NCBI RefSeq assembly: GCF_000517265.1
Contig: NZ_AYSJ01000011.1
Span: forward strand, 310,091 to 374,090
Direction of reading: 5' to 3'
From: Photorhabdus khanii NC19
Lineage (GTDB): Bacteria; Pseudomonadota; Gammaproteobacteria; Enterobacterales; Enterobacteriaceae
Length of the DNA: 64,000 bases
A model generated the notes under the pieces. It saw nothing but the letters and a program-made list of their open reading frames with translations, was not told the origin of the DNA and searched no databases. Positions 1 to 64,000 of this stretch are shown here, piece by piece. How positions within the stretch are numbered: position 1 is the stretch's first letter; every line of letters begins with the position of its first letter. The translations under genes were made by a program, and so were the position numbers.

Positions 1-1
1 G

Positions 2-3000
2 GATCGCAATGCGCTGAGTCAGCTAACGCAGGATAAAGTTCTTGAGGCGGCACATATACCCTCGACCGAACTTGAAAAAACCTTGGTTAAAATATGGCAA
101 AGCGTTCTGAACATCAGCAATGTTGGTATCAAGGATAGTTTCTACGCTATCGGTGGTGATTCAATCCTGATGCTGAAAATCCGTTCCGAAGCTGAAAAAG
201 CAGGTATCAAAGTCACTCTGTCGCAGTTAACACAATACCTGACCATTGCTGAGTTGAGCCATCAGGTTGAACTCTCACAACCTATCGCAGATACGTTGGA
301 TCTGTTGCCATTTGCTCTGATTGATGAAGCTGAAAAGGCCAAATTATCTGGTTTTGCAGATGCCTATCCGGCGACACAACTACAACTGGGTTTGATCTAT
401 CATAGCCAGCAGGCCAATGATTCAGCAAAATACAAAGATGTTTTCCGCTATACCCTTCAAACGAAGTGGAACCCCAATCACTTCAGGAAAAGTGCGGTGG
501 TATTGATTCAAAGGCACCCAGCCCTACGTTCACACTTTAATCTGGCTGACTTTAAAGAACCTCTGCAAATTGTGAATGAATCTATTGATATTGATTCAGT
601 CGTTGCAATTACTGATCTCAGTGAAATTGATATTGTCCGCGCTGAATATCAAATTATCCAATATATGCATCAGCAGACACGCCATCATTACCTCTTCGAT
701 CGTGCACCACTATTTAACATCAGATTATTTAAAACAGCAGAAGCGCTTGAACTCATTCTGAGTTTTCACCATGCAATCCTGGATGGCAGCAGTGTGGCTA
801 ATCTGATACGCGAATTACTGCATCACTATATTGATAGTGATGGAAATGGTATTACTGATATCCGTCTGCCGTCACCCGCATTGTCTGTACGGAATGAGCG
901 ACTATCGTTGACATCCGTAGAGGACAAAATCTATTGGCAGAATGAACTTTCCGGATTATCCCGAACACAGGTCACAGGCTATAGACTCTATGATGTTCCA
1001 TCTGATGAAGTTTTGATATCGAAATCAGTATCAATACCTGATGATATAGAAGAACAGCTAAAAGACTGGGTACAACAAAAACGTGTATCAACTAAATCCG
1101 TATTTTTCGCTGCGCATTGCGTCACAATTGCCTTATTTGCTGAACAGGATGAAATTGCAACGGGCTTAATCACTCATAGTCGGCCTGAGGTACAGAACTC
1201 AGAATATTTATTGGGGTTATTCCTTAATACATTACCGGTTCGTTTTTCAGCAACAGGTAAAACCTGGATAGAATGTGTCAATGACGTCTTTATCACAGAG
1301 CAACGTCATTCACCACATAGAAAATACCCTCTGAATGCTATCCAGCAAGCTGCGGGTGATGGAGCAAAAATCAGCACTGCTTTTAACTATGTCTATTTCC
1401 ATGCGTTAGCAGAAGTCTTTAATTCCCCTGATTTGCATTTGATTTCATTCACGCCCTGGGAAGAAACCAACTTTGAAATCCTGGTCAACGTTATGACGGA
1501 TTTTGCTACTGGCCGTAACGTATTACGCTGTGACTTTGATGGTACGGTATTCTCATCGGTTCAGGCTGATATGTTTATTGATGCCTACTTAGCTATTCTC
1601 AGAAATATTGTCAACCAAAGTGACGAAGAAGCCTCACTTAGCACCATACCCAAAATACCCACTCATGCTATTACTGCTTCTTCAACTTTCACATCTGTTA
1701 TTGATGCGATCAGTTGGGCTGTCAGCCAGCATAAGTCGGCAATCGCGCTGAAATATGGTGATGAAAAATGGCAATTTGATGAACTTTGGCATAAATCGGC
1801 ACTTATCGCTGATGCTTTAGTAAAACGGGGCGCTCACGCAGAAATGCCAATAGGGATTGCTCTGAAGCGTTCCCCGGAATTGATTGCAACATTGATCGGT
1901 GTATTACGTGCAGGAGGGATCTGTCTGCCGCTGGATTTAAGTTATCCAGCCCAACGTATTGAAGCAATGATTGAGCAGGTAAAACCCTTGATCATTATTA
2001 CCAATACAGAGCAGCAGCCAACAAGCCCTCTACTTTCCTCTACGCCATTAATTGATGTGAATGAGTTGCTTCAAGGGCCAGATTCATTAATACAACCGAC
2101 TGCCGTTACTATTGCTCCTGAGCAGATAGCCTATTTACTCTTCACTTCCGGCTCTACCGGTATACCAAAAGGCGTTGCCATGCCGCATCGAAGTCTGGCT
2201 AATTTAGTGAAATGGCAAAACACAACAACCAGTGGAATCCGGGCATCATCGACACTGCAATATGCACCACTGAGTTTTGATGTTTCGTTCCAGGAAATTT
2301 TCTCCACATTAGCCTCAGGCGGAACATTACATCTTGTCAGCGATGAACAGCGCAAAGATCCAGCTAACCTGCTCCGATTGCTTCATCAGCACCAAATCGA
2401 GCGCATTTATCTGCCTTATGTTGCCCTGCAACAATTGGCAGAAACAGCGGATACATTGAATATTTACCCTGAAAAGCTAAAAGTGGTGATTTCATCAGGA
2501 GAGCAGTTACGCGTTACGGATGAAATCAGGAAGCTCATTGGCAAACTCGAAGATGGGCTCCTTGAAAACCAGTATGGACCAACGGAAACACACGTTATTA
2601 CCTCATTTACCATGAGCGGTAATCCTGAAACTTTCCCGGCACTGCCGCCTATCGGAACCGCGATTGACAATTCTAACGTATTGATCCTGAATGATAAGCT
2701 ACAGGAAGTTTTACCTGGAGTACGTGGTGAGATTTATGTCAGTGGCCCCTTATTAGCCCTGGGATATTACAATCAACCGGAACTGAGCGCTGAACGTTTT
2801 ATTACACTCACAAACTCCCCAAGGAAATGGTATCGTACCGGCGATCTGGGCATCAAATTGAATAATGGTGTGATATTGTGCCTGGGACGTAAAGACTCCC
2901 AAGTTAAGGTACGCGGTTACCGGGTCGAGCTGGCCGAAGTGGAACTCGCTATTGCCAATACACCAGGTGCAGATAAATTCATCAAAGACGTCGCCGTTGT

Positions 3001-4363
3001 TGTTCAACAACGTAACACCAATGACCGTTTTCTGGTGGCATTCCTAGTGGGAGAAAAGAGTGACAATATAGTTGATAAGGTATCTGAGCATCTGCTTGCC
3101 ACTCTGCCGCAATATATGATCCCCAGCCATATCGAATGGTTGGATTCCCTGCCTAAAACACCGAGTGGCAAAAGGGATGACAGTCAATTAAGCCAAACCG
3201 TTATCACCCGACAACCTATCGACCGTCATGATGGGAAACCTGACGATAGCTATGAGCGTATATTATGCGAACTGGCTGCCGATTTATTAAAGATCCCATC
3301 GATTTCTGTACATCAGAATCTGTTCGATATGGGAGGAACCTCTCTGACAGCCATGCGTTTGGTGGTACTGGTTGAAAAACATTTTGCCGTCAATATTCCG
3401 CTATCGGTATTTGTCAGTGATCCAACAATTGCTCAGTTAGCGCTGCGGGTGCGCCACAGTGATGCACAAGCGCACTTTAGCCCATTGGTGCCGATGCGTA
3501 CCACCGGTAAACGCCGCCCACTATTCTTTGTCCATCCCATGGGCGGTAACGTTCTGTCTTACCTGCGTTTAGTTAAACACTTCCCGGCTGACCAGCCATT
3601 TTATGCATTGCAGGCTCATGGCGTTGAAGCGGGATCAACACCTCTCGCCACGATACAACAGCAGGCAGCTAACTATATTCAAACTATCCAGCAGATACAG
3701 CCACAAGGGCCTTATTCACTGGGCGGCTGGTCATATGGCGGCTTTGTCGCTTTCGAAATGGCCCGGCAACTGAAAGAAGCAGGCGAAAAAATAGCAGACC
3801 TTTTTGTATTGGATACAACGGCGCTGAATGAGCAATCACGGGGCAAAACAGATGATAACGCCTTGTTGAATTGGTTCTTCTGGGAACTGCTATGGCTTAA
3901 CCAAGGCGCGAATTTACCTGAACAAATTGTTCCTGAATACATCACCACCTTACAGGAGCGTTTTGAATATATTACCGAACACGCCATTGCTACCGGAGCC
4001 ATTCCACAGGGGAGTTCAAGAGCTGTGGTACAGCGACTGTTTGAAGTCTACAAGACTAACTGGCAGGCTGCCGCGGATTATTCAACTCACCATATTGCTG
4101 ATATTGATATGACATTGTTGCATGCAACCCAACCTTTACCGGATGTATTGCGTTCGATGCATGACACGATCCGCAGTGAATATCGTGATCCCAAAAATGG
4201 CTGGGGTAATAAGACTACAGGTAAGTTAAATGTCATTGATGTCCCTGGCGATCATCTGGAAATAATGGAAGAACCCTACGTTGCCGAGGTAGCAAAAGTA
4301 ATTTTGAATGAAATGCGTATCTCCTCCTCTCTAACCGCAACATCAATTAAGAGCATAAAATGA
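2..4363 (+). CDS. Non-ribosomal peptide synthetase, C-terminal part (T-C-A-T-TE), 5' end outside window
   Basis: The reading frame is open from base 2, so the gene begins upstream. Visible order: the end of an adenylation domain, a carrier domain (GGDSI around 145-165), a condensation domain (HHAILDG at 767-787), an adenylation domain (FTSGSTG, NQYGPTE, YRTGDLG, KVRGYRVE and a PKTPSGK end), a second carrier domain (GGTSL) and a type I thioesterase (GGWSYGG, Ser codon at 3731). This is a terminating module: it loads one residue, condenses it and releases the chain. Aligning by eye to the GrsA pocket gives D-V-Q-Y-I-S-Q-V-I, for which I name no substrate. The stop overlaps the next start by four bases (ATGA), so the monooxygenase is translationally coupled. 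Cytoplasmic assembly line; product unknown. Confidence 0.95.
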   Translation, partial: DRNALSQLTQDKVLEAAHIPSTELEKTLVKIWQSVLNISNVGIKDSFYAIGGDSILMLKIRSEAEKAGIKVTLSQLTQYLTIAELSHQVELSQPIADTLDLLPFALIDEAEKAKLSGFADAYPATQLQLGLIYHSQQANDSAKYKDVFRYTLQTKWNPNHFRKSAVVLIQRHPALRSHFNLADFKEPLQIVNESIDIDSVVAITDLSEIDIVRAEYQIIQYMHQQTRHHYLFDRAPLFNIRLFKTAEALELILSFHHAILDGSSVANLIRELLHHYIDSDGNGITDIRLPSPALSVRNERLSLTSVEDKIYWQNELSGLSRTQVTGYRLYDVPSDEVLISKSVSIPDDIEEQLKDWVQQKRVSTKSVFFAAHCVTIALFAEQDEIATGLITHSRPEVQNSEYLLGLFLNTLPVRFSATGKTWIECVNDVFITEQRHSPHRKYPLNAIQQAAGDGAKISTAFNYVYFHALAEVFNSPDLHLISFTPWEETNFEILVNVMTDFATGRNVLRCDFDGTVFSSVQADMFIDAYLAILRNIVNQSDEEASLSTIPKIPTHAITASSTFTSVIDAISWAVSQHKSAIALKYGDEKWQFDELWHKSALIADALVKRGAHAEMPIGIALKRSPELIATLIGVLRAGGICLPLDLSYPAQRIEAMIEQVKPLIIITNTEQQPTSPLLSSTPLIDVNELLQGPDSLIQPTAVTIAPEQIAYLLFTSGSTGIPKGVAMPHRSLANLVKWQNTTTSGIRASSTLQYAPLSFDVSFQEIFSTLASGGTLHLVSDEQRKDPANLLRLLHQHQIERIYLPYVALQQLAETADTLNIYPEKLKVVISSGEQLRVTDEIRKLIGKLEDGLLENQYGPTETHVITSFTMSGNPETFPALPPIGTAIDNSNVLILNDKLQEVLPGVRGEIYVSGPLLALGYYNQPELSAERFITLTNSPRKWYRTGDLGIKLNNGVILCLGRKDSQVKVRGYRVELAEVELAIANTPGADKFIKDVAVVVQQRNTNDRFLVAFLVGEKSDNIVDKVSEHLLATLPQYMIPSHIEWLDSLPKTPSGKRDDSQLSQTVITRQPIDRHDGKPDDSYERILCELAADLLKIPSISVHQNLFDMGGTSLTAMRLVVLVEKHFAVNIPLSVFVSDPTIAQLALRVRHSDAQAHFSPLVPMRTTGKRRPLFFVHPMGGNVLSYLRLVKHFPADQPFYALQAHGVEAGSTPLATIQQQAANYIQTIQQIQPQGPYSLGGWSYGGFVAFEMARQLKEAGEKIADLFVLDTTALNEQSRGKTDDNALLNWFFWELLWLNQGANLPEQIVPEYITTLQERFEYITEHAIATGAIPQGSSRAVVQRLFEVYKTNWQAAADYSTHHIADIDMTLLHATQPLPDVLRSMHDTIRSEYRDPKNGWGNKTTGKLNVIDVPGDHLEIMEEPYVAEVAKVILNEMRISSSLTATSIKSIK

Positions 4364-5520
4364 ACAAATCTTTGAAAATCATTATCATAGGTGCAGGAAT
4401 TGGTGGGTTGACGACCGCCATCGCTCTGCAACACATCGGTTGCACCGTTGAGATCTACGAACAAGCACCGGAGCTGAGGACCCGTGGTTCTGGGTTATCC
4501 GTGATGTCTAATGCTTCAGTTGCGCTTGGTACTCTGGGTATCAATCTTAATTTGGAGCACTTCGGTGCTCCTGCCAAAACCTTTGAAATACGTACTGCTG
4601 GCGATCGTTTGTTAAGGCGACTACCTCTGGCAGAGGTTTCCGCAGAAAACGGCGCTGCCAGCGTGTGTATTTCGCGTCAAGCATTACAGCAAGCACTGTT
4701 GCAACAGTTGCCTGATATTGAAGTCAAAGTATCCGCTAGGGCAGTTGAAATTAATCAATCTGCCACTGGTGTGTCTGTGAAGTTTGCTGATGGCCGTGAA
4801 GCCCAAGGAGACATACTCATCGGTGCCGATGGTATTTATTCTACTGTGCGGTCTCTAATGCAGAGTTCAGAACCTATCCGCACTGCTGATTATATTTGCT
4901 GGCTAGCTATCACTCGTTACCAGCATCAACAAATTACGCCAGGTTATATCGTGCATTATTGGGGGGCCGGTAAACGGATTGGTTTAATTGACATTGGCGG
5001 GGGAGAAGTCTATTGGTGGGGAACAGCCAATATGAAAGACAAACAAGCGCGAACCTGGCAAGGCTCCAACCAAGATGTTGCAGATTTCTACCAAGGCTGG
5101 CCGAATATTGTCTCAGATATCATCTTAAAAACGCCTTCGACAGACATTATCGCTGTTCCCGCTCAGGATCGTCCTTTTTCTCCACATTGGGGGACAGGTC
5201 GCATCACATTATTAGGCGATGCAGCGCATCCCATGCTAGCCAGCCTAGGGCAAGGAGCCGGAATGGCAATGGAAGATGCTGCTGTTCTGGCTCACGCTAT
5301 CATGCAGAAAGCTGATCCTATAGCTGCGTTGCGTTTTTATGAAAAAACACGCATCCCAAGAGCAGAAATGATGGTCAATGCCTCAAGATCGATGAGTGAT
5401 ATTGAGCAGGAGGATCGTTTTTTCCCTCGACTGAAACGAGATCTGGCACTGCGCCTGGCGCCTAAATCCGCATTGAAACAGAATATCAAAAGTTCCCTGA
5501 TATTTACCCTGGACAGTTGA
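4360..5520 (+). CDS. FAD-dependent (group A) aromatic-type monooxygenase, NRPS tailoring enzyme
   Basis: The 386-residue protein opens with a Rossmann GAGIGG motif at about residues 11-16. It carries the middle ADG motif (IGADGIYSTVR) and the FAD ribityl-binding GDAAHPM followed by GQGAGMAMEDA near residues 285-310. This is the pattern of single-component, NAD(P)H-using flavin monooxygenases such as salicylate or 3-hydroxybenzoate hydroxylases. ATG overlaps the NRPS stop (ATGA), so it very probably oxidises the NRPS product or a carrier-bound intermediate. No signal peptide or membrane segment is seen. The substrate cannot be read from sequence; a stand-alone aromatic hydroxylase is the alternative. 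Confidence 0.9.
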   Translation: MNKSLKIIIIGAGIGGLTTAIALQHIGCTVEIYEQAPELRTRGSGLSVMSNASVALGTLGINLNLEHFGAPAKTFEIRTAGDRLLRRLPLAEVSAENGAASVCISRQALQQALLQQLPDIEVKVSARAVEINQSATGVSVKFADGREAQGDILIGADGIYSTVRSLMQSSEPIRTADYICWLAITRYQHQQITPGYIVHYWGAGKRIGLIDIGGGEVYWWGTANMKDKQARTWQGSNQDVADFYQGWPNIVSDIILKTPSTDIIAVPAQDRPFSPHWGTGRITLLGDAAHPMLASLGQGAGMAMEDAAVLAHAIMQKADPIAALRFYEKTRIPRAEMMVNASRSMSDIEQEDRFFPRLKRDLALRLAPKSALKQNIKSSLIFTLDS

Positions 5521-5523
5521 GAC

Positions 5524-5664
5524 ATGACAAAACGGCAATTCAATCCACGTCAACGAATCCAGTACATACTGATACAGGTTCAGACCACTATTGAGATGCT
5601 TATCGGATCATCGAACACATTCCGATGTCATCATGCTTTTAATAGCAAGCGTGCAAGCTGGTAA
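5524..5664 (+). CDS. Possible 46-residue ORF after the NRPS operon (gene remnant?)
   Basis: ATG lies three bases after the monooxygenase stop and reads MTKRQFNPRQ followed by a mixed basic/hydrophobic stretch to a TAA. I recognise no family. It may be the stump of a third operon gene lost by deletion, since the following DNA holds only a stem-loop and the parDE remnant. It could equally be a chance ORF. Confidence 0.25.
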   Translation: MTKRQFNPRQRIQYILIQVQTTIEMLIGSSNTFRCHHAFNSKRASW

Positions 5665-5699
5665 CAAACTTGCCCTGCACCTCACCCCGGTGACCTTAA

Positions 5700-5728
5700 T
5701 AGGTAACAGTTTATTCACCTGTTACCTA
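5700..5728 (+). terminator. 10-bp perfect stem-loop downstream of the NRPS operon
   Basis: TAGGTAACAG and its exact complement CTGTTACCTA are separated by nine bases. No T-run follows on the plus strand, so it may act as an mRNA 3'-end stabiliser or a factor-dependent terminator for the NRPS-monooxygenase transcript. It also lies just beyond the end of parE on the other strand. Confidence 0.45.
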
Positions 5729-5769
5729 CCCAGCAACATTGTGACATCCAGCCTGTATGTTCCTGGCTG

Positions 5770-6054
5770 TCAAAGTAATAAAGTTATATCTCTTGAACCG
5801 TGTAACACTCTTTGTATTCGGGTCTGGTTTCCTGAGCTTGAAAACAGGATAAGGTATTTCCCGTAGGTACAGCTTCTTATGCTTTCGCCTAACTCCCGGC
5901 GTTGCCGGTAAATCTGCGGCGCTTCACTTATCTGGCAGCATTGCTGATACAGTTCCTCCATAAAGCTAACTGCCCTAACCGGGTTCTCCTACGCGATATA
6001 ATCGCCTATCTCTTCGATATCCTGCGCCGCCAGTGGCGATATGCTTAACCTCAT
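5770..6054 (-). pseudogene. parE: ParE-type toxin gene interrupted by an amber codon
   Basis: The reverse strand from ATG at 6054 reads MRLSISPLAAQDIEEIGDYIA, then TAG (5989-5991), then ENPVRAVSFMEEL and on through LGESIRSCTYGKYLILF and TRIQRVLHGSRD to a TGA at 5770. Length (94 codons plus stop) and the terminal IQRVLHGSRD motif are those of ParE/RelE-fold toxins, which poison DNA gyrase. The ATG overlaps the parD stop (TAATG), the usual coupling. The single nonsense change at codon 22 is the only defect seen, so the toxin is probably inactive unless the stop is suppressed. A reinitiated C-terminal fragment (63 residues from 5961) is possible but unlikely to be toxic. Confidence 0.85.
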
Positions 6055-6314
6055 TATTCCTGTCCGTTTGCGTTCATCCGTTGATATTTATTTTTTAATT
6101 CTCCGAACACTTCACTTGCTGCCAGACCTTCTCCACTTTCAATGCCGGCACTCACCGCAGCACGTAGCTCTGCGAGCTTCTGCGCCTGTTCATGCTCTTC
6201 CAACATGCGTAACCCAGCCCGGATCACTTCACTGACATTGTTGTAACGTCCGCTGTTGATTTGCTCACGAATAAACCCCTTGAAGTGAGGACTCAAAGCA
6301 ACACTTGTAGCCAT
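6054..6314 (-). CDS. parD: ParD-like antitoxin (ribbon-helix-helix)
   Basis: The 86-residue protein begins MATSVALSPHFKGFIREQ and continues with GRYNNVSEVIRAGLRMLEE, the ribbon-helix-helix pattern of CopG/ParD antitoxins. An acidic, flexible C-terminal tail would wrap the toxin. It lies directly upstream of parE and shares one base with its start. Two copies of TATCTATTA ten bases apart sit just before the start, a likely autoregulatory operator. It is intact although its toxin partner is broken, as expected if the antitoxin was kept after toxin loss. Confidence 0.9.
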   Translation of the reverse strand: MATSVALSPHFKGFIREQINSGRYNNVSEVIRAGLRMLEEHEQAQKLAELRAAVSAGIESGEGLAASEVFGELKNKYQRMNANGQE

Positions 6315-6331
6315 GATACTTTCTCCACTAT

Positions 6332-6350
6332 TATCTATTACTATCTATTA
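6332..6350 (-). promoter_or_regulatory. Tandem 9-bp repeats upstream of parD, probable autoregulatory operator
   Basis: TATCTATTA occurs at 6332-6340 and again at 6342-6350, one helical turn apart and 18 bases upstream of the parD start. Ribbon-helix-helix antitoxins typically bind such repeats in their own promoter. Inferred from position and spacing only. Confidence 0.45.
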
Positions 6351-6605
6351 GTATTTTCCTTTTTCTTACTACCGTCAAGGTGTTGTATCTATCACCGTTC
6401 TGCCGAGTGCATCTGCGCGTGCACTATCTGCAATTGACCGATCGGTGGTCAATTTCGTATAGATTTGTATCATATCCAGCTTTTCATAGTCGAAAATGAC
6501 CTAAACGAGTAGGTAGTTGAAACTTTTAAAGCCGACTATATAAGAATTGCCATAATTAATTATAATGATGTTTATCAATGCAACTCACTGTATCTACAAC
6601 ATAAA

Positions 6606-7079
6606 ATGAAGACTAAGCTTATAACCCGCGAAGGTTACAACAAACTAAAGGAAGAATTGGATTATCTATGGCGCGAAGAACGCCCGGAAGTCACTAAAAA
6701 AGTCACTTGGGCGGCAAGTCTCGGAGATAGGAGCGAAAACGCAGATTATCAATATAACAAGAAGAGACTACGGGAGATTGATCGAAGAGTCAGATACCTG
6801 ACCAAGAGTCTGGAAGAACTACGGTGTGTTGATTACTCCCCTCAACAAGACGGACGTGTGTTCTTCGGTGCATGGGTAGAAATCGAAAATGATCAAGGGG
6901 AGATTAAACGCTTCCGTATTGTTGGGTACGATGAGATTTTTGGTCGCAAAGACTACATATCGATCGATTCTCCAATGGCCCGTGCTCTACTAAAGAAAGA
7001 GGTCGGAGACAGTGCAATCGTTTATACACCAACAGGAGAAGTTTTGTGGTACGTGAATGAGATCGAATATGTGAAATAA
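6606..7079 (+). CDS. greB: Transcription elongation factor GreB
   Basis: The 157-residue protein has the Gre layout: an N-terminal antiparallel coiled coil (about residues 1-75) with the acidic tip GDRSENADYQYNKKRLREI, then an FKBP-like C-terminal domain ending in GEVLWYVNEIEYV. GreB enters the secondary channel of backtracked RNA polymerase and stimulates RNA cleavage, acting on longer backtracked RNAs than GreA. Length and sequence match enterobacterial GreB, and tex follows as in Escherichia coli. In E. coli the upstream neighbour is ompR; here an NRPS island and parDE lie there instead. Confidence 0.97.
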   Translation: MKTKLITREGYNKLKEELDYLWREERPEVTKKVTWAASLGDRSENADYQYNKKRLREIDRRVRYLTKSLEELRCVDYSPQQDGRVFFGAWVEIENDQGEIKRFRIVGYDEIFGRKDYISIDSPMARALLKKEVGDSAIVYTPTGEVLWYVNEIEYVK

Positions 7080-7338
7080 CATACCAACTATTTCAACATA
7101 GCTGTATCCCGTGATTCAGAGTAGATCAGCCTTTGTGGGGAATATGGTCACTTTTGTCTATCTAATGAAAGGGCTTGATTTAGCAACCGTTGCTATAACA
7201 TCACTGACAATAAATTCGTTGAATCATGTTGTAACCCGTCAGAATAAGATCAGACGCGAACTGGAAATTGTTTCTCTCAGAACGTATAAAGGGGTTTTTG
7301 TGAATATTTGAAGCCTATCCACCAGAAGAAAACACAAC

Positions 7339-9663
7339 ATGAATGAATCTTTAAGCCGAATTATTGCCAGTGAGCTACAGGCCCAGCCACAACAAGTCCT
7401 TTCAGCGATGAGCCTGCTTGATGAAGGGAATACTGTCCCTTTTATTGCACGATATCGTAAAGAAGCCACCGGCGGTCTGGATGACACCCAACTTCGCCAA
7501 CTTGAGAGCCGCCTTGGTTACCTGCGCGAGCTGTCAGACCGCCGCCAAACCATTCTTAAATCCATTGACGAGCAAGGCAAGCTAACACCAGAACTGGCCG
7601 AAGCCATTAATGGCACCCTGAGCAAAACCGAACTGGAAGATCTTTATCTGCCATACAAGCCGAAACGTCGTACCCGCGGGCAAATCGCGATTGAAGCAGG
7701 TCTTGAACCTTTGGCGAACTCTCTGTGGCAAGATCCACAACAAGAACCGGAATTGGTTGCCGCTACTTTTGTTGATACCGATAAAGGTGTAGCCGATACT
7801 AAAGCCGCTCTGGATGGCGCTCGTTATATCCTGATGGAACGTTTCGCCGAAGATGCAACATTATTGGCAAAAGTTCGTGACTATTTATGGAAAAATGCCC
7901 ATTTGGTCGCCAAAGTCGCCACCGGAAAAGAAGAAGAAGGTGCTAAATTCCGCGACTATTTTGATTACCATGAACCTATCGCACAGGTCCCTTCTCACCG
8001 CGCATTAGCCATGTTCCGTGGCCGTAATGAGAGCATACTGCAACTTTCTCTGAATGCAGATCCCCAGTTTGATGAACCCCCCAAAGAGAGCTACTGCGAA
8101 CAGATTATTACCCAACATCTTAATCTGCGCCTGAACAATGCACCGGCGGATAGCTGGCGCAAAGCCGTCGTAAACTGGACCTGGCGTGTCAAAGTATTGC
8201 TGCATCTTGAAACAGAATTGATGAGCACTTTACGTGAAAAAGCAGAAGATGAAGCTATCAAGGTATTCGCCCGTAACCTGCAAGACCTGTTGATGGCCGC
8301 ACCAGCAGGTATGCGCGCAACAATGGGGCTCGATCCAGGTCTGCGTACCGGTGTTAAAGTTGCCGTCATTGATGCAACCGGCAAATTGATTGCCACAGAC
8401 ACTATCTATCCGCACACTGGGCAAACCGCCAAAGCAGCCGCAAGCACGGCCGCGTTGTGTATCAAACATCAGGTGGAATTGGTCGCTATCGGTAACGGAA
8501 CCGCTTCCCGCGAAACAGAACGTTTCTTTGCGGACGTCCAAAAACAGTTCCCGGAGATAAAAGCCCAAAAAGTGATTGTCAGTGAGGCAGGAGCCTCTGT
8601 TTATTCTGCATCTGAACTGGCAGCACAGGAATTTCCTGACCTGGACGTTTCACTGCGCGGTGCAGTCTCTATCGCCCGCCGCCTGCAAGATCCACTGGCT
8701 GAATTAGTGAAAATCGATCCGAAATCTATCGGTGTCGGTCAATATCAACATGATGTCAGCCAGACCCAACTTGCCAAAAAATTGGACGCGGTAGTTGAGG
8801 ATTGTGTAAACGCCGTCGGCGTGGATCTGAATACCGCGTCTGTTCTTCTATTGACCCGAGTTGCCGGGCTGACCCGTATGATTGCCCAGAACATCATAAA
8901 CTGGCGCGATGAGAATGGCCGCTTCAATAACCGAGCACAATTACTGAAAGTCAGCCGCCTTGGGCCAAAAGCGTTTGAACAGTGCGCCGGCTTCCTGCGT
9001 ATCAATCACGGTGATAACCCGCTGGATGCCTCGACTGTTCACCCGGAAGCCTATCCGGTGGTTGAGAAAATTCTGGCAGCCACTGAACAAAAACTCCAGG
9101 AATTGATGGGCAATCCGTCCTCACTGCGTGGATTGAAGCCTCAGGATTTCACCACAGAACAATTTGGTGTTCCAACCGTTACCGATATTCTGAAAGAGCT
9201 GGAAAAACCAGGCCGTGACCCACGCCCGGAGTTTAAAACCGCGACCTTCGCTGACGGTGTGGAAACGATGAATGACCTGCATCCGGGGATGATACTGGAA
9301 GGTGCGGTCACTAACGTAACTAACTTCGGCGCATTTGTCGATATCGGTGTTCATCAAGATGGCCTGGTGCACATCTCTTCGCTGTCCGATCGCTTTGTGG
9401 AAGATCCTCACACCGTAGTAAAAGCAGGTGATATCGTCAAAGTCAAAGTGCTGGAAGTGGATCTGAGCCGTAAGCGTATCGCGCTGACCATGCGTCTTGA
9501 TGAACAACCGGGAGAAACCCACTCACGCCGCAGTAGCCATCCTCAAACTGACCGCCGCCCTGAACGCAATGACAAAAACCGTGCTACTCCACGCGCTTCA
9601 ACTCCAGCCGGAAACAGTGCCATGAGTGATGCGCTGGCCGCCGCATTCGGCAAAAAACGTTGA
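7339..9663 (+). CDS. tex: Tex (YhgF) RNA-binding transcription accessory protein
   Basis: The 774-residue protein has the full Tex architecture. An N-terminal helical region ([17 protein letters not shown]-type motif) is followed by a YqgF/RNase H-like domain beginning at [12 protein letters not shown] (about residue 330). Then come helix-hairpin-helix segments ([27 protein letters not shown], about 510-560) and a C-terminal S1 RNA-binding domain ([16 protein letters not shown] to about residue 720) with a basic tail. Tex binds nucleic acid and affects transcription and stress fitness. It lies between greB and feoA as in other enterobacteria. Confidence 0.96.
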
Positions 9664-9818
9664 TAGTCTTATAATTGCAAACAATATGCACTGCTTTGGC
9701 AGTGCATATCTCATCTCTGCCATCAGGCAAAATCCAAATCCACTTATCCTTGTCAACTTGGGTGACTTACTGAACATCCAATTATTGAAAATGCGATTAA
9801 TATTGAAATTAATGTTGG

Positions 9819-9837
9819 TTATTATTCTTATTTGCAA
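9819..9837 (+). promoter_or_regulatory. Candidate Fur box upstream of feoA
   Basis: On the reverse strand this 19-mer reads TTGCAAATAAGAATAATAA, resembling the repeated AAT-type hexamers of Fur sites. It lies about 100 bases upstream of feoA in the tex-feoA gap, where Fur (and FNR) control is expected from E. coli. The match is partial, so the call is tentative. Confidence 0.35.
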
Positions 9838-9932
9838 TTAACATGCATAGGATGAAAATCGTACTTTATCTAATATAAGTACAACTTTAGTTCTCAAGAT
9901 TCTTTCACTTATCACACATCCCGGAAGGTTAT

Positions 9933-10166
9933 ATGCAACTTCTTCCAGACCATAGTTACAAGATCATTGGCTTTTCTCCCAAGATCAGCCCAGCTTACCG
10001 ACAGAAATTACTGTCATTAGGCATGTTGCCCGGTTCCTCTTTTCATGTTGTCCGTTTAGCACCTTTAGGTGATCCGATACAAATTGAGGCCCGCAGAGTT
10101 AACCTGATTCTGAGAAAAAAAGATCTGGAATTTCTCACATTAGACGACGCCCAATGCAACGCATAA
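9933..10166 (+). CDS. feoA: FeoA, ferrous iron transport accessory protein
   Basis: The 77-residue cytosolic SH3-like protein has the FeoA pattern: an opening YKIIGFSP, then [23 protein letters not shown] and [14 protein letters not shown]. It works with FeoB in Fe(II) uptake, probably modulating FeoB through its cytosolic domain. It is the first gene of feoABC, 47 bases before feoB, and a clear GGAAGG ribosome-binding site precedes the ATG. Confidence 0.96.
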
Positions 10167-10213
10167 TCCATTGCAAGCAATAAAACTGTTACTTCTAATT
10201 TGGCATCAAAAAC

Positions 10214-12526
10214 ATGAAAGCACTGACCATTGGCTTAATCGGCAATCCCAACGCCGGCAAAACGACATTATTTAACCAACTTACCGGCGCCCGTCAACGT
10301 GTAGGCAACTGGGCAGGCGTCACGGTAGAACGCAAAATTGGCCGTTTTATCACAGAAGACCATAAAATTGAGCTGGTTGACCTGCCGGGAACCTACTCTC
10401 TGACCACGATTTCTGAACAAACATCACTCGATGAGCAGATAGCCTGTCACTACATCCTGAGCGGTGATGCTGACATGCTGATTAACGTCGTAGACGCTGC
10501 TAACCTTGAGCGAAATCTCTATCTGACATTACAACTGCTGGAATTAGGCATTCCCTGCATTGTTGCGCTGAATATGCTGGATATCGCTAAAAGCCAGCAT
10601 ATTCAAATCAATATTGCTGAGTTGGAGAAACGCCTTGGCTGTCCGGTCATTCCAATGGTTTCAACCCGAGCAACCGGACTCAATGAACTGAAACAAGCGA
10701 TTGACCGCCATAAACAGAATTCTGGGCAGTCATTGATTCGCTACCCTGACAACCTGTTGCAAGAAGTTGATCAGCTATTTGGTGCAATTTCAGACGATTT
10801 TAATGCTCAACAACGCCGTTGGTTAGCACTTCAGATACTTGAAGGGGACATTTACAGCCTGGAACGTTCTGGCCTTGCGGCCTCAATCTTGGCTGAATCC
10901 AAAGAACGCCTGCAACAACAGCAATACGAAGAACCTGAACTGGTTATTGCCGATGCACGCTATCAAAGCATCAACACCTTATGTATGGCAGTGATCGACA
11001 GCCAAAAAGCAACGCCAAACAAACTCACCCAGGCAATTGATAACATCATCCTCAACCGCTGGTTGGGCGTACCCATTTTCCTGGCGGTTATGTATTTAAT
11101 GTTCGTACTGGCGATTAATATCGGTGGTGCATTACAGCCTATTTTCGACGCAGGTTCTATCGCTATTTTCATTCATGGCGTTCAATGGCTTGGTCATACG
11201 TTACATTTTCCTGAATGGCTGACTATTTTCCTCGCGCAAGGTATTGGCGGCGGTATCAACACGGTTCTGCCACTGGTACCACAAATCGGCATGATGTATT
11301 TGTTCCTCTCTTTCCTTGAGGACTCCGGTTATATGGCGCGGGCGGCGTTTGTCATGGACCGTCTGATGCAGGTTCTGGGTCTGCCAGGTAAATCTTTTGT
11401 CCCATTGATCGTTGGCTTTGGTTGTAACGTACCCTCAATTATGGGCGCGAGAACGCTGGATGCACCGCGTGAGCGTCTGATCACGATTATGATGGCACCA
11501 TTTATGTCTTGTGGTGCACGGCTGGCAATCTTTGCCGTTTTTGCCGCTGCATTCTTCGGCAAAAACGGGGCAACCGTTGTTTTCTCTCTTTATATATTGG
11601 GCATTGTAGTCGCGATTTTGACTGGCCTGATGCTGAAATACACCATTATGCGTGGTGAAGCCTCGCCATTTGTTATGGAGCTTCCGGTTTACCATATTCC
11701 ACATCTGAAAACCCTGCTGTTGCAAACATGGCAACGCCTGAAAGGTTTTGTTATCCGTGCAGGTAAAGTTATCGTTATCGCCAGTATGTTTATTGGTGCG
11801 CTCAATAGCTTCTCTTTCTCTGGTAAAGCCGTTGATAGCATCAACGAATCAGCACTGGCTTCGGTCAGCAAAGTTATTACACCACTGTTACAGCCAATTG
11901 GCGTTCACGCAGATAACTGGCAGGCAGCCGTGGGACTGATAACCGGCGCGATGGCAAAAGAAGTGGTTGTCGGGACACTGAATACCTTGTACACCGCAGA
12001 AAGCATTACAAATGAGCCATTTGACGCAGAGGGGTTCAACCTGCTTGGTGAACTGAAAGAGGCTGTTGGTGAAACTTGGGGGAGCCTGAAAGACACCTTC
12101 ACTTTGAGTGTGCTTTCCAACCCAATCGAAGCCAGTAAAGGCGACGGAGAGATGGATAGCGGTTCTATGGGAATAATGAGTACAAAATTTGGCTCCGCTA
12201 TTTCAGCTTACAGCTACCTAATCTTTGTCCTGTTGTATGTACCCTGTGTTTCTGTGATGGGCGCTATCGCCCGTGAAACAAGCCGCGGTTGGATGACATT
12301 CTCCATTCTATGGGGGCTGAATGTGGCTTACTCAATCTCAGCCTTGTTCTATCAGATGGTGACTTTCTCACAGCATCCACAAAGCAGCCTGATCATCATT
12401 CTGGCAGTAACCCTCTTTAACGCACTGGTGTTTTCCTTCCTGCGGCGCACACGCAGCCGCGTGACGATGAAACTGAGCAGCAACACTGGAAATAGTTGCC
12501 ACTGCTCCAGTGGAAGCTGTCACTAG
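10214..12526 (+). CDS. feoB: FeoB, ferrous iron permease with GTPase domain
   Basis: The 770-residue protein starts with a G domain: P-loop GNPNAGKTTLFN (about residues 10-21), switch-II DLPGTYSL and NMLD. A GDI-like helical spacer and a C-terminal membrane part with multiple helices follow. The paired gate motifs (GFGCNVPSIMGAR and the later CVSVMGAIARE) are present. The tail ends in a Cys/His-rich NSCHCSSGSCH. It imports Fe(II) across the inner membrane, important in low-oxygen hosts. feoA and feoC flank it closely. Confidence 0.97.
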   Translation: MKALTIGLIGNPNAGKTTLFNQLTGARQRVGNWAGVTVERKIGRFITEDHKIELVDLPGTYSLTTISEQTSLDEQIACHYILSGDADMLINVVDAANLERNLYLTLQLLELGIPCIVALNMLDIAKSQHIQINIAELEKRLGCPVIPMVSTRATGLNELKQAIDRHKQNSGQSLIRYPDNLLQEVDQLFGAISDDFNAQQRRWLALQILEGDIYSLERSGLAASILAESKERLQQQQYEEPELVIADARYQSINTLCMAVIDSQKATPNKLTQAIDNIILNRWLGVPIFLAVMYLMFVLAINIGGALQPIFDAGSIAIFIHGVQWLGHTLHFPEWLTIFLAQGIGGGINTVLPLVPQIGMMYLFLSFLEDSGYMARAAFVMDRLMQVLGLPGKSFVPLIVGFGCNVPSIMGARTLDAPRERLITIMMAPFMSCGARLAIFAVFAAAFFGKNGATVVFSLYILGIVVAILTGLMLKYTIMRGEASPFVMELPVYHIPHLKTLLLQTWQRLKGFVIRAGKVIVIASMFIGALNSFSFSGKAVDSINESALASVSKVITPLLQPIGVHADNWQAAVGLITGAMAKEVVVGTLNTLYTAESITNEPFDAEGFNLLGELKEAVGETWGSLKDTFTLSVLSNPIEASKGDGEMDSGSMGIMSTKFGSAISAYSYLIFVLLYVPCVSVMGAIARETSRGWMTFSILWGLNVAYSISALFYQMVTFSQHPQSSLIIILAVTLFNALVFSFLRRTRSRVTMKLSSNTGNSCHCSSGSCH

Positions 12527-12535
12527 GAGTTAAGA

Positions 12536-12775
12536 ATGATTAGCCTGTTAAAAGTAAGGGATACAGTCGCTCTGAATGGACGGGCAGATGCCAGGTTGTT
12601 GAGCCGCCAGCTTCGTGCGTCCGTACAGATGATTGCCGCTATGCTTGAACAACTTACAGTGATGGGCAAACTGGAAAAGGTTGATGCAACTGCCTGCCTG
12701 AGTGGCAGTTGCAAACAATGCCCTGAAACACAGAAATGTGATACGGCGGTTTATCGGATCACAGGGAAATACTGA
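12536..12775 (+). CDS. feoC: FeoC, small winged-helix [Fe-S]-type Feo regulator
   Basis: The 79-residue protein has a winged-helix N-terminal half (LLKVRDTVALNGRADARLLS, then LRASVQMIAAMLEQL). A C-terminal cysteine loop follows (CLSGSCKQCPETQKC), whose four Cys residues fit the FeoC cluster motif. FeoC binds FeoB and, in some species, protects it from FtsH. The start is nine bases after feoB's stop, with GGAG as ribosome-binding site. A strong stem-loop follows the gene. Confidence 0.94.
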   Translation: MISLLKVRDTVALNGRADARLLSRQLRASVQMIAAMLEQLTVMGKLEKVDATACLSGSCKQCPETQKCDTAVYRITGKY

Positions 12776-12817
12776 ATCATACTTATAGAACAGCTCATCA
12801 TATATTGATGAGTCTGA

Positions 12818-12850
12818 GATAAACCCTACTTTTTTAAAGTGGGGTTTATC
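12818..12850 (+). terminator. Stem-loop terminator after feoC (possibly bidirectional)
   Basis: A 15-bp stem with a single G-T pair: GATAAACCCTACTTT pairs with AAAGTGGGGTTTATC around a short T-rich loop. It ends feoABC on the plus strand and faces the end of the toxin-antitoxin pair on the minus strand. A smaller hairpin (CTCATCA/TGATGAG, 12794-12812) lies just before it. Confidence 0.7.
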
Positions 12851-12941
12851 AACAACCTTGTTGGCCCAAAGGGTTATAAATCACAGGTGGACCCTACCAT
12901 TACTCATTTAAAAATAAAAATTCTTAGTTCAAACACACACT

Positions 12942-13247
12942 CTATTGATTTACAGGCATTTTTTGGAAAACAAATGCTCCGCCAAGCGCGGCAGCATAGC
13001 GACTTAAAGTATCCAGATTTGGCACACTCTTGCCATTTTCCATACGGCTGATGTTTTGCTTTTGAGTGCCAATTTTCTGAGCAACATCTTGCTGAGTAAG
13101 ACGCAACGCTTTACGTGCATCCTTAAGCTGTTTCATCAATGTTTTGCGGATCTGAATATCGTTATATGCTTCCAGAGTCGCGGTATCTTCTAAGAGAAGC
13201 GCTTTAGCTTCAGAAAATGGGATAATATCATAATCATTATCAGACAT
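12942..13247 (-). CDS. XRE-family HTH antitoxin (HigA-like)
   Basis: The 101-residue protein has a C-terminal helix-turn-helix: LTQQDVAQKIGTQKQNISRM followed by ENGKSVPNLDTLSRYAAALG, typical of XRE/HigA antitoxins. An acidic N-terminal arm (about residues 1-40) may contact the toxin. The gene follows and overlaps the toxin gene by eight bases, giving the toxin-first order of higBA systems. It probably represses its own operon. Confidence 0.88.
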   Translation of the reverse strand: MSDNDYDIIPFSEAKALLLEDTATLEAYNDIQIRKTLMKQLKDARKALRLTQQDVAQKIGTQKQNISRMENGKSVPNLDTLSRYAAALGGAFVFQKMPVNQ

Positions 13248-13572
13248 TGTTAAGACTCCGTTTAATCTCTTTCATTCGTTGGTTTGCCAGATCAAGCGAT
13301 TTCTTCGGCGTTTTTTGGGTTTTCTTTTGCAGTATATGAACAACATAAAACTGTTGTCCAACGGCAAAAAAGAAAAACCCCCTCGCGATACCCTCAGATG
13401 CATTCACTCTTAACTCTTTAAGCCCGTTTCCAATATCTCTGACTTTAGGCTCTTTTAAGTCTGTTCCAGCAGCTTCTAATTCTTCAATAGCTTCAATCAT
13501 TGAAACTTTGAGACCAACAGGTAACTTAGAAAGCTCCTTGAATGCCGCTCTTATAATGTTTGCTGAAAACAT
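13240..13572 (-). CDS. RelE/HigB-like toxin (Gp49-like family)
   Basis: The 110-residue protein shows the Gp49-like RelE-fold pattern: a helical N-terminus (IIRAAFKELSKLPVGLK), KEPKVRDIGNGLKELRVNA, and the core strand ARGFFFFAVGQQFYVVHILQKKT followed by basic KTPKKSLDLANQRMKEIKR. Members are ribosome-dependent mRNA endonucleases. It is immediately upstream of, and overlaps, the XRE antitoxin. Nothing appears broken. The pair lies in the feoC-bioH gap, a small insertion into otherwise conserved synteny. Confidence 0.88.
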   Translation of the reverse strand: MFSANIIRAAFKELSKLPVGLKVSMIEAIEELEAAGTDLKEPKVRDIGNGLKELRVNASEGIARGFFFFAVGQQFYVVHILQKKTQKTPKKSLDLANQRMKEIKRSLNNV

Positions 13573-13632
13573 AAAACTAATCCATTTAACCTATATAGAT
13601 TATTTTAGCATGCACACCAAAAGTCATCGAAC

Positions 13633-13650
13633 CGCCGCATTCATGCGGCG
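13633..13650. terminator. GC-rich hairpin between the toxin-antitoxin pair and bioH
   Basis: CGCCGCAT pairs with ATGCGGCG over a two-base loop. It lies between the bioH 3' end and the toxin promoter on the minus strand. No clear U-tract follows, so a terminator role for bioH is plausible but not proven. Confidence 0.4.
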
Positions 13651-13703
13651 AACGCTTGACTATTCCAAACCACGCCAATAATAAGTTCGTTATATTATCA
13701 ACC

Positions 13704-14480
13704 TCAAAACGCTTCTCTACTAACAAAATCAGTCAATAAATCAACAAATTCATCAGGATGAGAAATAAAAGGCGCATGGGCGGCATGACGCATCATAGCT
13801 GAAACTGAACGCGGCCATTTCTCATCAAGAATACTGATAACTTTTCTTGGCACCAAACCATCCAGATAGCCATAAATACGCAGAAACGGTATGGAAAGTT
13901 CAGCCAAAGGTTCTCTTAAATCTTCAGTCCGCAAAATCTCCAAACCAACATTAAGCACTTCAACAGAAGGCATCGGCTGCGCCAATACAACGGATTTCAG
14001 TAACCGCGCGTCCTGACGGGCGCTGGCTGTACCCAATGTCTGCAAAGCAAGGAAACGCTCCACTGTGCGCTGGAAATCTTCACTAAGCTGATGTTCGAAA
14101 CCGCTCAAAACCTCAGGTTTGATCCCCGGCCAATCACCTTCTGCACTGAAATGTGGTGAAGACGCCACAGTAATTAATCCGGCAACCTTATCCTGATGGT
14201 TAAGCGCAATCCGGCTGGCAACCAGCCCACCCAACGACCAACCCAGCCACAACGCATTTTCAGGCGCATACCGCCAGACTTCATCCGCCATATCATCAAG
14301 GCTCATCGCGCCGTATTTCTGACTGCGGCCGTAACCCGGTAAATCCACCAGATGTAAACGAAAATGCGGAGCGCATCGCATTTCAATGGAACGCCAAACT
14401 TCCGCATTCAACCCCCATCCGTGCAGCAACACAAGATCACGCGAATCCCCCGCAGAAGTCTGCCAAAACAGATCAGCCAT
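13704..14480 (-). CDS. bioH: BioH, pimeloyl-[ACP] methyl ester esterase
   Basis: This alpha/beta hydrolase has [12 protein letters not shown] near the N-terminus, the nucleophile elbow GWSLGG (about residue 80), the acid in [10 protein letters not shown] and the histidine in [10 protein letters not shown]. All are diagnostic of BioH, which removes the methyl group from pimeloyl-ACP methyl ester in biotin synthesis. I place the start at the ATG at 14480 (MADLFWQTS), matching family length (258 residues). An in-frame ATG at 14492 would add four residues. It is divergent from gntX, with 39 bases between starts, as in E. coli. Confidence 0.95.
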
Positions 14481-14519
14481 TGTTATTCTCAACTTTATTT
14501 ACCATCAAGGAAGAAACCT

Positions 14520-15203
14520 ATGCTAACAATGGTTGGGTACTGTTGGCTATGCCATCAGCCTCTGTGGTTTCCACATCATGGAATATGCAGCTTTTGCAAC
14601 AAGCGGCTGAAACGTCTGACAAATATGTGCCCTCGTTGTGCACTGCCCTCAGAATTAACCTCACTGCCTTGTGGGCGCTGTATCAAGAACCCCCCGCTAT
14701 GGGAACATATGATCGCGATTACCGATTATCGCCCACCATTGAGCGGCCTGATTCGCCGCTATAAATATCACAGCACGCCACAACTCGCATCCGTTCTGGC
14801 GCGTCTGTTTCTGCTGCACTGGCAACAAGGCTATCGTGCTGGGCGATGGTATAAACCCAACATTCTGCTCAGTGTGCCACTGCATCGGCACAGGCGCTGG
14901 AAACGGGGATTTGATCAAGGTGTATTAATCGCAAAGCAACTATCAGAATGGCTACAATGCGATTATCAGCAAAGCATTCTGCAACGGACGCGTGCTACAC
15001 TACCGCAAAGAAATTTATCAGCGGTACGTCGTAAAACCAATCTCAGGAAAGCGTTCCGGCTCTGTGGCCCCGTCATAGGACAACACATCGCCATACTTGA
15101 TGATGTGATTACTACCGGTGCGACGATGACCGAAATTTCCCGTTTGTTAATTCGTGCTGGCGCCCGCTCAGTGCAGGTCTGGGCGATTTGCCGAACCTTG
15201 TAG
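14520..15203 (+). CDS. gntX: GntX/ComF-family phosphoribosyltransferase-like protein
   Basis: The 227-residue ComF-family protein has an N-terminal zinc-ribbon-like region with CWLC, CSFC and CPRCALP pairs. The C-terminal phosphoribosyltransferase loop reads IAILDDVITTGATMTEISRL. The start at 14520 is preceded by AAGGAAG and gives the E. coli length; the frame is open further upstream into bioH. ComF homologs are linked to use of external DNA, but the biochemical role in enterobacteria is not firmly settled. nfuA follows. Confidence 0.92.
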   Translation: MLTMVGYCWLCHQPLWFPHHGICSFCNKRLKRLTNMCPRCALPSELTSLPCGRCIKNPPLWEHMIAITDYRPPLSGLIRRYKYHSTPQLASVLARLFLLHWQQGYRAGRWYKPNILLSVPLHRHRRWKRGFDQGVLIAKQLSEWLQCDYQQSILQRTRATLPQRNLSAVRRKTNLRKAFRLCGPVIGQHIAILDDVITTGATMTEISRLLIRAGARSVQVWAICRTL

Positions 15204-15262
15204 TCAAGATGAGAATGGGCGTATTATAACCAACTATAGCAGTCAACTATTGAGCAAATGAT

Positions 15263-15838
15263 ATGATTAATATTACTGAAGCAGCGCAAGCCCATTTCGC
15301 CAAATTACTAGCAAACCAAGAACCTGGTACTCAAATCCGCGTATTTGTCATCAATCCGGGTACACCTACCGCAGAATGCGGTGTGTCTTACTGCCCACCT
15401 GACGCTGTTGAAGCAACGGATACTGAGCTGAAATTTGAGAAACTGTCAGCTTACGTTGACGAGCTGAGCGCGCCGTTCCTTGAAGAAGCAGAAATCGATT
15501 TTGTCACTGATCAGTTAGGCTCTCAGCTAACACTAAAAGCCCCTAACGCCAAAATGCGCAAAGTTTCTGATGATTCTCCACTGATCGAACGGGTGGAATA
15601 TGTCTTACAGTCACAAATTAACCCACAATTAGCGGGTCACGGTGGCCGTGTCAGCCTGATGGAAATCACTGATGATGGTTTCGCTATCCTTCAGTTCGGC
15701 GGCGGTTGCAATGGTTGTTCAATGGTCGATGTCACCCTGAAAGAAGGGATTGAAAAAGAGTTGCTGAACATGTTCCCTGAATTAAAAGGTGTAAGAGACT
15801 TGACTGAACATCAACGCGGTGAACACTCTTATTACTGA
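15263..15838 (+). CDS. nfuA: NfuA, Fe-S carrier/biogenesis protein
   Basis: The 191-residue protein has an N-terminal degenerate A-type domain and a C-terminal Nfu domain with the CxxC motif [17 protein letters not shown] (about residues 147-163). NfuA binds a [4Fe-4S] cluster at its dimer interface and delivers it to apo-targets under oxidative stress or iron limitation. The context after gntX matches E. coli. A hairpin (TTTCCCG/CGGGAAA, 15847-15873) follows. Confidence 0.96.
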
Positions 15839-15846
15839 CAACTGAC

Positions 15847-15873
15847 TTTCCCGTTCGGATAACCGTCGGGAAA
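15847..15873 (+). terminator. Stem-loop after nfuA
   Basis: TTTCCCG and CGGGAAA pair around a 13-base loop nine bases after the nfuA stop. A run of A residues in the right arm and no strong U-tract make it a moderate terminator candidate. Confidence 0.45.
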
Positions 15874-15936
15874 ATGTCACTACAATAATAACCTAATGGG
15901 ATAATCTCTAAATTCTAAGAGCAAGTCAGAATATAT

Positions 15937-16275
15937 ATGGAACATTTTCAAACAATCAGCCCTGAGCAGGCTTATCAACATTGGCAAGATAAATCCGCCA
16001 TTATGGTGGATATCCGCGATCCACAAAGTTTCCGGGGCGGCCATGCATCCGGGGCCTTTCATTTAACCAATGACACATTAAATGAATTTATGTTGCAGAC
16101 CCATTTCGAGCAACCTGTCATGGTCATGTGTTACCACGGTCACAGCAGCCAGAGCGCCGCTCAGTACTTACTGAACATGGGTTTTGAAGCGGTTTACAGC
16201 ATTAATGGTGGCTTTGAAGCCTGGCAAAGAGACTATCCTCAAGCTGTTGATTCCTTATTACATAATCTGGCATAA
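15937..16275 (+). CDS. glpE: GlpE, single-domain thiosulfate sulfurtransferase (rhodanese)
   Basis: The 112-residue rhodanese domain has [11 protein letters not shown] and an active-site cysteine loop [14 protein letters not shown] at about residues 66-79. GlpE moves sulfane sulfur from thiosulfate to acceptors such as cyanide or thioredoxin. It heads the glpE-glpG-glpR series, with ten bases to glpG. Size and sequence match E. coli GlpE. Confidence 0.95.
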
Positions 16276-16284
16276 CAACACCTC

Positions 16285-17139
16285 ATGATCCACGTAATCG
16301 CTATTTCAAACCCGCGCCTGGCACAAGCTTTTATCGATTATATGGCAACCCATCAAGTACATCTGACCATGCGTCCGAGTCACGATGGGCAGCACGTAGA
16401 ACTGTGGCTGGAAGATGACACTAAACTCGCCATCGTTCAACAAGAGCTGGAGCAATTTACCCGTGACCCACTGAACGAACGTTATCAGGCGGCCAGTTGG
16501 CAATCCGGCAATGTGAATCACTCATTGAAATATCATAACAATCTGAATTGGCAATATTTGAGTCGTCAGGCTGGCCCGTTAACAATGACCGTTCTGATCC
16601 TGAATATCGCCGTTTATCTCTGGATGCAATTCACCGGGGATTATCAGGTTATGTCCTGGCTAGCCTGGCCAGACAACAGTCAACATCTGGAGCTATGGCG
16701 TTGGGTGACTCACGGTTTACTGCATTTCTCACTACTGCATATCATCTTTAATCTCATGTGGTGGTGGTATCTTGGCGGACAAACAGAAAAGCGCCTTGGT
16801 ACAGGAAAGCTGTTTGTTATCACTATCGTTTCCGCTGTTTTCAGTGGCTGGGGACAATCATTATTCAGTGGCTCTCATTTTGGCGGTCTTTCCGGTGTTG
16901 TTTACGCCTTAATTGGTTATGTCTGGTTAACCGGCGAACGTGCACCTGAGCGCGGCATTAGCGTTCCCCGCGGTTTGATGGCTTTTTCGATCCTCTGGCT
17001 GATTATTGGCTATTTCGACACATTTGGACTCGCCATTGCCAACGCGGCCCATTTTTCCGGTTTAATTATCGGCTTACTGATGGCGCTGTGGGATAACCGT
17101 CATACCTTCAAAAATAACACTCACAACCGGCATTCTTAA
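16285..17139 (+). CDS. glpG: GlpG rhomboid intramembrane serine protease
   Basis: The 284-residue protein has a cytosolic N-terminal domain (about residues 1-85) and six predicted transmembrane helices. Catalytic Ser is in [13 protein letters not shown] and catalytic His in [11 protein letters not shown]. The L1 loop W/R-rich region and [10 protein letters not shown] are typical of GlpG. It cleaves membrane proteins within the bilayer. It lies between glpE and glpR with short gaps. Confidence 0.96.
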
Positions 17140-17157
17140 GAACAATAGGGGACTATC

Positions 17158-17916
17158 GTGAAGCAAACTCAACGGCATGATGCAATAGTTGAGCTGGTAC
17201 GTCTTCAGGGCTATGTCAGTACTGAAGAGTTGGTTGAACACTTTAATGTCAGCCCCCAGACTATCCGCCGTGATTTGAACGACCTGGCAGACAAAAACAA
17301 AATACAGCGACATCACGGCGGTGCCGCATTGCCATCAAGTTCAGTCAATACCGCTTATAATGACCGCAAAAGCATGTGGTCAGAAGAAAAAGCCCGTATT
17401 GCCCAACATGTTGCCAGCCATATCCCGGACGGCGCAACACTGTTTATTGATATCGGCACGACACCAGAAGCCGTCGCTCACGCACTGCTAAATCATAAAA
17501 ATCTGCGGATTGTCACTAACAACCTCAACGTAGCAACCCTATTGATGACAAAGGAAGACTTCCGTTTAATCCTGGCGGGTGGGGAGATTCGTACCCGTGA
17601 TGGGGGGATTATCGGTGAAGCCACACTGGATTTTATCTCCCAGTTTCGGCTCGATTATGGCATTCTTGGCATCAGTGGTATCGATATGGATGGCTCACTG
17701 CTGGAGTTTGATTACCATGAAGTACGTATTAAACGCGCCATTATCGAAAACTCCCGTTGCGTTATGTTAGTCACTGACCATTCTAAATTTGGCCGCAATG
17801 CTATGGTCAATTTGGGTAATATGAACCTCATTGATTACCTATTTACTGACCAGCTTCCCCCTCCAAGCATCCATAAAGTGATTGAGCAACATAACGTGCA
17901 GCTCGAACTTTGCTAA
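17158..17916 (+). CDS. glpR: GlpR, DeoR-family repressor of glycerol-3-phosphate genes
   Basis: The 252-residue protein opens at GTG with KQTQRHDAIVELV, then a DeoR winged helix: VSTEELVEHFNVSPQTIRRDLNDLADKNKIQRHHGGA (about residues 18-54, shown as family pattern). A sugar-phosphate isomerase-like sensor domain follows (DIGTTPEAVAHAL, LGISGIDMDGS). It represses glp genes until sn-glycerol 3-phosphate binds. The glpD start is about 250 bases downstream with GlpR-like half-sites before it, so it likely controls its neighbour. Confidence 0.95.
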   Translation: MKQTQRHDAIVELVRLQGYVSTEELVEHFNVSPQTIRRDLNDLADKNKIQRHHGGAALPSSSVNTAYNDRKSMWSEEKARIAQHVASHIPDGATLFIDIGTTPEAVAHALLNHKNLRIVTNNLNVATLLMTKEDFRLILAGGEIRTRDGGIIGEATLDFISQFRLDYGILGISGIDMDGSLLEFDYHEVRIKRAIIENSRCVMLVTDHSKFGRNAMVNLGNMNLIDYLFTDQLPPPSIHKVIEQHNVQLELC

Positions 17917-18037
17917 TAGTTTTTTCTATATTTGGGGATACCACTATCCCCTATCTTCTCTTCTTGCCACTCCACAGTTATGCCATCTTTTAGCTTCCTT
18001 ATTAATGCCATGTGAATTATATGGGTGTGACAATATT

Positions 18038-18053
18038 TGTTATCTATATCACG
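18038..18053 (+). promoter_or_regulatory. CRP-cAMP site upstream of glpD
   Basis: TGTTA-TCTATA-TCACG matches the CRP consensus TGTGA-N6-TCACA at eight of ten positions. A TAATAT hexamer at 18073-18078 is a possible -10, putting the CRP centre near -40, a class II position. Catabolite control of glpD is known in E. coli. Confidence 0.6.
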
Positions 18054-18119
18054 CGAATATGTTTTTTCTTAGTAATATAGTTGGCTATTTATGGATTTCC
18101 GATTACAATCACGAGCGAA

Positions 18120-18149
18120 AACGAACATTAAAGAACTGTTTCGAACATT
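18120..18149 (+). promoter_or_regulatory. Two GlpR operator half-sites 20 bp apart before glpD
   Basis: AACGAACATT (18120-18129) and TTCGAACATT (18140-18149) both fit the right half of the GlpR operator (WWCGAWMATW) and start exactly 20 bases apart, the usual tandem spacing. The left halves match only about half the positions. They lie in the leader, ending 15 bases before the ATG, so binding would block both transcript elongation and the ribosome-binding region. Confidence 0.6.
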
Positions 18150-18163
18150 TTTACGGGGGATGC

Positions 18164-19657
18164 ATGGAAACCAAAGACTTGATTGTGATCGGTGGTGGGA
18201 TCAACGGCACCGGTATCGCGGCAGATGCCGCTGGCCGAGGACTTTCTGTTCTGCTGCTGGAAGCACAAGACTTAGCCAAAGCCACTTCATCCGCCAGTTC
18301 AAAACTGATCCACGGTGGCTTGCGCTATCTGGAACATTATGAATTCCGTTTGGTCAGCGAAGCGCTGGCAGAACGTGAAGTTTTATTAAATCTTGCACCA
18401 CACATCGCTTTCCCGATGCGTTTTCGTCTACCGCACCAGCCACACCTGCGCCCGGCATGGATGATCCGCATTGGTTTGTTCCTTTATGACAATTTAGGCA
18501 AACGTGTCAGCCTGCCGAGCAGTAAAGGACTGAAATTCGGTGCTAATTCCGTACTGAAACCAGAATTAGTCCGCGGCTTTGAGTATTCCGACTGCTGGGT
18601 TGATGACGCCCGTTTAGTTGTTCTTAACGCTCAAGAAGTCAAAAAACACGGTGGAGAAGTGCATACCCGAACAAAAGTTACCCGTGCATGGCGTGAACAA
18701 GATGGCTGGATGGTTGAAGCCGAAGATCTGCGGACAGGTAAAACTCATACCTGGCGTGCAAAAGGTCTGGTTAACGCCACCGGTCCTTGGGTTAAAGAAT
18801 TCTTTGACGATGGTCTGAAACTGAAATCACCTTATGGTATTCGTCTGATCAAAGGCAGCCATATTGTGGTACCAAGAGTGCATGATGAGCCGCAAGCTTA
18901 TATTCTGCAAAACGAAGATAATCGTATCGTATTTGTTATTCCCTGGATGGATGAATTCTCCATTATTGGTACAACCGATGTGGAATATAACGGTGATCCA
19001 AAAGAGGTGAAGATCGACGATCAAGAGATAAACTATCTGTTGGAAGTCTATAACAATCACTTTAAGAAGCAAATTAGCCGTGACGATATCGTCTGGACCT
19101 ATTCCGGTGTACGTCCACTGTGTGATGACGAATCTGATTCGCCTCAGGCAATTACCCGTGACTACACACTCGATATTCATGATGAGCAGGGCAAAGCACC
19201 ATTGCTGTCTATATTCGGCGGTAAATTGACCACTTACCGTAAGCTGGCGGAGCACGCAATGGAGAAGATGATTCAATACTATCCAAATGCCGGAGGAGCC
19301 TGGAGCAAAAATGGTCAATTACCGGGTGGTAATCTGGAAGGCTGCGACCGCGACGGTTACGCCCGCTTACTGCGTAAACGCTACAACTGGTTACCGGAAG
19401 GTGTTGCTGTGCGTTATGCTCGTACCTACGGCAGTAACAGCGAACTGATTCTGCAAGGTGCTAACAATCTGGCGGATCTCGGTGAATTCTTCGGCCAAGG
19501 TCTGTATGAAGCAGAACTTTGTTATCTGGTTAACAATGAATGGGTTGTTGAACTGGATGATGCGATATGGCGCCGTACCAAATTGGGCATGTGGCTGAAT
19601 GAAGAGCAGAAACAGCGCATTGCAGTATGGCTAGCAGAGAATGCGAAGCCATTGTGA
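18164..19657 (+). CDS. glpD: GlpD, aerobic sn-glycerol-3-phosphate dehydrogenase
   Basis: The 497-residue flavoprotein begins METKDLIVIGGGINGTGIA with the FAD dinucleotide-binding motif. SSASSKLIHGGLRYLEHYEFRLV follows, and later GTTDVEYNGDP and SIFGGKLTTYRKLAEHAM. It oxidises glycerol 3-phosphate to DHAP at the inner membrane and passes electrons to quinone. The start at 18164 is preceded by GGGGG; the frame is open much further upstream but no family sequence is there. In E. coli glpD is divergent from glpEGR, whereas here it follows glpR on the same strand. Confidence 0.97.
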   Translation: METKDLIVIGGGINGTGIAADAAGRGLSVLLLEAQDLAKATSSASSKLIHGGLRYLEHYEFRLVSEALAEREVLLNLAPHIAFPMRFRLPHQPHLRPAWMIRIGLFLYDNLGKRVSLPSSKGLKFGANSVLKPELVRGFEYSDCWVDDARLVVLNAQEVKKHGGEVHTRTKVTRAWREQDGWMVEAEDLRTGKTHTWRAKGLVNATGPWVKEFFDDGLKLKSPYGIRLIKGSHIVVPRVHDEPQAYILQNEDNRIVFVIPWMDEFSIIGTTDVEYNGDPKEVKIDDQEINYLLEVYNNHFKKQISRDDIVWTYSGVRPLCDDESDSPQAITRDYTLDIHDEQGKAPLLSIFGGKLTTYRKLAEHAMEKMIQYYPNAGGAWSKNGQLPGGNLEGCDRDGYARLLRKRYNWLPEGVAVRYARTYGSNSELILQGANNLADLGEFFGQGLYEAELCYLVNNEWVVELDDAIWRRTKLGMWLNEEQKQRIAVWLAENAKPL

Positions 19658-19682
19658 ACAAAAATTAAATTGACGTAAACTT

Positions 19683-19713
19683 CAGGCGCAAAATATATAC
19701 TACGCCTGTTTTT
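19683..19713 (+). terminator. Intrinsic terminator of glpD
   Basis: CAGGCG and CGCCTG pair around a 14-base AT-rich loop and are followed by TTTTTA. It lies 26 bases after the glpD stop. Confidence 0.75.
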
Positions 19714-20085
19714 ATTCTCTATTTATGCTCAATCAAATGGCACTTATTAGTCGAATCTGCCAGTCATTAATAAAAATTTATTATTTAACAGAAACATTAA
19801 AATACCAATATTCAATCTACTTTATTAATCACTCAAAAAAATAACTGAGTGGTTAATAGAGTAATTACAGACAAACAATCATGGAGGTTTTAAGTCTCTT
19901 TCTTATGATGTATATATTTCTCATCCTATGAAAATAAAATAATAATAAAATATTGCATATATAAACCTATTTTTCCATATACAGGAAACTAAATATCCTC
20001 CCGTACCTTTCTGCCATAATTTCCATCCATATTATTTAGGTAGGACTGTACCTTAAAGAATCGCCACCTAATTTAGCAAAAGGTG
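19714..20085. other. AT-rich intergenic region between glpD and the AlbA_2-type gene
   Basis: About 370 bases of strongly AT-rich DNA. No ORF with a family signature, RNA gene or convincing repeat is seen. The two flanking genes converge here, so it needs to hold only 3' ends. Confidence 0.6.
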
Positions 20086-22134
20086 TTACCCCTGTGATGA
20101 CATTCTGGCAGTGTACCCCTGATTAGGATGATTCGGTGTTTGGGGAAATGCCATAATCAAGCATTGTTTATCAATCAATGGTTTTATATGACGCTGTCTA
20201 AGATTTTTCGCTGAACGATTTAATAACGTACTCAACACATCAATACAGATATAGTGAGAATAGCAAAGTTTCGTGATGAGCAGTTGCATTTGCTCCGGTT
20301 CTAATCGTCGATTCTCATAAGCGGGTTTAGCAATTTCTTGCAGTTTTTTTCTTAAATCTAACTTTATGTACTCTAAGTGATCAACAAATGGCAAGCTAAA
20401 CGAAGAAGAAGTGAGCCGCCCTAACTCATCCCGAGTGATTTGAGCATCTGAAGCTGTATGAGGCAAGCTAGAGTCCTTATGAGGCAAGCTAGAGTCCATA
20501 TGAGGCAAGCTAGAGTCCATATGAGGCAAGCTAGAGTCCATATGAGGCAAGCTAGAGTCCATATGAAGCAAGCCCAATCCATTATTAACACTATTTATTA
20601 TTACAGATGAAAAAATTTCTTCTGGGTTCGGTAACGACATACCCGGTAATGTGTAGGACTTATTACGTTTTTCACCTGATGCAACCAAAAAGCCTTTATA
20701 TTCAAGCCGGGGGAAAGCCAAAGTGACTTCCCGGGAGTGTAGAGTTGTTAGCTCACAAGCCCGTTGATGATTAATCCACCCTTCTACAGCAACTGTAGCT
20801 AAAATCACTCGATCAAGATTTTCTAATTGTTCAAATTCGCTTCCAAACCTGAGTCTCAACTGCATTAAGATATTTTCAGGGATCAAGCTAGCAGTAGGTA
20901 GCTCCAACAAGGTTTGCTCAGGTATCTGACGCTCATGTAAATTAGGCCGACGCCAATCAGCAGAAGACCATCCGCTATATATTTTAGGTAACCCAGACCC
21001 CGCCCGTTCTCCTAAACCAATTAGCAAAAACATTTGATGCATGATTCTGTTCCGGCAGTCACTATCTCCACCTTTAATGGCAAATTCAATCGGTACTCTC
21101 ATTAATCCAGGATTACGAAAGCCAAACATATCAGGTCGTTTTACAACCAATATGGAGACCCTTCCTGTAAAATCTGCATGCACTAATGTATTAACCAATG
21201 CTTCACGTAACGCAATATGGACCAGTGTGTCATCTTGACGCTGACCATGTTTGATCCCGAAAGGAACTTTAAGATCAGTGATTAATTTCCGGTAGACTCT
21301 ACGATAGAAATCAAACAAATTCCCAGACCACGTACCATCCGGATAAATACGATCAATCCAACGTAATTCAGTTTTAGCCTCTGGTCTTTCCTGATAATCA
21401 ACAAAGTAATGTGGAGCAGCCTCCATAATGGCATCCCAGTTGCCAAACATCAAAACACCAGCAAGTGTTAAACCTTCTTGTCCAGTTGCTCGATCTTTAC
21501 GCCATGCTCGTATTAAACGCAGAAATTCAGGAAGCTCATGTTCCAAGTAAGGATGGTTAGGTTTTGCACTAGCAAGTAGTTGTCGAAAAGTCTTCAGGCT
21601 ATCCATATTAAGGTCAGACATATCGAAGCCAGTCAAAACACGAGCATCTCGCTCGTCTTCAACCTGCTCTGCCAACCAACGTTTCACTGTCTCAGCATCG
21701 CAAAGCTGATCACTCTCATTTCTTCTCTGATAGGTGCCTTTTAAAGGCTCCCCTTTTATAAATACAGGTTTTTGTTTACGTAGCGCAGCAGGGATACGAA
21801 CAGCAACAACATTTTTTCCCTGTAATTTTACAGATTGAACACAGTTATCGGTTAGCAAATTAATACTGACCATAGATGGATTGTTAACAGTATTAAATAA
21901 ATCGGATTTTATTTTTTCTACGTTTTCAACACCAACCGGAGTGAATTTACCTTTTTTTTCTTTCACACCAAGAATAACCCAACCTCCGCCGCTATTCGCC
22001 ATAGCACTATAACTTGGCCAAAAATCACGGGGCAATTCGCCTTTGCCATCTCTGCCGTTGGCTAGTTTGAACTCAACTTCACTCGTTTCGACCAACGTTT
22101 GAAGATCAAGGATTTCCTGTAAAGTTACACTCAT
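20086..22134 (-). CDS. AlbA_2/Schlafen-type DNA-binding, RecG-like ATP-binding protein with heptapeptide repeats
   Basis: The roughly 682-residue protein starts at ATG 22134 (a TTG precedes it; AGGAAA lies upstream). Its N-terminus (EVEFKLANGRDGKGELPRDFWPSY split by SAMANSGGGWVILGVKE) is the AlbA_2/Schlafen-like domain, about residues 10-130. A GHKL ATPase-like middle follows (LREALVNTLVHADF, then FRNPG and GERAGSGLPKI, about 300-400) and then a winged-helix-like region. Near residues 520-560 the heptapeptide HMDSSLP is repeated about five times, with a 21-bp DNA unit. Such proteins are often called RecG-related transcriptional regulators; some Schlafen-like members act in phage defence. The role here is unknown. 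It is isolated, with no operon partner. Confidence 0.8.
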   Translation of the reverse strand: MSVTLQEILDLQTLVETSEVEFKLANGRDGKGELPRDFWPSYSAMANSGGGWVILGVKEKKGKFTPVGVENVEKIKSDLFNTVNNPSMVSINLLTDNCVQSVKLQGKNVVAVRIPAALRKQKPVFIKGEPLKGTYQRRNESDQLCDAETVKRWLAEQVEDERDARVLTGFDMSDLNMDSLKTFRQLLASAKPNHPYLEHELPEFLRLIRAWRKDRATGQEGLTLAGVLMFGNWDAIMEAAPHYFVDYQERPEAKTELRWIDRIYPDGTWSGNLFDFYRRVYRKLITDLKVPFGIKHGQRQDDTLVHIALREALVNTLVHADFTGRVSILVVKRPDMFGFRNPGLMRVPIEFAIKGGDSDCRNRIMHQMFLLIGLGERAGSGLPKIYSGWSSADWRRPNLHERQIPEQTLLELPTASLIPENILMQLRLRFGSEFEQLENLDRVILATVAVEGWINHQRACELTTLHSREVTLAFPRLEYKGFLVASGEKRNKSYTLPGMSLPNPEEIFSSVIINSVNNGLGLLHMDSSLPHMDSSLPHMDSSLPHMDSSLPHKDSSLPHTASDAQITRDELGRLTSSSFSLPFVDHLEYIKLDLRKKLQEIAKPAYENRRLEPEQMQLLITKLCYSHYICIDVLSTLLNRSAKNLRQRHIKPLIDKQCLIMAFPQTPNHPNQGYTARMSSQG
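20459..20567 (-). repeat. Five 21-bp tandem repeats encoding HMDSSLP
   Basis: The unit (TGAGGCAAGCTAGAGTCCAT plus one base on the plus strand) recurs about five times, with single-base changes in the outer copies (a last KDSSLP unit and a degenerate copy at the other end). The length is a multiple of three, so copy-number change alters linker length without frameshift. Confidence 0.9.
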
Positions 22135-22185
22135 CAAATAATTTCCTGCCTACATATTTTCTCAAAACGCAGGGACGATTATGCC

Positions 22186-22818
22186 TTAAGCATTAACCCA
22201 ATCCACCGCCTCGCGAGTCAAGCGACCAATTTCTTGCCAATTCTGGCTATCCACCAGCGCTTTACTAACCATCCATGAGCCACCACACGCCACAATACGC
22301 GGCACCGCAAGATAATCACGGATATTCTCCAGCCCAATACCTCCGGTAGGCATAATCTGGAGTTCAGTATAAGGTGCTAATATCGCTTTAATCATCGGCA
22401 AACCACCGGAAGGTTCTGCTGGGAAGAATTTCAGCAGTTTCAGCCCCAATTCCATTGCACCTTCTATAGCACTTGGGTTATTCACACCTGGAATAATCGG
22501 AATATTCAGTTCCTGACAGGCTTTAACCGTATTTGGATTAAACCCCGGAGAAACGATAAAAGTCGCCCCTGCCTCTTTGGCAGCAACCACTTGTTCACGA
22601 TTCAGAACAGTTCCTGCGCCAATCAGCATATCCGGCCGAGATTCTTTTAGCAGACGAATCGCTTCTGCCGCCGCTGCGGAACGGAAAGTAATTTCTGCTA
22701 CCGGCAAACCATTGTCAGCCAGTGCGTTACCCAGCGGAATAATATCTTCCGCACGATCAACAGCAATCACAGGAACAATTTTTAATTGGCGTAACTGCTC
22801 AATCATTTGTTTCATCAC
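22186..22818 (-). CDS. eda: KDPG/KHG aldolase
   Basis: The 210-residue TIM-barrel class I aldolase has VPVIAVDRAEDIIPLG at the start, AEITFRSAAAAEAIR (catalytic Glu region), IGAGTVL and FFPAEPSGG. The Schiff-base lysine region reads LKLLKFFPAE, followed by MPTGGIG. It cleaves 2-keto-3-deoxy-6-phosphogluconate to pyruvate and glyceraldehyde 3-phosphate, the last step of hexuronate breakdown. It is the last gene of the minus-strand operon, 14 bases after kdgK. Confidence 0.96.
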   Translation of the reverse strand: MMKQMIEQLRQLKIVPVIAVDRAEDIIPLGNALADNGLPVAEITFRSAAAAEAIRLLKESRPDMLIGAGTVLNREQVVAAKEAGATFIVSPGFNPNTVKACQELNIPIIPGVNNPSAIEGAMELGLKLLKFFPAEPSGGLPMIKAILAPYTELQIMPTGGIGLENIRDYLAVPRIVACGGSWMVSKALVDSQNWQEIGRLTREAVDWVNA

Positions 22819-22832
22819 TTTTTCTCCTGCCC

Positions 22833-23777
22833 TTAAAAGAAGCTGTCAATCATCGTTTTAGTAGCACTGATTGGAATAATCGCCCCTTTATGCTGAATAA
22901 CGATACCCGCAAGACCATGCCCCATTTTTACCGCTTGTTGTACTGAGCAATCTGTCAAATAGCCGGCCAAAAACCCGGCGTTAAAAGCATCTCCCGCCGC
23001 TGTGGTATCGACCACTTTACCAACCGGCTCAGTTGGGATCTGCTCAATCGGCGTACTCTGCACCAAATTCTGATAATAACAACCGGCTGCACCCACTTTA
23101 ACAATAGCTTCTTTAACCCCTGCCCATTTGAGGCGGGTCATGATTTCTGTCACTGATTTATCACCCCACAAATTGCCTTCATCGTCATCTGTCACCAGTG
23201 CTAATGAGGTAAAAGAGAGTAATTTCTGATAACAGGCTTGGGTTTCTACCACACTTTCCCATAATGCCGGACGGTAATTACTGTCAAAAACCACCGTTTT
23301 TCCTTGCGCAGCCAGTTCAGCCAATTGATTCAGTAATATTTCACGATCATCGGCAGGCAAGATAGCCAGGCTAATGCCACTGAGATAAATAGCATCCATC
23401 TGCTGCAACGATTGAATAACAGAAAAGAAATCAGGATGGCGAACCATATAACGAGCGGCGGAATCATTACGCCAGTACAGAAAAGTGCGTTCTCCCTGCT
23501 CATCAAGTTGAATCAGATACAACCCTGGTTGATGAGCCGGATCACGCAACACCAGATGCGTATGGATACCCTCATCCTGCCAACGTTTGATCATACCTTC
23601 GCTGAGTGAGTCCATTCCCAGCGCAGTAACAAAATTCACAGCAATCTTTTGCTGGCTTGCCCGTGCTAAGTAAACCGCACTATTCAGCGCATCACCACCA
23701 AAAGTCTGATGTAGAGCACTGAAAGGCGCGCCATTAAGCTCAATCATACATTCACCAAGAAATGCAATCCGCTTCAT
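22833..23777 (-). CDS. kdgK: 2-dehydro-3-deoxygluconate kinase
   Basis: The 314-residue PfkB/ribokinase-family protein has an N-terminal GECMIELNG, the loop [14 protein letters not shown] and the C-terminal anion-hole motif [19 protein letters not shown]. It phosphorylates 2-keto-3-deoxygluconate to KDPG for the aldolase encoded next. ATG overlaps the uxaC stop (ATGA), indicating coupling. Confidence 0.95.
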
Positions 23778-25198
23778 TGGTTTTCTCCCGGCAAGGCAAA
23801 ATAACGGCGGGCATTATTAAAGCAAATATTCTCAACCATCTGCCCTAACGTTGCTCTGTTATTAGGAATTTCTCCGTTTTCTGCCCATTGCCCCAACAAG
23901 TTACACAGAATTCGACGAAAATATTCATGTCGTGTGTATGAAAGAAAGCTACGGGAATCGGTCAACATACCAACAAACTGACTCAACAACCCAAGTTGGG
24001 AAAGTTGTTCAAGCTGGCGCAACATGCCATCTTTCTGATCATTGAACCACCAGCCCGAACCAAACTGCACTTTACCGGCAATACCGCCCCCCTGAAAGTT
24101 GCCTGCCATCGTGGCAATCACTTCGTTATCCCGAGGGTTTAGGCAGTAGAGAATTGTTTTCGGCAATTCATCTGTCACATCCATACTATCCAGCAAGCGG
24201 GATAACGGCCAGGCGATATTGCTATCACCAATGGAGTCAAAGCCACTATCCACACCAAGCAAACGAAACATACGAGTATTATTATTACGGATAGCGCCGA
24301 TATGCATCTGCATTACCCAACCACGAGCTGCATATTGACGACCAAGCCATACCAGAACCGCCGTTGTGTACTGCGCAATTTCGAGTTCAGAGAGAATATC
24401 GCCTATCAGCCGTTTTTGCAGGATCCTATCCAATACAGCTTCATCAGGAACCGCTGTATAGCACAGATTCTCTATGCCATGATCAGCAGCCCGACAACCA
24501 TGCGCGGCAAAATGATCAAGACGACGCTCCAGCGCGTACAACACATCAGCAAAAGCAGAGATCGACACGTCAGCCACCGCCTCAAGCTGTTTGATGTAAT
24601 CCGTGAAACCTGCCAGCTCGATTTTAAATACACGGTCAGGACGCCAACTGGGTAATACTTCGATATCGAAATTGTCATCTGCGGCGATTTGACGGTGATA
24701 TTCCAGAGAATCCACCGGATCATCCGTCGTTCCAACCATACGCACATTCATTTGCCGCATAATGCCACGAGTTGAAAATTCCGGTGTCGCCAGCTCTTCA
24801 TTGCATTGATACCAGATTTCATCAGCAGTTTCCGGCCCGAATAATTTCCCGGCGATACCAAACGGACGGCGTAACTCCAGATGAGTCCAGTGATAAAGCG
24901 GATTTCCCAACGTCAGTGGCACTGTTTTCACCCACGCCTGATATTTTTCATAATCACTGGTTTGTTTGCCGGTAATCAGTGATTCATCAACCCCTGCGGA
25001 ACGCATTGCCCGCCATTTATAGTGATCCCCTTCCAGCCAAATCTGACCGAGGTTATCAAACCGGCGATTTTCGGCAATTTCACGCGGGTTAAGATGGCAA
25101 TGATAGTCATAAATCGGCATAGCTGCGGCGTGTTCATGATATAGCTGACGGGCTGTTTCATTGTTCAGCAGAAAATCTTCACACATAAAATTTTTCAT
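23774..25198 (-). CDS. uxaC: Glucuronate/galacturonate isomerase
   Basis: The amidohydrolase-fold protein (about 474 residues) has [18 protein letters not shown] near the N-terminus, [46 protein letters not shown], and [12 protein letters not shown] and [15 protein letters not shown] near the C-terminus, all UxaC signatures. It converts D-glucuronate to D-fructuronate. The start at 25198 (MKNFMCEDF) matches the family; the frame also runs 14 codons upstream. It is 20 bases after uxuB. Confidence 0.95.
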
Positions 25199-25218
25199 GT
25201 CTTTTTCCGGTGCCCAGA

Positions 25219-26676
25219 TCAGCGTATCGCCACAACGCAACGTGCGCCGTAGTCTAATAATTGTTGGTAAGCGTTACTCACTACCCGAACAAAATGCGGG
25301 TTGGCTAACAATGGGTTGCCAAAAACAGCCAACAATGCGGGAACTGCATCAACAGATAATCCATGTTGCCGATAAATAGATTTAAATTGGTCAACCAACG
25401 GATCACGTACATCAATCAATTCGCCTTGCTCATCTTTACCGCTGATATAACGCATCCAGCCAGCAATGCCCAAGGCCAGATACCAATAATCACGGCCATT
25501 CGCCAGATGATAAGTGACAGAATCAAGCATACGTTGGGGTAATTTCTGGCTGCCATCCATTGCTATCTGCCAGGTCTGGTGCTTAAGTCTGGAGTTACTG
25601 AAACGCTCAATAAGGAGGTGCGCATATTGGAAAAGATCCGTTCCTGCCGGCATCGTCAGAGTTGGAGCCTGCTCTTTCAGCATCAGATCCAAAACGGCTT
25701 GCCTGTAATCGGGGTTCATCATTGCGTCAGCAATATGCGCATACCCTCCCAAATAGCCCAGATAAGCCAAAAATGAGTGGCTGCCGTTGAGCATTCGCAA
25801 TTTCATGGTTTCAAAAGGCACCACATCTTCAACAAATTGTGCTCCCGCCACATCCCAGTTTGGACGGCCACTCACAAAATTATCTTCAATCACCCATTGG
25901 CGGAAAGGCTCACAGGCAATTGCGCATGGGTCATAAACACCCAATTGTTCAGCTATTTCCTCCAGCGATTCTGGCGTAGCCGCTGGAACAATGCGGTCAA
26001 CCATAGTGCATGGGAACGTCACATTCCCCTCAACCCACTGCGCCAGTTTTTCATCTCGTAAACGGGCAAAACCGATCACCGCTTCACGGGTCACTTTGCC
26101 ATTTTCTCTGACGTTATCGCAGGACATCACCGTCAACGGCGATAAGCCACGTTTATAGCGTAAGCGAAGCGCTTCAACAATATATCCAATAGCCGATTTT
26201 GGCGCGGTTGGATTAACTAAATCCTGTTGAATCAGCGCATTATTCACATCCAATTTGCCACTGGCGGCATCGGTACAATAGCCTTTCTCGGTAATTGTCA
26301 GCGAGATAATCGCCACCTGCGGCTGTACCATAGTTTCCAGAATACCTTGCTGACCAACAAATTCAGGGTGTAAAGCATCAATCATCGAGCCGATAATTTT
26401 CAGCTCAGTTTGTTCTGCCCCTTTTTCCGCAATGGTACACAAGCAATCTTGATCGTTAAGTTGCTGAATAAGTGTCTGACCGGAGAACAAACTGACTTCA
26501 CAAATGCCCCAGTCACTGCCGGTTTTTTCCAGCATGTGATGAGTAAAAACCGCCTGATGCGCCCGGTGAAAAGCGCCACATCCCAGATGAACAATGCGAG
26601 TAACCAGTTTCTGGCGATCATAGGCAGGAAAAGAAGCAACAGAACTGATTTCACCGTTGGCGATATTACGGATCAT
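25219..26676 (-). CDS. uxuB: D-fructuronate (mannonate) oxidoreductase
   Basis: The 485-residue polyol-dehydrogenase-family protein has [16 protein letters not shown] (NAD-binding), [35 protein letters not shown] and the catalytic [16 protein letters not shown]. It reduces fructuronate to D-mannonate with NADH. Sequence and size match UxuB rather than UxaB. It lies between the TRAP permease and uxaC genes. Mannonate is the substrate of UxuA, encoded about 4 kb away on the other strand. Confidence 0.95.
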
Positions 26677-26713
26677 GGAATAATTCCTTTAACGACGCAG
26701 ATTATCTGAATAA

Positions 26714-28015
26714 TCAGTAACTCAGTAACATCTGAGGCAACCACAAGCTCAGTTGTGGCATAAAGGTCACCAGCATCAGAGCGATAATCAAAGCACAGTA
26801 CATAGGCACCAAAGGCTTCAGTACCTTATTAATGCTGACCTCACCGATAGAGCAGCCAACAAACAGCGCACTCCCTACCGGCGGCGTGCAGATACCAATA
26901 GCCAGGTTGAAAGTCATAATGATACCGAAGTGTACCGGATCAACCCCCATATTCTGTGCCACCGGCAAGAAAATCGGGGTAAAAATCAGAATCGCCGGGG
27001 TCATATCCATGAAGATCCCGATCAACAACAGAATGAGATTAATGACCAGCAGAATAACCAGCGAGTTTTCAGAAACTTCCATCAGCGCATCAGCAATCAA
27101 ATAGGGCAAATCAGCATTCGCCATTGCCCATGACATGCCCATTGATGCACCAATCAGCAACAGGACAATCGAGGTGGTCACAGCAGAATCGAGAATGATT
27201 TTTGGCAGTTTAGTGATACTGACTTCACGATAAATCAGTACGGCTAAAACAAAGCTGTACAACACCGCAATCGCCGAAGCCTCTGTCGCGGTAAAAATAC
27301 CGGCAATAATACCGCCCATAATGACCACAACCAGCATCAGGGAAGGCAAGGCGCGGACCAAGGTAGTAAAAAACTCGTTCCATGTCGGCTTTGGCGATAC
27401 CGGATAATTACGGCGCCGGGCAATAATCGCCGCCACAATCATCAGGGATACTCCCATCAGAATGCCGGGAATATAACCTGCCAGAAACAGGGCGGCAATC
27501 GATGTACCACCAGAAACCAGTGAATAAACAATCAAGGTATTACTGGGCGGGATTAACAAACCAGCAGGACAGGAAGCAATGTTGACAGCGGCAGAATATT
27601 CCGGCTCATAGCCCTCTTTTTTCTGCATTGGCGCCATCGTTCCACCGACTGCCGCAGCCGATGCCACCGCTGAACCTGAAATCGCCCCGAAAAACATGTT
27701 CGCCATAATATTGACGTGAACCAGAGAGCCAGGCAAACGGCCACCAATGACTTTTGCCAGATTAATCAACCGGGCAGCGATCCCCCCCTGATTCATAATA
27801 TTTCCCGCCAGAATAAAAAACGGGATCGCCAGTAAAGAGAAATTATCGACACCCACAGCCATACGTTGAGCGACAACGGTAATTGCCGCTTCCATTGGCA
27901 ACGTCATCATAATTGCCAGTAATGACGACAAACTAATCGCAAAGGATACCGGTATACCAAGCGCTAACAACACAGCAAAGCTACCAAACAAAGCTAAAAC
28001 CACTTGCCAATCCAT
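26714..28015 (-). CDS. TRAP transporter large permease (DctM family)
   Basis: The 433-residue, about twelve-helix protein has the DctM pattern: FAISLSSLLAIM, LAIPFFILAGNIM, GAISGSAVASAAAVGG, GLLIPPSNTLIVYS and TATEASAIAVLY. It forms the ion-coupled channel with the small permease encoded just upstream (27-base gap). Gene context makes hexuronate the likely substrate. The substrate-binding protein is encoded divergently. Confidence 0.93.
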   Translation of the reverse strand: MDWQVVLALFGSFAVLLALGIPVSFAISLSSLLAIMMTLPMEAAITVVAQRMAVGVDNFSLLAIPFFILAGNIMNQGGIAARLINLAKVIGGRLPGSLVHVNIMANMFFGAISGSAVASAAAVGGTMAPMQKKEGYEPEYSAAVNIASCPAGLLIPPSNTLIVYSLVSGGTSIAALFLAGYIPGILMGVSLMIVAAIIARRRNYPVSPKPTWNEFFTTLVRALPSLMLVVVIMGGIIAGIFTATEASAIAVLYSFVLAVLIYREVSITKLPKIILDSAVTTSIVLLLIGASMGMSWAMANADLPYLIADALMEVSENSLVILLVINLILLLIGIFMDMTPAILIFTPIFLPVAQNMGVDPVHFGIIMTFNLAIGICTPPVGSALFVGCSIGEVSINKVLKPLVPMYCALIIALMLVTFMPQLSLWLPQMLLSY

Positions 28016-28042
28016 AAGCTTATCCTCTTCTGTTTGGTGATG

Positions 28043-28549
28043 TTAATGACTTTCAGAAACCGTGGTGTCTTTACCTGAAAAATTCTGAATTAGAGAAACA
28101 ATGTCTGCCAGCACATAGAAAATCATCAACACTCCACTGATTGGCAAACATAAGTAGACATATCCCATCTGTAGCCCTAACGCCGGTGTAATTTGCCCGG
28201 TTTCAAGCGTTGAGATAGCCAGTACTGATCCGCCATACACCAGTACGACCGCAGCAAACAACGCTATCGCCGCCTGTATCACCAAACCCACAATATTTTT
28301 ACCTGCCCCTTTAAGTTTCATCATTAACAGGTCGATAGCTAAGTGACGGTGTTGGCCTGTGGTATATGCCGCGCCAACCATGGCGACCCACATAAACAGA
28401 TAACGGGCAAGTTCATCCGTTACCGTACTCGGCGTACCAAGCACATACCGGGAAACCACCTGCCATATGACACAAAACACCAAAAAAGTGGAAAGGCAGA
28501 TGGTAAAAAATGCCAAACCTTTATTGATGCAATCCACAAGGTTTTTCAT
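28043..28549 (-). CDS. TRAP transporter small permease (DctQ family)
   Basis: The 168-residue protein has four hydrophobic helices and the DctQ core VVSRYVLGTPSTVTDELARYLFMWVAMVGAA (about residues 30-60), then HLAIDLLM. It pairs with the large permease encoded downstream. First gene of the minus-strand operon (dctQ-dctM-uxuB-uxaC-kdgK-eda). Confidence 0.92.
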   Translation of the reverse strand: MKNLVDCINKGLAFFTICLSTFLVFCVIWQVVSRYVLGTPSTVTDELARYLFMWVAMVGAAYTTGQHRHLAIDLLMMKLKGAGKNIVGLVIQAAIALFAAVVLVYGGSVLAISTLETGQITPALGLQMGYVYLCLPISGVLMIFYVLADIVSLIQNFSGKDTTVSESH

Positions 28550-28585
28550 GGGGCTTTGTCCTTATAGGCCTTTACGGATGCCATT

Positions 28586-28599
28586 TCTGGTTGACCAGA
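28586..28599. promoter_or_regulatory. Operator palindrome 1 (TCTGGT-TG-ACCAGA)
   Basis: A perfect 6-bp inverted repeat about 37 bases upstream of the dctQ start. It shares the TGGT-N2-ACCA core with three other sites in this locus, the form bound by FadR-subfamily GntR regulators such as UxuR/ExuR. Probable UxuR-like operator. Confidence 0.6.
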
Positions 28600-28679
28600 T
28601 GTCAGAAAACTGCCTGACCAAATAAGTAAAGGGCACTTTACGTCACCCGGATTATAAGATTAAGGTCAAAAAAACATCC

Positions 28680-28695
28680 AGTGAGCGGGATCACA
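28680..28695. promoter_or_regulatory. CRP-cAMP site between the divergent hexuronate transcripts
   Basis: AGTGA-GCGGGA-TCACA matches nine of ten positions of TGTGA-N6-TCACA. It lies between dctQ and dctP close to the palindromic operators, so it could serve both divergent promoters. Confidence 0.65.
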
Positions 28696-28701
28696 AACTG
28701 A

Positions 28702-28713
28702 TTGGTTGACCAA
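28702..28713. promoter_or_regulatory. Operator palindrome 2 (TTGGT-TG-ACCAA)
   Basis: A perfect 5-bp inverted repeat with the same TGGT-N2-ACCA core, a few bases beyond the CRP site. Probable UxuR-like operator. Confidence 0.6.
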
Positions 28714-28735
28714 AAAACCGGATTATTTTGAGATC

Positions 28736-28747
28736 TTGGTCAACCAA
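28736..28747. promoter_or_regulatory. Operator palindrome 3 (TTGGT-CA-ACCAA)
   Basis: A perfect 5-bp inverted repeat, 34 bases from palindrome 2 and about 100 bases upstream of dctP. Probable UxuR-like operator for the divergent promoters. Confidence 0.6.
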
Positions 28748-28846
28748 ATGATTTTTACTTTTTGACGAAAACCAAAGTGATGCTTATGGTTTGACCGTCA
28801 GTTCAGCTGTGCCCGTAACCTATTTACAGCAATTGGAGAACGAACA

Positions 28847-29827
28847 ATGAACAATTCTAAGCGTATTTTATCTACTGTCATCGGCGCAATATTCACCTTG
28901 GGAGCATCACAAGTCATGGCAGTGACAACATTAAAACTCAGTCATAACCATAACCGCGATCACGCAGTACACAAGGCAATGACTCAGTTTGCTGATGAAG
29001 TTCGCCAAAAAACAAATGGTGATGTTCGTATTCGGATCTACCCAGATGCACAATTGGGCAACCAGCGGGAATCGATGGAGCTGATGCAAAATGGGGCGCT
29101 GGATTTAGTCAAATCTAATGCTGCGGAACTGGAAGCGTTTACACCTGCCTATTCCGCTTTTAATTTACCTTATCTGTTCCGTGATAAAGCACACTACGAA
29201 AAAATCAAAAACGGTGAGATTGGTAAAGAGATCCTCGCTTCCAGCAAAAACAGCGGGTTTGTCGGTATAACCTATTATGAAGCCGGTGCACGCAGCTTTT
29301 ACGCCAAAAAGCCGATTCGTACTCCTGCGGATTTAAAAGGCATGAAAATCCGAGTACAACCTAGCCCAACCGCCATTTCAATGGTGAAAAACCTGGGTGG
29401 TAATCCGACACCATTGGCTTACGGCGAACTGTATACCGCCCTGCAACAGGGGGTCGTGGATGCCGCAGAGAACAATATTCCCTCTTTCAACCTGAGCCGT
29501 CACAGTGAAGTTGCAAGGTATTTCTCACTGGATAAGCACACTATGGTGCCGGATGTCTTGGTGATTTCTAATAAATCGCTAAATAAACTGTCATCAGCAC
29601 AACAAAAAATCCTCATGGATGCGGCAGCCAACTCTTCCGAATATATGACGAAATTATGGGAAAAGTCAGAAGAAAAGGAGCGCCAGAACGCAGAAAAAAT
29701 TGGGGTCAAGTTTGTTGATGTTGATAAAAAATCGTTTGAAGAAGCCGTCAAACCTATGTACGACAACATCAAGAAAACTGATCCAATGCTTTACCGTATG
29801 GTAGAACGCATTCGCGCAGTAAGATAA
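28847..29827 (+). CDS. TRAP transporter solute-binding protein (DctP family)
   Basis: The 326-residue protein has a signal peptide (basic NNSKR, a hydrophobic core, cleavage likely after QVMA). The DctP fold follows: LKLSHNHNRDHAVHKAM, IRIYPDAQLGNQRESMELMQ, DLKGMKIRVQPSPTAI and the conserved LAYGELYTALQQGVVDAAENN. It captures a carboxylated sugar acid in the periplasm for the DctQM permease encoded divergently. Context points to glucuronate. GGAGAA precedes the ATG. Confidence 0.94.
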   Translation: MNNSKRILSTVIGAIFTLGASQVMAVTTLKLSHNHNRDHAVHKAMTQFADEVRQKTNGDVRIRIYPDAQLGNQRESMELMQNGALDLVKSNAAELEAFTPAYSAFNLPYLFRDKAHYEKIKNGEIGKEILASSKNSGFVGITYYEAGARSFYAKKPIRTPADLKGMKIRVQPSPTAISMVKNLGGNPTPLAYGELYTALQQGVVDAAENNIPSFNLSRHSEVARYFSLDKHTMVPDVLVISNKSLNKLSSAQQKILMDAAANSSEYMTKLWEKSEEKERQNAEKIGVKFVDVDKKSFEEAVKPMYDNIKKTDPMLYRMVERIRAVR

Positions 29828-29872
29828 TCATCCCTGGTGAAAGTCAAACGGCCTTCACCCTTAAGTGGCGTT

Positions 29873-29884
29873 TTTGGTTGACCA
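29873..29884. promoter_or_regulatory. Operator palindrome 4 (TTGGT-TG-ACCAA) before the regulator gene
   Basis: Identical in its 12 bases to palindrome 2 and located about 63 bases upstream of the GntR-family regulator start, so the regulator probably controls its own gene (and uxuA, if co-transcribed). Confidence 0.6.
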
Positions 29885-29946
29885 ATTCCTGTTTTTGACT
29901 ATGATCTATGCAATACAATAATAATTATCGTAATGGTAGCGATGTA

Positions 29947-30705
29947 ATGAAGCATTTACTTGAGCCAAAACGCCCTTACCAAGAAGTTGGCGTTTCATTA
30001 AGGCAGATGATTGCCAACCAGCAATATCGTATCGGGGATCGTTTACCACCAGAGCGAGAGCTTGCTGATTTATTAGGGGTTTCCAGAACCATTGTCCGTG
30101 AAGCCTTGATCATGCTCGAACTGGAAAACCTGATTGAAGTTCGCAAAGGTTCCGGGGTTTATATTATTAACCTCCCTCACGTGTCGTCGTCTTCATGCTC
30201 AGTCAACGCGGCAGGACCTTTTGAACTATTACAGGCTCGTCAATTACTGGAAAGTAATATTGCTGAATTTGCCGCAATGCAAGTCACACCCAACGATATT
30301 GCTAATATGCGCCGGGCACTGAAAAGAGAGTCGGAAGATTTGGCTGCCGGTGAAGATGAATCCGGCGACAGAGAATTCCATTTGGCAATTGCGGAAGCGA
30401 CACATAACAGCATGTTAGTTGAACTACTTAAACAATCCTGGGCATGGCGGGAAAATAATCCCATGTGGCTAAAACTCCATAGCCGAATCACCGACAAAGA
30501 TTACCGTAAAGAATGGCTGCATGATCATCAGATCATTTTGGCCGCTATGATCAAGAAAGATCCGGCGGCAGCCAAACAGGCAATGTGGCAACACCTGGAG
30601 AATGTGAAATTACGTTTGCTGGAATTGTCTGATATTGATGATCCCTATTTCGATGGTTATCTGTTTAATTCATATCCCTTTGAAATAGCAAAGCAGCGTA
30701 ATTAA
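29947..30705 (+). CDS. uxuR: GntR/FadR-family regulator of hexuronate genes (UxuR/ExuR-like)
   Basis: The protein (about 252 residues from ATG 29947) has a winged helix reading RPYQEVGVSLRQMI, then GDRLPPERELADLLGVSRT and IVREALIMLELENLIEVRKG. The C-terminal all-helical FCD ligand-binding domain has EFHLAIAEATHNSMLV and HDHQIILAAM. RPYQEVG and the helix-turn-helix closely resemble UxuR. The 29947 start is preceded by GGTAG and aligns with UxuR; an in-frame ATG at 29908 would add 13 residues. Expected to repress the locus until fructuronate or a hexuronate binds. Confidence 0.88.
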   Translation: MKHLLEPKRPYQEVGVSLRQMIANQQYRIGDRLPPERELADLLGVSRTIVREALIMLELENLIEVRKGSGVYIINLPHVSSSSCSVNAAGPFELLQARQLLESNIAEFAAMQVTPNDIANMRRALKRESEDLAAGEDESGDREFHLAIAEATHNSMLVELLKQSWAWRENNPMWLKLHSRITDKDYRKEWLHDHQIILAAMIKKDPAAAKQAMWQHLENVKLRLLELSDIDDPYFDGYLFNSYPFEIAKQRN

Positions 30706-30793
30706 TTCAGCAGGATAATTTATAAATACGTTTTTATATCCAGTTATTCTGGTGGCTGTTTTTCATTCTGAATTTATGCAAAGGTAAATAATA

Positions 30794-31984
30794 ATGGAAC
30801 AAACCTGGCGTTGGTTCGGCCCAAATGACCCTGTTTCCTTAGATGATATCTGTCAGGCTGGTGCAACGGGTATCGTCACCGCATTACACCATATTCCTAA
30901 CGGGCAAGTTTGGAGCAAAGATGAAATCCTGGCCCGTAAAACCCTAATCGAAAATAAAGGGCTTATCTGGTCGGTTGTTGAAAGTGTGCCTGTTCATGAA
31001 GAAATTAAAACTCAGACAGGTCACTATCAGCAATGGATTGATAACTACAAAACTTCGCTGAAAAATCTGGCTGAATGCGGCATAGACACCATCTGTTATA
31101 ACTTTATGCCGGTGTTAGACTGGACACGTACCGATCTTGAGTATCTACTCCCAAATGGCTCTAAAGCCCTGCGTTTTGATCAAATTGCCTTTGCCGCATT
31201 TGAGATCCACATCCTCAAACGCCCTGGCGCAGAAGCCGATTACACCATTGAAGAACAAGCTCAGGCAAAAGTCTATTACGACAATATGTCTGATGCTGAT
31301 ATTGATAAACTCACTGCTAATATCATTGCCGGTCTACCGGGCGCCGAAGAAGGCTATACGTTGGAAGCATTTCAGGCACAATTAGATCTCTACAAAAATA
31401 TTAGCCACGATAAACTGCGTGAGCATCTGGCTTATTTCCTGCACCAGATTATTCCTGTGTGTGAAGAACAGAGTTTACGTCTGGCAATTCACCCGGATGA
31501 TCCACCTCGTCCTATTCTGGGCTTACCACGTATCATTTCCACTATTGAAGATATTGCATGGCTGACAACCATTGAACCAAGCCCAGCTAATGGCATCACG
31601 ATGTGTACCGGTTCCTACGGCGTTCGTGGTGATAATGATCTCGTTGAGATGATTCAGCGCTACGGCAACCGGATCTATTTTACTCACCTGCGTTCCACCC
31701 AACGGGAAGAAAACAGTAAAACTTTTCATGAAGCCGCTCATCTGGCAGGTGATGTAGATATGTATAGTGTGGTGATGGAAATCCTGCGTGAAGAATATCG
31801 CCGCAAAGCAGCCGGAGATGACCGCTTGATCCCAATGCGTCCTGATCACGGTCACCAAATAATTGATGATCTGAAAAAACAGACGAACCCCGGTTATTCC
31901 TGTATTGGCCGATTAAAAGGTTTGGCAGAATTTCGTGGGCTGGAATTAGGTTTGAAACGCGCGTTCTTTGAGAAAAAACAATAA
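30794..31984 (+). CDS. uxuA: D-mannonate dehydratase
   Basis: The 396-residue TIM-barrel protein starts [19 protein letters not shown]. It shows [48 protein letters not shown] (metal-binding His/Asp), [11 protein letters not shown] and [12 protein letters not shown] near the end. It dehydrates mannonate to 2-keto-3-deoxygluconate using Fe(II)/Mn(II). It is on the plus strand after the regulator gene and closes the pathway begun by UxaC and UxuB. Confidence 0.96.
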
Positions 31985-32009
31985 ACCCAAGTTACTGGAT
32001 ATATTTATT

Positions 32010-32035
32010 AGTAACCCTATAAAGGGTTACTTTTT
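32010..32035 (+). terminator. Intrinsic terminator of uxuA
   Basis: AGTAACCC pairs perfectly with GGGTTACT around a six-base loop and is followed by a T-run. It lies 26 bases after the uxuA stop. Confidence 0.85.
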
Positions 32036-32613
32036 ATATTTATCCACATTGACGTTACTATCAGGATATTGAAATAAAACTTTACTTTATTATTTTAATT
32101 AATTTGCTAACGGCAGAAAAATCTTGGCAAGTTCTCTGTTTTCCAATAAGTAAGAATAAGTTTCGATTTTTCATACTAACTGCATTTACTCGGGTAAATT
32201 ATATAAATAATTGTGTTGAGGGTAATGAAATATATACAAATAACATAGTGTCGGTTAGTTTTCATTTAACTGGCTCAACAAGTTATCATAGTTAATTAAG
32301 CTGTTTGATACATTAAATAAACCCCACGAAATATATTTCATAACCACATGATTTTAATTTGTTTACAAATTTAATTTTTCGTATAATGTTTCAACTTAAC
32401 GATTGCAGTGTTAATTTAGGCTCGCGTAAAAAGATGGGAGGGTATAGTGATATTTTATCGTTAAGTTTGTTTAATATTTCATGATGAAAAATTTGAAAAG
32501 AAATTATTATGTATTATTTGATTATTTTTAATGAAAAATACTAAATTATATTACTGAGATTATTAATCTAGCAATAAGTTATAATAATTTAATTTCTAAA
32601 TTAAGAGGTATAT
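32036..32613. other. AT-rich gap before the YadA-like gene
   Basis: About 580 bases, very AT-rich and with no family-bearing ORF on either strand. It presumably holds the promoter of the following gene. A 63-codon plus-strand ORF inside it has no supporting feature. Confidence 0.5.
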
Positions 32614-33630
32614 ATGTCTACAGAGAATATGAATACAACTGATCAAACAGTTGGTAAAGATTCAGTTGTTGTTGGGAATGCAGAAGCACCAGCAATACAC
32701 GCTATAGCAATTGGTGCTTCACCACTAATTTCTAAATCAATTAGTGAGGCCGCTATTGCTATTGGGCAAAATCAACTGGCGGGTAGAAAAGAGGATCAGG
32801 ATGACAAAATCATATGGCCAATTGCGATTGGCGCTGATTCTGTATCCAGTGGTTCAGCGTCTATTGCCCTGGGGCAAAAGGTTGTTGCTAGTGCGGTTCA
32901 GGCAGTAGCAATTAGTCAAAACTCCACTGCAACAGGAAATGCGAGTGTGGCATTGGGATCAGATTCTATATCCAGCGGTTCGGCTGCTATTGCTCTGGGG
33001 AAAAAAGCCATTGCCAGGGGGAGTCAGGCAGTAGCAATTAGCCAAAACGCCTCTGCAACAGGAAATGCGAGTGTGGCATTAGGGGAAGGCTCTGTATCCA
33101 GCGGCTCGTCTTCTATTGCTCTGGGGCAAAAGGTTTCTGCCAGTGGGCTTCAGGCAATTGTGATTGGTCAAAACGCCTCTGTAACAGGAAGTAGAAGTAT
33201 TGTATTAGGATCAGACTCTAGATCCAACTCTTCGTCTTCTATTATCGTGGGGCAAAAAGTTAATGTTAGTGCATCTCAGGGAATTGCGATTGGCCAAAAC
33301 ACCTCTGTAACAGCAAGTGGGAGCATTGCATTAGGTGCAAATTCTGTTGCCAGCAAATCGAATGTTGTTTCTGTAGGAAGACCGGGTAATCAACGTAAGA
33401 TTGTGAATGTTGCTGCCGGGGATATTTCCAGTAACAGTACGGAGGCGGTGAATGGTCAGCAATTATATGCTAAATTGACAAAAATAAGTGCATTGGATAT
33501 AAAAAATAATCAACTGGAAATGGATATTAAAAAGCTGGAGAGTATTATAGATGATCTTACCCGTTCTATTACTAATCTTACTCTGCTGTGCCAGAAAAAT
33601 GCGGATGAAGTTGCTTTATTGAAGAAATAA
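32614..33630 (+). CDS. YadA-head-repeat protein lacking signal peptide and membrane anchor
   Basis: The 338-residue protein consists mainly of 14-residue YadA head repeats of the type AIAIGxxSxAxGxxSIALG (about residues 30-255). They form a higher-order unit of 42 residues (126 bp). A YadA neck motif (KIVNVAAGDISSNST, then EAVNGQQLY) comes next. A short C-terminal coiled coil (MDIKKLESIIDDLTRSI, about 290-338) completes it. The head should fold as a trimeric left-handed beta-roll. Normal trimeric autotransporters have a long signal peptide and a four-strand outer-membrane anchor; both are absent, and the protein ends right after the coiled coil. AGAGG precedes the ATG. It may be a soluble trimeric fibre, a substrate of another secretion route, or a recombination relic. 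Confidence 0.85.
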   Translation: MSTENMNTTDQTVGKDSVVVGNAEAPAIHAIAIGASPLISKSISEAAIAIGQNQLAGRKEDQDDKIIWPIAIGADSVSSGSASIALGQKVVASAVQAVAISQNSTATGNASVALGSDSISSGSAAIALGKKAIARGSQAVAISQNASATGNASVALGEGSVSSGSSSIALGQKVSASGLQAIVIGQNASVTGSRSIVLGSDSRSNSSSSIIVGQKVNVSASQGIAIGQNTSVTASGSIALGANSVASKSNVVSVGRPGNQRKIVNVAAGDISSNSTEAVNGQQLYAKLTKISALDIKNNQLEMDIKKLESIIDDLTRSITNLTLLCQKNADEVALLKK

Positions 33631-33681
33631 ATTCTTAACACCTTGGATGATTAATAACAAATGGATTCGACTAAACTAATA

Positions 33682-33752
33682 AGTGCATTTTCAGGAAGGG
33701 CGGTTAGTTGCTATTACCTTAGCTTCTTTCCTTTTCCAAAGGAAAATGCACT
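33682..33752. repeat. Inverted repeat between the YadA-like gene and the serine hydrolases
   Basis: AGTGCATTTTC (33682-33692) and GAAAATGCACT (33742-33752) are exact complements with a 49-base spacer, in the gap between convergent genes. It may be a long-loop terminator or the end pair of a small decayed element. Confidence 0.5.
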
Positions 33753-33782
33753 GAAGTCCATCAACCATTATCAGAAACTACA

Positions 33783-35381
33783 TCAATAAACTGAGACGAA
33801 CTTCACCTTCCAACAACGTGAATCACTGATATAGAGATCAGGCTTATTCGTTTCAGGATCAAATATAAAATCAATAATAAATTTAGTGCTTGGTGAGAAA
33901 TAACTATTCGCGTAAATACACCGTAAAATTTCTTTTTTTCCAGGATAGACAACACCATCAATATAAATCCCATCACCAGAAGCTGCGACAGTCAGAGTCG
34001 CTTCTGTTTCATGGCTATAATAGTTCCCTAATAACTGCTTAATATCGACACCACCTTTATCAATCTTCTTATGTAAATAAAAAGTATTGCCATTCCTATT
34101 AATCTCTTCCAGTGCTATCACACGATCATATTTAATGATAGGTCTGAATCGGATTTTACCTCCCTCTTCCTGGAATGTGCCATCAGAGTTAAAGATAATC
34201 GGGTTACCTTTTCCGAATAAATTCCCTAATAAATAGCAATCTTCCTTGGTAATAATATAAGGATAAGGATCCGCCCCTCGGAAAATACCAGTGATATCGA
34301 TATGACTGATTTGGCAATACGGTTTTTTTGGCTCAATCATGTCGGTGTTAAACAACACATCAAGCCCCTGACCAATCAATTTAGTGACTTCAATATTTGT
34401 TGCAGTGATAATAGCGACACCTAACTTGACATCAGGCAAAATGCAAACATCAGATTTAAAGCCACCATAATCGCCACCGTGTCGTATCATCTTTTGTCCT
34501 TCATGTTCGCTGATAAAAAAACCGTAAGCATAATTATTACGATTGCCATTCGTTAAATCTGGCGCACAGGATAAATAAGGCAACAAATCCTGTACAATAG
34601 ATGGCGAATAAAATGCTTTTATCCAGCGACACAAATCATTTATCGTAGAATGAAGCCCTGAAGCCCCTACCACCGCATCGTTAAGATCATTTCTTTTCCA
34701 CTGGTTCAAACTCTCATCATAAGCGTAGCCTATTGCTCGATCAAAGATAATCTCGGTTATATCATCATAGAAAAAAGTATCTTTCATCTTTAATGGGGCA
34801 AAAACATTTTCTTCTGCATATTCTCTCAGTGATTTACCTGAAACCACTTTGACTATTTCCGCCAGCAGATTATAGCCAGTGTTGCTATACAGATGGTATC
34901 CCCCAGGAGTAAAGTTAAGTGCTTGTTGCCGTTGAACCAGTTTTCTCACTAAATCAATATTGCGGTAGTCAAAGTCTGCGTTTTTACCCGCCAAACTATA
35001 AAGCAAAAACACATCCCGTAACCCACTGGTATGATGAATAAGATGCGCAATGGTAATATCAGGGAAATCGGCGGGGAAATAATCCAAATATTGTCTGACC
35101 TTATCATTAACGCAGAGCTTTCCTTCTTTTTCCAACAAGGCAATGCAAAAAGCCGTAAATTGTTTTGAAACACTCGCGAAATAGAATTTAGTTCTGGGGT
35201 GTGCAGCAACCGCGTGTTCAATATTGGCTTTACCAATATAGCGTTCATAAATAGTTTTATTTCCGTGGGTAACAACAACAGCAAGGGCCCCACCATTTTT
35301 CTTATCTTCAATATCAACCAGTTTATTTATCTTATCGATAAATAACTTAATATTATCTGTAGATATATTCGATTCCATCAT
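33783..35381 (-). CDS. Beta-lactamase-fold serine hydrolase, paralog 1 (family S12/class C)
   Basis: The 532-residue protein has the three catalytic motifs: SVSK (S70-K73), YSN (Y165-N167) and HGG (about 301-303, in place of KTG). LIHHTSGLRD is also characteristic. About 170 residues of beta-rich C-terminal domain follow. No signal peptide or transmembrane helix is visible, unusual for PBP-type enzymes. AAGGAATT precedes MMESNISTDN. It is followed by no gene on its strand and preceded by two close paralogs with duplicated flanks. The substrate is unknown: a peptide, ester or beta-lactam are options. Confidence 0.9.
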   Translation of the reverse strand: MMESNISTDNIKLFIDKINKLVDIEDKKNGGALAVVVTHGNKTIYERYIGKANIEHAVAAHPRTKFYFASVSKQFTAFCIALLEKEGKLCVNDKVRQYLDYFPADFPDITIAHLIHHTSGLRDVFLLYSLAGKNADFDYRNIDLVRKLVQRQQALNFTPGGYHLYSNTGYNLLAEIVKVVSGKSLREYAEENVFAPLKMKDTFFYDDITEIIFDRAIGYAYDESLNQWKRNDLNDAVVGASGLHSTINDLCRWIKAFYSPSIVQDLLPYLSCAPDLTNGNRNNYAYGFFISEHEGQKMIRHGGDYGGFKSDVCILPDVKLGVAIITATNIEVTKLIGQGLDVLFNTDMIEPKKPYCQISHIDITGIFRGADPYPYIITKEDCYLLGNLFGKGNPIIFNSDGTFQEEGGKIRFRPIIKYDRVIALEEINRNGNTFYLHKKIDKGGVDIKQLLGNYYSHETEATLTVAASGDGIYIDGVVYPGKKEILRCIYANSYFSPSTKFIIDFIFDPETNKPDLYISDSRCWKVKFVSVY

Positions 35382-35503
35382 TAATTCCTTTATTTCAAAT
35401 TATACAAAAAGGTATATACATGAATTTTAGTAGAAAATATCTTTATAATCTCAATAGAATCCACACCATCCTGCCAGATAAACGCTATTTTCAGCCATAT
35501 CAA

Positions 35504-37099
35504 TTAAACTGCGACGAATTCTACCTTCCAGCAACGACTATCGCTGAGAAAAAGACGAGGTTCATTCGTATCAGGATCCAACTCAAAATCAATAATAAGC
35601 TCAGTGCTGGGAGAAAAATAACTATTGCCGTAAACCCGCCGTAAGACTTCTTTACTTTTAGGAGAGATGATCGCATCAATATAAAGTTCATTACCAGAAG
35701 CCACGACAGTAAGAATCGCTTCTGTTTCGTGGTTATAATAACGCCCTAACAGTAGCTGAACATCGACACCACCATTATCAATCTTCTTATCTAAATAAAA
35801 AACATTGCCATCTTCATTAATCTGTTCCAGTGCAATAACACTGTCATCTTCAATGACAGGTCTAAACCGGATTTGTCCTCCCTCTTCTTGGAATGTACCA
35901 TCAGAATTAAAGATAATCGGGTTGCCTTTTTCGAATAAATTACCTAATAAATAGCAATCTTCTTTGGTAATAATATAAGGATAAGGTTCTATTCCTTTGA
36001 ACATACCTGTAATATCAACATTACTGGTCCGACAAGTCTGTTTTTCTGGTTTAGCACCGTCGACATTAAACAATACATCAATACACTGTTGAATAAATTG
36101 AAAGGCATCAGTATTTGTTGCAGAAGTCACAGCAATCCCTAATTTATCATCAGGCAAAATCAAAACTTCTGATTTGAAGCCACTATAACTACCACCATGT
36201 CGTATTATCTTTTTCCCCTCACGTTGGTTGATAATAAAACCATAAGCATAATTATTACGATTGCCATTGGTTAAATCTGGCGTACGGGATAACTGAGGTA
36301 ATAGATCCTGAACAATGGATGGCGAATAAAACGCTCTCATCCAACGACATAAATCATTCACTGTAGAATGAAGCCCTGAACCCCCAACCACTGCATCATT
36401 AAGATCATCTCTTTTCCACCGGTTTAAATTTTCATCATAGGCGTAGCCCATTGCCCGATCAACGATAATCCCGGTGATATCATCATAGAAAAAGGTATCT
36501 TTCATCTTTAATGGGATGAAAACATTTTCTTCGGCATATTCTCTCAGCGATTTACCTGAAACCACTCTGACTATTTCCGCCAGCAAATTATAGCCAGCGT
36601 TGCTATACAGAAAATATTCCCCAGGAGTAAAATTAAGCGCTTGTTGCCGTTGAGCTAATTTCCTCACCAACTCAATACGGCGGTGATCAAAATCTGCGTT
36701 TTTACCCGCCAAACTATAAAGCAAAAACTCATCCCGTAACCCGCTGGTATGATGAATAAGATGCGCAATGGTAATATCAGAGAAACCAGCAGGGAAATAA
36801 TCTAAATATTGCCCTACTTTATCATTGACAGAAAGCTTTCCTTCTTTTTCCAGCAAAGCAATACAAAAAGCGGTGAATTGTTTTGAAACACTCGCCAGAT
36901 AGAATTTAGTTCTGGGATGTACAGCAACTGCATATTCAATGCTGGATTTCCCAATATAGCGCTCATAAATGGTTTTATTTCCATGAGTGACAGCAACAGC
37001 AAAGGCTCCACCATTTTTCTTATTTTCAATATCAACCAGTTCGTTTATTTTTTCAAGCAACAACTTAATATTATTTGTAGATATATTTGATTCCATCAT
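35504..37099 (-). CDS. Beta-lactamase-fold serine hydrolase, paralog 2
   Basis: The 531-residue paralog starts at the MMESN methionine at 37099, behind AAGGAAATTA; the frame extends 12 codons further upstream without family support. Motifs are SVSK, YSN and HGG, with the same C-terminal domain. Like paralog 1 it has no export signal. The intergenic stretch with CACACCATCCTGCCA is duplicated along with the gene. Confidence 0.9.
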   Translation of the reverse strand: MMESNISTNNIKLLLEKINELVDIENKKNGGAFAVAVTHGNKTIYERYIGKSSIEYAVAVHPRTKFYLASVSKQFTAFCIALLEKEGKLSVNDKVGQYLDYFPAGFSDITIAHLIHHTSGLRDEFLLYSLAGKNADFDHRRIELVRKLAQRQQALNFTPGEYFLYSNAGYNLLAEIVRVVSGKSLREYAEENVFIPLKMKDTFFYDDITGIIVDRAMGYAYDENLNRWKRDDLNDAVVGGSGLHSTVNDLCRWMRAFYSPSIVQDLLPQLSRTPDLTNGNRNNYAYGFIINQREGKKIIRHGGSYSGFKSEVLILPDDKLGIAVTSATNTDAFQFIQQCIDVLFNVDGAKPEKQTCRTSNVDITGMFKGIEPYPYIITKEDCYLLGNLFEKGNPIIFNSDGTFQEEGGQIRFRPVIEDDSVIALEQINEDGNVFYLDKKIDNGGVDVQLLLGRYYNHETEAILTVVASGNELYIDAIISPKSKEVLRRVYGNSYFSPSTELIIDFELDPDTNEPRLFLSDSRCWKVEFVAV

Positions 37100-37241
37100 T
37101 AATTTCCTTACTTTAAGGCTATACAAACAGGGCATACAGATGCAGTCTGGTAGATAATATCTTTAGGATCCCGATAAAATCCACACCATCCTGCCATAAA
37201 AACACTATTCTCAATTCTTATCTGATTTGCAACAATGCCAA

Positions 37242-38837
37242 TTAAATCGGGACAAATTCTATCTTCCAGCAACGTGAATTACTGATAAAAAGGTGAGGTT
37301 TATTCGTGTTAGAATCTAATGCAAAATCAATAACGAATTTAGTACTGGGAGAGAAATAACAATTCCCGTAAACCCGCCGTAAGACTTCTTTTTTCCCTGG
37401 GTAGATAATTCCATCAATATAAATTCCATCTCCAGAAGCTGTGATAGTAAGAATCGCCTCTGTTTCGTGGCTATAATAGCTCCCTGATAACTGCTGAATA
37501 TCGATACTACCTTCATCAATCTTCTTATCTAAATAAAAAGTATTTCTATCTTCATCAGTTTGTTCCAGTGCTACAACACGATCGTTTTTAATAATAGGTC
37601 TGAATTTGTCTTTACCACCCTCCTGTTGAAATGTACCATCATGGTTAAAGACAATCGGGTTACCTTCTTTCAATAAATCACCCAATAAATATGAATCTTC
37701 TTTGGTAATAATATAAGGATAGGGTTTCACCCCTCTAAAAATACCGGTAATATCGACATTACTGGTCCGACAAGGCTGTTTTTCTGGTTTAGCACCGTCA
37801 GGATTAAACAATACATCAAGACATTGATTAACCATTTTAACAACATCAATACTCATTGCGGTAGTAATAGCAATACCCAATTTGGCATCAGGCAACATGT
37901 AAATATTAACTCTAAAGCCAACGTAGTTACCACTATGTTGTATTACCTTTTGTCCTTCACGTTGGTCAATAACAAGGCCGTAAGCATAATTGCTAATATT
38001 GCCATTGGCTAAATGTGGTGTACGGGATAACTGAGGCAGTAGATCCTGAACAATAGATGGCGAATAAAACGCTCTCATCCAGTGACATAAATCATTCACC
38101 GTAGAATAAACGGCCCCTGCACCGGCCACCGAATCGTTGAGGTCATCTCTTACCCACTGATTCGACTCATTTTTATAGGAATAACCCATCGCCCGATCAA
38201 AGATAATCTCGGAGGCGTCATCATAGATACTGGTATCTTTCATCTTTAATGGGGCAAAAACATTTTCTTCGGCATATTCTCTCAGTGATTTACCTGAAAC
38301 CACTTTGACTATTTCCCCCAGCAGATTATAACCCGTGTTGCAATACAGATGGTATTCCCCCGGAGTAAAGTTAAGCACTTGTTGCCGTTGAATTAGCTTG
38401 CTCGCTAAATCAATATTCCTGTGGTCAAAATTTGTATTTTTACCCGCCAGATTATAAAGCAAAAGCTCATCCCGTAACCCACTGATATGGTGGATAAGCT
38501 GTGCAATGGTAATGTCAGAGAAATCTGTAGGTAAATAATCCAAATATTGTCTAACCTTATCATTGACACAGAGCTTTCCCTCTTTTTCCAACAACGCAAT
38601 GCAAAAAGCGGTAAATTGTTTTGAAGCACTTGCTAAATAGAATTTAGTTCCGGAATGTGCGGCTACTGCATGTTCAAAACTAGCTTGCCCAATATAGCGC
38701 TGATAAATTGTTTCATGTCCGTGGGTGATAGCAACCGCGAGGGCTCCACCCTTTTTTTTATTTTCAATATCAACCAATTTATTTATTTCATCGATAAATA
38801 ATTTAATATTATCTGTAGATATAGCCGATTCCATCAT
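37242..38837 (-). CDS. Beta-lactamase-fold serine hydrolase, paralog 3 (diverged active-site motifs)
   Basis: This 531-residue copy starts at 38837 (MMESAISTDN) behind the same AAGGAAATTA site. SxxK is retained as SASK, the tyrosine motif is YCN instead of YSN, and the third motif is HSG instead of HGG. Other blocks (HHISGLRDE, TPGEYHLY) are conserved. The changes suggest a shifted substrate range or weakened activity. It is the most upstream gene of the tandem array, so it may be first in a shared transcript. Confidence 0.9.
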   Translation of the reverse strand: MMESAISTDNIKLFIDEINKLVDIENKKKGGALAVAITHGHETIYQRYIGQASFEHAVAAHSGTKFYLASASKQFTAFCIALLEKEGKLCVNDKVRQYLDYLPTDFSDITIAQLIHHISGLRDELLLYNLAGKNTNFDHRNIDLASKLIQRQQVLNFTPGEYHLYCNTGYNLLGEIVKVVSGKSLREYAEENVFAPLKMKDTSIYDDASEIIFDRAMGYSYKNESNQWVRDDLNDSVAGAGAVYSTVNDLCHWMRAFYSPSIVQDLLPQLSRTPHLANGNISNYAYGLVIDQREGQKVIQHSGNYVGFRVNIYMLPDAKLGIAITTAMSIDVVKMVNQCLDVLFNPDGAKPEKQPCRTSNVDITGIFRGVKPYPYIITKEDSYLLGDLLKEGNPIVFNHDGTFQQEGGKDKFRPIIKNDRVVALEQTDEDRNTFYLDKKIDEGSIDIQQLSGSYYSHETEAILTITASGDGIYIDGIIYPGKKEVLRRVYGNCYFSPSTKFVIDFALDSNTNKPHLFISNSRCWKIEFVPI

Positions 38838-38939
38838 TAATTTCCTTATTTCAAGGTTATAAAAACAGAGCATATATATGCAGTCTGTTAGATTACGCAT
38901 GCGAGCAATACTGTAAGACGGAAATAGTCAATATCCAAG

Positions 38940-38954
38940 TGATAGCCATTATCA
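38940..38954 (+). promoter_or_regulatory. Fur-box-like site (TGATAGC-C-ATTATCA)
   Basis: It matches 12 of 14 arm positions of the 7-1-7 Fur motif TGATAAT-N-ATTATCA. It sits 25 bases before the GTG of the small plus-strand ORF at 38980 and upstream of the AAGGAG ribosome-binding site. Fur repression of that transcript is inferred. Confidence 0.5.
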
Positions 38955-38979
38955 TTTAATATATAAGGAGCAATACAAA

Positions 38980-39156
38980 GTGACTGCGGACACTCATCCA
39001 GATCAGCGAAATCATATTGGCAATTATTTTGGAACTAATAATGGCATCAAGGAAAAGGCTATTGCCGGGCTAATTGCGACCCGGCGACACAGCTTTATTG
39101 AGTGGAAAGAGATATTTTCTTGGTACGAAAGACCAATACAAGTCCTGACAAAATAG
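38980..39156 (+). CDS. Small ORF with strong ribosome-binding site and Fur-like box (truncated gene?)
   Basis: GTG at 38980 follows AAGGAG with a nine-base spacer and encodes 58 residues beginning MTADTHPDQRNHIGNYFGTN. The last 20 codons overlap the 3' end of the EamA gene on the other strand. Good initiation signals plus a Fur-like site, but an abrupt end, suggest the 5' stump of an iron-regulated gene cut off by the neighbouring insertion. A real small protein is the alternative. No family recognised. Confidence 0.35.
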   Translation: MTADTHPDQRNHIGNYFGTNNGIKEKAIAGLIATRRHSFIEWKEIFSWYERPIQVLTK

Positions 39157-39976
39157 CAGCCATACCCAGCAGACTTAGAGCCGGTAACGAATTTCCCAAA
39201 AATAAATAATCCATTATGGCGGTAACACCAGGAACAAGATAAAACAAACTTGTTACATTCACCAAATTACCACGCTGAATAAGCCGGTAAAGTAATAGTT
39301 GAGCGACAACGGAAATCACTAACCCAAGCCATAATAATGAAATAATAAAACCAGGCACCAGTTGAAATTCAAAAGGCTGGAAAGGAACAAACAGTAAGCA
39401 AAGCAGTAAGCTAACACTATATTGCAGAGGTAAAACCGCTGAAGGCGCTTGATGAATTCGTTTCTGTAAAATCGCACCAAAGCTCATACAAACCAATGCT
39501 GCTAAGGCAAAAGTAATACCTGCAAAGGAAAACCGAGACAACACCAGGCTTTGATACACCACTAATATCAAGCCCAGTAACGCTAATAATAAACCCGCTA
39601 AACGTACAATCGAAAAACGGCGTTCGATCACCAGCAGTGTGATAATCGGTTGAATTCCCATCACTGTCGCCAAAACCCCAGGCGTGATCCCATTATCCAA
39701 AGCAAAAAAATAACAAATAGAATAGCCGCCAATTAATAAAACACCGGTACCGGCTATCTGTTTGCGTGTGCCGTGTACAGGCAGACAATGGCGATTACGC
39801 CTGAATAATAATCCCAGAAATATCAAAAAAATAAGCGCAATAGCAAAGCGCATCGTGAGAATGGCAAATGCGGTACTGTGATCAAGTCCCCATCGAGAAA
39901 AAATCGCACCACTGCTCCACAATAAGACAAACAGCAAAGTCGAGCTATAAGAGATCCATTGAGCTTTAGAAATCAT
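39095..39976 (-). CDS. EamA/DMT-family transporter, probable small-molecule exporter
   Basis: The 293-residue protein has ten hydrophobic helices in two EamA repeats (FVLLWSSGAIFSRWGLDHS at the start, GVTPGVLATVMGIQPI-like and ALLGLILVVYQ in the middle, GVTAIMDYLFLG in the second repeat). DMT carriers of this type export amino acids and metabolites. It lies next to the oxygenase-desaturase-amidinotransferase genes on the same strand, 330 bases downstream, so export of their product is plausible. Confidence 0.88.
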   Translation of the reverse strand: MISKAQWISYSSTLLFVLLWSSGAIFSRWGLDHSTAFAILTMRFAIALIFLIFLGLLFRRNRHCLPVHGTRKQIAGTGVLLIGGYSICYFFALDNGITPGVLATVMGIQPIITLLVIERRFSIVRLAGLLLALLGLILVVYQSLVLSRFSFAGITFALAALVCMSFGAILQKRIHQAPSAVLPLQYSVSLLLCLLFVPFQPFEFQLVPGFIISLLWLGLVISVVAQLLLYRLIQRGNLVNVTSLFYLVPGVTAIMDYLFLGNSLPALSLLGMAAILSGLVLVFRTKKISLSTQ

Positions 39977-40085
39977 AGGAATTTACACCTGTCTGACATT
40001 TAACGTACTCAAACCAACGCAGCCAGCCAAATCTGGCAACACTTGAATATAAACCCTCTCTCAAAGATGGGCATATTACACAGTT

Positions 40086-40223
40086 ATGGATAATAACGGG
40101 GGTGGTGGAGCAGCAGGAGGAGAAATGAAAGCAAAACGCATGCACACATATGCTTCGGCTAATACTAGCCTGGCAGGTGAAATCAGTGTGCATGCGGGTA
40201 ATAGCATTGTCTTCATCTTCTAA
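40086..40223 (+). CDS. Possible 45-residue glycine-rich peptide ORF
   Basis: ATG to TAA encodes MDNNGGGGAAGGEMKAKRMH followed by 25 more residues ending SIVFIF. The Gly-rich start and beta-type C-terminus are not typical of random AT-rich DNA. It lies antisense to the biosynthetic genes in the 330-base gap between the exporter and oxygenase genes. No clear ribosome-binding site is seen. A remnant of a longer gene or chance are alternatives. Confidence 0.2.
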   Translation: MDNNGGGGAAGGEMKAKRMHTYASANTSLAGEISVHAGNSIVFIF

Positions 40224-40308
40224 CACTTACATTAGTCGTTTCTAAATGTAGACGAATATTCCACTATGGTCAAATAGCCATGAAAAATTTTCAACGTCAT
40301 GAACATAC

Positions 40309-41163
40309 CTATGTCCACCAAATAAGATCACCATTTTGCTGTAATCCCATAAAACAGGTCACCAGTAAACGCCGTTCCGGTGAAGAGGTAGCATTACCAT
40401 TCAATACCGCATGGACTAAATTCCCATTCAACAATACCAAATCCCCCGCCTCGATATTAATCACCATACTTGCATGATCTTCCAATAATTCAGGTGGATA
40501 TGGATAACCGCTGTAAGTTAAACCAAGGGCACGACGTGATTGGTCATCGGGTTGAATGTTCCATACTTTTAATTGCCCCCCATTTTGAGGAACGTCAGCG
40601 TAAAAATTTACCGCCATGACACGATTAATTTGTTGGATCTCAAAATCACTCTGGCGCGGATCACTCAACGGTGCAAGATCATCATGAGGTAATAAAAGGA
40701 ATTCGCCGAAATTATTCCAATACACAATTTTTACATTACCCGCAGCGACACCATGATACATGGCAGGACGTGTTACCTGTGAGTTATTAGTGAATTGCTT
40801 AATAAAATTATCCATTGGATTGATTGTATCCTGAAACATCTCACTAATTGTCGGACGGAAATTTTCGGCTTCTTCTATATATTGACGGGTATCTTTTTCA
40901 ATATGAGATGCCCCAATAAAATACCCTTCAACACCATCAATACCTTTGCCGTAACGGGGAGTGCGAGCTGGAGAACGCCAAAAATTTTCAACTATTTTCT
41001 TTCTTTGTTCTGGTGGAAGAAAATGACGAACTCGACAAGCCGCAAGGTGACCATTCAAAAGATCAGAAACCGCATCCATTGATATATCGTTCAACGTTTC
41101 GTGTACAGTAAATTCTGATTCTGCCAGCTTTGTTCCTCTAATGCCGGATCTTTCTTGCATCAT
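40309..41163 (-). CDS. 2-oxoglutarate/Fe(II)-dependent oxygenase-like protein
   Basis: The 284-residue protein shows a double-stranded beta-helix pattern: an HxD pair at H160-D162 (LLPHDDLAPL), strands through NRVMAVNFYADVPQNGGQL, a distal H251 (NGNLVHAV) and arginines at 264-265 (ERRLLVTC) that could bind 2-oxoglutarate. This fits the prolyl-4-hydroxylase-like superfamily, which hydroxylates amino-acid or small-molecule substrates. GGGGAG precedes the double ATG. It is 60 bases downstream of the desaturase gene on the same strand. Confidence 0.8.
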   Translation of the reverse strand: MMQERSGIRGTKLAESEFTVHETLNDISMDAVSDLLNGHLAACRVRHFLPPEQRKKIVENFWRSPARTPRYGKGIDGVEGYFIGASHIEKDTRQYIEEAENFRPTISEMFQDTINPMDNFIKQFTNNSQVTRPAMYHGVAAGNVKIVYWNNFGEFLLLPHDDLAPLSDPRQSDFEIQQINRVMAVNFYADVPQNGGQLKVWNIQPDDQSRRALGLTYSGYPYPPELLEDHASMVINIEAGDLVLLNGNLVHAVLNGNATSSPERRLLVTCFMGLQQNGDLIWWT

Positions 41164-41225
41164 AACAGACTCCCCAATAGTAAATTCGTCGGGCTATCCA
41201 TCAAACCTGTCCTGATTAACCAGGA

Positions 41226-42185
41226 TTATTTTTGCCTTATAAATCTGTGCAGCAGAGATCTACGCCTATGTAAAAAACCTAATATCGCAGGTACTGGACT
41301 AATAATCCTCTTCTGCGCAGCGAGCTGGGTTGAATATTTCCTGCGTAAATCAGGTAACAGCTTCCAGTGGGTGCCACCTGAGATATGATGCTCTTGGTGA
41401 TAACCATCATTAAACATGAATAAATTATAGATACGTCCATAATAGCTCACTGAGTTTGCAAATCTGTTCTCCGGCTGTGCACCATAATGTTCGTAGTAGT
41501 TTTGAATATTAACCAGGACAAAGGCAAAATAGAGAGAGGGTAAATAACAAAATAAAGCCCACTTCCAGGACAAAGTGAATAAGATAATAATCCACACCAC
41601 CTGGAACAATCTATCTAACCTCAATTGCCATAACTCTTTAATTTTACTGGTTCTGGCATTAGAAAGAAGTTTTTCATACCCTTTATCGGCTTTACTAAGT
41701 GGTTTGTGCCAGATAAATAGAGACCAGCACATACGCACAAAACTACTATAAAAGGTAGATGCTGCACCAAGGACAGAATAGTTCCAAAGAGTACTATGCT
41801 CCCCAATTTCTTTGCCATTTATAAAGGTAGAAGAGGTATCCAAAGGTCCGCCTTCACCTACTCCCCGATCGTTATTATATTTGTGGTGATTACGAACATG
41901 GGACAGGTGATAAGACTGTACAGACTGCCCAATATTCATTGAATTCAGTATCGACACAAACCCATTCATTACACGAGAAACGAACCAGGGAGTATGGGTG
42001 AAAAAATGCGATATCACTATTATGTTGTAAGTTGTCATCAGTGTAAGAAGCACAATGTTGACTAACCACCCCATAATAGTGAAATGATCCCAATACATGA
42101 CGAGTGTAACCGTGGCTACCGTATGCGAAATGCTTAATATAAACATGACTGCATCCCAAGCGGAATATTTCCAGATAGCCATCAT
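41226..42185 (-). CDS. Fatty-acid-desaturase-superfamily membrane di-iron oxidase
   Basis: About 319 residues with several membrane segments and three histidine boxes: HFFTH (about 60-64), HVRNHH (about 96-101) and YHQEHH (about 265-270). These bind two irons in membrane desaturases and hydroxylases. The preferred start is 42185 (MMAIWKYSAW) behind AGGAGAG, which overlaps the stop of the amidinotransferase gene (TAG inside the ribosome-binding site), so the two are coupled. An in-frame start at 42200 is possible. Members can act on non-lipid substrates; the substrate here is unknown. Confidence 0.87.
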   Translation of the reverse strand: MMAIWKYSAWDAVMFILSISHTVATVTLVMYWDHFTIMGWLVNIVLLTLMTTYNIIVISHFFTHTPWFVSRVMNGFVSILNSMNIGQSVQSYHLSHVRNHHKYNNDRGVGEGGPLDTSSTFINGKEIGEHSTLWNYSVLGAASTFYSSFVRMCWSLFIWHKPLSKADKGYEKLLSNARTSKIKELWQLRLDRLFQVVWIIILFTLSWKWALFCYLPSLYFAFVLVNIQNYYEHYGAQPENRFANSVSYYGRIYNLFMFNDGYHQEHHISGGTHWKLLPDLRRKYSTQLAAQKRIISPVPAILGFLHRRRSLLHRFIRQK

Positions 42186-42192
42186 TACTCTC

Positions 42193-43293
42193 CTAGTCAA
42201 GATAAGACTGTAAACTTCCGCGCCGCCTTACATCCACTGTTGCACAATGGAAGGAGCCACCGAAGGAGTTAAAGTTCCTGAAATTACATGGAATCGGCGT
42301 AAAGCCCCAACGTTTCATCGCCGCGATCATGGGTTCATCCTGCTTTTCAACAATCACCCGCTTCTCATCCAGCATTAAAATATTCATGTTGATCCATTTA
42401 CTGGTCATATACAGAGGATGGTTGTCAGGAATAACCGGTTCAGGCGCATGCAGCACATCCCATCCTTTAAACAGCTCAGGAACTTTTAACACCTTTTTCG
42501 GGTTAATTAATAGTTTCCCTGGCGCCATAGGAACAAATGTGGCATCAATGTGCATAGGACTATCATCATTAAATTCAAAAACATGAATACGATAATCATC
42601 ACCTAAATGACGACGAAGCCACTCGATACCAAATTCATTCGTGACATGGCTTTTTTGCGCAATGATATCGCGCCCACACCGGATAAAATCCGCAGCATCA
42701 AATGTCGGTTCAAACTCGGTCACAGCAAGAGGAACACGATCTTTGCCATTAGGTTGATCCCATTCGAAATTATATTGTTCATCGATCAACTGTGGTTTTG
42801 GGCCAGAGCTCCATTTCGCGCCCTGTTTAAAATAATCTTTAAGTAGAGTCTTATACGCCGCCGTTTCAAAATAACGGGAGCGCCACGCCAGCGGGCATTC
42901 AATAATATCATCACCAATAACTAACAGCACATCACGGGGCATTGCACAATATAGCCCGGTGCTGCTCCAGCCCGGTGCACCAAATACCAGAGATTGATCC
43001 TGAGGTTCTGGCCGACGTACTGTTACCCCTTCGCTTTCAAGAATATGAACAAACTCTTCTAATTCCCTGGAAGCTGCTTCAATTTGCTCTTGTGGAAATG
43101 ACCGGCCAGCATGCCGTTGAAAAGTAGCAACTTGATTTTCTGGTAGTACAGACTCCAGAGACATATGCCAGGAAGGGAATCTGGCACCATCAACAACACC
43201 GACGATCACCTCTTCAAGAGGATCCCATTCGTTAAAAGAATTAACTGGGGAAGAAATTTTATTGTTACTATCTATTAAATTTGAATCAAGCAT
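42193..43293 (-). CDS. Arginine:amine amidinotransferase (AGAT family)
   Basis: The 366-residue protein has VNSFNEWDPLEEVIVG near the N-terminus, EPTFDAADFIRCGRDI (catalytic Asp about 199-202), SPMHIDATF (His248) and GGSFHCATVDVRR (nucleophile Cys350), the complete catalytic set of L-arginine:glycine amidinotransferases. Such enzymes move the amidino group from arginine to an amine, leaving ornithine. It starts the minus-strand cluster and is coupled to the desaturase gene. The acceptor could be glycine, lysine (as for phaseolotoxin AmtA) or a pathway intermediate. Confidence 0.93.
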   Translation of the reverse strand: MLDSNLIDSNNKISSPVNSFNEWDPLEEVIVGVVDGARFPSWHMSLESVLPENQVATFQRHAGRSFPQEQIEAASRELEEFVHILESEGVTVRRPEPQDQSLVFGAPGWSSTGLYCAMPRDVLLVIGDDIIECPLAWRSRYFETAAYKTLLKDYFKQGAKWSSGPKPQLIDEQYNFEWDQPNGKDRVPLAVTEFEPTFDAADFIRCGRDIIAQKSHVTNEFGIEWLRRHLGDDYRIHVFEFNDDSPMHIDATFVPMAPGKLLINPKKVLKVPELFKGWDVLHAPEPVIPDNHPLYMTSKWINMNILMLDEKRVIVEKQDEPMIAAMKRWGFTPIPCNFRNFNSFGGSFHCATVDVRRRGSLQSYLD

Positions 43294-43833
43294 GTCGTCT
43301 CCTGATATTTTAATACTATGTCGCCTTAAAACTGTAACAACTGTATTAATTGCGACCCTATCGCCATCAATGGTGACTTCTCAGAAAGAATTTAGTTTAA
43401 ATATGAGTAATGATTAATATGATGGCTCTACTTATCCCTACAGTTTGAAAAATTAAATGGCTATGATTTTTTCAGGTTTAATAAACCCAGAAACAAATTA
43501 TAATTTTTTTATTAAAAACGGTAATACACAGTTAAAAATTTTATTTTTTCATTATGAAATATTAAATCACTGCAATAATATACGACAACAACATTATAAT
43601 TCCACCGTGCTTTTATAAACCTAAACTGACGCTATAAATTTACCTGCCCACAATAATATATAGACATTCAAATTTGTAAAGGTATTAGATTTAAGCACTG
43701 TGAAATAGAGCACATGTTATTGTTTGCTACATTATTATTTACTTATAAAATATTACCATATGTAAATAAAATAGGGTTTATTTATGAGATATTTTTGTTT
43801 TATTTTCTAATGATGGATTCCAATAGAGGAAGA
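43294..43833. other. AT-rich intergenic region upstream of the amidinotransferase gene
   Basis: About 540 bases of AT-rich sequence. It must contain the promoter of the minus-strand cluster starting at 43293. I see no family-bearing ORF; the plus-strand ORF at 43714 is made of low-complexity codons and runs through a terminator. Confidence 0.5.
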
Positions 43834-43857
43834 CAGGCCAATAATATTATTGGCCTG
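43834..43857 (-). terminator. Perfect palindrome after Cip-like gene 1
   Basis: An 11-bp perfect stem (CAGGCCAATAA and its complement) with a two-base centre, 24 bases after the stop of the Cip-like gene. The copy after Cip-like gene 2 is related in position and surroundings. Confidence 0.65.
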
Positions 43858-43880
43858 CTTTTAGTTAATTATTACGGATT

Positions 43881-44171
43881 TTATGCTTTTATAGTTAAAG
43901 TTTTTATCATACCGTCAACTCCTAAAATACTAGAGGACTCATATTTTCCTGATATATGAAGATTCTGATTAGACATAGCCGCTAACAATATGTTATAAAC
44001 TACTAACGAATGATCATTGGCTTTAGGATCGCTATCGTCTTCCCAATATATACTATACTTTTTCTTGGCTGTCTGGCCCACTAGGTTTGTAGTTACAATA
44101 ACTCTTGGATTTTTTTGATTATCAAATTCGACAGCAGCTACTTGACTCGAATCTAGCGTTTGCTCGCTCAT
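43881..44171 (-). CDS. Small CipA/CipB-like protein 1
   Basis: From ATG 44171 (behind GGAGTTTGAA) this gives 96 residues starting MSEQTLDSSQVAAVEFD, with VIVTTNLVGQTAKKKYSIYW, SLVVYNILLAAMSN and a C-terminal LHISGKYESSSILG region. Hydrophobic/charged alternation and size resemble the Photorhabdus inclusion proteins CipA/CipB as I recall them, and the second small gene of this locus. An in-frame ATG at 44183 is less likely, because GGAG of the preferred start lies within it. No signal peptide. Single gene with its own promoter and terminator. Confidence 0.6.
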   Translation of the reverse strand: MSEQTLDSSQVAAVEFDNQKNPRVIVTTNLVGQTAKKKYSIYWEDDSDPKANDHSLVVYNILLAAMSNQNLHISGKYESSSILGVDGMIKTLTIKA

Positions 44172-44359
44172 TTCAAACTCCATAATGTAATAAATGAATT
44201 TATATTACCCAAGATACAGAACAACAAACTGTTTACTTGTGGAATATAAGATAGAGGACACTTCTACTATAAAATCAATATGCTTGATAGGTCATCTACG
44301 CATCAGATATAGTAGTTAGCATTTTTAATACTACATTAATACTTTATCTAACACATATA

Positions 44360-44387
44360 ACTATAGATGCCATTCATACGTTGTCAA
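44360..44387 (-). promoter_or_regulatory. Sigma-70 promoter of Cip-like gene 1
   Basis: On the minus strand: TTGACA, 16 bases, TATAGT. It is nearly identical to the element before Cip-like gene 2, including flanking bases on both sides. The distance to the start implies a leader of roughly 180 bases. Confidence 0.65.
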
Positions 44388-44698
44388 ATAAAAGTGATAG
44401 CTTAATTTAAAAATACGTCTACATTGTCACAAAAAACAGAAATGCAGATCTTTCATATTAAAACATTGATATATCATTAACTTTTTCCACATCTAATAGT
44501 TACATGTATAAATTATAATAATCTACCTAGATATTTATTATCTTCCTTAAAAAGGTAAAATTATTGGTACAATCACAGAATTAAAAAATAAATCATAGAA
44601 ATTATAAACAATGTATTGTTCGTGGAGTTATATTTTACTTACTATACAAATCCACCAAAAATTATTATTTTATTCCCTAATGATAAATCCAAATAGAA
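44388..44698. other. AT-rich spacer between the two Cip-like cassettes
   Basis: About 310 AT-rich bases separate the promoter of gene 1 from the terminator of gene 2. No ORF, RNA gene or repeat is convincing here. Confidence 0.5.
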
Positions 44699-44732
44699 AA
44701 AGGCAGAACGATAATATTACCATTCTGCCTTT
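44699..44732 (-). terminator. Terminator after Cip-like gene 2
   Basis: AAAGGCAGAA pairs with TTCTGCCTTT; read on the minus strand a T-run follows. It lies about 140 bases beyond the stop of the gene at 44872. Flanking bases (TGATRRATCCAAATAGA-like) resemble those at the gene 1 terminator, supporting cassette duplication. Confidence 0.65.
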
Positions 44733-44871
44733 GACTAAGTGCATTTAGTAGAAAACATATTTATAATTTGAATAAAACCAGCTCTATCTGATTATATCTT
44801 TCAAACTAAATTAAATTATTCTACAGAATCTGTGATTCCACGCACTCATTCAGAGGTTTAATCAATACTTA

Positions 44872-45177
44872 TTAAATCTCTACACCTACTATATATTTCA
44901 GCTTCGCCAGCTTACTTTTTGCGACTTTTACTTTTATATCTAATTTTTCATGAAGAACACGTAAAAGAGACAGATAGAGCAGCACAATCTTCTCTTTATC
45001 TTTGTCACCATCAACCAGTAATAGATGAAAATCTTCAACCACGCCTAAAATATTAAGACTAACGATAACTGAACTGGGTGACAGAATATCAACTAAGACC
45101 TTCTCTACTTTACCCACTTTCAGTTCATCATCTACAAGCAGCTCTTCATGTAACAAAATATCTTTCTTAATTATCAT
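44872..45177 (-). CDS. Small CipA/CipB-like protein 2, Leu/Val/Lys-rich
   Basis: The 101-residue protein starts MIIKKDILLHEELLVDDELK behind GGAG and is very rich in Leu, Val, Ile, Lys and Asp. Pattern elements shared with gene 1: V-S/T-x-N-I/L-x-G, an acidic turn with D-x-D/S, L-x-Y-x-x-L-L, a helix, then L/I-x-I-x-x-K. The C-terminal part (LYLSLLRVLHEKLDIKVKV, then YIVGVEI) resembles what I recall of CipA with methionines replaced by leucines. Possible intracellular crystal or storage protein; function not proven. Confidence 0.6.
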   Translation of the reverse strand: MIIKKDILLHEELLVDDELKVGKVEKVLVDILSPSSVIVSLNILGVVEDFHLLLVDGDKDKEKIVLLYLSLLRVLHEKLDIKVKVAKSKLAKLKYIVGVEI

Positions 45178-45380
45178 GATATAAACTCCAAAATTTAATG
45201 TAACTAATTGATAAATAACTTATATGACTTCAGGATACAAACAATAAGCTATTCATTTTTGCAATATAAGATTGTGACCATTTCCACTAGAAAATAAGTG
45301 CCCATCAGGAATTTATCCAGCATTTAGATAATATACACAGCATTTTTGATGCCATATTAACGCTTTATCTAATACATATA

Positions 45381-45408
45381 ACTATAGATGCCATTAATGT
45401 ATTGTCAA
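45381..45408 (-). promoter_or_regulatory. Sigma-70 promoter of Cip-like gene 2
   Basis: On the minus strand: TTGACA, 16 bases, TATAGT, with surrounding bases almost the same as at 44360-44387. The leader is about 200 bases. Conservation of both promoter and leader length between the two cassettes suggests shared control. Confidence 0.65.
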
Positions 45409-45841
45409 TAAAATACAAAAATAAATTTAATTATTTAAAATCAATATTTTATTAACAAACAACAAATAGCTCATAACATTTTAATATTATATTTCATGGG
45501 AATTACAAGCGGGAAATTAATAATGTGGTGTTTTATTGGCAATATTATATATCACATCTCACTCTGTGATTATAACAAGAAGATAAAATAAAGATCATGC
45601 AATTGTTATATTATTAAATTGATTACAGCCTATCAATGACCATTTTGTTATTTATATCTAATTTAATTTTTGCATTAAATACAATTATCTGTCGTAAGAT
45701 AAGTTTTTTGGACTCAAAATAAATATAGAATTAATAACGAATACAATCCCAAGATAATACTATCAGAACGTGGTATCAATATTAATTATACCACGCTTTA
45801 TTACAAGACGGCCTGACTAACACCCTTTAAATCACAAACGC
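45409..45841. other. AT-rich intergenic region
   Basis: About 430 AT-rich bases between the gene 2 promoter and the alpha/beta hydrolase 3' end. No coding or RNA feature is supported. Confidence 0.5.
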
Positions 45842-46774
45842 TTATCCAGAAGCCCTGGATAACCAATTTCTGATGTCTTCAACGATAGGAGTGACTTGCA
45901 AAACATCCTCTCTATCTTTAAATCTATGGCTTAGTCCCGGGTATTGATAGAAGGTAATATTATTTTTCTTTAATTGCGCTTCCATTTCTATAGCTGCACT
46001 CACACTGACGGAATTATCATTCAGTGTTTGAATAATCAAAATAGGTCTTTTCGTCTGACTTAATACTTTATATTGATTAATACCGAGCGAGACTTTCCAC
46101 CAGTTAACGCCATGATTACTCATTTCCAGTTCACCAACATGATGATCGGTACGTATTTCTTTCTGGAACGCTCTAAATCCCTTAATAGCCTCATTGATAT
46201 GCTCTGGTGGGACCTCACTCTTCATACTATGAATAACATCATCAGCGAAATACTGACCACCCCCATTCAGCGCAATCGTTCTATCAATATAATTAACTTG
46301 TGATGTCATTAAATTGGCGACTATAGCCCCTTCACTTCCCCCTAAAACAATGATCTTCTTATACTTATCTTGATTCTTTAGATAACCAATAATCTGAATA
46401 TAATCTTTTACCCGCTGTTCTGGCGTATCTGATCTTATGTAAGCCTTAGGACAATCCGAACGTTCCACCGCATCAGACCAGGGGAGAGAGGCATTAATGC
46501 CATATTTCTCTACAGTTAAGACATCAGTATCCGGATAAATATCACTGAATGTTTCATTCACAAATTTATTATTAGCGATACTGTTACAATCAGAACCTTG
46601 TATCAGTACCAATAAGTTGTTTCCACCTCTTTGCTTGAGATAGTAAGTTATTTCACTACCATCATGACGGAAAAACTGTTTATGCGAATCTGAGTAAACA
46701 GAGCTTATACAACATAAAAAAACCAGAACAGACGCCAGGATTCGCTGTCGTAAATTAAAACCATATGCTTTCAT
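45842..46774 (-). CDS. Exported alpha/beta hydrolase (esterase/peptidase-like)
   Basis: From ATG 46774 (behind AAGGAGAG) about 310 residues. The N-terminus MKAYGFNLRQRILASVLVFL leads into CCISSVYS, a signal peptide with a likely cleavage near SVYS-DS. LVLIQGSDCNS resembles an oxyanion loop, IVLGGSEGAIVA is the nucleophile elbow, LNDNSVSVSAA holds the probable acid and PGLSHRF the histidine. A periplasmic or secreted serine hydrolase of unknown substrate. The frame runs 28 codons upstream without signal-peptide logic, hence the start chosen. Confidence 0.82.
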   Translation of the reverse strand: MKAYGFNLRQRILASVLVFLCCISSVYSDSHKQFFRHDGSEITYYLKQRGGNNLLVLIQGSDCNSIANNKFVNETFSDIYPDTDVLTVEKYGINASLPWSDAVERSDCPKAYIRSDTPEQRVKDYIQIIGYLKNQDKYKKIIVLGGSEGAIVANLMTSQVNYIDRTIALNGGGQYFADDVIHSMKSEVPPEHINEAIKGFRAFQKEIRTDHHVGELEMSNHGVNWWKVSLGINQYKVLSQTKRPILIIQTLNDNSVSVSAAIEMEAQLKKNNITFYQYPGLSHRFKDREDVLQVTPIVEDIRNWLSRASG

Positions 46775-46845
46775 TAATCTCTCCTTTAGCTGACATATTA
46801 AAGACCACAAACTGTCAATATTGTTCCCGTCAGAAAAATTTTTAG

Positions 46846-46860
46846 AATTTGAAAGCAAGG
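46846..46860 (+). promoter_or_regulatory. Ada-box-like sequence upstream of ada
   Basis: AATTTGAAAGCAAGG resembles the E. coli ada operator (AATT...AAAGCGCAAG) with small changes, and lies about 65 bases upstream of the ada start. Methylated Ada would activate here. Tentative. Confidence 0.3.
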
Positions 46861-46926
46861 TTCAGAGTTTTCTTACCTTAATTCCTAACTATAATGACTA
46901 CAACGCCAACTTCCTGGAGATACGTA

Positions 46927-48009
46927 ATGAAAAGCGATAAATGCCCTCAGGCAAAGAGAACATTAGATGATCCCCGTTGGCAAGACATTCTCAATAAAAG
47001 CCCTGAACCCGATATTCCGTTTGTTTATTGCGTATTGACGACAGGTATCTATTGCCGCCCATCCTGCCCTGCCCGTTTTCCCAAACCTGAAAATATTCTA
47101 TTCAAGGATACATGGCAGGCAGCAGAACAAGCTGGTTTCAGAGCCTGCCAACGCTGTCATCCAAACTCAGAATCGCTTGACGAGCAGAATATTCAAAAAG
47201 TTGCTCAAGCCTGCCGATTAATTGAAGAATCAGATAGACCTATCAGTTTAAAAGTCTTGGCTGCTCAGGTTGAACTCAGTGAGTTTCATTTTCACCGGCT
47301 TTTTAAAAAACAGACGGGCCTGACACCCAAACAATATGCCAACTTACACCAAGAAAAACGGCTGCGCCATAACCTCATCGCAGCAAAGGATTCCGTTACT
47401 CATGCTATCTACAATGCCGGATATGGATCTAATAGCCGTTTTTATGAAAAGGCTGAAAATATATTAGGCATGCGCGCTTCTCAATATAAAAAAGGGGGCA
47501 AAGGCTATACTATCCGTTTTGCTATCGGCACCTGTCACCTTGGGGAAATTCTTGTTGCGCAGACCGATAAAGGAATATGTGCTATATCCTTGGGTGATGA
47601 TGCGGAGCAGCTTATCCATAAACTACAGGATATGTTTCCCGCAGCGGAACTGATTGGTGGAGACAGTCATTTTGAAAAAACGATGGCTTACGTCGTCGGC
47701 TTTATTGCACAGCCTAAACCAAGATTTAACCTGCCCCTGGATATTCAAGGCAGTACATTCCAAAAACAAGTCTGGCTGGCACTAGAGAAAATCCCAATGG
47801 GTCAAACAATAAGTTATCAGGAATTAGCTGATTACCTTGGTAATCCTAAAGCTGTTCGGGCGGTAGCAAATGCTTGTGCCGTCAACAAACTTGCTGTGGC
47901 GATTCCATGCCACCGGGTAGTACGTACTGATGGCTCAATATCGGGATATCGTTGGGGGATTGAACGTAAAAAAGTACTGCTGGCATATGAGAAAAAACAA
48001 TTGCTGTGA
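46927..48009 (+). CDS. ada: Ada, bifunctional methyltransferase/transcriptional activator
   Basis: The 360-residue protein has the zinc-cysteine sensor domain (Cys43, Cys47, Cys74 and Cys77, in TGIYCRPSC and ACQRCHP), an AraC-type helix-turn-helix (SEFHFHRLFKKQTGLTPKQY, about 125-145), and a C-terminal O6-methylguanine methyltransferase with the active-site PCHRVVR. It repairs methyl phosphotriesters and O6-methylguanine and activates ada/alkA. The start at 46927 follows GGAG; 11 more in-frame codons upstream lack support. Confidence 0.95.
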   Translation: MKSDKCPQAKRTLDDPRWQDILNKSPEPDIPFVYCVLTTGIYCRPSCPARFPKPENILFKDTWQAAEQAGFRACQRCHPNSESLDEQNIQKVAQACRLIEESDRPISLKVLAAQVELSEFHFHRLFKKQTGLTPKQYANLHQEKRLRHNLIAAKDSVTHAIYNAGYGSNSRFYEKAENILGMRASQYKKGGKGYTIRFAIGTCHLGEILVAQTDKGICAISLGDDAEQLIHKLQDMFPAAELIGGDSHFEKTMAYVVGFIAQPKPRFNLPLDIQGSTFQKQVWLALEKIPMGQTISYQELADYLGNPKAVRAVANACAVNKLAVAIPCHRVVRTDGSISGYRWGIERKKVLLAYEKKQLL

Positions 48010-48929
48010 CATTTGAGATTTTTAAAATGAAAACCACTTTATCAACAAAAATCACATTACCCGATAATTATCATACCCACGATTTTTTCGCTTTTCACCA
48101 AAGGGATAAACAAAATATCGCTGAAATTGTCGAACAGAATAAGGTCAGAAAAGGGATCTGCTGGGATGGAAAACCGGCTGAATTAATCATAGCGATTGAT
48201 TCGACAATCGCACAGATACAACTCGATATTGATGGCGACACAATAACAAACGCAGATGATCGCCTGCCGGCTTTAGCCTCTCATATGTTAGGGCTTTTAC
48301 AACCTGTTCATCTATTTGAGCTTTTATATAAAGAACATCCGATTATTGGTTCACTTATTTCCAAACAATCAGGTTTAAGAATTTATCAGTCAGCAACCCC
48401 ATTTGAAGCATTAAGCTGGGCTATTATTGGTCAGCAGATCAGCGTCAGTGCTGCTATATCTATTCGCAGACGATTTATTCAGGCAATGGGGGTTCAGCAT
48501 TCTTCCGGGTTATGGTGCTTTCCAACCCCCAGACAAATAATCAACCGTTCAGAAGATGAATTACGCCAATGTGGGTTTTCTGTCAGCAAAGCCAAAGCGC
48601 TACTCCTTTTAAGTCAATTAATTGAATCTGGCGAATTAATATTAGAAATCTCTGATAGTGAACAGAATATTCAACAATTAACCCATAATCTGCTGGCGAT
48701 AAAAGGCATTGGTATGTGGACCATTAATTATGCCCTATTGCGGGGATTTAATTACCTGAACGGTTCATTACATGGTGATGTCGCAGTAAGACGTAATATC
48801 CAGAGGCTAATCAACCAGAATGAGAAAGTTTCCGCAGAACAAGCAGAAAAATGGCTGGCAAATTTCGTTCCCTGGAAAGCCCTATTAGCCGCACATTTAT
48901 GGCGGCAAGAGTTGAGTGCAGGGTATTGA
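48006..48929 (+). CDS. alkA: AlkA-type DNA-3-methyladenine glycosylase II
   Basis: The HhH-GPD glycosylase (about 300 residues) has FEALSWAIIGQQISVSAAIS, the hairpin LLAIKGIGMWTINYALLR and the catalytic aspartate in SLHGDVAVRRN. It removes 3-methyladenine and other alkylated bases. The ORF begins within the ada stop (48006); an internal ATG at 48027 is an equally possible start. Overlap with ada means one adaptive-response operon. Confidence 0.92.
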   Translation: MTFEIFKMKTTLSTKITLPDNYHTHDFFAFHQRDKQNIAEIVEQNKVRKGICWDGKPAELIIAIDSTIAQIQLDIDGDTITNADDRLPALASHMLGLLQPVHLFELLYKEHPIIGSLISKQSGLRIYQSATPFEALSWAIIGQQISVSAAISIRRRFIQAMGVQHSSGLWCFPTPRQIINRSEDELRQCGFSVSKAKALLLLSQLIESGELILEISDSEQNIQQLTHNLLAIKGIGMWTINYALLRGFNYLNGSLHGDVAVRRNIQRLINQNEKVSAEQAEKWLANFVPWKALLAAHLWRQELSAGY

Positions 48930-48974
48930 TAATGATAGATATGACCGTTCAACTCAGAGGAGGAAGGCACTTTG

Positions 48975-50219
48975 ATGAATATTGCAACTAAAAATAAGAT
49001 ACGATTTAACCCTGCTTCTCCAACATTTTCTCAGAATTTGTATCAAATCTATCGGCATATGCAACAGCATCAGCCTATCTTGCGGCTTGGACATACTTGG
49101 GTACTCACTCGTTATCAGGATGTCAGCTATGCGATGAAAGAACCTCGCTTAGGTAACGCTGATATTCTACAGCATTTGCTGACTGAGCTTCAGCGCCAAC
49201 AAATCATGTTAAACCAATCACTACAAAACTTATTACAGAGGTCTTTACTGTTCAAGGAGGGGAATGCCCACCATGTGCATAGGAAGGCATTACAGTCACT
49301 GTTCAGCGGCACATGTTACCAATCGCTAAAGCAACTGATTCAAGAGGAAATAATACGGGTTGTTCAAGCGCTAAAGGGGAACAACCAATTTGATGGTATC
49401 GCGCAGTTAGCCAATCTGATTTGGCCCCGCACTTTTGCTCGTTGGCTTAACCTGACAAGTGAACAACAGGAGATCATCGCTCAAGAAAAGCAAAGTATCC
49501 GTCTATTGTTGGACCCCAGTGAGATTACATTTGCAAGCCTGCAATCGATGATGAAAGCAATGAAAACATTAGATGATCTCTTCAACCAGTTGTTGAACAT
49601 GCATTTTGCAGGCCGAGAATCGCTGTTTTTTACAGCCCTCTCATTAGGGTATCACCAAGACCACGATGCATTGAGGCACTTCTTCAGTACAGATTGCATC
49701 ACGCTCATAATAGGCGGAAGTGAAACGGGCGAGGCGCTTATTGGTAACCTGATTCAGGAGGTCGCAATGGATGCAACCCTTCAACAACGTCTCCGTGAGG
49801 ATCCGGCATTGATACGACTCGCCGTTCAGGAAACCATGCGCTATGAGTCACCTCTACAAATGGCACGCCGTACTGTTCTTAAGCCTCTATCGTTCCACGG
49901 TAGAACACTGAAAGAGGGGGATAGCGTATTACTTTGTCTCGGGGCAGCAAATCGTGATGAGCAACAATTCAATGACGCAGGACGTTTTATTATGGGAAGA
50001 AAAGACGGTCAGCGACATTTGGGATTTGGTGTTGGTATACACCAGTGTATTGGGCAATTACTGGCTCAATTTCAAGCAGAAAGTACATGTGAAGCTATGC
50101 TCCGTATTTTGCCGCCATTTGTCATGGCCGCACCAGGGCAATGGCAACAAAATAACCGGATGTTGCGAGCATTGGATGTGTTGCCACTGACAACGTCTTT
50201 CGGCTATTTGAAAGGATAG
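48975..50219 (+). CDS. Cytochrome P450
   Basis: The 414-residue soluble bacterial P450 has an I-helix GGSETGE, the K-helix ExxR in ETMRYESP, and the heme loop HLGFGVGIHQCIGQLLA with its Cys ligand (about residue 360). AGGAGG precedes the ATG at 48975. Redox partners are not encoded nearby. It follows alkA by 45 bases but belongs logically to secondary metabolism. Sequence type (short N-terminus, R-x-L-x-x-A motifs) suggests a CYP107-like natural-product enzyme, a weak inference. Confidence 0.93.
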   Translation: MNIATKNKIRFNPASPTFSQNLYQIYRHMQQHQPILRLGHTWVLTRYQDVSYAMKEPRLGNADILQHLLTELQRQQIMLNQSLQNLLQRSLLFKEGNAHHVHRKALQSLFSGTCYQSLKQLIQEEIIRVVQALKGNNQFDGIAQLANLIWPRTFARWLNLTSEQQEIIAQEKQSIRLLLDPSEITFASLQSMMKAMKTLDDLFNQLLNMHFAGRESLFFTALSLGYHQDHDALRHFFSTDCITLIIGGSETGEALIGNLIQEVAMDATLQQRLREDPALIRLAVQETMRYESPLQMARRTVLKPLSFHGRTLKEGDSVLLCLGAANRDEQQFNDAGRFIMGRKDGQRHLGFGVGIHQCIGQLLAQFQAESTCEAMLRILPPFVMAAPGQWQQNNRMLRALDVLPLTTSFGYLKG

Positions 50220-50310
50220 ATATTACTATTTATCATAGGCAGGAGCTATCTACAGAGTGCAGTGATTATCCTGAGTTTTGCATCAGTCGTCGTTCATCAC
50301 GGGATAGTAA

Positions 50311-50340
50311 ATGCTATGATTGGTATAACTCAGTCCGGTT
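50311..50340 (+). repeat. Left copy of imperfect direct repeat flanking the hsd island
   Basis: ATGCTATGATTGGTATAACT plus ten more bases matches the sequence at 58752-58781 at 25 of 30 positions, same orientation, 8.4 kb apart. Bases just beyond (TTTTC...GCCGT) are also similar. Candidate island boundary. Confidence 0.6.
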
Positions 50341-50394
50341 GGGTTGATGTTTTCTTTTTAGCCGTTGATTAGATCGCTCAAACCGGATTGAGTT
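50327..50394. repeat. Inverted repeat beside the left direct repeat
   Basis: AACTCAGTCCGGTT and AACCGGATTGAGTT pair at 13 of 14 positions with a 40-base spacer. A terminator for the P450 transcript or the ends of a small decayed element are both possible. Confidence 0.5.
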
Positions 50395-50426
50395 CCCTCA
50401 AATGATCTATTATTTGACGCAGCCAT

Positions 50427-50672
50427 TTAGAACGACTTTACAAATAGTTCTCCTATCCCCAAGGCAGGTGACATAACGAAACATTCTCCTCTCTTCAACC
50501 CTATGCATAGACACTTCTTGATATCCAGCCTCTTTTTATCTAATTTAGCTAGATTATCTATCACGCCTGTATTATCAGGTGCAATATAAGCGAACAAGGA
50601 ATCTACAACAGCATCAAACTCACCCTTGCAAGAAGCCCTCGTGATCAGTACACCGTAGAAAGACTTTTGCAA
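50427..50672 (-). CDS. Hypothetical 81-residue ORF
   Basis: A TTG start reads MQKSFYGVLITRASCKGEFD and ends GIGELFVKSF. No family recognised, no clear ribosome-binding site. It could be the C-terminal remnant of a larger gene lost when the hsd island entered, or chance. Confidence 0.25.
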   Translation of the reverse strand: MQKSFYGVLITRASCKGEFDAVVDSLFAYIAPDNTGVIDNLAKLDKKRLDIKKCLCIGLKRGECFVMSPALGIGELFVKSF

Positions 50673-50743
50673 AGGAGTAGACCTACGTACGCCAAAGCTT
50701 TGGCAAATAATTCAGTAAGATATGCAATTTAACGGACACAACA

Positions 50744-53158
50744 ATGGCAATCAAAAAGTCTGAACTCTATTCCTCCCTTTGGGCCTCCTGTGATGAACTG
50801 CGTGGCGGTATGGATGCCAGCCAGTACAAAGACTACGTACTCACCCTGCTGTTCATGAAATATGTCTCTGACAAATACAAAGGCAACCCCTACGGCATGA
50901 TTGTAGTGCCGAAGGGAGCAAGCTTTGACGATATGGTGGCACTGAAGGGCGACAAAGAGGTTGGCGATAAGATTAACAAAATTATCAATGCACTCGCCGA
51001 AGAAAACGATCTGAAAGGTGTTATTGATGTTGCGGACTTCAACGATGAAGACCGGCTTGGCAAAGATAAGGAAAAAATCGATCGCCTGTCTAAGCTGATC
51101 GGGATTTTTGAAGGTCTCGACCTTTCAGCCAACCGTGCAGACGGCGACGATCTACTGGGCGATGCTTATGAATATTTGATGCGCCACTTCGCTACAGAAT
51201 CAGGGAAAAGCAAAGGACAATTTTACACTCCGGCAGAAGTCTCGCGTATTCTGGCCAAAGTTCTTGGCATCAATGCCAACACACCTCAGGATGCAACGGT
51301 CTACGATCCCACCTGTGGTTCTGGTTCTCTGTTGTTAAAAGCCAGCGATGAAGCACCCCGCGGATTGTCGATCTTCGGTCAGGAGATGGATAACGCCACC
51401 AGTGCTTTGGCGCGCATGAACATGATTCTACATGACAATGCCACCGCAAAAATCTGGAAGGGCAACACCATCAGCGATCCACAGTGGAAAGACGCCAACG
51501 GTAAACTCAAGACCTTTGACTTTGCGGTAGCTAACCCGCCTTTCTCCAACAAAAATTGGACCAGTGGGATTAACCCGAAAGAAGATGAATTTGACCGTTT
51601 TACCTGGGGAATTCCACCGGAGAAGAACGGCGACTACACCTTTTTACTGCATATCATTAAAAGTTTGAAAAGCACTGGTAAGGGCGCGGTTATTCTGCCT
51701 CATGGCGTGTTGTTCCGTGGTAACGCAGAAGCCCGTATCCGCGAAAACCTGCTTAAGCAGGGCTATATCAAAGGCATCATTGGCTTGCCTGCCAACCTGT
51801 TCTACGGTACCGGCATCCCAGCCTGCATCATCGTGATTGATAAAGAGCATGCGCACAGTCGCAAAAGCATCTTTATGATTGATGCCAGTAAAGGCTTTAT
51901 GAAGGATGGCAACAAAAACCGTCTGCGTAGTCAGGACATTCACAAAATTGTGGATGTCTTCAATCACCAGCGAAAATTGCCACGTTTTAGCCGCATGGTG
52001 CCTCTGAACGAGATTGCTGATAACGATTATAACCTGAATATTCCGCGTTATATCGATTCCAGCGAACCGGAAGATTTGCACGATCTCAGTGCCCATCTGC
52101 AAGGTGGAATACCAAACCGTGATATTGATGCGCTACAACATTACTGGCAGGTATTCCCAAGCATCCGCGCCACTTTGTTTAGCGATGCCCGCGAAGGCTA
52201 TAGTCAGGCGCTGATCGCTGCCAATAAGATCAAATCGACCATTCTGGAACATCAGGAGTTTAAAGATTTCGCTGCCCGCAGCCTGCTGCCTTTCAAATCC
52301 TGGATCGCTCAAATTGCATTGCAGGAGATCCGCAGGGGTGATAATCCCAAGCAGTTGATTGATGAAACCTCTGAAGTGCTGCTGGAAAAGTACGCCAATA
52401 CCGATCTGCTGGACAAATACAATGTCTATCAGATTCTGATGGACTACTGGGCAGATACCATGCAAGACGATATCTATGTGCTGATACAGGATGGCTGGTG
52501 TGCAGGTAAAGTGCTGCGTGAACTGATGACGAAGAAAGGTGAAAAGCTGAAGGAAACCCCAGATTTGGTTATCAATAAAACTAAATATAAAGCAGAACTT
52601 ATTCCACCAGCGTTGATTGTCACTCATTACTTCCAGCAACAGCAGAACCACATCAACCAACTTCAAGCGGATATGGATACCGCCACACAAGAACTAGAAA
52701 GCTTTATCGAAGAGCACTCCGGTGATGACGGCTTACTGAATGATGCTCTGAACGATAAAGATAAAGTGACAAAAGCCAGCGTTACCGCTCGCTTGAAAAT
52801 GACCAACGATCAAGAAGAAAAAGCTGTGCTTAAACAGGCTAAATCTCTGTTTGAGCAGGAAGCCGATGCAAAAAAAGTGCTCAAAGAAGCACAGGACAAG
52901 CTGGATATCACCGTGGCTAAACATTACCCCACTTTGACAGACGACGAAATCAAGATGTTAGTCGTACAAGATAAATGGCTGGCGACACTGCAAGCCAATA
53001 TCAAAGCCGAAATTGAGCATATTATCCAACAGTTAGCTAACCGGGTTAAAGAGTTGGAAGAGCGCTATGCCGAACCACTGCCAACGTTAACCCAGTCCGT
53101 GGAAACATTAAGCGACAAAGTCGCAGAGCATTTGAAAGCGATGGGGCTGGCGTGGTGA
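50744..53158 (+). CDS. hsdM: Type I restriction-modification methyltransferase subunit HsdM
   Basis: The 804-residue protein starts MAIKKSELYSSLWASCDELR. It has an HsdM N-terminal helical domain, the SAM-binding motif DPTCGSGSLLLKA (about residue 188) and the N6-adenine motif NPPFSNKNW (about 264). GQFYTPAEVSRILAKVL links them. A long C-terminal coiled-coil region (about 650-800), more extended than in EcoKI HsdM, may contact HsdS. It methylates adenines in a bipartite target. The last bases overlap hsdS. Confidence 0.95.
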   Translation: MAIKKSELYSSLWASCDELRGGMDASQYKDYVLTLLFMKYVSDKYKGNPYGMIVVPKGASFDDMVALKGDKEVGDKINKIINALAEENDLKGVIDVADFNDEDRLGKDKEKIDRLSKLIGIFEGLDLSANRADGDDLLGDAYEYLMRHFATESGKSKGQFYTPAEVSRILAKVLGINANTPQDATVYDPTCGSGSLLLKASDEAPRGLSIFGQEMDNATSALARMNMILHDNATAKIWKGNTISDPQWKDANGKLKTFDFAVANPPFSNKNWTSGINPKEDEFDRFTWGIPPEKNGDYTFLLHIIKSLKSTGKGAVILPHGVLFRGNAEARIRENLLKQGYIKGIIGLPANLFYGTGIPACIIVIDKEHAHSRKSIFMIDASKGFMKDGNKNRLRSQDIHKIVDVFNHQRKLPRFSRMVPLNEIADNDYNLNIPRYIDSSEPEDLHDLSAHLQGGIPNRDIDALQHYWQVFPSIRATLFSDAREGYSQALIAANKIKSTILEHQEFKDFAARSLLPFKSWIAQIALQEIRRGDNPKQLIDETSEVLLEKYANTDLLDKYNVYQILMDYWADTMQDDIYVLIQDGWCAGKVLRELMTKKGEKLKETPDLVINKTKYKAELIPPALIVTHYFQQQQNHINQLQADMDTATQELESFIEEHSGDDGLLNDALNDKDKVTKASVTARLKMTNDQEEKAVLKQAKSLFEQEADAKKVLKEAQDKLDITVAKHYPTLTDDEIKMLVVQDKWLATLQANIKAEIEHIIQQLANRVKELEERYAEPLPTLTQSVETLSDKVAEHLKAMGLAW

Positions 53159-54456
53159 TAATGGTAGATAGGGATCAGGCTGTGGAAATTCATTCGCTAA
53201 ATGCCTCAAAGCACAGCGTACCGGTTGGCTATAAGCAGACAGAAGTGGGGATGATTCCAGAGGATTGGAAGGTTATTGATTTTGGAGATTTATTTGAAAC
53301 CCAATTCTCTAAAAAGGAAATCAAAGCAAATGAACTTGTATCATTTGTAGGAATGCAAGACGTCAGTGAAAATGCGCAGTTAATTAATTATTGGACTGTT
53401 CCATATTCCCAATTAAAAACTGGACTCACCTATTTTGAACGAGGGGATGTACTTGTCGCGAAAATTACTCCATGTTTCGAAAACGGAAAAGGGTGTCTTT
53501 CTGATAAAATAACGGAAGAAATAGGATATGGGAGTACGGAATTTCATGTTTTAAGGGCTCATGAAAAGTCTGATTCTAAATTTATCTATTATATTACAAC
53601 TAAAAATAAATTTAGATTTGATTTACAATCTGAAATGGTAGGGAGTGCCGGCCATCGCAGAGTTCCTCTTTCTGCAATTCATGCCTATAAAATACCTTGT
53701 CCACTGACTAAAGAAGAACAAACCGCTATCGCCAATGCTCTATCCGATGTCGATTCCCTGCTCAATGAACTAGAAAAACTGATCGCCAAAAAACAAGCCA
53801 TCAAAACCGCCACTATGCAGCAACTGTTGACCGGCAAGACCCGTTTGCCGCAATTTGCTTCGTGCAAGGATGGTACGACTAAGAGCTATAAAACCAGTGA
53901 GTTGGGGGAGATCCCGGAAGATTGGACAGTAGCTCCTTTCAATAGTTTTTTAAAAATAAAACATGGAAGAAACCAGAAATTAGTTGAATCCCTTGATGGT
54001 CAGTATCCGATATTTGCATCGGGAGGGCAGATTGGTAGAGCAAACTCATTTTTATATGATAAACCTTCAGTATTAATAGGACGTAAAGGAACTATTGATA
54101 AACCCAGATATTTGAATGAGCCATTTTGGACAGTTGATACACTTTTTTATTCAGAAATATCCGAATCAGTAAATGAGAAGTTTATTTTTTATAAATTCTG
54201 TATGGTTGACTGGATGAAATATAACGAAGCATCTGGTGTACCCAGCCTAAACACAAGCACAATCGAAAGTGTGTTAGCGGCATTTCCTGAGAGAAAAGAA
54301 CAAACCGCCATCGTCACTATCCTTTCCGATATGGACGAAGAAATTCAATCCTTGCGGCAACGTCTGGACAAAACCCGCCAGATTAAACAGGGAATGATGC
54401 AGGAACTGCTGACGGGTAAAACACGTCTGGTTAAGCCAACGCAGCAAAGGAATTAG
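53152..54456 (+). CDS. hsdS: Type I specificity subunit HsdS
   Basis: The protein (434 residues from GTG 53152; ATG at 53161 also possible) has two target-recognition half-domains. Each starts with a GxIPEDW motif (GMIPEDWKV, then GEIPEDWTV) and ends with a conserved helix (IANALSDVDSLLNELEKLI...LLTGKTRL, then IVTILSDMDEEIQSLRQRL...LLTGKTRL). The repeated linkers set the spacing between half-sites. Overlap with hsdM shows coupling. The recognition sequence cannot be read. Confidence 0.94.
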   Translation: MVIMVDRDQAVEIHSLNASKHSVPVGYKQTEVGMIPEDWKVIDFGDLFETQFSKKEIKANELVSFVGMQDVSENAQLINYWTVPYSQLKTGLTYFERGDVLVAKITPCFENGKGCLSDKITEEIGYGSTEFHVLRAHEKSDSKFIYYITTKNKFRFDLQSEMVGSAGHRRVPLSAIHAYKIPCPLTKEEQTAIANALSDVDSLLNELEKLIAKKQAIKTATMQQLLTGKTRLPQFASCKDGTTKSYKTSELGEIPEDWTVAPFNSFLKIKHGRNQKLVESLDGQYPIFASGGQIGRANSFLYDKPSVLIGRKGTIDKPRYLNEPFWTVDTLFYSEISESVNEKFIFYKFCMVDWMKYNEASGVPSLNTSTIESVLAAFPERKEQTAIVTILSDMDEEIQSLRQRLDKTRQIKQGMMQELLTGKTRLVKPTQQRN

Positions 54457-54472
54457 CCTACGTCAAAGATGA

Positions 54473-54610
54473 ACTGGCAGAGGCCGATCAAAAGTAAAAG
54501 GCGTGATCATTACACTGGAGGATGATATACGCCTGCGCCGCACATTAAGCGTGGCGAATAATATTGATTTTTATCGTTACCAGGTTAGTTTCAAGTTAAT
54601 GAAGGATTAA
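54473..54610 (+). pseudogene. Open C-terminal fragment of an unknown gene between hsdS and hsdR
   Basis: A stop-bounded frame reads KVKGVIITLEDDIRLRRTLS, then VANNIDFYRYQVSFKLMKD to a stop. It looks like the end of a folded alpha/beta domain, reminiscent of nuclease C-termini, but I recognise no family with confidence. No start codon or ribosome-binding site suits it, so it is likely a relic of a gene once part of the operon. Confidence 0.4.
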
Positions 54611-54634
54611 GCACACAACGTAAAGGAGAGCGGT

Positions 54635-57600
54635 ATGTCAGTGGTAGGCCAGCGTGAAAAGGCAACACAGGATCGGCTTATAGGTTTTTTCCAGCGCGAT
54701 CTTGGTTACCGCTATTTGGGGAATTGGCAGGACAGAGATAACAATAAAAATATCGATATTGACCTGCTGACCAAATGGCTAAAAAAACGCGGTGTCAGTA
54801 ATGCTTTAATCACCAAAACCATCCGTCAGTTGGATATCGCTGCTGCCCTGGGAGAAGGTAAGAAGCTTTATTACGCCAATAAGGATGTCTATCGCTTACT
54901 GCGTTACGGTGTAAAAGACAAAGAAGGTGCCGGAGAGCAAAATCAAACTGTCTGGCTTATCGACTGGCAGAATCCGCAAGCCAACGATTTTGCCATTGCA
55001 GAAGAAGTTTCGGTCAACGGCGAGAATAAAAAACGTCCGGATATCGTGATTTACGTCAACGGTATCGCGCTGGGTGTGCTGGAGCTAAAGCGTTCCTCGG
55101 TAAATCTGAGTGAGGGCATTCACCAAAACCTGGATAATCAGAAAAAAGATTTTATCCGCAATTTCTTTACCACTATACAGCTTGCTATGGCTGGTAATGA
55201 CACTCAAGGATTACGTTACGGCACCATTGAAACACCGGAGAAATACTATCTTGAATGGAAAGAGGATATAGAAAATCCCTATCCATCCAAGCTGGATTTT
55301 CATTTAAGTTGTATCTGCAATAAATCACGTTTCCTGCAAATTATTCACGACTTTATTGTGTTTGATTCCGGGGTGAAGAAAATCTGCCGGCACAATCAAT
55401 ATCTTGGTATTCAGTCAGCAAAACAGCACATTGCCCGGCGCGAAGGAGGCATTATCTGGCATACTCAGGGGTCAGGCAAAAGCCTGACGATGGTCTGGCT
55501 GGCTAAATGGATCCGGGAAAACACGCAAAACTCCAGAGTATTGATCATCACCGATCGTACTGAGCTGGATGAACAAATCGAAAAAGTATTTACCGGTGTT
55601 GAAGAAGAGATCTATCGCACCAAAAGTGGCGCTGACTTGATTGCTACACTGAATCAGCCTAATCCCTGGCTGGTCTGCTCACTGGTGCATAAATTTGGCC
55701 GCCGCAGTGAGTCTGAAGACAGTGCAGCAACAGAAGCATTTATTGCCGAGTTAAGACAATCTCTCACTAAAGAATTTCGCCCGAAGGGTGACTTATTTGT
55801 TTTTGTAGATGAATGTCATCGTACCCAATCGGGTAAATTACACGAGGCGATGAAATCCATTCTTCCGGAGTCCATGTTTATCGGTTTTACCGGTACGCCA
55901 CTGATGAAAAAAGATAAGAAAAAGTCAGTAGAAGTATTCGGACCTTATATTCATACCTATAAATTCGATGAGGCAGTTGCCGACGGAGTGGTTTTAGATC
56001 TGCGCTATGAAGCGCGGGATATTGACCAGCACATCACCTCGCAGAAAAAAGTCGATGACTGGTTCGAAGCCAAAACCAGTGGTTTGTCGAATCTGGCTAA
56101 AACCCAACTGAAGCAAAAATGGGGTTCAATGCAGAAACTCCTATCCAGCAAATCACGCTTAGAGCAAATCGTTAACGATATTCTGCTGGACATGGATACT
56201 CGTCCCAGACTAATGGATGGCCGGGGCAATGCCCTGTTTGTGTGTTCCAGTGTTTATCAAGCCTGCAAAGCTTATGAAATGTTCAGCAGAAGCGATCTAT
56301 CTGGCAAAGTGGCCATTGTCACCAGTTTTCAGCCGACACCATCCAGTATAAAAGGCGAAGAAACTGGCGCAGGCCTGACGGAAAAACTCTTTAAATACGA
56401 TATCTATCGCAAAATGTTGGCTGACTATTTCGAGCAAAACGAGAACGAAGCCGCCAGCCGGGTTGAAGAGTTTGAAAAGGAAGTTAAAAAAAGTTTTATT
56501 GATGAACCCGGCCAAATGCGCTTGCTGATCGTAGTGGAAAAACTGCTCACCGGTTTTGATGCACCCCCAGCCACTTATTTGTATATCGACAAAAAAATGG
56601 CCGATCACAACCTGTTCCAGGCTATATGTCGCGTTAACCGTCTGGATGGTGATGATAAAGAATACGGCTATATCATTGACTACAAAGACCTGTTCCGTTC
56701 ACTGGATAAAGCTATCACCGATTATACCGCCGGGGCTTTTGACGGCTATGACAAAGAAGATGTAGCCGGATTACTCAAGGACCGACTGGAGCAAGCAAGG
56801 CTTGATCTGGAAAATGCACTGGAAATGGTCCGAAGCCTATGCGAACCGGTGAAAGAGCCACGCCATACGCAAGACTATATCCATTATTTCTGCGGTGAAT
56901 CAGGCCTTAATCAGAATGAATTAACCGAGAAGGAAGCGTTACGACTGACGCTGTACCAACATGTCGCCAGATTGCTACGGGCCTTTGCCAATATCGCCAA
57001 TGAAATGCCCGATGCAGGTTACTCTGTCGCAAATATTGAGAAAGTACGGGCAGAGGTGGCGCATTATGAAAAAGTGCGCAGTGAGGTGAAGCTGGCCAGT
57101 GGTGATCTGCTAGATATGAAGCGCTTTGAGCCTGCTATGCGCCATCTGCTTGATATGTATATTCGCGCAGATGACAGCAAGGTGCTGATGGACTTTGAAG
57201 AATTGAGTCTGATTGAACTGATTGTTGAGAAAAGCGCTGATGCGCTGGATGAGCTACCTGAGGATATTCGTAACAATCAAGAGTCGATGGCCGAAACCAT
57301 CGAGAACAACGTGCGCAGAACCATCGTTGATGAAAACGCGGTTAACCCCAAATACTACGACAGAATGTCAGTATTGCTAAACGAGCTGATCACGCTGCGT
57401 CGGCAACAGGCCATTGATTACAAAGTGTACCTCCAATACATCATGGAGCTTGCAAAACAGGTGGTTCGCCCGGGGCAAAGTAACAGGGCTTCTTATCCTC
57501 CCTCAATGGATACACAAGCAAAGCGAGCCTTTTACGATAACTTTGGTCAGGATGAAGTTCTGGCAACCAAAATAGACAGCACGATTCGTTACACCAAAAA

Positions 57601-57730
57601 AGCAGATTGGGTGGGAGATCGTTTTAAAGAACGTGAGATCGCCAATGCCGTTCGCGAAGAAACAGCTAGCTATAATGTTGATATACCTAGCATTATGGAG
57701 CTAGCTAAAGCACAAAAGGATTACCATTAA
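54635..57730 (+). CDS. hsdR: Type I restriction endonuclease subunit HsdR
   Basis: The 1031-residue protein has the PD-ExK nuclease signature RPDIVIYVNGIALGVLELK (about residues 143-161), then SF2 translocase motifs: Walker A HTQGSGKSLTMVW, DECH (VDECHRTQSG), GFTGTPL and QAICRVNR. A C-terminal helical domain contacts HsdM. It cleaves unmethylated DNA after ATP-driven translocation. AAAGGAGAG precedes the ATG. The downstream gene starts in its stop (TAATG). Confidence 0.95.
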   Translation: MSVVGQREKATQDRLIGFFQRDLGYRYLGNWQDRDNNKNIDIDLLTKWLKKRGVSNALITKTIRQLDIAAALGEGKKLYYANKDVYRLLRYGVKDKEGAGEQNQTVWLIDWQNPQANDFAIAEEVSVNGENKKRPDIVIYVNGIALGVLELKRSSVNLSEGIHQNLDNQKKDFIRNFFTTIQLAMAGNDTQGLRYGTIETPEKYYLEWKEDIENPYPSKLDFHLSCICNKSRFLQIIHDFIVFDSGVKKICRHNQYLGIQSAKQHIARREGGIIWHTQGSGKSLTMVWLAKWIRENTQNSRVLIITDRTELDEQIEKVFTGVEEEIYRTKSGADLIATLNQPNPWLVCSLVHKFGRRSESEDSAATEAFIAELRQSLTKEFRPKGDLFVFVDECHRTQSGKLHEAMKSILPESMFIGFTGTPLMKKDKKKSVEVFGPYIHTYKFDEAVADGVVLDLRYEARDIDQHITSQKKVDDWFEAKTSGLSNLAKTQLKQKWGSMQKLLSSKSRLEQIVNDILLDMDTRPRLMDGRGNALFVCSSVYQACKAYEMFSRSDLSGKVAIVTSFQPTPSSIKGEETGAGLTEKLFKYDIYRKMLADYFEQNENEAASRVEEFEKEVKKSFIDEPGQMRLLIVVEKLLTGFDAPPATYLYIDKKMADHNLFQAICRVNRLDGDDKEYGYIIDYKDLFRSLDKAITDYTAGAFDGYDKEDVAGLLKDRLEQARLDLENALEMVRSLCEPVKEPRHTQDYIHYFCGESGLNQNELTEKEALRLTLYQHVARLLRAFANIANEMPDAGYSVANIEKVRAEVAHYEKVRSEVKLASGDLLDMKRFEPAMRHLLDMYIRADDSKVLMDFEELSLIELIVEKSADALDELPEDIRNNQESMAETIENNVRRTIVDENAVNPKYYDRMSVLLNELITLRRQQAIDYKVYLQYIMELAKQVVRPGQSNRASYPPSMDTQAKRAFYDNFGQDEVLATKIDSTIRYTKKADWVGDRFKEREIANAVREETASYNVDIPSIMELAKAQKDYH

Positions 57731-58440
57731 TGCCAACCATGCAGATTGGACCGTTCAATTTACAGTTAAATCGCAAAGCGATTAAAAATCTGCATATCAG
57801 TGTATTACCCCCGGATGGACGGGTACGCGTATCTGCGCCTGAGCATATGACAGAAACCGCCATACGTATGGCGGTGATTTCGCGTATCCCCTGGATTAAA
57901 AAGCAACAACGTCATTTTCTTAACCAGCCCAGACAATCCGAGCGGGAAATGGTTGGCGGTGAATCTCACTATCTATGGGGTCGTCGATACAGATTACGTA
58001 TACAGGAACGTATTGGCCGCCATGAAATTAACATGGCAGGAAATAACAAAATGTTAATGTATGTGAACCCAGGAACCACTTTAGAGAAAAAAGCATTAGT
58101 GTTGTCTGAATTCTACCGTCAAGAAATCAAAATTCGGATAGAAAAGCTGTTAACACAATGGGTGCCACGAGTGGGGGTTCCACTTCCCAATTGGGGAGTA
58201 AAAAAAATGAAAACAAAATGGGGAACCTGTAACACAGAAACCAAGCGCATTTGGCTTAACCTTGAGTTGGCCAAGAAACCGCCCGAATGCCTTGAATACA
58301 TCTTAGTACATGAGCTGGTACACCTTCTGGAGCGACATCATAACGATCATTTCCGTGCTCATATGAATCGGCTAATACCTAATTGGCGTGAACATCGGAA
58401 TTTGCTCAACAATATGCCACTGGCTTTTGATAGTTGGTAA
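57730..58440 (+). CDS. YgjP/SprT-like zinc metallopeptidase (DUF45) encoded after hsdR
   Basis: The 236-residue protein has the signature KTKWGTCNTETKRIWLNLEL and the zinc motif HELVHLLERHHNDHF (HExxH plus a downstream H). These define the YgjP-like M48-related family. Start and hsdR stop share a base (TAATG), so it is part of the hsd transcript. Such genes are often found after type I systems, and their role is not settled: protein turnover, or cleavage of a subunit, are ideas. Confidence 0.9.
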   Translation: MPTMQIGPFNLQLNRKAIKNLHISVLPPDGRVRVSAPEHMTETAIRMAVISRIPWIKKQQRHFLNQPRQSEREMVGGESHYLWGRRYRLRIQERIGRHEINMAGNNKMLMYVNPGTTLEKKALVLSEFYRQEIKIRIEKLLTQWVPRVGVPLPNWGVKKMKTKWGTCNTETKRIWLNLELAKKPPECLEYILVHELVHLLERHHNDHFRAHMNRLIPNWREHRNLLNNMPLAFDSW

Positions 58441-58503
58441 TATTAAGACATCACAGCTTAATATTACCGACGATCTATTTCTATCCAATCTTAAGGAACA
58501 GCT

Positions 58504-58551
58504 ATGGGACAAATTCTACATCAGTGCGCCACATCGACTGAGGCAATACTA
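58504..58551 (+). pseudogene. N-terminal fragment of an IS-type transposase
   Basis: ATG reads MGQILHQCATSTEAIL and hits a stop. This opening matches the common start MGQ(I/V)LHGCATTTEA of IS481-type transposases as I recall them. Only 16 codons remain, no terminal repeats were recognised, and the stop ends it, so it is an IS relic beside the hsd operon. Confidence 0.5.
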
Positions 58552-58751
58552 TGAATATATTTGCAAACAGTAGACTATTGAACCAGAAAGGTTCACTATG
58601 AACCCTATCCCCCAATGCTGGGGCTGGAACAAGAATCAAATTCAGGGTATTAATGTTGACTGTCAATTTTCATTTTTTTAGCTGATATAATGTATCGCTA
58701 TTATTGAACGATTAATTCTGAAAACAATTTTTCTTGTGATATAGAAACAAG

Positions 58752-58781
58752 ATACTATGATCGGTATAACTCAGTCTATTT
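58752..58781 (+). repeat. Right copy of imperfect direct repeat flanking the hsd island
   Basis: It matches 50311-50340 at 25 of 30 positions, with further similarity after it. It lies about 310 bases beyond the end of the metallopeptidase gene and brackets the hsd genes. Confidence 0.6.
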
Positions 58782-59006
58782 GGTGACTTTTCACAATTGA
58801 GCCGTCTACTATCTTGAAACGTTATTCAGTAAACCCGGCAAATATCACCGGGTGTTACGAGGCGTTTTTTTAACATTAAGGCATCATGATGGCTTTCGGA
58901 ATGATAAAGGGCTCCTCTGAACCTGCTCCTCATTGGCAGAAGAAAATAAATAGTAAATTTTGTCCTCGACTAATGGGTTTGCCCTCATTTTTATTACAGG
59001 CTCGCT

Positions 59007-59378
59007 TTGGTAGATAATGAAGTTTATGTTAACGGTTCAAAAAATTTCTCTGAAAGCTCTGCTGTTGTTCTTAGACATATTTTTCATCTGTCACTGTTGA
59101 CTGCAAGTCTTGATAAATCATATATGCGCATGCCCCGTTTTTTAATGCTTGATGGTATAGATGATGGCGGTATGGAGAAAGAGAGAAGCCATAATTTACA
59201 AAAAATTATTATTGAAGAAGCGGAAAACTACACACATGATTTTCAATTGATTTATGCAACATCGGAAATCAATCCAGAGTACGATAATACGAACTTGATA
59301 GTAGGTCGTTATTTCAATCCTGAGGATAGGTCTCTGAATGTTAACTACACAGGAATTGATAAAGATCTTTTAGGCTGA
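59007..59378 (+). pseudogene. C-terminal fragment of an SMC/AAA-type ATPase
   Basis: The 123-codon frame (TTG start) reads NGSKNFSESSAVVLRHIFHL, then MPRFLMLDGIDDGGMEKERS, then DFQLIYATSEINPE. FLMLDGIDD is a Walker B followed by a D-loop, and NFSESS resembles an ABC-type signature region, as in ATPases of DNA-repair or phage-defence type. The Walker A half is missing and no ribosome-binding site is seen. It is most likely the tail of a truncated defence ATPase. Confidence 0.6.
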
Positions 59379-59553
59379 AACAACAAATGTCATGTATTTA
59401 GGTGCATGACATTGCATCTATTGTTGATACTTTACTAACAGCTGACTTTATGTAAATTAACTTCAGTTGAATAGAAAATAGCTGAAAGCCTTGTGTGACA
59501 CGGATTTTAGGCACAAAAAAGACGTCAGTTGATGTCCATTGATGTTCTGCTGG

Positions 59554-59564
59554 GGCGGAAGATC
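59554..59564. other. att-like partial duplicate of the selC 3' end
   Basis: GGCGGAAGATC repeats the 3' end of selC (60254-60264), followed by similar but shifted GAGTC. It lies immediately beyond the integrase relic, exactly 700 bases away from the tRNA copy. A remnant attachment site is likely. Confidence 0.5.
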
Positions 59565-59579
59565 GAGCTCGAGTCACTC

Positions 59580-60252
59580 TTTATCACCTTACCCCTTCTT
59601 GCGCATTTCCATTACTGCATCATCTCCCGCCTCCCTTTCAGATACTGAACATGATTGTAAGTCCCACGAATAGCATTCCTATCCACATGAGCAAGTTGTG
59701 TCTTAATCTAGGTAGAGTTACATGCAGAATTGTACTCAGTACGGCCAGTGGCAATGGCGTAGCGAAAGACTTCATCACAGCGCACCTTACGCATCTTCTC
59801 TAATGCACCAAGCTTTTACCATTCGGCGCAAAGCCTCAAGCAATTCCATTGGTTTAATTTCGGCAATAGGGCGTTTGCCACAATGAAGGGAAAGATACCC
59901 TTCTCGAAAGTATCGATAATCTCGTCGCGATAACGTGGAGACCAGCGGTCGGCTTTTTGTTGATGCCACTCACGGACAATAGCTTAGAAAGTGTTTTCAA
60001 AGCTGAGCTTATGGGTGATTTTCCCTGCTTTCTTGACCTCGCCAGAGTCGCTTCCCGCTACCAGCACTTTCTTTGCTGCTTCACGCTTTTCCTACGCTTC
60101 AGCGAGTGAAACCTCTGGGTAAACGCCAAAAGCTAGGCGCTTTTCTTTACCGGCGTAACGGTACTTCATTCGCCAGTAGCGCGAACCGCTGGTCATCACT
60201 TCAAGATAAAGCCTGCCACTATCGGAGAGCTTATAAGGCTTGTCTTTAGACT
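59580..60252 (-). pseudogene. P4-type tyrosine integrase relic at selC
   Basis: The minus strand reads KDKPYKLSDSGRLYLEVMTS, MKYRYAGKEKRLAFGVYPEV, SLAEA-stop, then KITHKLSFENTF-stop, REWHQQKADRWSPRYRDEII and, in a shifted frame, GKRPIAEIKPMELLEALRR. Then EKMRKVR and EVFRYAIATGRTEYN appear, and after a jump LAHVDRNAIRGTYNHVQYL. At least three stops, a frameshift and a deletion of most of the catalytic domain are evident. The N-terminal end is fused to the tRNA 3' end. It marks a former island integrated at selC. Confidence 0.85.
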
Positions 60253-60347
60253 TGGCGGAAGATCACAGGAGTCGAACCTGCCAGAGACCGCTGGCGGCCT
60301 CATCTGGATTTGAAGTCCAGCCGCCCCACCGGGGACGATGATCTTCC
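60253..60347 (-). tRNA. selC: tRNA-Sec (anticodon TCA)
   Basis: A 95-base tRNA read on the minus strand: GGAAGATCATCG at the 5' end, anticodon loop CTTCAAA (TCA), a long variable arm with GCCGCCAGCGGT, T-loop GGTTCGACTCC and CCA encoded at the 3' end. This matches enterobacterial selC closely. It inserts selenocysteine at UGA in, for example, formate dehydrogenases. selC is a well-known island integration site. Confidence 0.97.
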
Positions 60348-60579
60348 ATATCAATACGAAAGAATTATGAAAATATGCCGATTATAGCGCGTACTGTAAG
60401 GCTTCTGAATCGATCTGTGGAAACAATTCATCAATTTCCTAAAAAGCATTAAATTTTGTTGTTAAAAAACTCAATATTCGCGTTGAGTTTGCCGAATTTT
60501 ACCTACATCTTATTAGCCGATACCCATTACGATACACTGCTCATTCAACAATGTATCCCAAGCACAAACAGGACCCTAT
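60348..60579. promoter_or_regulatory. Divergent promoter region between selC and prlC
   Basis: About 230 bases with no ORF. It must hold the prlC promoter (plus) and the selC promoter (minus). I do not assign individual boxes. Confidence 0.4.
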
Positions 60580-62622
60580 ATGACTAATCCGTTACTCGTT
60601 CCATCAGGTTTACCAAAATTTTCTTCTATTAAACCAGAACATGTTGTTCCTGCTGTAAAAGAAGTCATTGCAAATTACCGCCAAACCGTCGAAAAAATCC
60701 TGGCCGAGAATACCATTTTTACCTGGGACAATCTGTGTCAGCCACTGGCTGAAGCAAATGATAAACAGTCACGTGCATGGTCACCAGTCAATCATTTGAA
60801 TTCGGTTAAAAACAGTCCGGAGCTGCGTGCAGTCTACGAAGAAAGTTTACCATTGCTGTCTGAATTCAGTACCTGGTTAGGTCAACACAAGGGCCTATAT
60901 CAAGCGTATAAGTCATTACGTGAGAGTGCTGAGTTTGAGAAACTCTCTCAACCTCAACGCAAAGCTGTCGAAAATTCACTGCGCGATTTTAAACTGTCAG
61001 GTATCGGTCTGCCTGAGGCGAAACAGAAACGTTATGGCGAGATTAGTGCACGTTTGTCAGATTTAAGTTCTCAATTCAGCAATAATGTGCTTGATGCCAC
61101 TATGGGCTGGACCAAGTTAATTACTGATGTAGAAGATCTGTCTGGTCTGCCTGAAAGTGCGATTGCCGCAGCTAAAGCTCAGGCAGAAGCAAGAGGAAAA
61201 AAAGGCTGGCTGCTGACTTTGGAAGCGCCAAGTTATCAACCGGTTATCACTTATGCAGAAGACCGTGAATTGCGTCGGGAAATTTATCATGCTTATCAAA
61301 CTCGTGCTTCTGATCAAGGCCCAAATGCCGGTAAATGGGATAACAGTGAAGTGATGGCTGAACTCCTTGCACTACGTCATGAGCAAGCCCAATTGCTTGG
61401 TTTCAAAAATTATGCTGAACAATCTCTTGCAACCAAAATGGCAAAAACCCCTAAGGAAGTTTTGGATTTTCTGAATGATTTGACAAAACGCGCTCATCCA
61501 CAAGGTGAAGAAGAAGTAGATGAGTTAAAATGTTTTGCGAAATGGCATCATTGCGCCTACGAGCTAGAAGCTTGGGATATGGCTTATTATGCCGAAAAAC
61601 AAAAACAGCATAAGTTTTCTATTAATGACGAACAGTTACGTCCTTATTTCCCTGAGCAACGGGCTGTTGAAGGGCTATTTGAAGTTATTCGCCGTATCTA
61701 TGGCATTACAGCCAAAGAGCGCCATGATATAGAAACCTGGCACCCGGATGTCCGTTTCTTCGATTTATATGATGACAAAAATGAGCTACACGGCAGTTTC
61801 TATATGGATCTCTATGCGCGCGAACATAAACGGGGCGGCGCCTGGATGGATGAATGTATCAGCAAGATGCGCCATTCCAATGGCGAACTGCAAAAGCCTG
61901 TCGCTTATCTGAACTGTAACTTCAACAAACCTGTTGGCGGTAAACCAGCGCTGTTCACCCACAATGAAGTAAACACACTGTTCCATGAGTTCGGCCACTG
62001 TCTGCACCTGATGCTAACTCAGATTGAAACTGCTGCTGTTTCCGGTACTAATGGTGTGCCATGGGATGCGGTTGAGATGCCAAGCCAGTTCATGGAAAAT
62101 TGGTGCTGGAAACCAGAAGCACTGGCATTTATTTCTGGTCACTATGAAACTAAAGAGCCTCTGCCACAATCTATGCTGGATAATCTTTTAGCAGCGAAAA
62201 ACTATCAAGCTGCAATGGCTATGCTACGTCAGCTTGAGTTTGGTCAGTTCGATTTCCGCCTGCATGTTGAGTATGATCCGGCGAAAGGTGCTCAGATCAT
62301 GCAAACCTTGAAGAAAGTGAAAAAATTGGTTTCCGTAGTACCTTCACCTAAATGGGCCCGTTTCCCTCACTCATTCAGTCATATTTTCTCCGGTGGTTAT
62401 GCCGCAGGTTACTACAGCTATCTGTGGGCTGAAGTGCTGGCAGCTGATGCCTTTTCACGCTTCGAAGAAGAAGGGATTTTCAACCGCGAAACCGGCCAAT
62501 CTTTCCTTGATAACCTTCTGTCCCGTGGTGGTTCCGAAGATCCAATGGAACTGTTCAAACGTTTCCGTGGCCGTGAACCCAAACTGGATGCCATGCTACG
62601 TAGTTCTGGTATCAAGGGATAA
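60580..62622 (+). CDS. prlC: Oligopeptidase A
   Basis: The 680-residue M3 metallopeptidase has the zinc motif HEFGH at about residue 469 ([14 protein letters not shown]), NVPWDAVE-type [17 protein letters not shown] and the C-terminal [25 protein letters not shown]. It degrades signal peptides and other short peptides in the cytosol. rsmJ follows five bases later, as in E. coli. Confidence 0.97.
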
Positions 62623-62627
62623 TCAGG

Positions 62628-63371
62628 GTGGGTATCTGTTTAATCTGTGAACAAGGCGCTGATAGCAGCGCCTTATCTCAACTGGCAGAGCGCTGGCAAC
62701 TGGTACATGACGAAAGCGCTGTCATGGCATTGGTTCTTACACCTCAACACCTCGAACTCCGCAAAAGGGATGAGCCCAAACTGGGCGGCATCTATGTGGA
62801 TTTTGTATCAGGCACAATGGCACATCGCCGCCGCTTTGGTGGCGGACGAGGTGAAGCGGTTGCTAAAGCCGTAGGGATCAAAAAAGATTATCTGCCAACC
62901 GTCGTAGATGCTACCGCTGGTCTGGGACGTGATGCCTTTGTACTGGCATCACTGGGTTGTCATGTCAGAATGCTGGAACGCCATCCTGTGGTCGCGGCAT
63001 TACTAGATGATGGGCTTCAACGTGGTTACCAGGATGAAGAAATCGGCAGCTGGCTGAAAGAACGCATGACATTGCTCCATGCCTCCAGCATCACAGCGCT
63101 GACCGATATTACACCACAGCCCGATGTGGTTTATCTTGATCCTATGTATCCACATAAGCAGAAAAGTGCATTAGTGAAGAAAGAGATGCGGGTGTTTCAG
63201 TCTCTGGTTGGTGCTGATGAAGATGCTGATAATTTGCTATCCCCTGCACAAGCTCTGGCAAAACGCCGTGTCGTGGTAAAGCGACCTGATTATGCAGAAC
63301 CCTTAGCTGGAGTAGCTGCATCAGCGGCTATTACCACAAAAAACCACCGTTTTGATATCTATCCTTGTTAA
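62628..63371 (+). CDS. rsmJ: 16S rRNA (guanine-1516 N2)-methyltransferase
   Basis: The 247-residue SAM methyltransferase begins at GTG (MGICLICEQ). It has [20 protein letters not shown], the SAM motif [30 protein letters not shown] and the catalytic [18 protein letters not shown]. It methylates G1516 of 16S rRNA. Coupled to prlC by a short gap. Confidence 0.95.
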
Positions 63372-63406
63372 AACATCAGCCGCATATTGCGGCTGATCAC
63401 GTTAAT

Positions 63407-64000
63407 TTACAGGATCCCCTGAGAGAGCATAGCGTCAGCCACTTTTACAAATCCGGCAATATTCGCACCCTGAACATAATTGGTCTGTTTGCTCTCGCCA
63501 CCATACTCAACACAGGCGTGATGAATATCCAGCATAATGTGATGCAAACGTGCATCCACTTTCTCAGCCTTCCAGCCTAAACGTGCTGCGTTCTGCGCCA
63601 TTTCCAAACCAGATGTTGCCACGCCACCCGCGTTGGCTGCTTTACCTGGTGCGAATAGCACGCCTGCTTCAATAAAGGCTTCAGTCGCTGAAATGGTTGC
63701 TGGCATATTCGCGCCTTCAGCGACAGCTTTAACGCCATTCTGGATAAGGACCTTAGCCGCATCTAAATCCAACTCGTTCTGGGTAGCGCATGGCAAAGCG
63801 ATATCAACTGGCACAGACCAGGGTTGTAACCCTTTCAGGAAAGTCAGCCCCCGCTCTTTGGCATATTCTTCCACCCGGCCATAGTGCTGGTTTTTAATCT
63901 CTTCAAGGTGAGCCAGTTTCTCCAGCGTGAAACCTTCTTCATCAACCACTGTGCCACCGGAATCAGAAGCGGTAACCACTTTCGCCCCCAGCGCCATACA
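63407..64000 (-). CDS. gdhA: NADP-dependent glutamate dehydrogenase, C-terminal part (5' end outside window)
   Basis: The minus-strand frame is open at the right window edge. It encodes the last about 198 residues of GdhA: ALGAKVVTASDSGGTVVDEE (dinucleotide-binding), LPCATQNELD, EGANMPATISA, ANAGGVATSGLEMAQNA and HHIMLDIHHACVEYG. It makes glutamate from 2-oxoglutarate and ammonia using NADPH. The frame continues in one piece to the edge. Confidence 0.95.
   Translation of the reverse strand, partial: CMALGAKVVTASDSGGTVVDEEGFTLEKLAHLEEIKNQHYGRVEEYAKERGLTFLKGLQPWSVPVDIALPCATQNELDLDAAKVLIQNGVKAVAEGANMPATISATEAFIEAGVLFAPGKAANAGGVATSGLEMAQNAARLGWKAEKVDARLHHIMLDIHHACVEYGGESKQTNYVQGANIAGFVKVADAMLSQGIL

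Follow-up and report, generated by a model that had tools for sequence, protein, structure and literature searches.

AmtA of the phaseolotoxin pathway is an AGAT-type amidinotransferase that carries a Met in its 300-flap (flap definition and AmtA motif, DMHPM, from PMC4887976), has a proposed homoarginine-forming role and belongs to a wider cluster with desaturase genes. Homoarginine is also a constituent of pioamide and photoditritide, both produced by Photorhabdus according to the available passages of the two sources (PMC12542766, PMC9002308); pioamide is described as an antibiotic with the order homoarginine-homoarginine-Ile-Asn-His. These NRPS pathways are consumers of homoarginine. In the pioamide text, as far as available (PMC12542766), the word 'amidinotransferase' does not occur, and the passages give no source of the residue.

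Here we describe four minus-strand genes from Photorhabdus khanii NC19, located on a window of 64 kb (the whole stretch of DNA that was analysed). An initial annotation had called these genes and assigned their families; all four open reading frames are intact, and both the genes and their families were confirmed by ORF listing together with profile and homology searches:

42193..43293, minus strand: amidinotransferase (AMT), 366 aa, AGAT/AmtA-type, acting on L-arginine, probably Arg:Lys (homoarginine-forming); full-length matches to SxtG, AGAT and HsvA
41226..42200, minus strand: desaturase (DES), 324 aa from TTG, membrane di-iron desaturase/hydroxylase, close-coupled to AMT; PF00487, three His boxes
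40309..41163, minus strand: oxygenase (2OG), 284 aa, HilA/WelO5-like Fe(II)/2OG oxygenase, free-standing and of the amino-acid type; PF22814
39095..39976, minus strand: EamA-family (DMT) transporter (EamA), 293 aa, probable exporter; PF00892

The ORFs of AMT and DES as listed overlap by 8 nt, and, judged by its relatives, DES likely starts at an ATG at codon 6 or 7 instead of the listed TTG. Matches to promoters or terminators were no more frequent than in shuffled sequence. No description of this four-gene set was found in the open literature that was searched. Compared with the AmtA cluster, a comparison that rests on the flap motif and the published description rather than on whole-sequence alignment, the set differs by its HilA-type oxygenase and EamA, by the lack of recognised Pht or ArgK genes nearby, and by an AMT that is kept alone in part of Photorhabdus. 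Clusters of the HsvA/phevamine type likewise contain an AGAT-type enzyme, as does a separate Photorhabdus locus (L036, L038) with the order SpeD-SpeE-AMT-ligase-like-ATP-grasp-ABC-desaturase, but with about 50% identity to the AMT of the window and with other partner genes. Rhizobial plasmids harbor a DES relative (29-32% identity) beside EamA-type genes, as seen in all five loci inspected (L090, L091, L227-L229) out of 19 matches on plasmids, whereas an arginase-family gene replaces the amidinotransferase and hydrolase, GNAT and aminotransferase genes are added.

AMT matches SxtG (431.7 bits), human AGAT (427.8 bits) and HsvA (420.6 bits) over the full length at about 1e-125; a Pfam search returned nothing at 0.001. 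In an alignment of the window gene with 14 of 20 complete relatives, D121, D202, H248 and C350 are invariant in all 15 rows, and D199 is found in 14 of 15, with E in the remaining one. We take these to be the catalytic residues, with roles assigned through alignment to human AGAT. Full-length homology and the catalytic Asp/His/Cys place AMT among AGAT-type amidinotransferases. The residues initially named for AMT and 2OG were correct, with the qualification that D199 is not invariant. AMT is found only once in the P. khanii NC19 genome. An ordinary housekeeping enzyme was considered and rejected: 12 of 369 Gammaproteobacteria genomes, P. khanii NC19 counted, have any AMT at 1e-60, and 22 of 30 Xenorhabdus genomes are without an intact AMT of this type.

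DES matches PF00487 (3.5e-32) and contains the His boxes HFFTH, HVRNHH and HQEHH, all three kept in aligned relatives from five phyla (window and 16 of 22 loci), as in membrane fatty-acid-desaturase-like di-iron enzymes. A DES profile run over the 369 Gammaproteobacteria gave just partial weak desaturase matches outside P. khanii NC19. The 2OG matches PF22814 (WelO5, 1.8e-13) and, the NCBIfam model of the L-isoleucine dioxygenase HilA, at 3.3e-34 and 118.5 bits and thus below the equivalog cut-off of 500, with both matches covering most of the protein; all 15 aligned members (the window protein plus 14 from a total of 17 full-length loci) match the HilA model at E<=0.001 (best 1.1e-37). Both families share with 2OG the carrier-free kind of amino-acid oxygenase. 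Carrier-free halogenases of the WelO5 type have HxG or HxA in place of HxD. The motif H160-x-D162...H251 and R265 are invariant in the 15 rows of 2OG, hence the site is a hydroxylase-type facial triad and not that of a halogenase. Searches of the PDB with DES and with 2OG returned no credible match. Seven plasmid records carry relatives of 2OG at 29-33% identity; the 2 of these that were opened adjoin neither AMT nor DES. EamA matches PF00892 (3.3e-22) in two stretches, the two repeats typical of EamA/DMT transporters. It stays with the set in both Photorhabdus and Xenorhabdus, although the order of the genes differs between two arrangements. Its membership in the set is less sure than that of the other genes, given a gap of 332 nt to 2OG and its changed place.

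Beyond the window, the set recurs in Photorhabdus and Xenorhabdus, and four further phyla have AMT-DES, in some cases joined by 2OG; the refuting case named initially, a lack of co-occurrence elsewhere, thus does not hold. All 22 DES relatives with at least 46% identity, from five phyla, adjoin an AMT gene or a piece of one (in 20 cases a complete gene, in one a 3' fragment and in one a gene truncated by the contig end), compared with none of 9 weaker desaturases (23-27% identity). Since this co-location recurs across five phyla, it is more than chance. Pairwise distances of AMT and DES correlate (Mantel r 0.96 for 15 loci without locus L077, 0.83 for 16 loci including it), as do those of AMT and 2OG (r 0.98, 11 loci); when each lineage is represented by a single row (7 in all, L077 among them), the correlation of AMT and DES is weak (r 0.34, p 0.14). 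The evidence supports that the four genes belong together as a functional unit, and a modified guanidino amino acid, as proposed initially, is still the best guess for the product. AMT is not confined to the set.

Within Photorhabdus, all 12 species genomes contain an intact AMT, whereas DES is complete in 8 and 2OG in 7. In 5 of the 12, DES-2OG-EamA is gone from the side of AMT, and AMT is under purifying selection among these deleted loci (dN/dS 0.03-0.14). In one genome (G252) the old locus still has its intact AMT, and DES-2OG-EamA lies as a complete block at another place, accompanied there by only a 3' fragment of AMT. A frameshifted copy and a decayed copy also occur among the natural variants. 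In Xenorhabdus, 8 of 30 genomes contain an intact AMT of this type, and in each of them EamA and DES lie beside it, as does 2OG or at least its start, where the loci end. Three X. hominickii loci are identical over 16,944 nt, flanks included, and were treated as assembly redundancy rather than as real copies. A beta-lactamase-like array at 33783-38900 was rejected as a member of the set: similar genes are found in AMT loci of 11 other Photorhabdus genomes, deleted loci included, and none were seen in 8 Xenorhabdus loci.

The statement of the initial annotation that NRPS and carrier protein are lacking holds for the immediate neighbors only: NRPSs whose adenylation code is of the homoarginine type are encoded elsewhere in the genome, and NRPS genes are close to the set in Acidobacteriota, Myxococcota and Bacteroidota. 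An open frame of P. khanii NC19 contains five A domains with the codes DVETIGGVT, DVETIGGVT, DAF-type, DATSVGEVG and DAAAIAIVA (residues mapped by hand, the fifth matched to no residue), a module order that fits a pioamide-like NRPS. The code DVET(I/M)GGVT occurs in 27 of the best 30 matches, with at least one in each of the 12 Photorhabdus genomes. According to survey data, DVESIGGVTK, one letter away from DVETIGGVT, also takes homoarginine; in other NRPSs DVETIGGVT may load arginine, and in the available passages the authors of the pioamide study predict Arg for those two domains (PMC12542766). Because the homoarginine peptides of Photorhabdus need a source and the genome has one AMT, the enzyme is most likely homoarginine-forming, and it probably feeds peptide antibiotics of Photorhabdus via NRPSs.

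Our main reading, with a probability of about 0.5, is a module with two uses of homoarginine, in which the product of AMT goes to NRPSs as well as to oxidation by DES and 2OG. AMT would transfer the amidino group from L-arginine to the epsilon-amine of L-lysine, yielding homoarginine and ornithine. In Photorhabdus, DVET(I/M)GGVT domains would load homoarginine in trans, for example in the pioamide-like NRPS, a step for which there is genomic support; we propose that AMT is kept where DES, 2OG and EamA are lost because NRPSs use its product. In the second branch, limited to genomes with DES and 2OG, homoarginine or a closely related guanidino amino acid would be desaturated or hydroxylated on its side chain by DES, 2OG would hydroxylate the product of DES further, and EamA would export the free amino acid; acceptor, site of oxidation and final product are inferred. 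In the other phyla, judged by neighborhood, the AMT-DES(-2OG) core may supply NRPSs close by with a building block of this kind.

A somewhat unlikely alternative is that the acceptor of AMT is a different amine, such as glycine, beta-alanine, GABA or ornithine, and that DES and 2OG oxidize the resulting guanidino compound. The flap of the window AMT (DDSPM) keeps the Met of AGAT and AmtA, as do the flaps DPHPM and DSHPM of relatives from other phyla, but in Xenorhabdus the flap (DPNPM) is identical to the one in human AGAT, a glycine-accepting enzyme. HsvA, whose acceptor is a polyamine, also keeps the Met, and therefore the acceptor cannot be read from an AGAT-type flap. The nearly equal scores against SxtG, AGAT and HsvA also favor this alternative. 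At L077, the partner of DES is an AMT of different type with the flap DPKPA, without Met. Despite the full set in Xenorhabdus, none of 29 A domains read there, from 10 of 30 genomes, shows the code DVET(I/M)GGVT. Motif-based detection of A domains misses some of them: in P. khanii NC19 the third pioamide-like module at first and one domain in masked sequence, and in Xenorhabdus 1 of 30 loci gave no reading. Against another acceptor stand the homoarginine peptides of Photorhabdus with the single AMT of P. khanii NC19, and very short, glycine-like acceptors would leave the desaturase nothing sensible to act on.

It is rather improbable that guanidine serves as a leaving group, such that hydroxylation by DES or 2OG at the carbon adjoining the guanidino nitrogen would release guanidine and leave an aldehyde, whose ring closure to a cyclic imine would lead to a proline- or pipecolate-like amino acid. 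Plant homoarginine-6-hydroxylases do release guanidine, and a desaturase homologue takes part in the conversion of xenocoumacin 1 to 2 in Xenorhabdus. Among the Acidobacteriota loci, 2 of 3 have a gene after 2OG that weakly matches P5C reductase; the sets of Photorhabdus and Xenorhabdus, however, are without a reductase. Pro-type DVQ codes account for 7 of 20 A domains near the set (two domains seen twice enter the count a single time per place; a match to an acyl-ligase-like protein, L123, was dropped) and are spread over all 4 NRPS neighborhoods, compared with 71 Pro domains in a survey of 2051. But a single genome contributes 4 of the 7, and ordinary proline is itself a common residue; the codes suggest Pro-type domains and do not settle the product. 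Making homoarginine just to drop guanidine would also be wasteful, and no guanidine riboswitch was found in the window or in 8 related loci, an absence for which free guanidine as the main product was rejected as well.

That AMT serves NRPSs while DES-2OG-EamA is a separate, unrelated pathway is very unlikely: AMT outlives the block in Photorhabdus and EamA changes position, but AMT and DES are adjacent in five phyla, AMT-DES-2OG in two, and all 8 Xenorhabdus genomes with intact AMT carry adjoining DES and EamA. The likeness to amtA and desI seen initially is not borne out by the neighboring genes, and a phaseolotoxin-like (phosphoramidate) pathway or remnant is hardly credible: desaturase-like genes and one for an Arg:Lys amidinotransferase are found among the phaseolotoxin genes too, yet no ArgK- or Pht-like neighbor was recognised among the ORFs at 33-50 kb (nine profile-searched) or, by eye, in related loci.

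Returning to the homoarginine module, we consider it plausible, if slightly short of even odds, that AMT-DES-2OG is a horizontally moving, undescribed pathway to a dehydro-, hydroxy- or ring-closed homoarginine, with DES as a new family of guanidino-amino-acid desaturases, whose product Acidobacteriota, Myxococcota and Bacteroidota would use as a building block for NRPSs, while Photorhabdus and Xenorhabdus, symbionts that are insect pathogens, would release it as a free antimetabolite. The natural losses, the frameshifted and decayed copies and the one moved block are ready comparisons for metabolite profiling. AMT offers a testable genetic source for the homoarginine of Photorhabdus peptide antibiotics such as pioamide, and the small desaturase family tied to amidinotransferases in five phyla likely oxidizes guanidino amino acids, a poorly explored chemistry.

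Four open reading frames (ORFs), which the initial annotation had proposed as a guanidino small-molecule cluster, make up the set, and their positions are confirmed by the ORF listing:

42193-43293, minus strand: AMT, an AGAT-type amidinotransferase, full-length to SxtG, human AGAT and HsvA
41226-42200, minus strand: DES, a membrane di-iron protein (PF00487, desaturase) with three His boxes
40309-41163, minus strand: 2OG, an Fe(II)/2OG oxygenase of the WelO5 Pfam family that also matches the HilA model below its cut-off
39095-39976, minus strand: EamA, a DMT transporter

The full-length matches of AMT have nearly equal bit scores (SxtG 431.7, human AGAT 427.8, HsvA 420.6), and the alignment bears out the complete catalytic residues claimed earlier. 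The match of 2OG to the HilA isoleucine dioxygenase model is well under the cut-off; the HxD...H motif, as first annotated, and an arginine are invariant across 15 aligned rows, and because of the former we consider the enzyme hydroxylase-type rather than halogenase-type. Since DES begins with MMAIW or MAIW in several relatives, its TTG start in the window is probably too early; even with a later start, AMT and DES nearly touch. Promoter and terminator matches around the set are no more frequent than in shuffled sequence.

The set is a functional unit, a real, conserved and mobile guanidino module. A single DES-profile scan of the genome collection yielded 31 loci, 22 of them at 46-96% identity and nine weaker (23-27%). 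The former comprise Photorhabdus (7), Xenorhabdus (8, including one X. hominickii locus counted three times owing to an assembly repeat), Pyxidicoccus, Candidatus Angelobacter, two other Acidobacteriota, Phaeodactylibacter and two Actinomadura. AMT adjoins DES in all 22 (20 complete genes, a 3' fragment in L060 and a gene truncated at the contig edge in L076), a co-occurrence that reaches beyond Photorhabdus and Xenorhabdus; the stretches examined around the nine weaker matches contain no AMT. A full-length 2OG adjoins in 17 of the 22 loci; it is decayed in L064 and was not found in L074, L077, L079 and L080 (the last spanning just 3 kb). All 7 Photorhabdus and all 8 Xenorhabdus loci have EamA, and none of the seven others does. 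AMT and DES distances correlate strongly across 15 loci (r = 0.96; 0.83 when L077 is added as a sixteenth), but the correlation is weak (r = 0.34, p = 0.14) when each lineage is represented by one row (7 rows). In the AMT tree the DES-linked proteins, L077 excepted, form one group with moderate support (84/91). Three contigs of X. hominickii DSM 17903 (L071, L072, L073) are identical over 16.9 kb around the set, which probably reflects an artefact of assembly.

The gene order is AMT-DES-2OG-EamA in Photorhabdus and EamA-AMT-DES-2OG in Xenorhabdus. In three Xenorhabdus loci (L025, L066, L071) a tyrosine-recombinase-like ORF lies upstream and fnr/uspE-like genes adjoin (ORFs named by eye); in a fourth (L069) the set occupies another site. 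Among 30 Xenorhabdus genomes, AMT of this type is intact in eight (82-84% identity) and broken in two; five have only distant AMTs, and 15 lack any at 1e-60. EamA and DES adjoin all eight intact copies, and so does at least the beginning of 2OG, at which point the stretch ends; DES is frameshifted in X. hominickii.

The association of DES and 2OG with AMT persists across phyla, so the product of AMT is most likely their substrate, and homoarginine or a closely related guanidino amino acid would be oxidised. NRPS genes, recognised by motifs, lie close to four loci from other lineages (L074, L075, L077, L078), and the product there therefore probably serves as a building block for peptides. In Photorhabdus and Xenorhabdus the product may leave the cell in free form, as a transporter is present and no NRPS adjoins the set. 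A weak P5C-reductase match in the gene after 2OG (2/3 Acidobacteriota loci) and Pro-type DVQ codes in 7 of the 20 adenylation (A) domains detected in the four NRPS neighbourhoods (four of the seven from one genome; 71 of 2051 domains are Pro domains in the available text of a survey, PMC12283262) are hints at a ring-closed product, though not conclusive. Each of these neighbourhoods, including the extensions L118-L125, has at least one Pro-type DVQF domain, and in five of the seven Pro-type domains Gln replaces His at position 322. The best plasmid matches of DES are all rhizobial (29-32%); in 5/5 loci opened of 19 (L090, L091, L227, L228, L229) an arginase-family gene and EamA-type genes lie alongside, in a cluster of phosphatase, aminotransferase, arginase, EamA-type, DES-like desaturase, hydrolase, GNAT-like and EamA genes. 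These neighbours fit a desaturase branch whose substrates are guanidino or amino-alkyl compounds. A search of the window and eight related loci turned up no guanidine riboswitch.

Across 12 Photorhabdus species genomes AMT is always intact, DES is complete in eight (one flagged with a stop at the very end, yet with an open coding frame), 2OG is complete in seven, and EamA stands beside DES-2OG in eight, the window included. The DES-2OG-EamA block is missing from the AMT locus in five genomes, where a short DES start remains. In four of these no complete DES or 2OG was found elsewhere in the genome; the fifth (G252) has kept AMT intact at the original site and carries the complete moved block elsewhere, adjoined only by the final 138 codons of a second AMT copy. 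Among the five deleted loci AMT is under purifying selection (dN/dS 0.03-0.14), which argues that it has a second job in Photorhabdus and remains of use where its partners are missing. At 33783-38900 the window has three tandem genes of the beta-lactamase family, of which one was profile-searched; one to five similar genes occur near AMT in the other Photorhabdus loci, also where the block is gone. The window further contains a selenocysteine tRNA gene (60257-60347, minus strand).

The initial annotation compared the set to phaseolotoxin amtA and desI, a likeness that the neighbouring genes do not support. AmtA itself performs an Arg:Lys reaction yielding homoarginine, needs a Met in its 300-flap (M246) and refuses glycine (PMC4887976). 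The flap of AMT reads DDSPM in the window, DPNPM in Xenorhabdus, DPHPM or DSHPM in other phyla and DPKPA in L077; the Xenorhabdus form equals that of human AGAT, and the flap on its own is no proof of a lysine acceptor. Two gammaproteobacterial loci (L112, L116) have a different AMT type (DPYPI) beside a cytochrome-P450-like gene. A second Photorhabdus amidinotransferase locus (L036:1526-9968 in G246; L038:5460-13904 in G248) encodes S-adenosylmethionine decarboxylase, spermidine synthase, an HsvA-like AMT (about 50% to that of the window, broken in L038), ligase-like and ATP-grasp proteins, an ABC transporter and another desaturase, and is reminiscent of phevamine.

According to the available text of PMC12542766, P. 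khanii produces pioamide, cyclic Har-Har-Ile-Asn-His (Har, homoarginine), attributed to a five-A-domain NRPS in which two adjacent domains were predicted for Arg; photoditritide from P. temperata contains two homoarginines (PMC9002308, available text). The P. khanii NC19 genome has a single AMT and 94 condensation-domain matches. Five A domains lie in one open frame, bounded by stops at G000:C2:990904 and 1006333, with the hand-read codes DVETIGGVT, DVETIGGVT, a DAF-type code (which we take to be Val/Ile-like), DATSVGEVG (presumably Asn-like) and DAAAIAIVA (without assignment), an order that fits pioamide. No NRPS adjoins the set here, as first noted, but the genome does hold NRPSs with DVETIGGVT domains. 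The code DVESIGGVTK, one letter from DVETIGGVT, also takes homoarginine in the survey of 2051 A domains (PMC12283262, available text). DVET(I/M)GGVT was read in 27 of the 30 best-matching Photorhabdus domains, with every one of the 12 genomes represented, and in none of 29 Xenorhabdus domains (from the 10 of 30 genomes passing the threshold). The window itself encodes a single NRPS module (83-5520; condensation, AMP-binding, carrier and thioesterase domains; unusual Pro-like code DVQ?ISQVI), followed by a FAD-binding enzyme gene.

An amidinotransferase linked to homoarginine is of a known kind, and the original photoditritide paper may already propose a homoarginine source; the four-gene set did not turn up in the open literature searched. 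The simplest reading of the genomic evidence, which supports a homoarginine role, is that AMT would act as an Arg:Lys amidinotransferase supplying homoarginine to the NRPSs of Photorhabdus.
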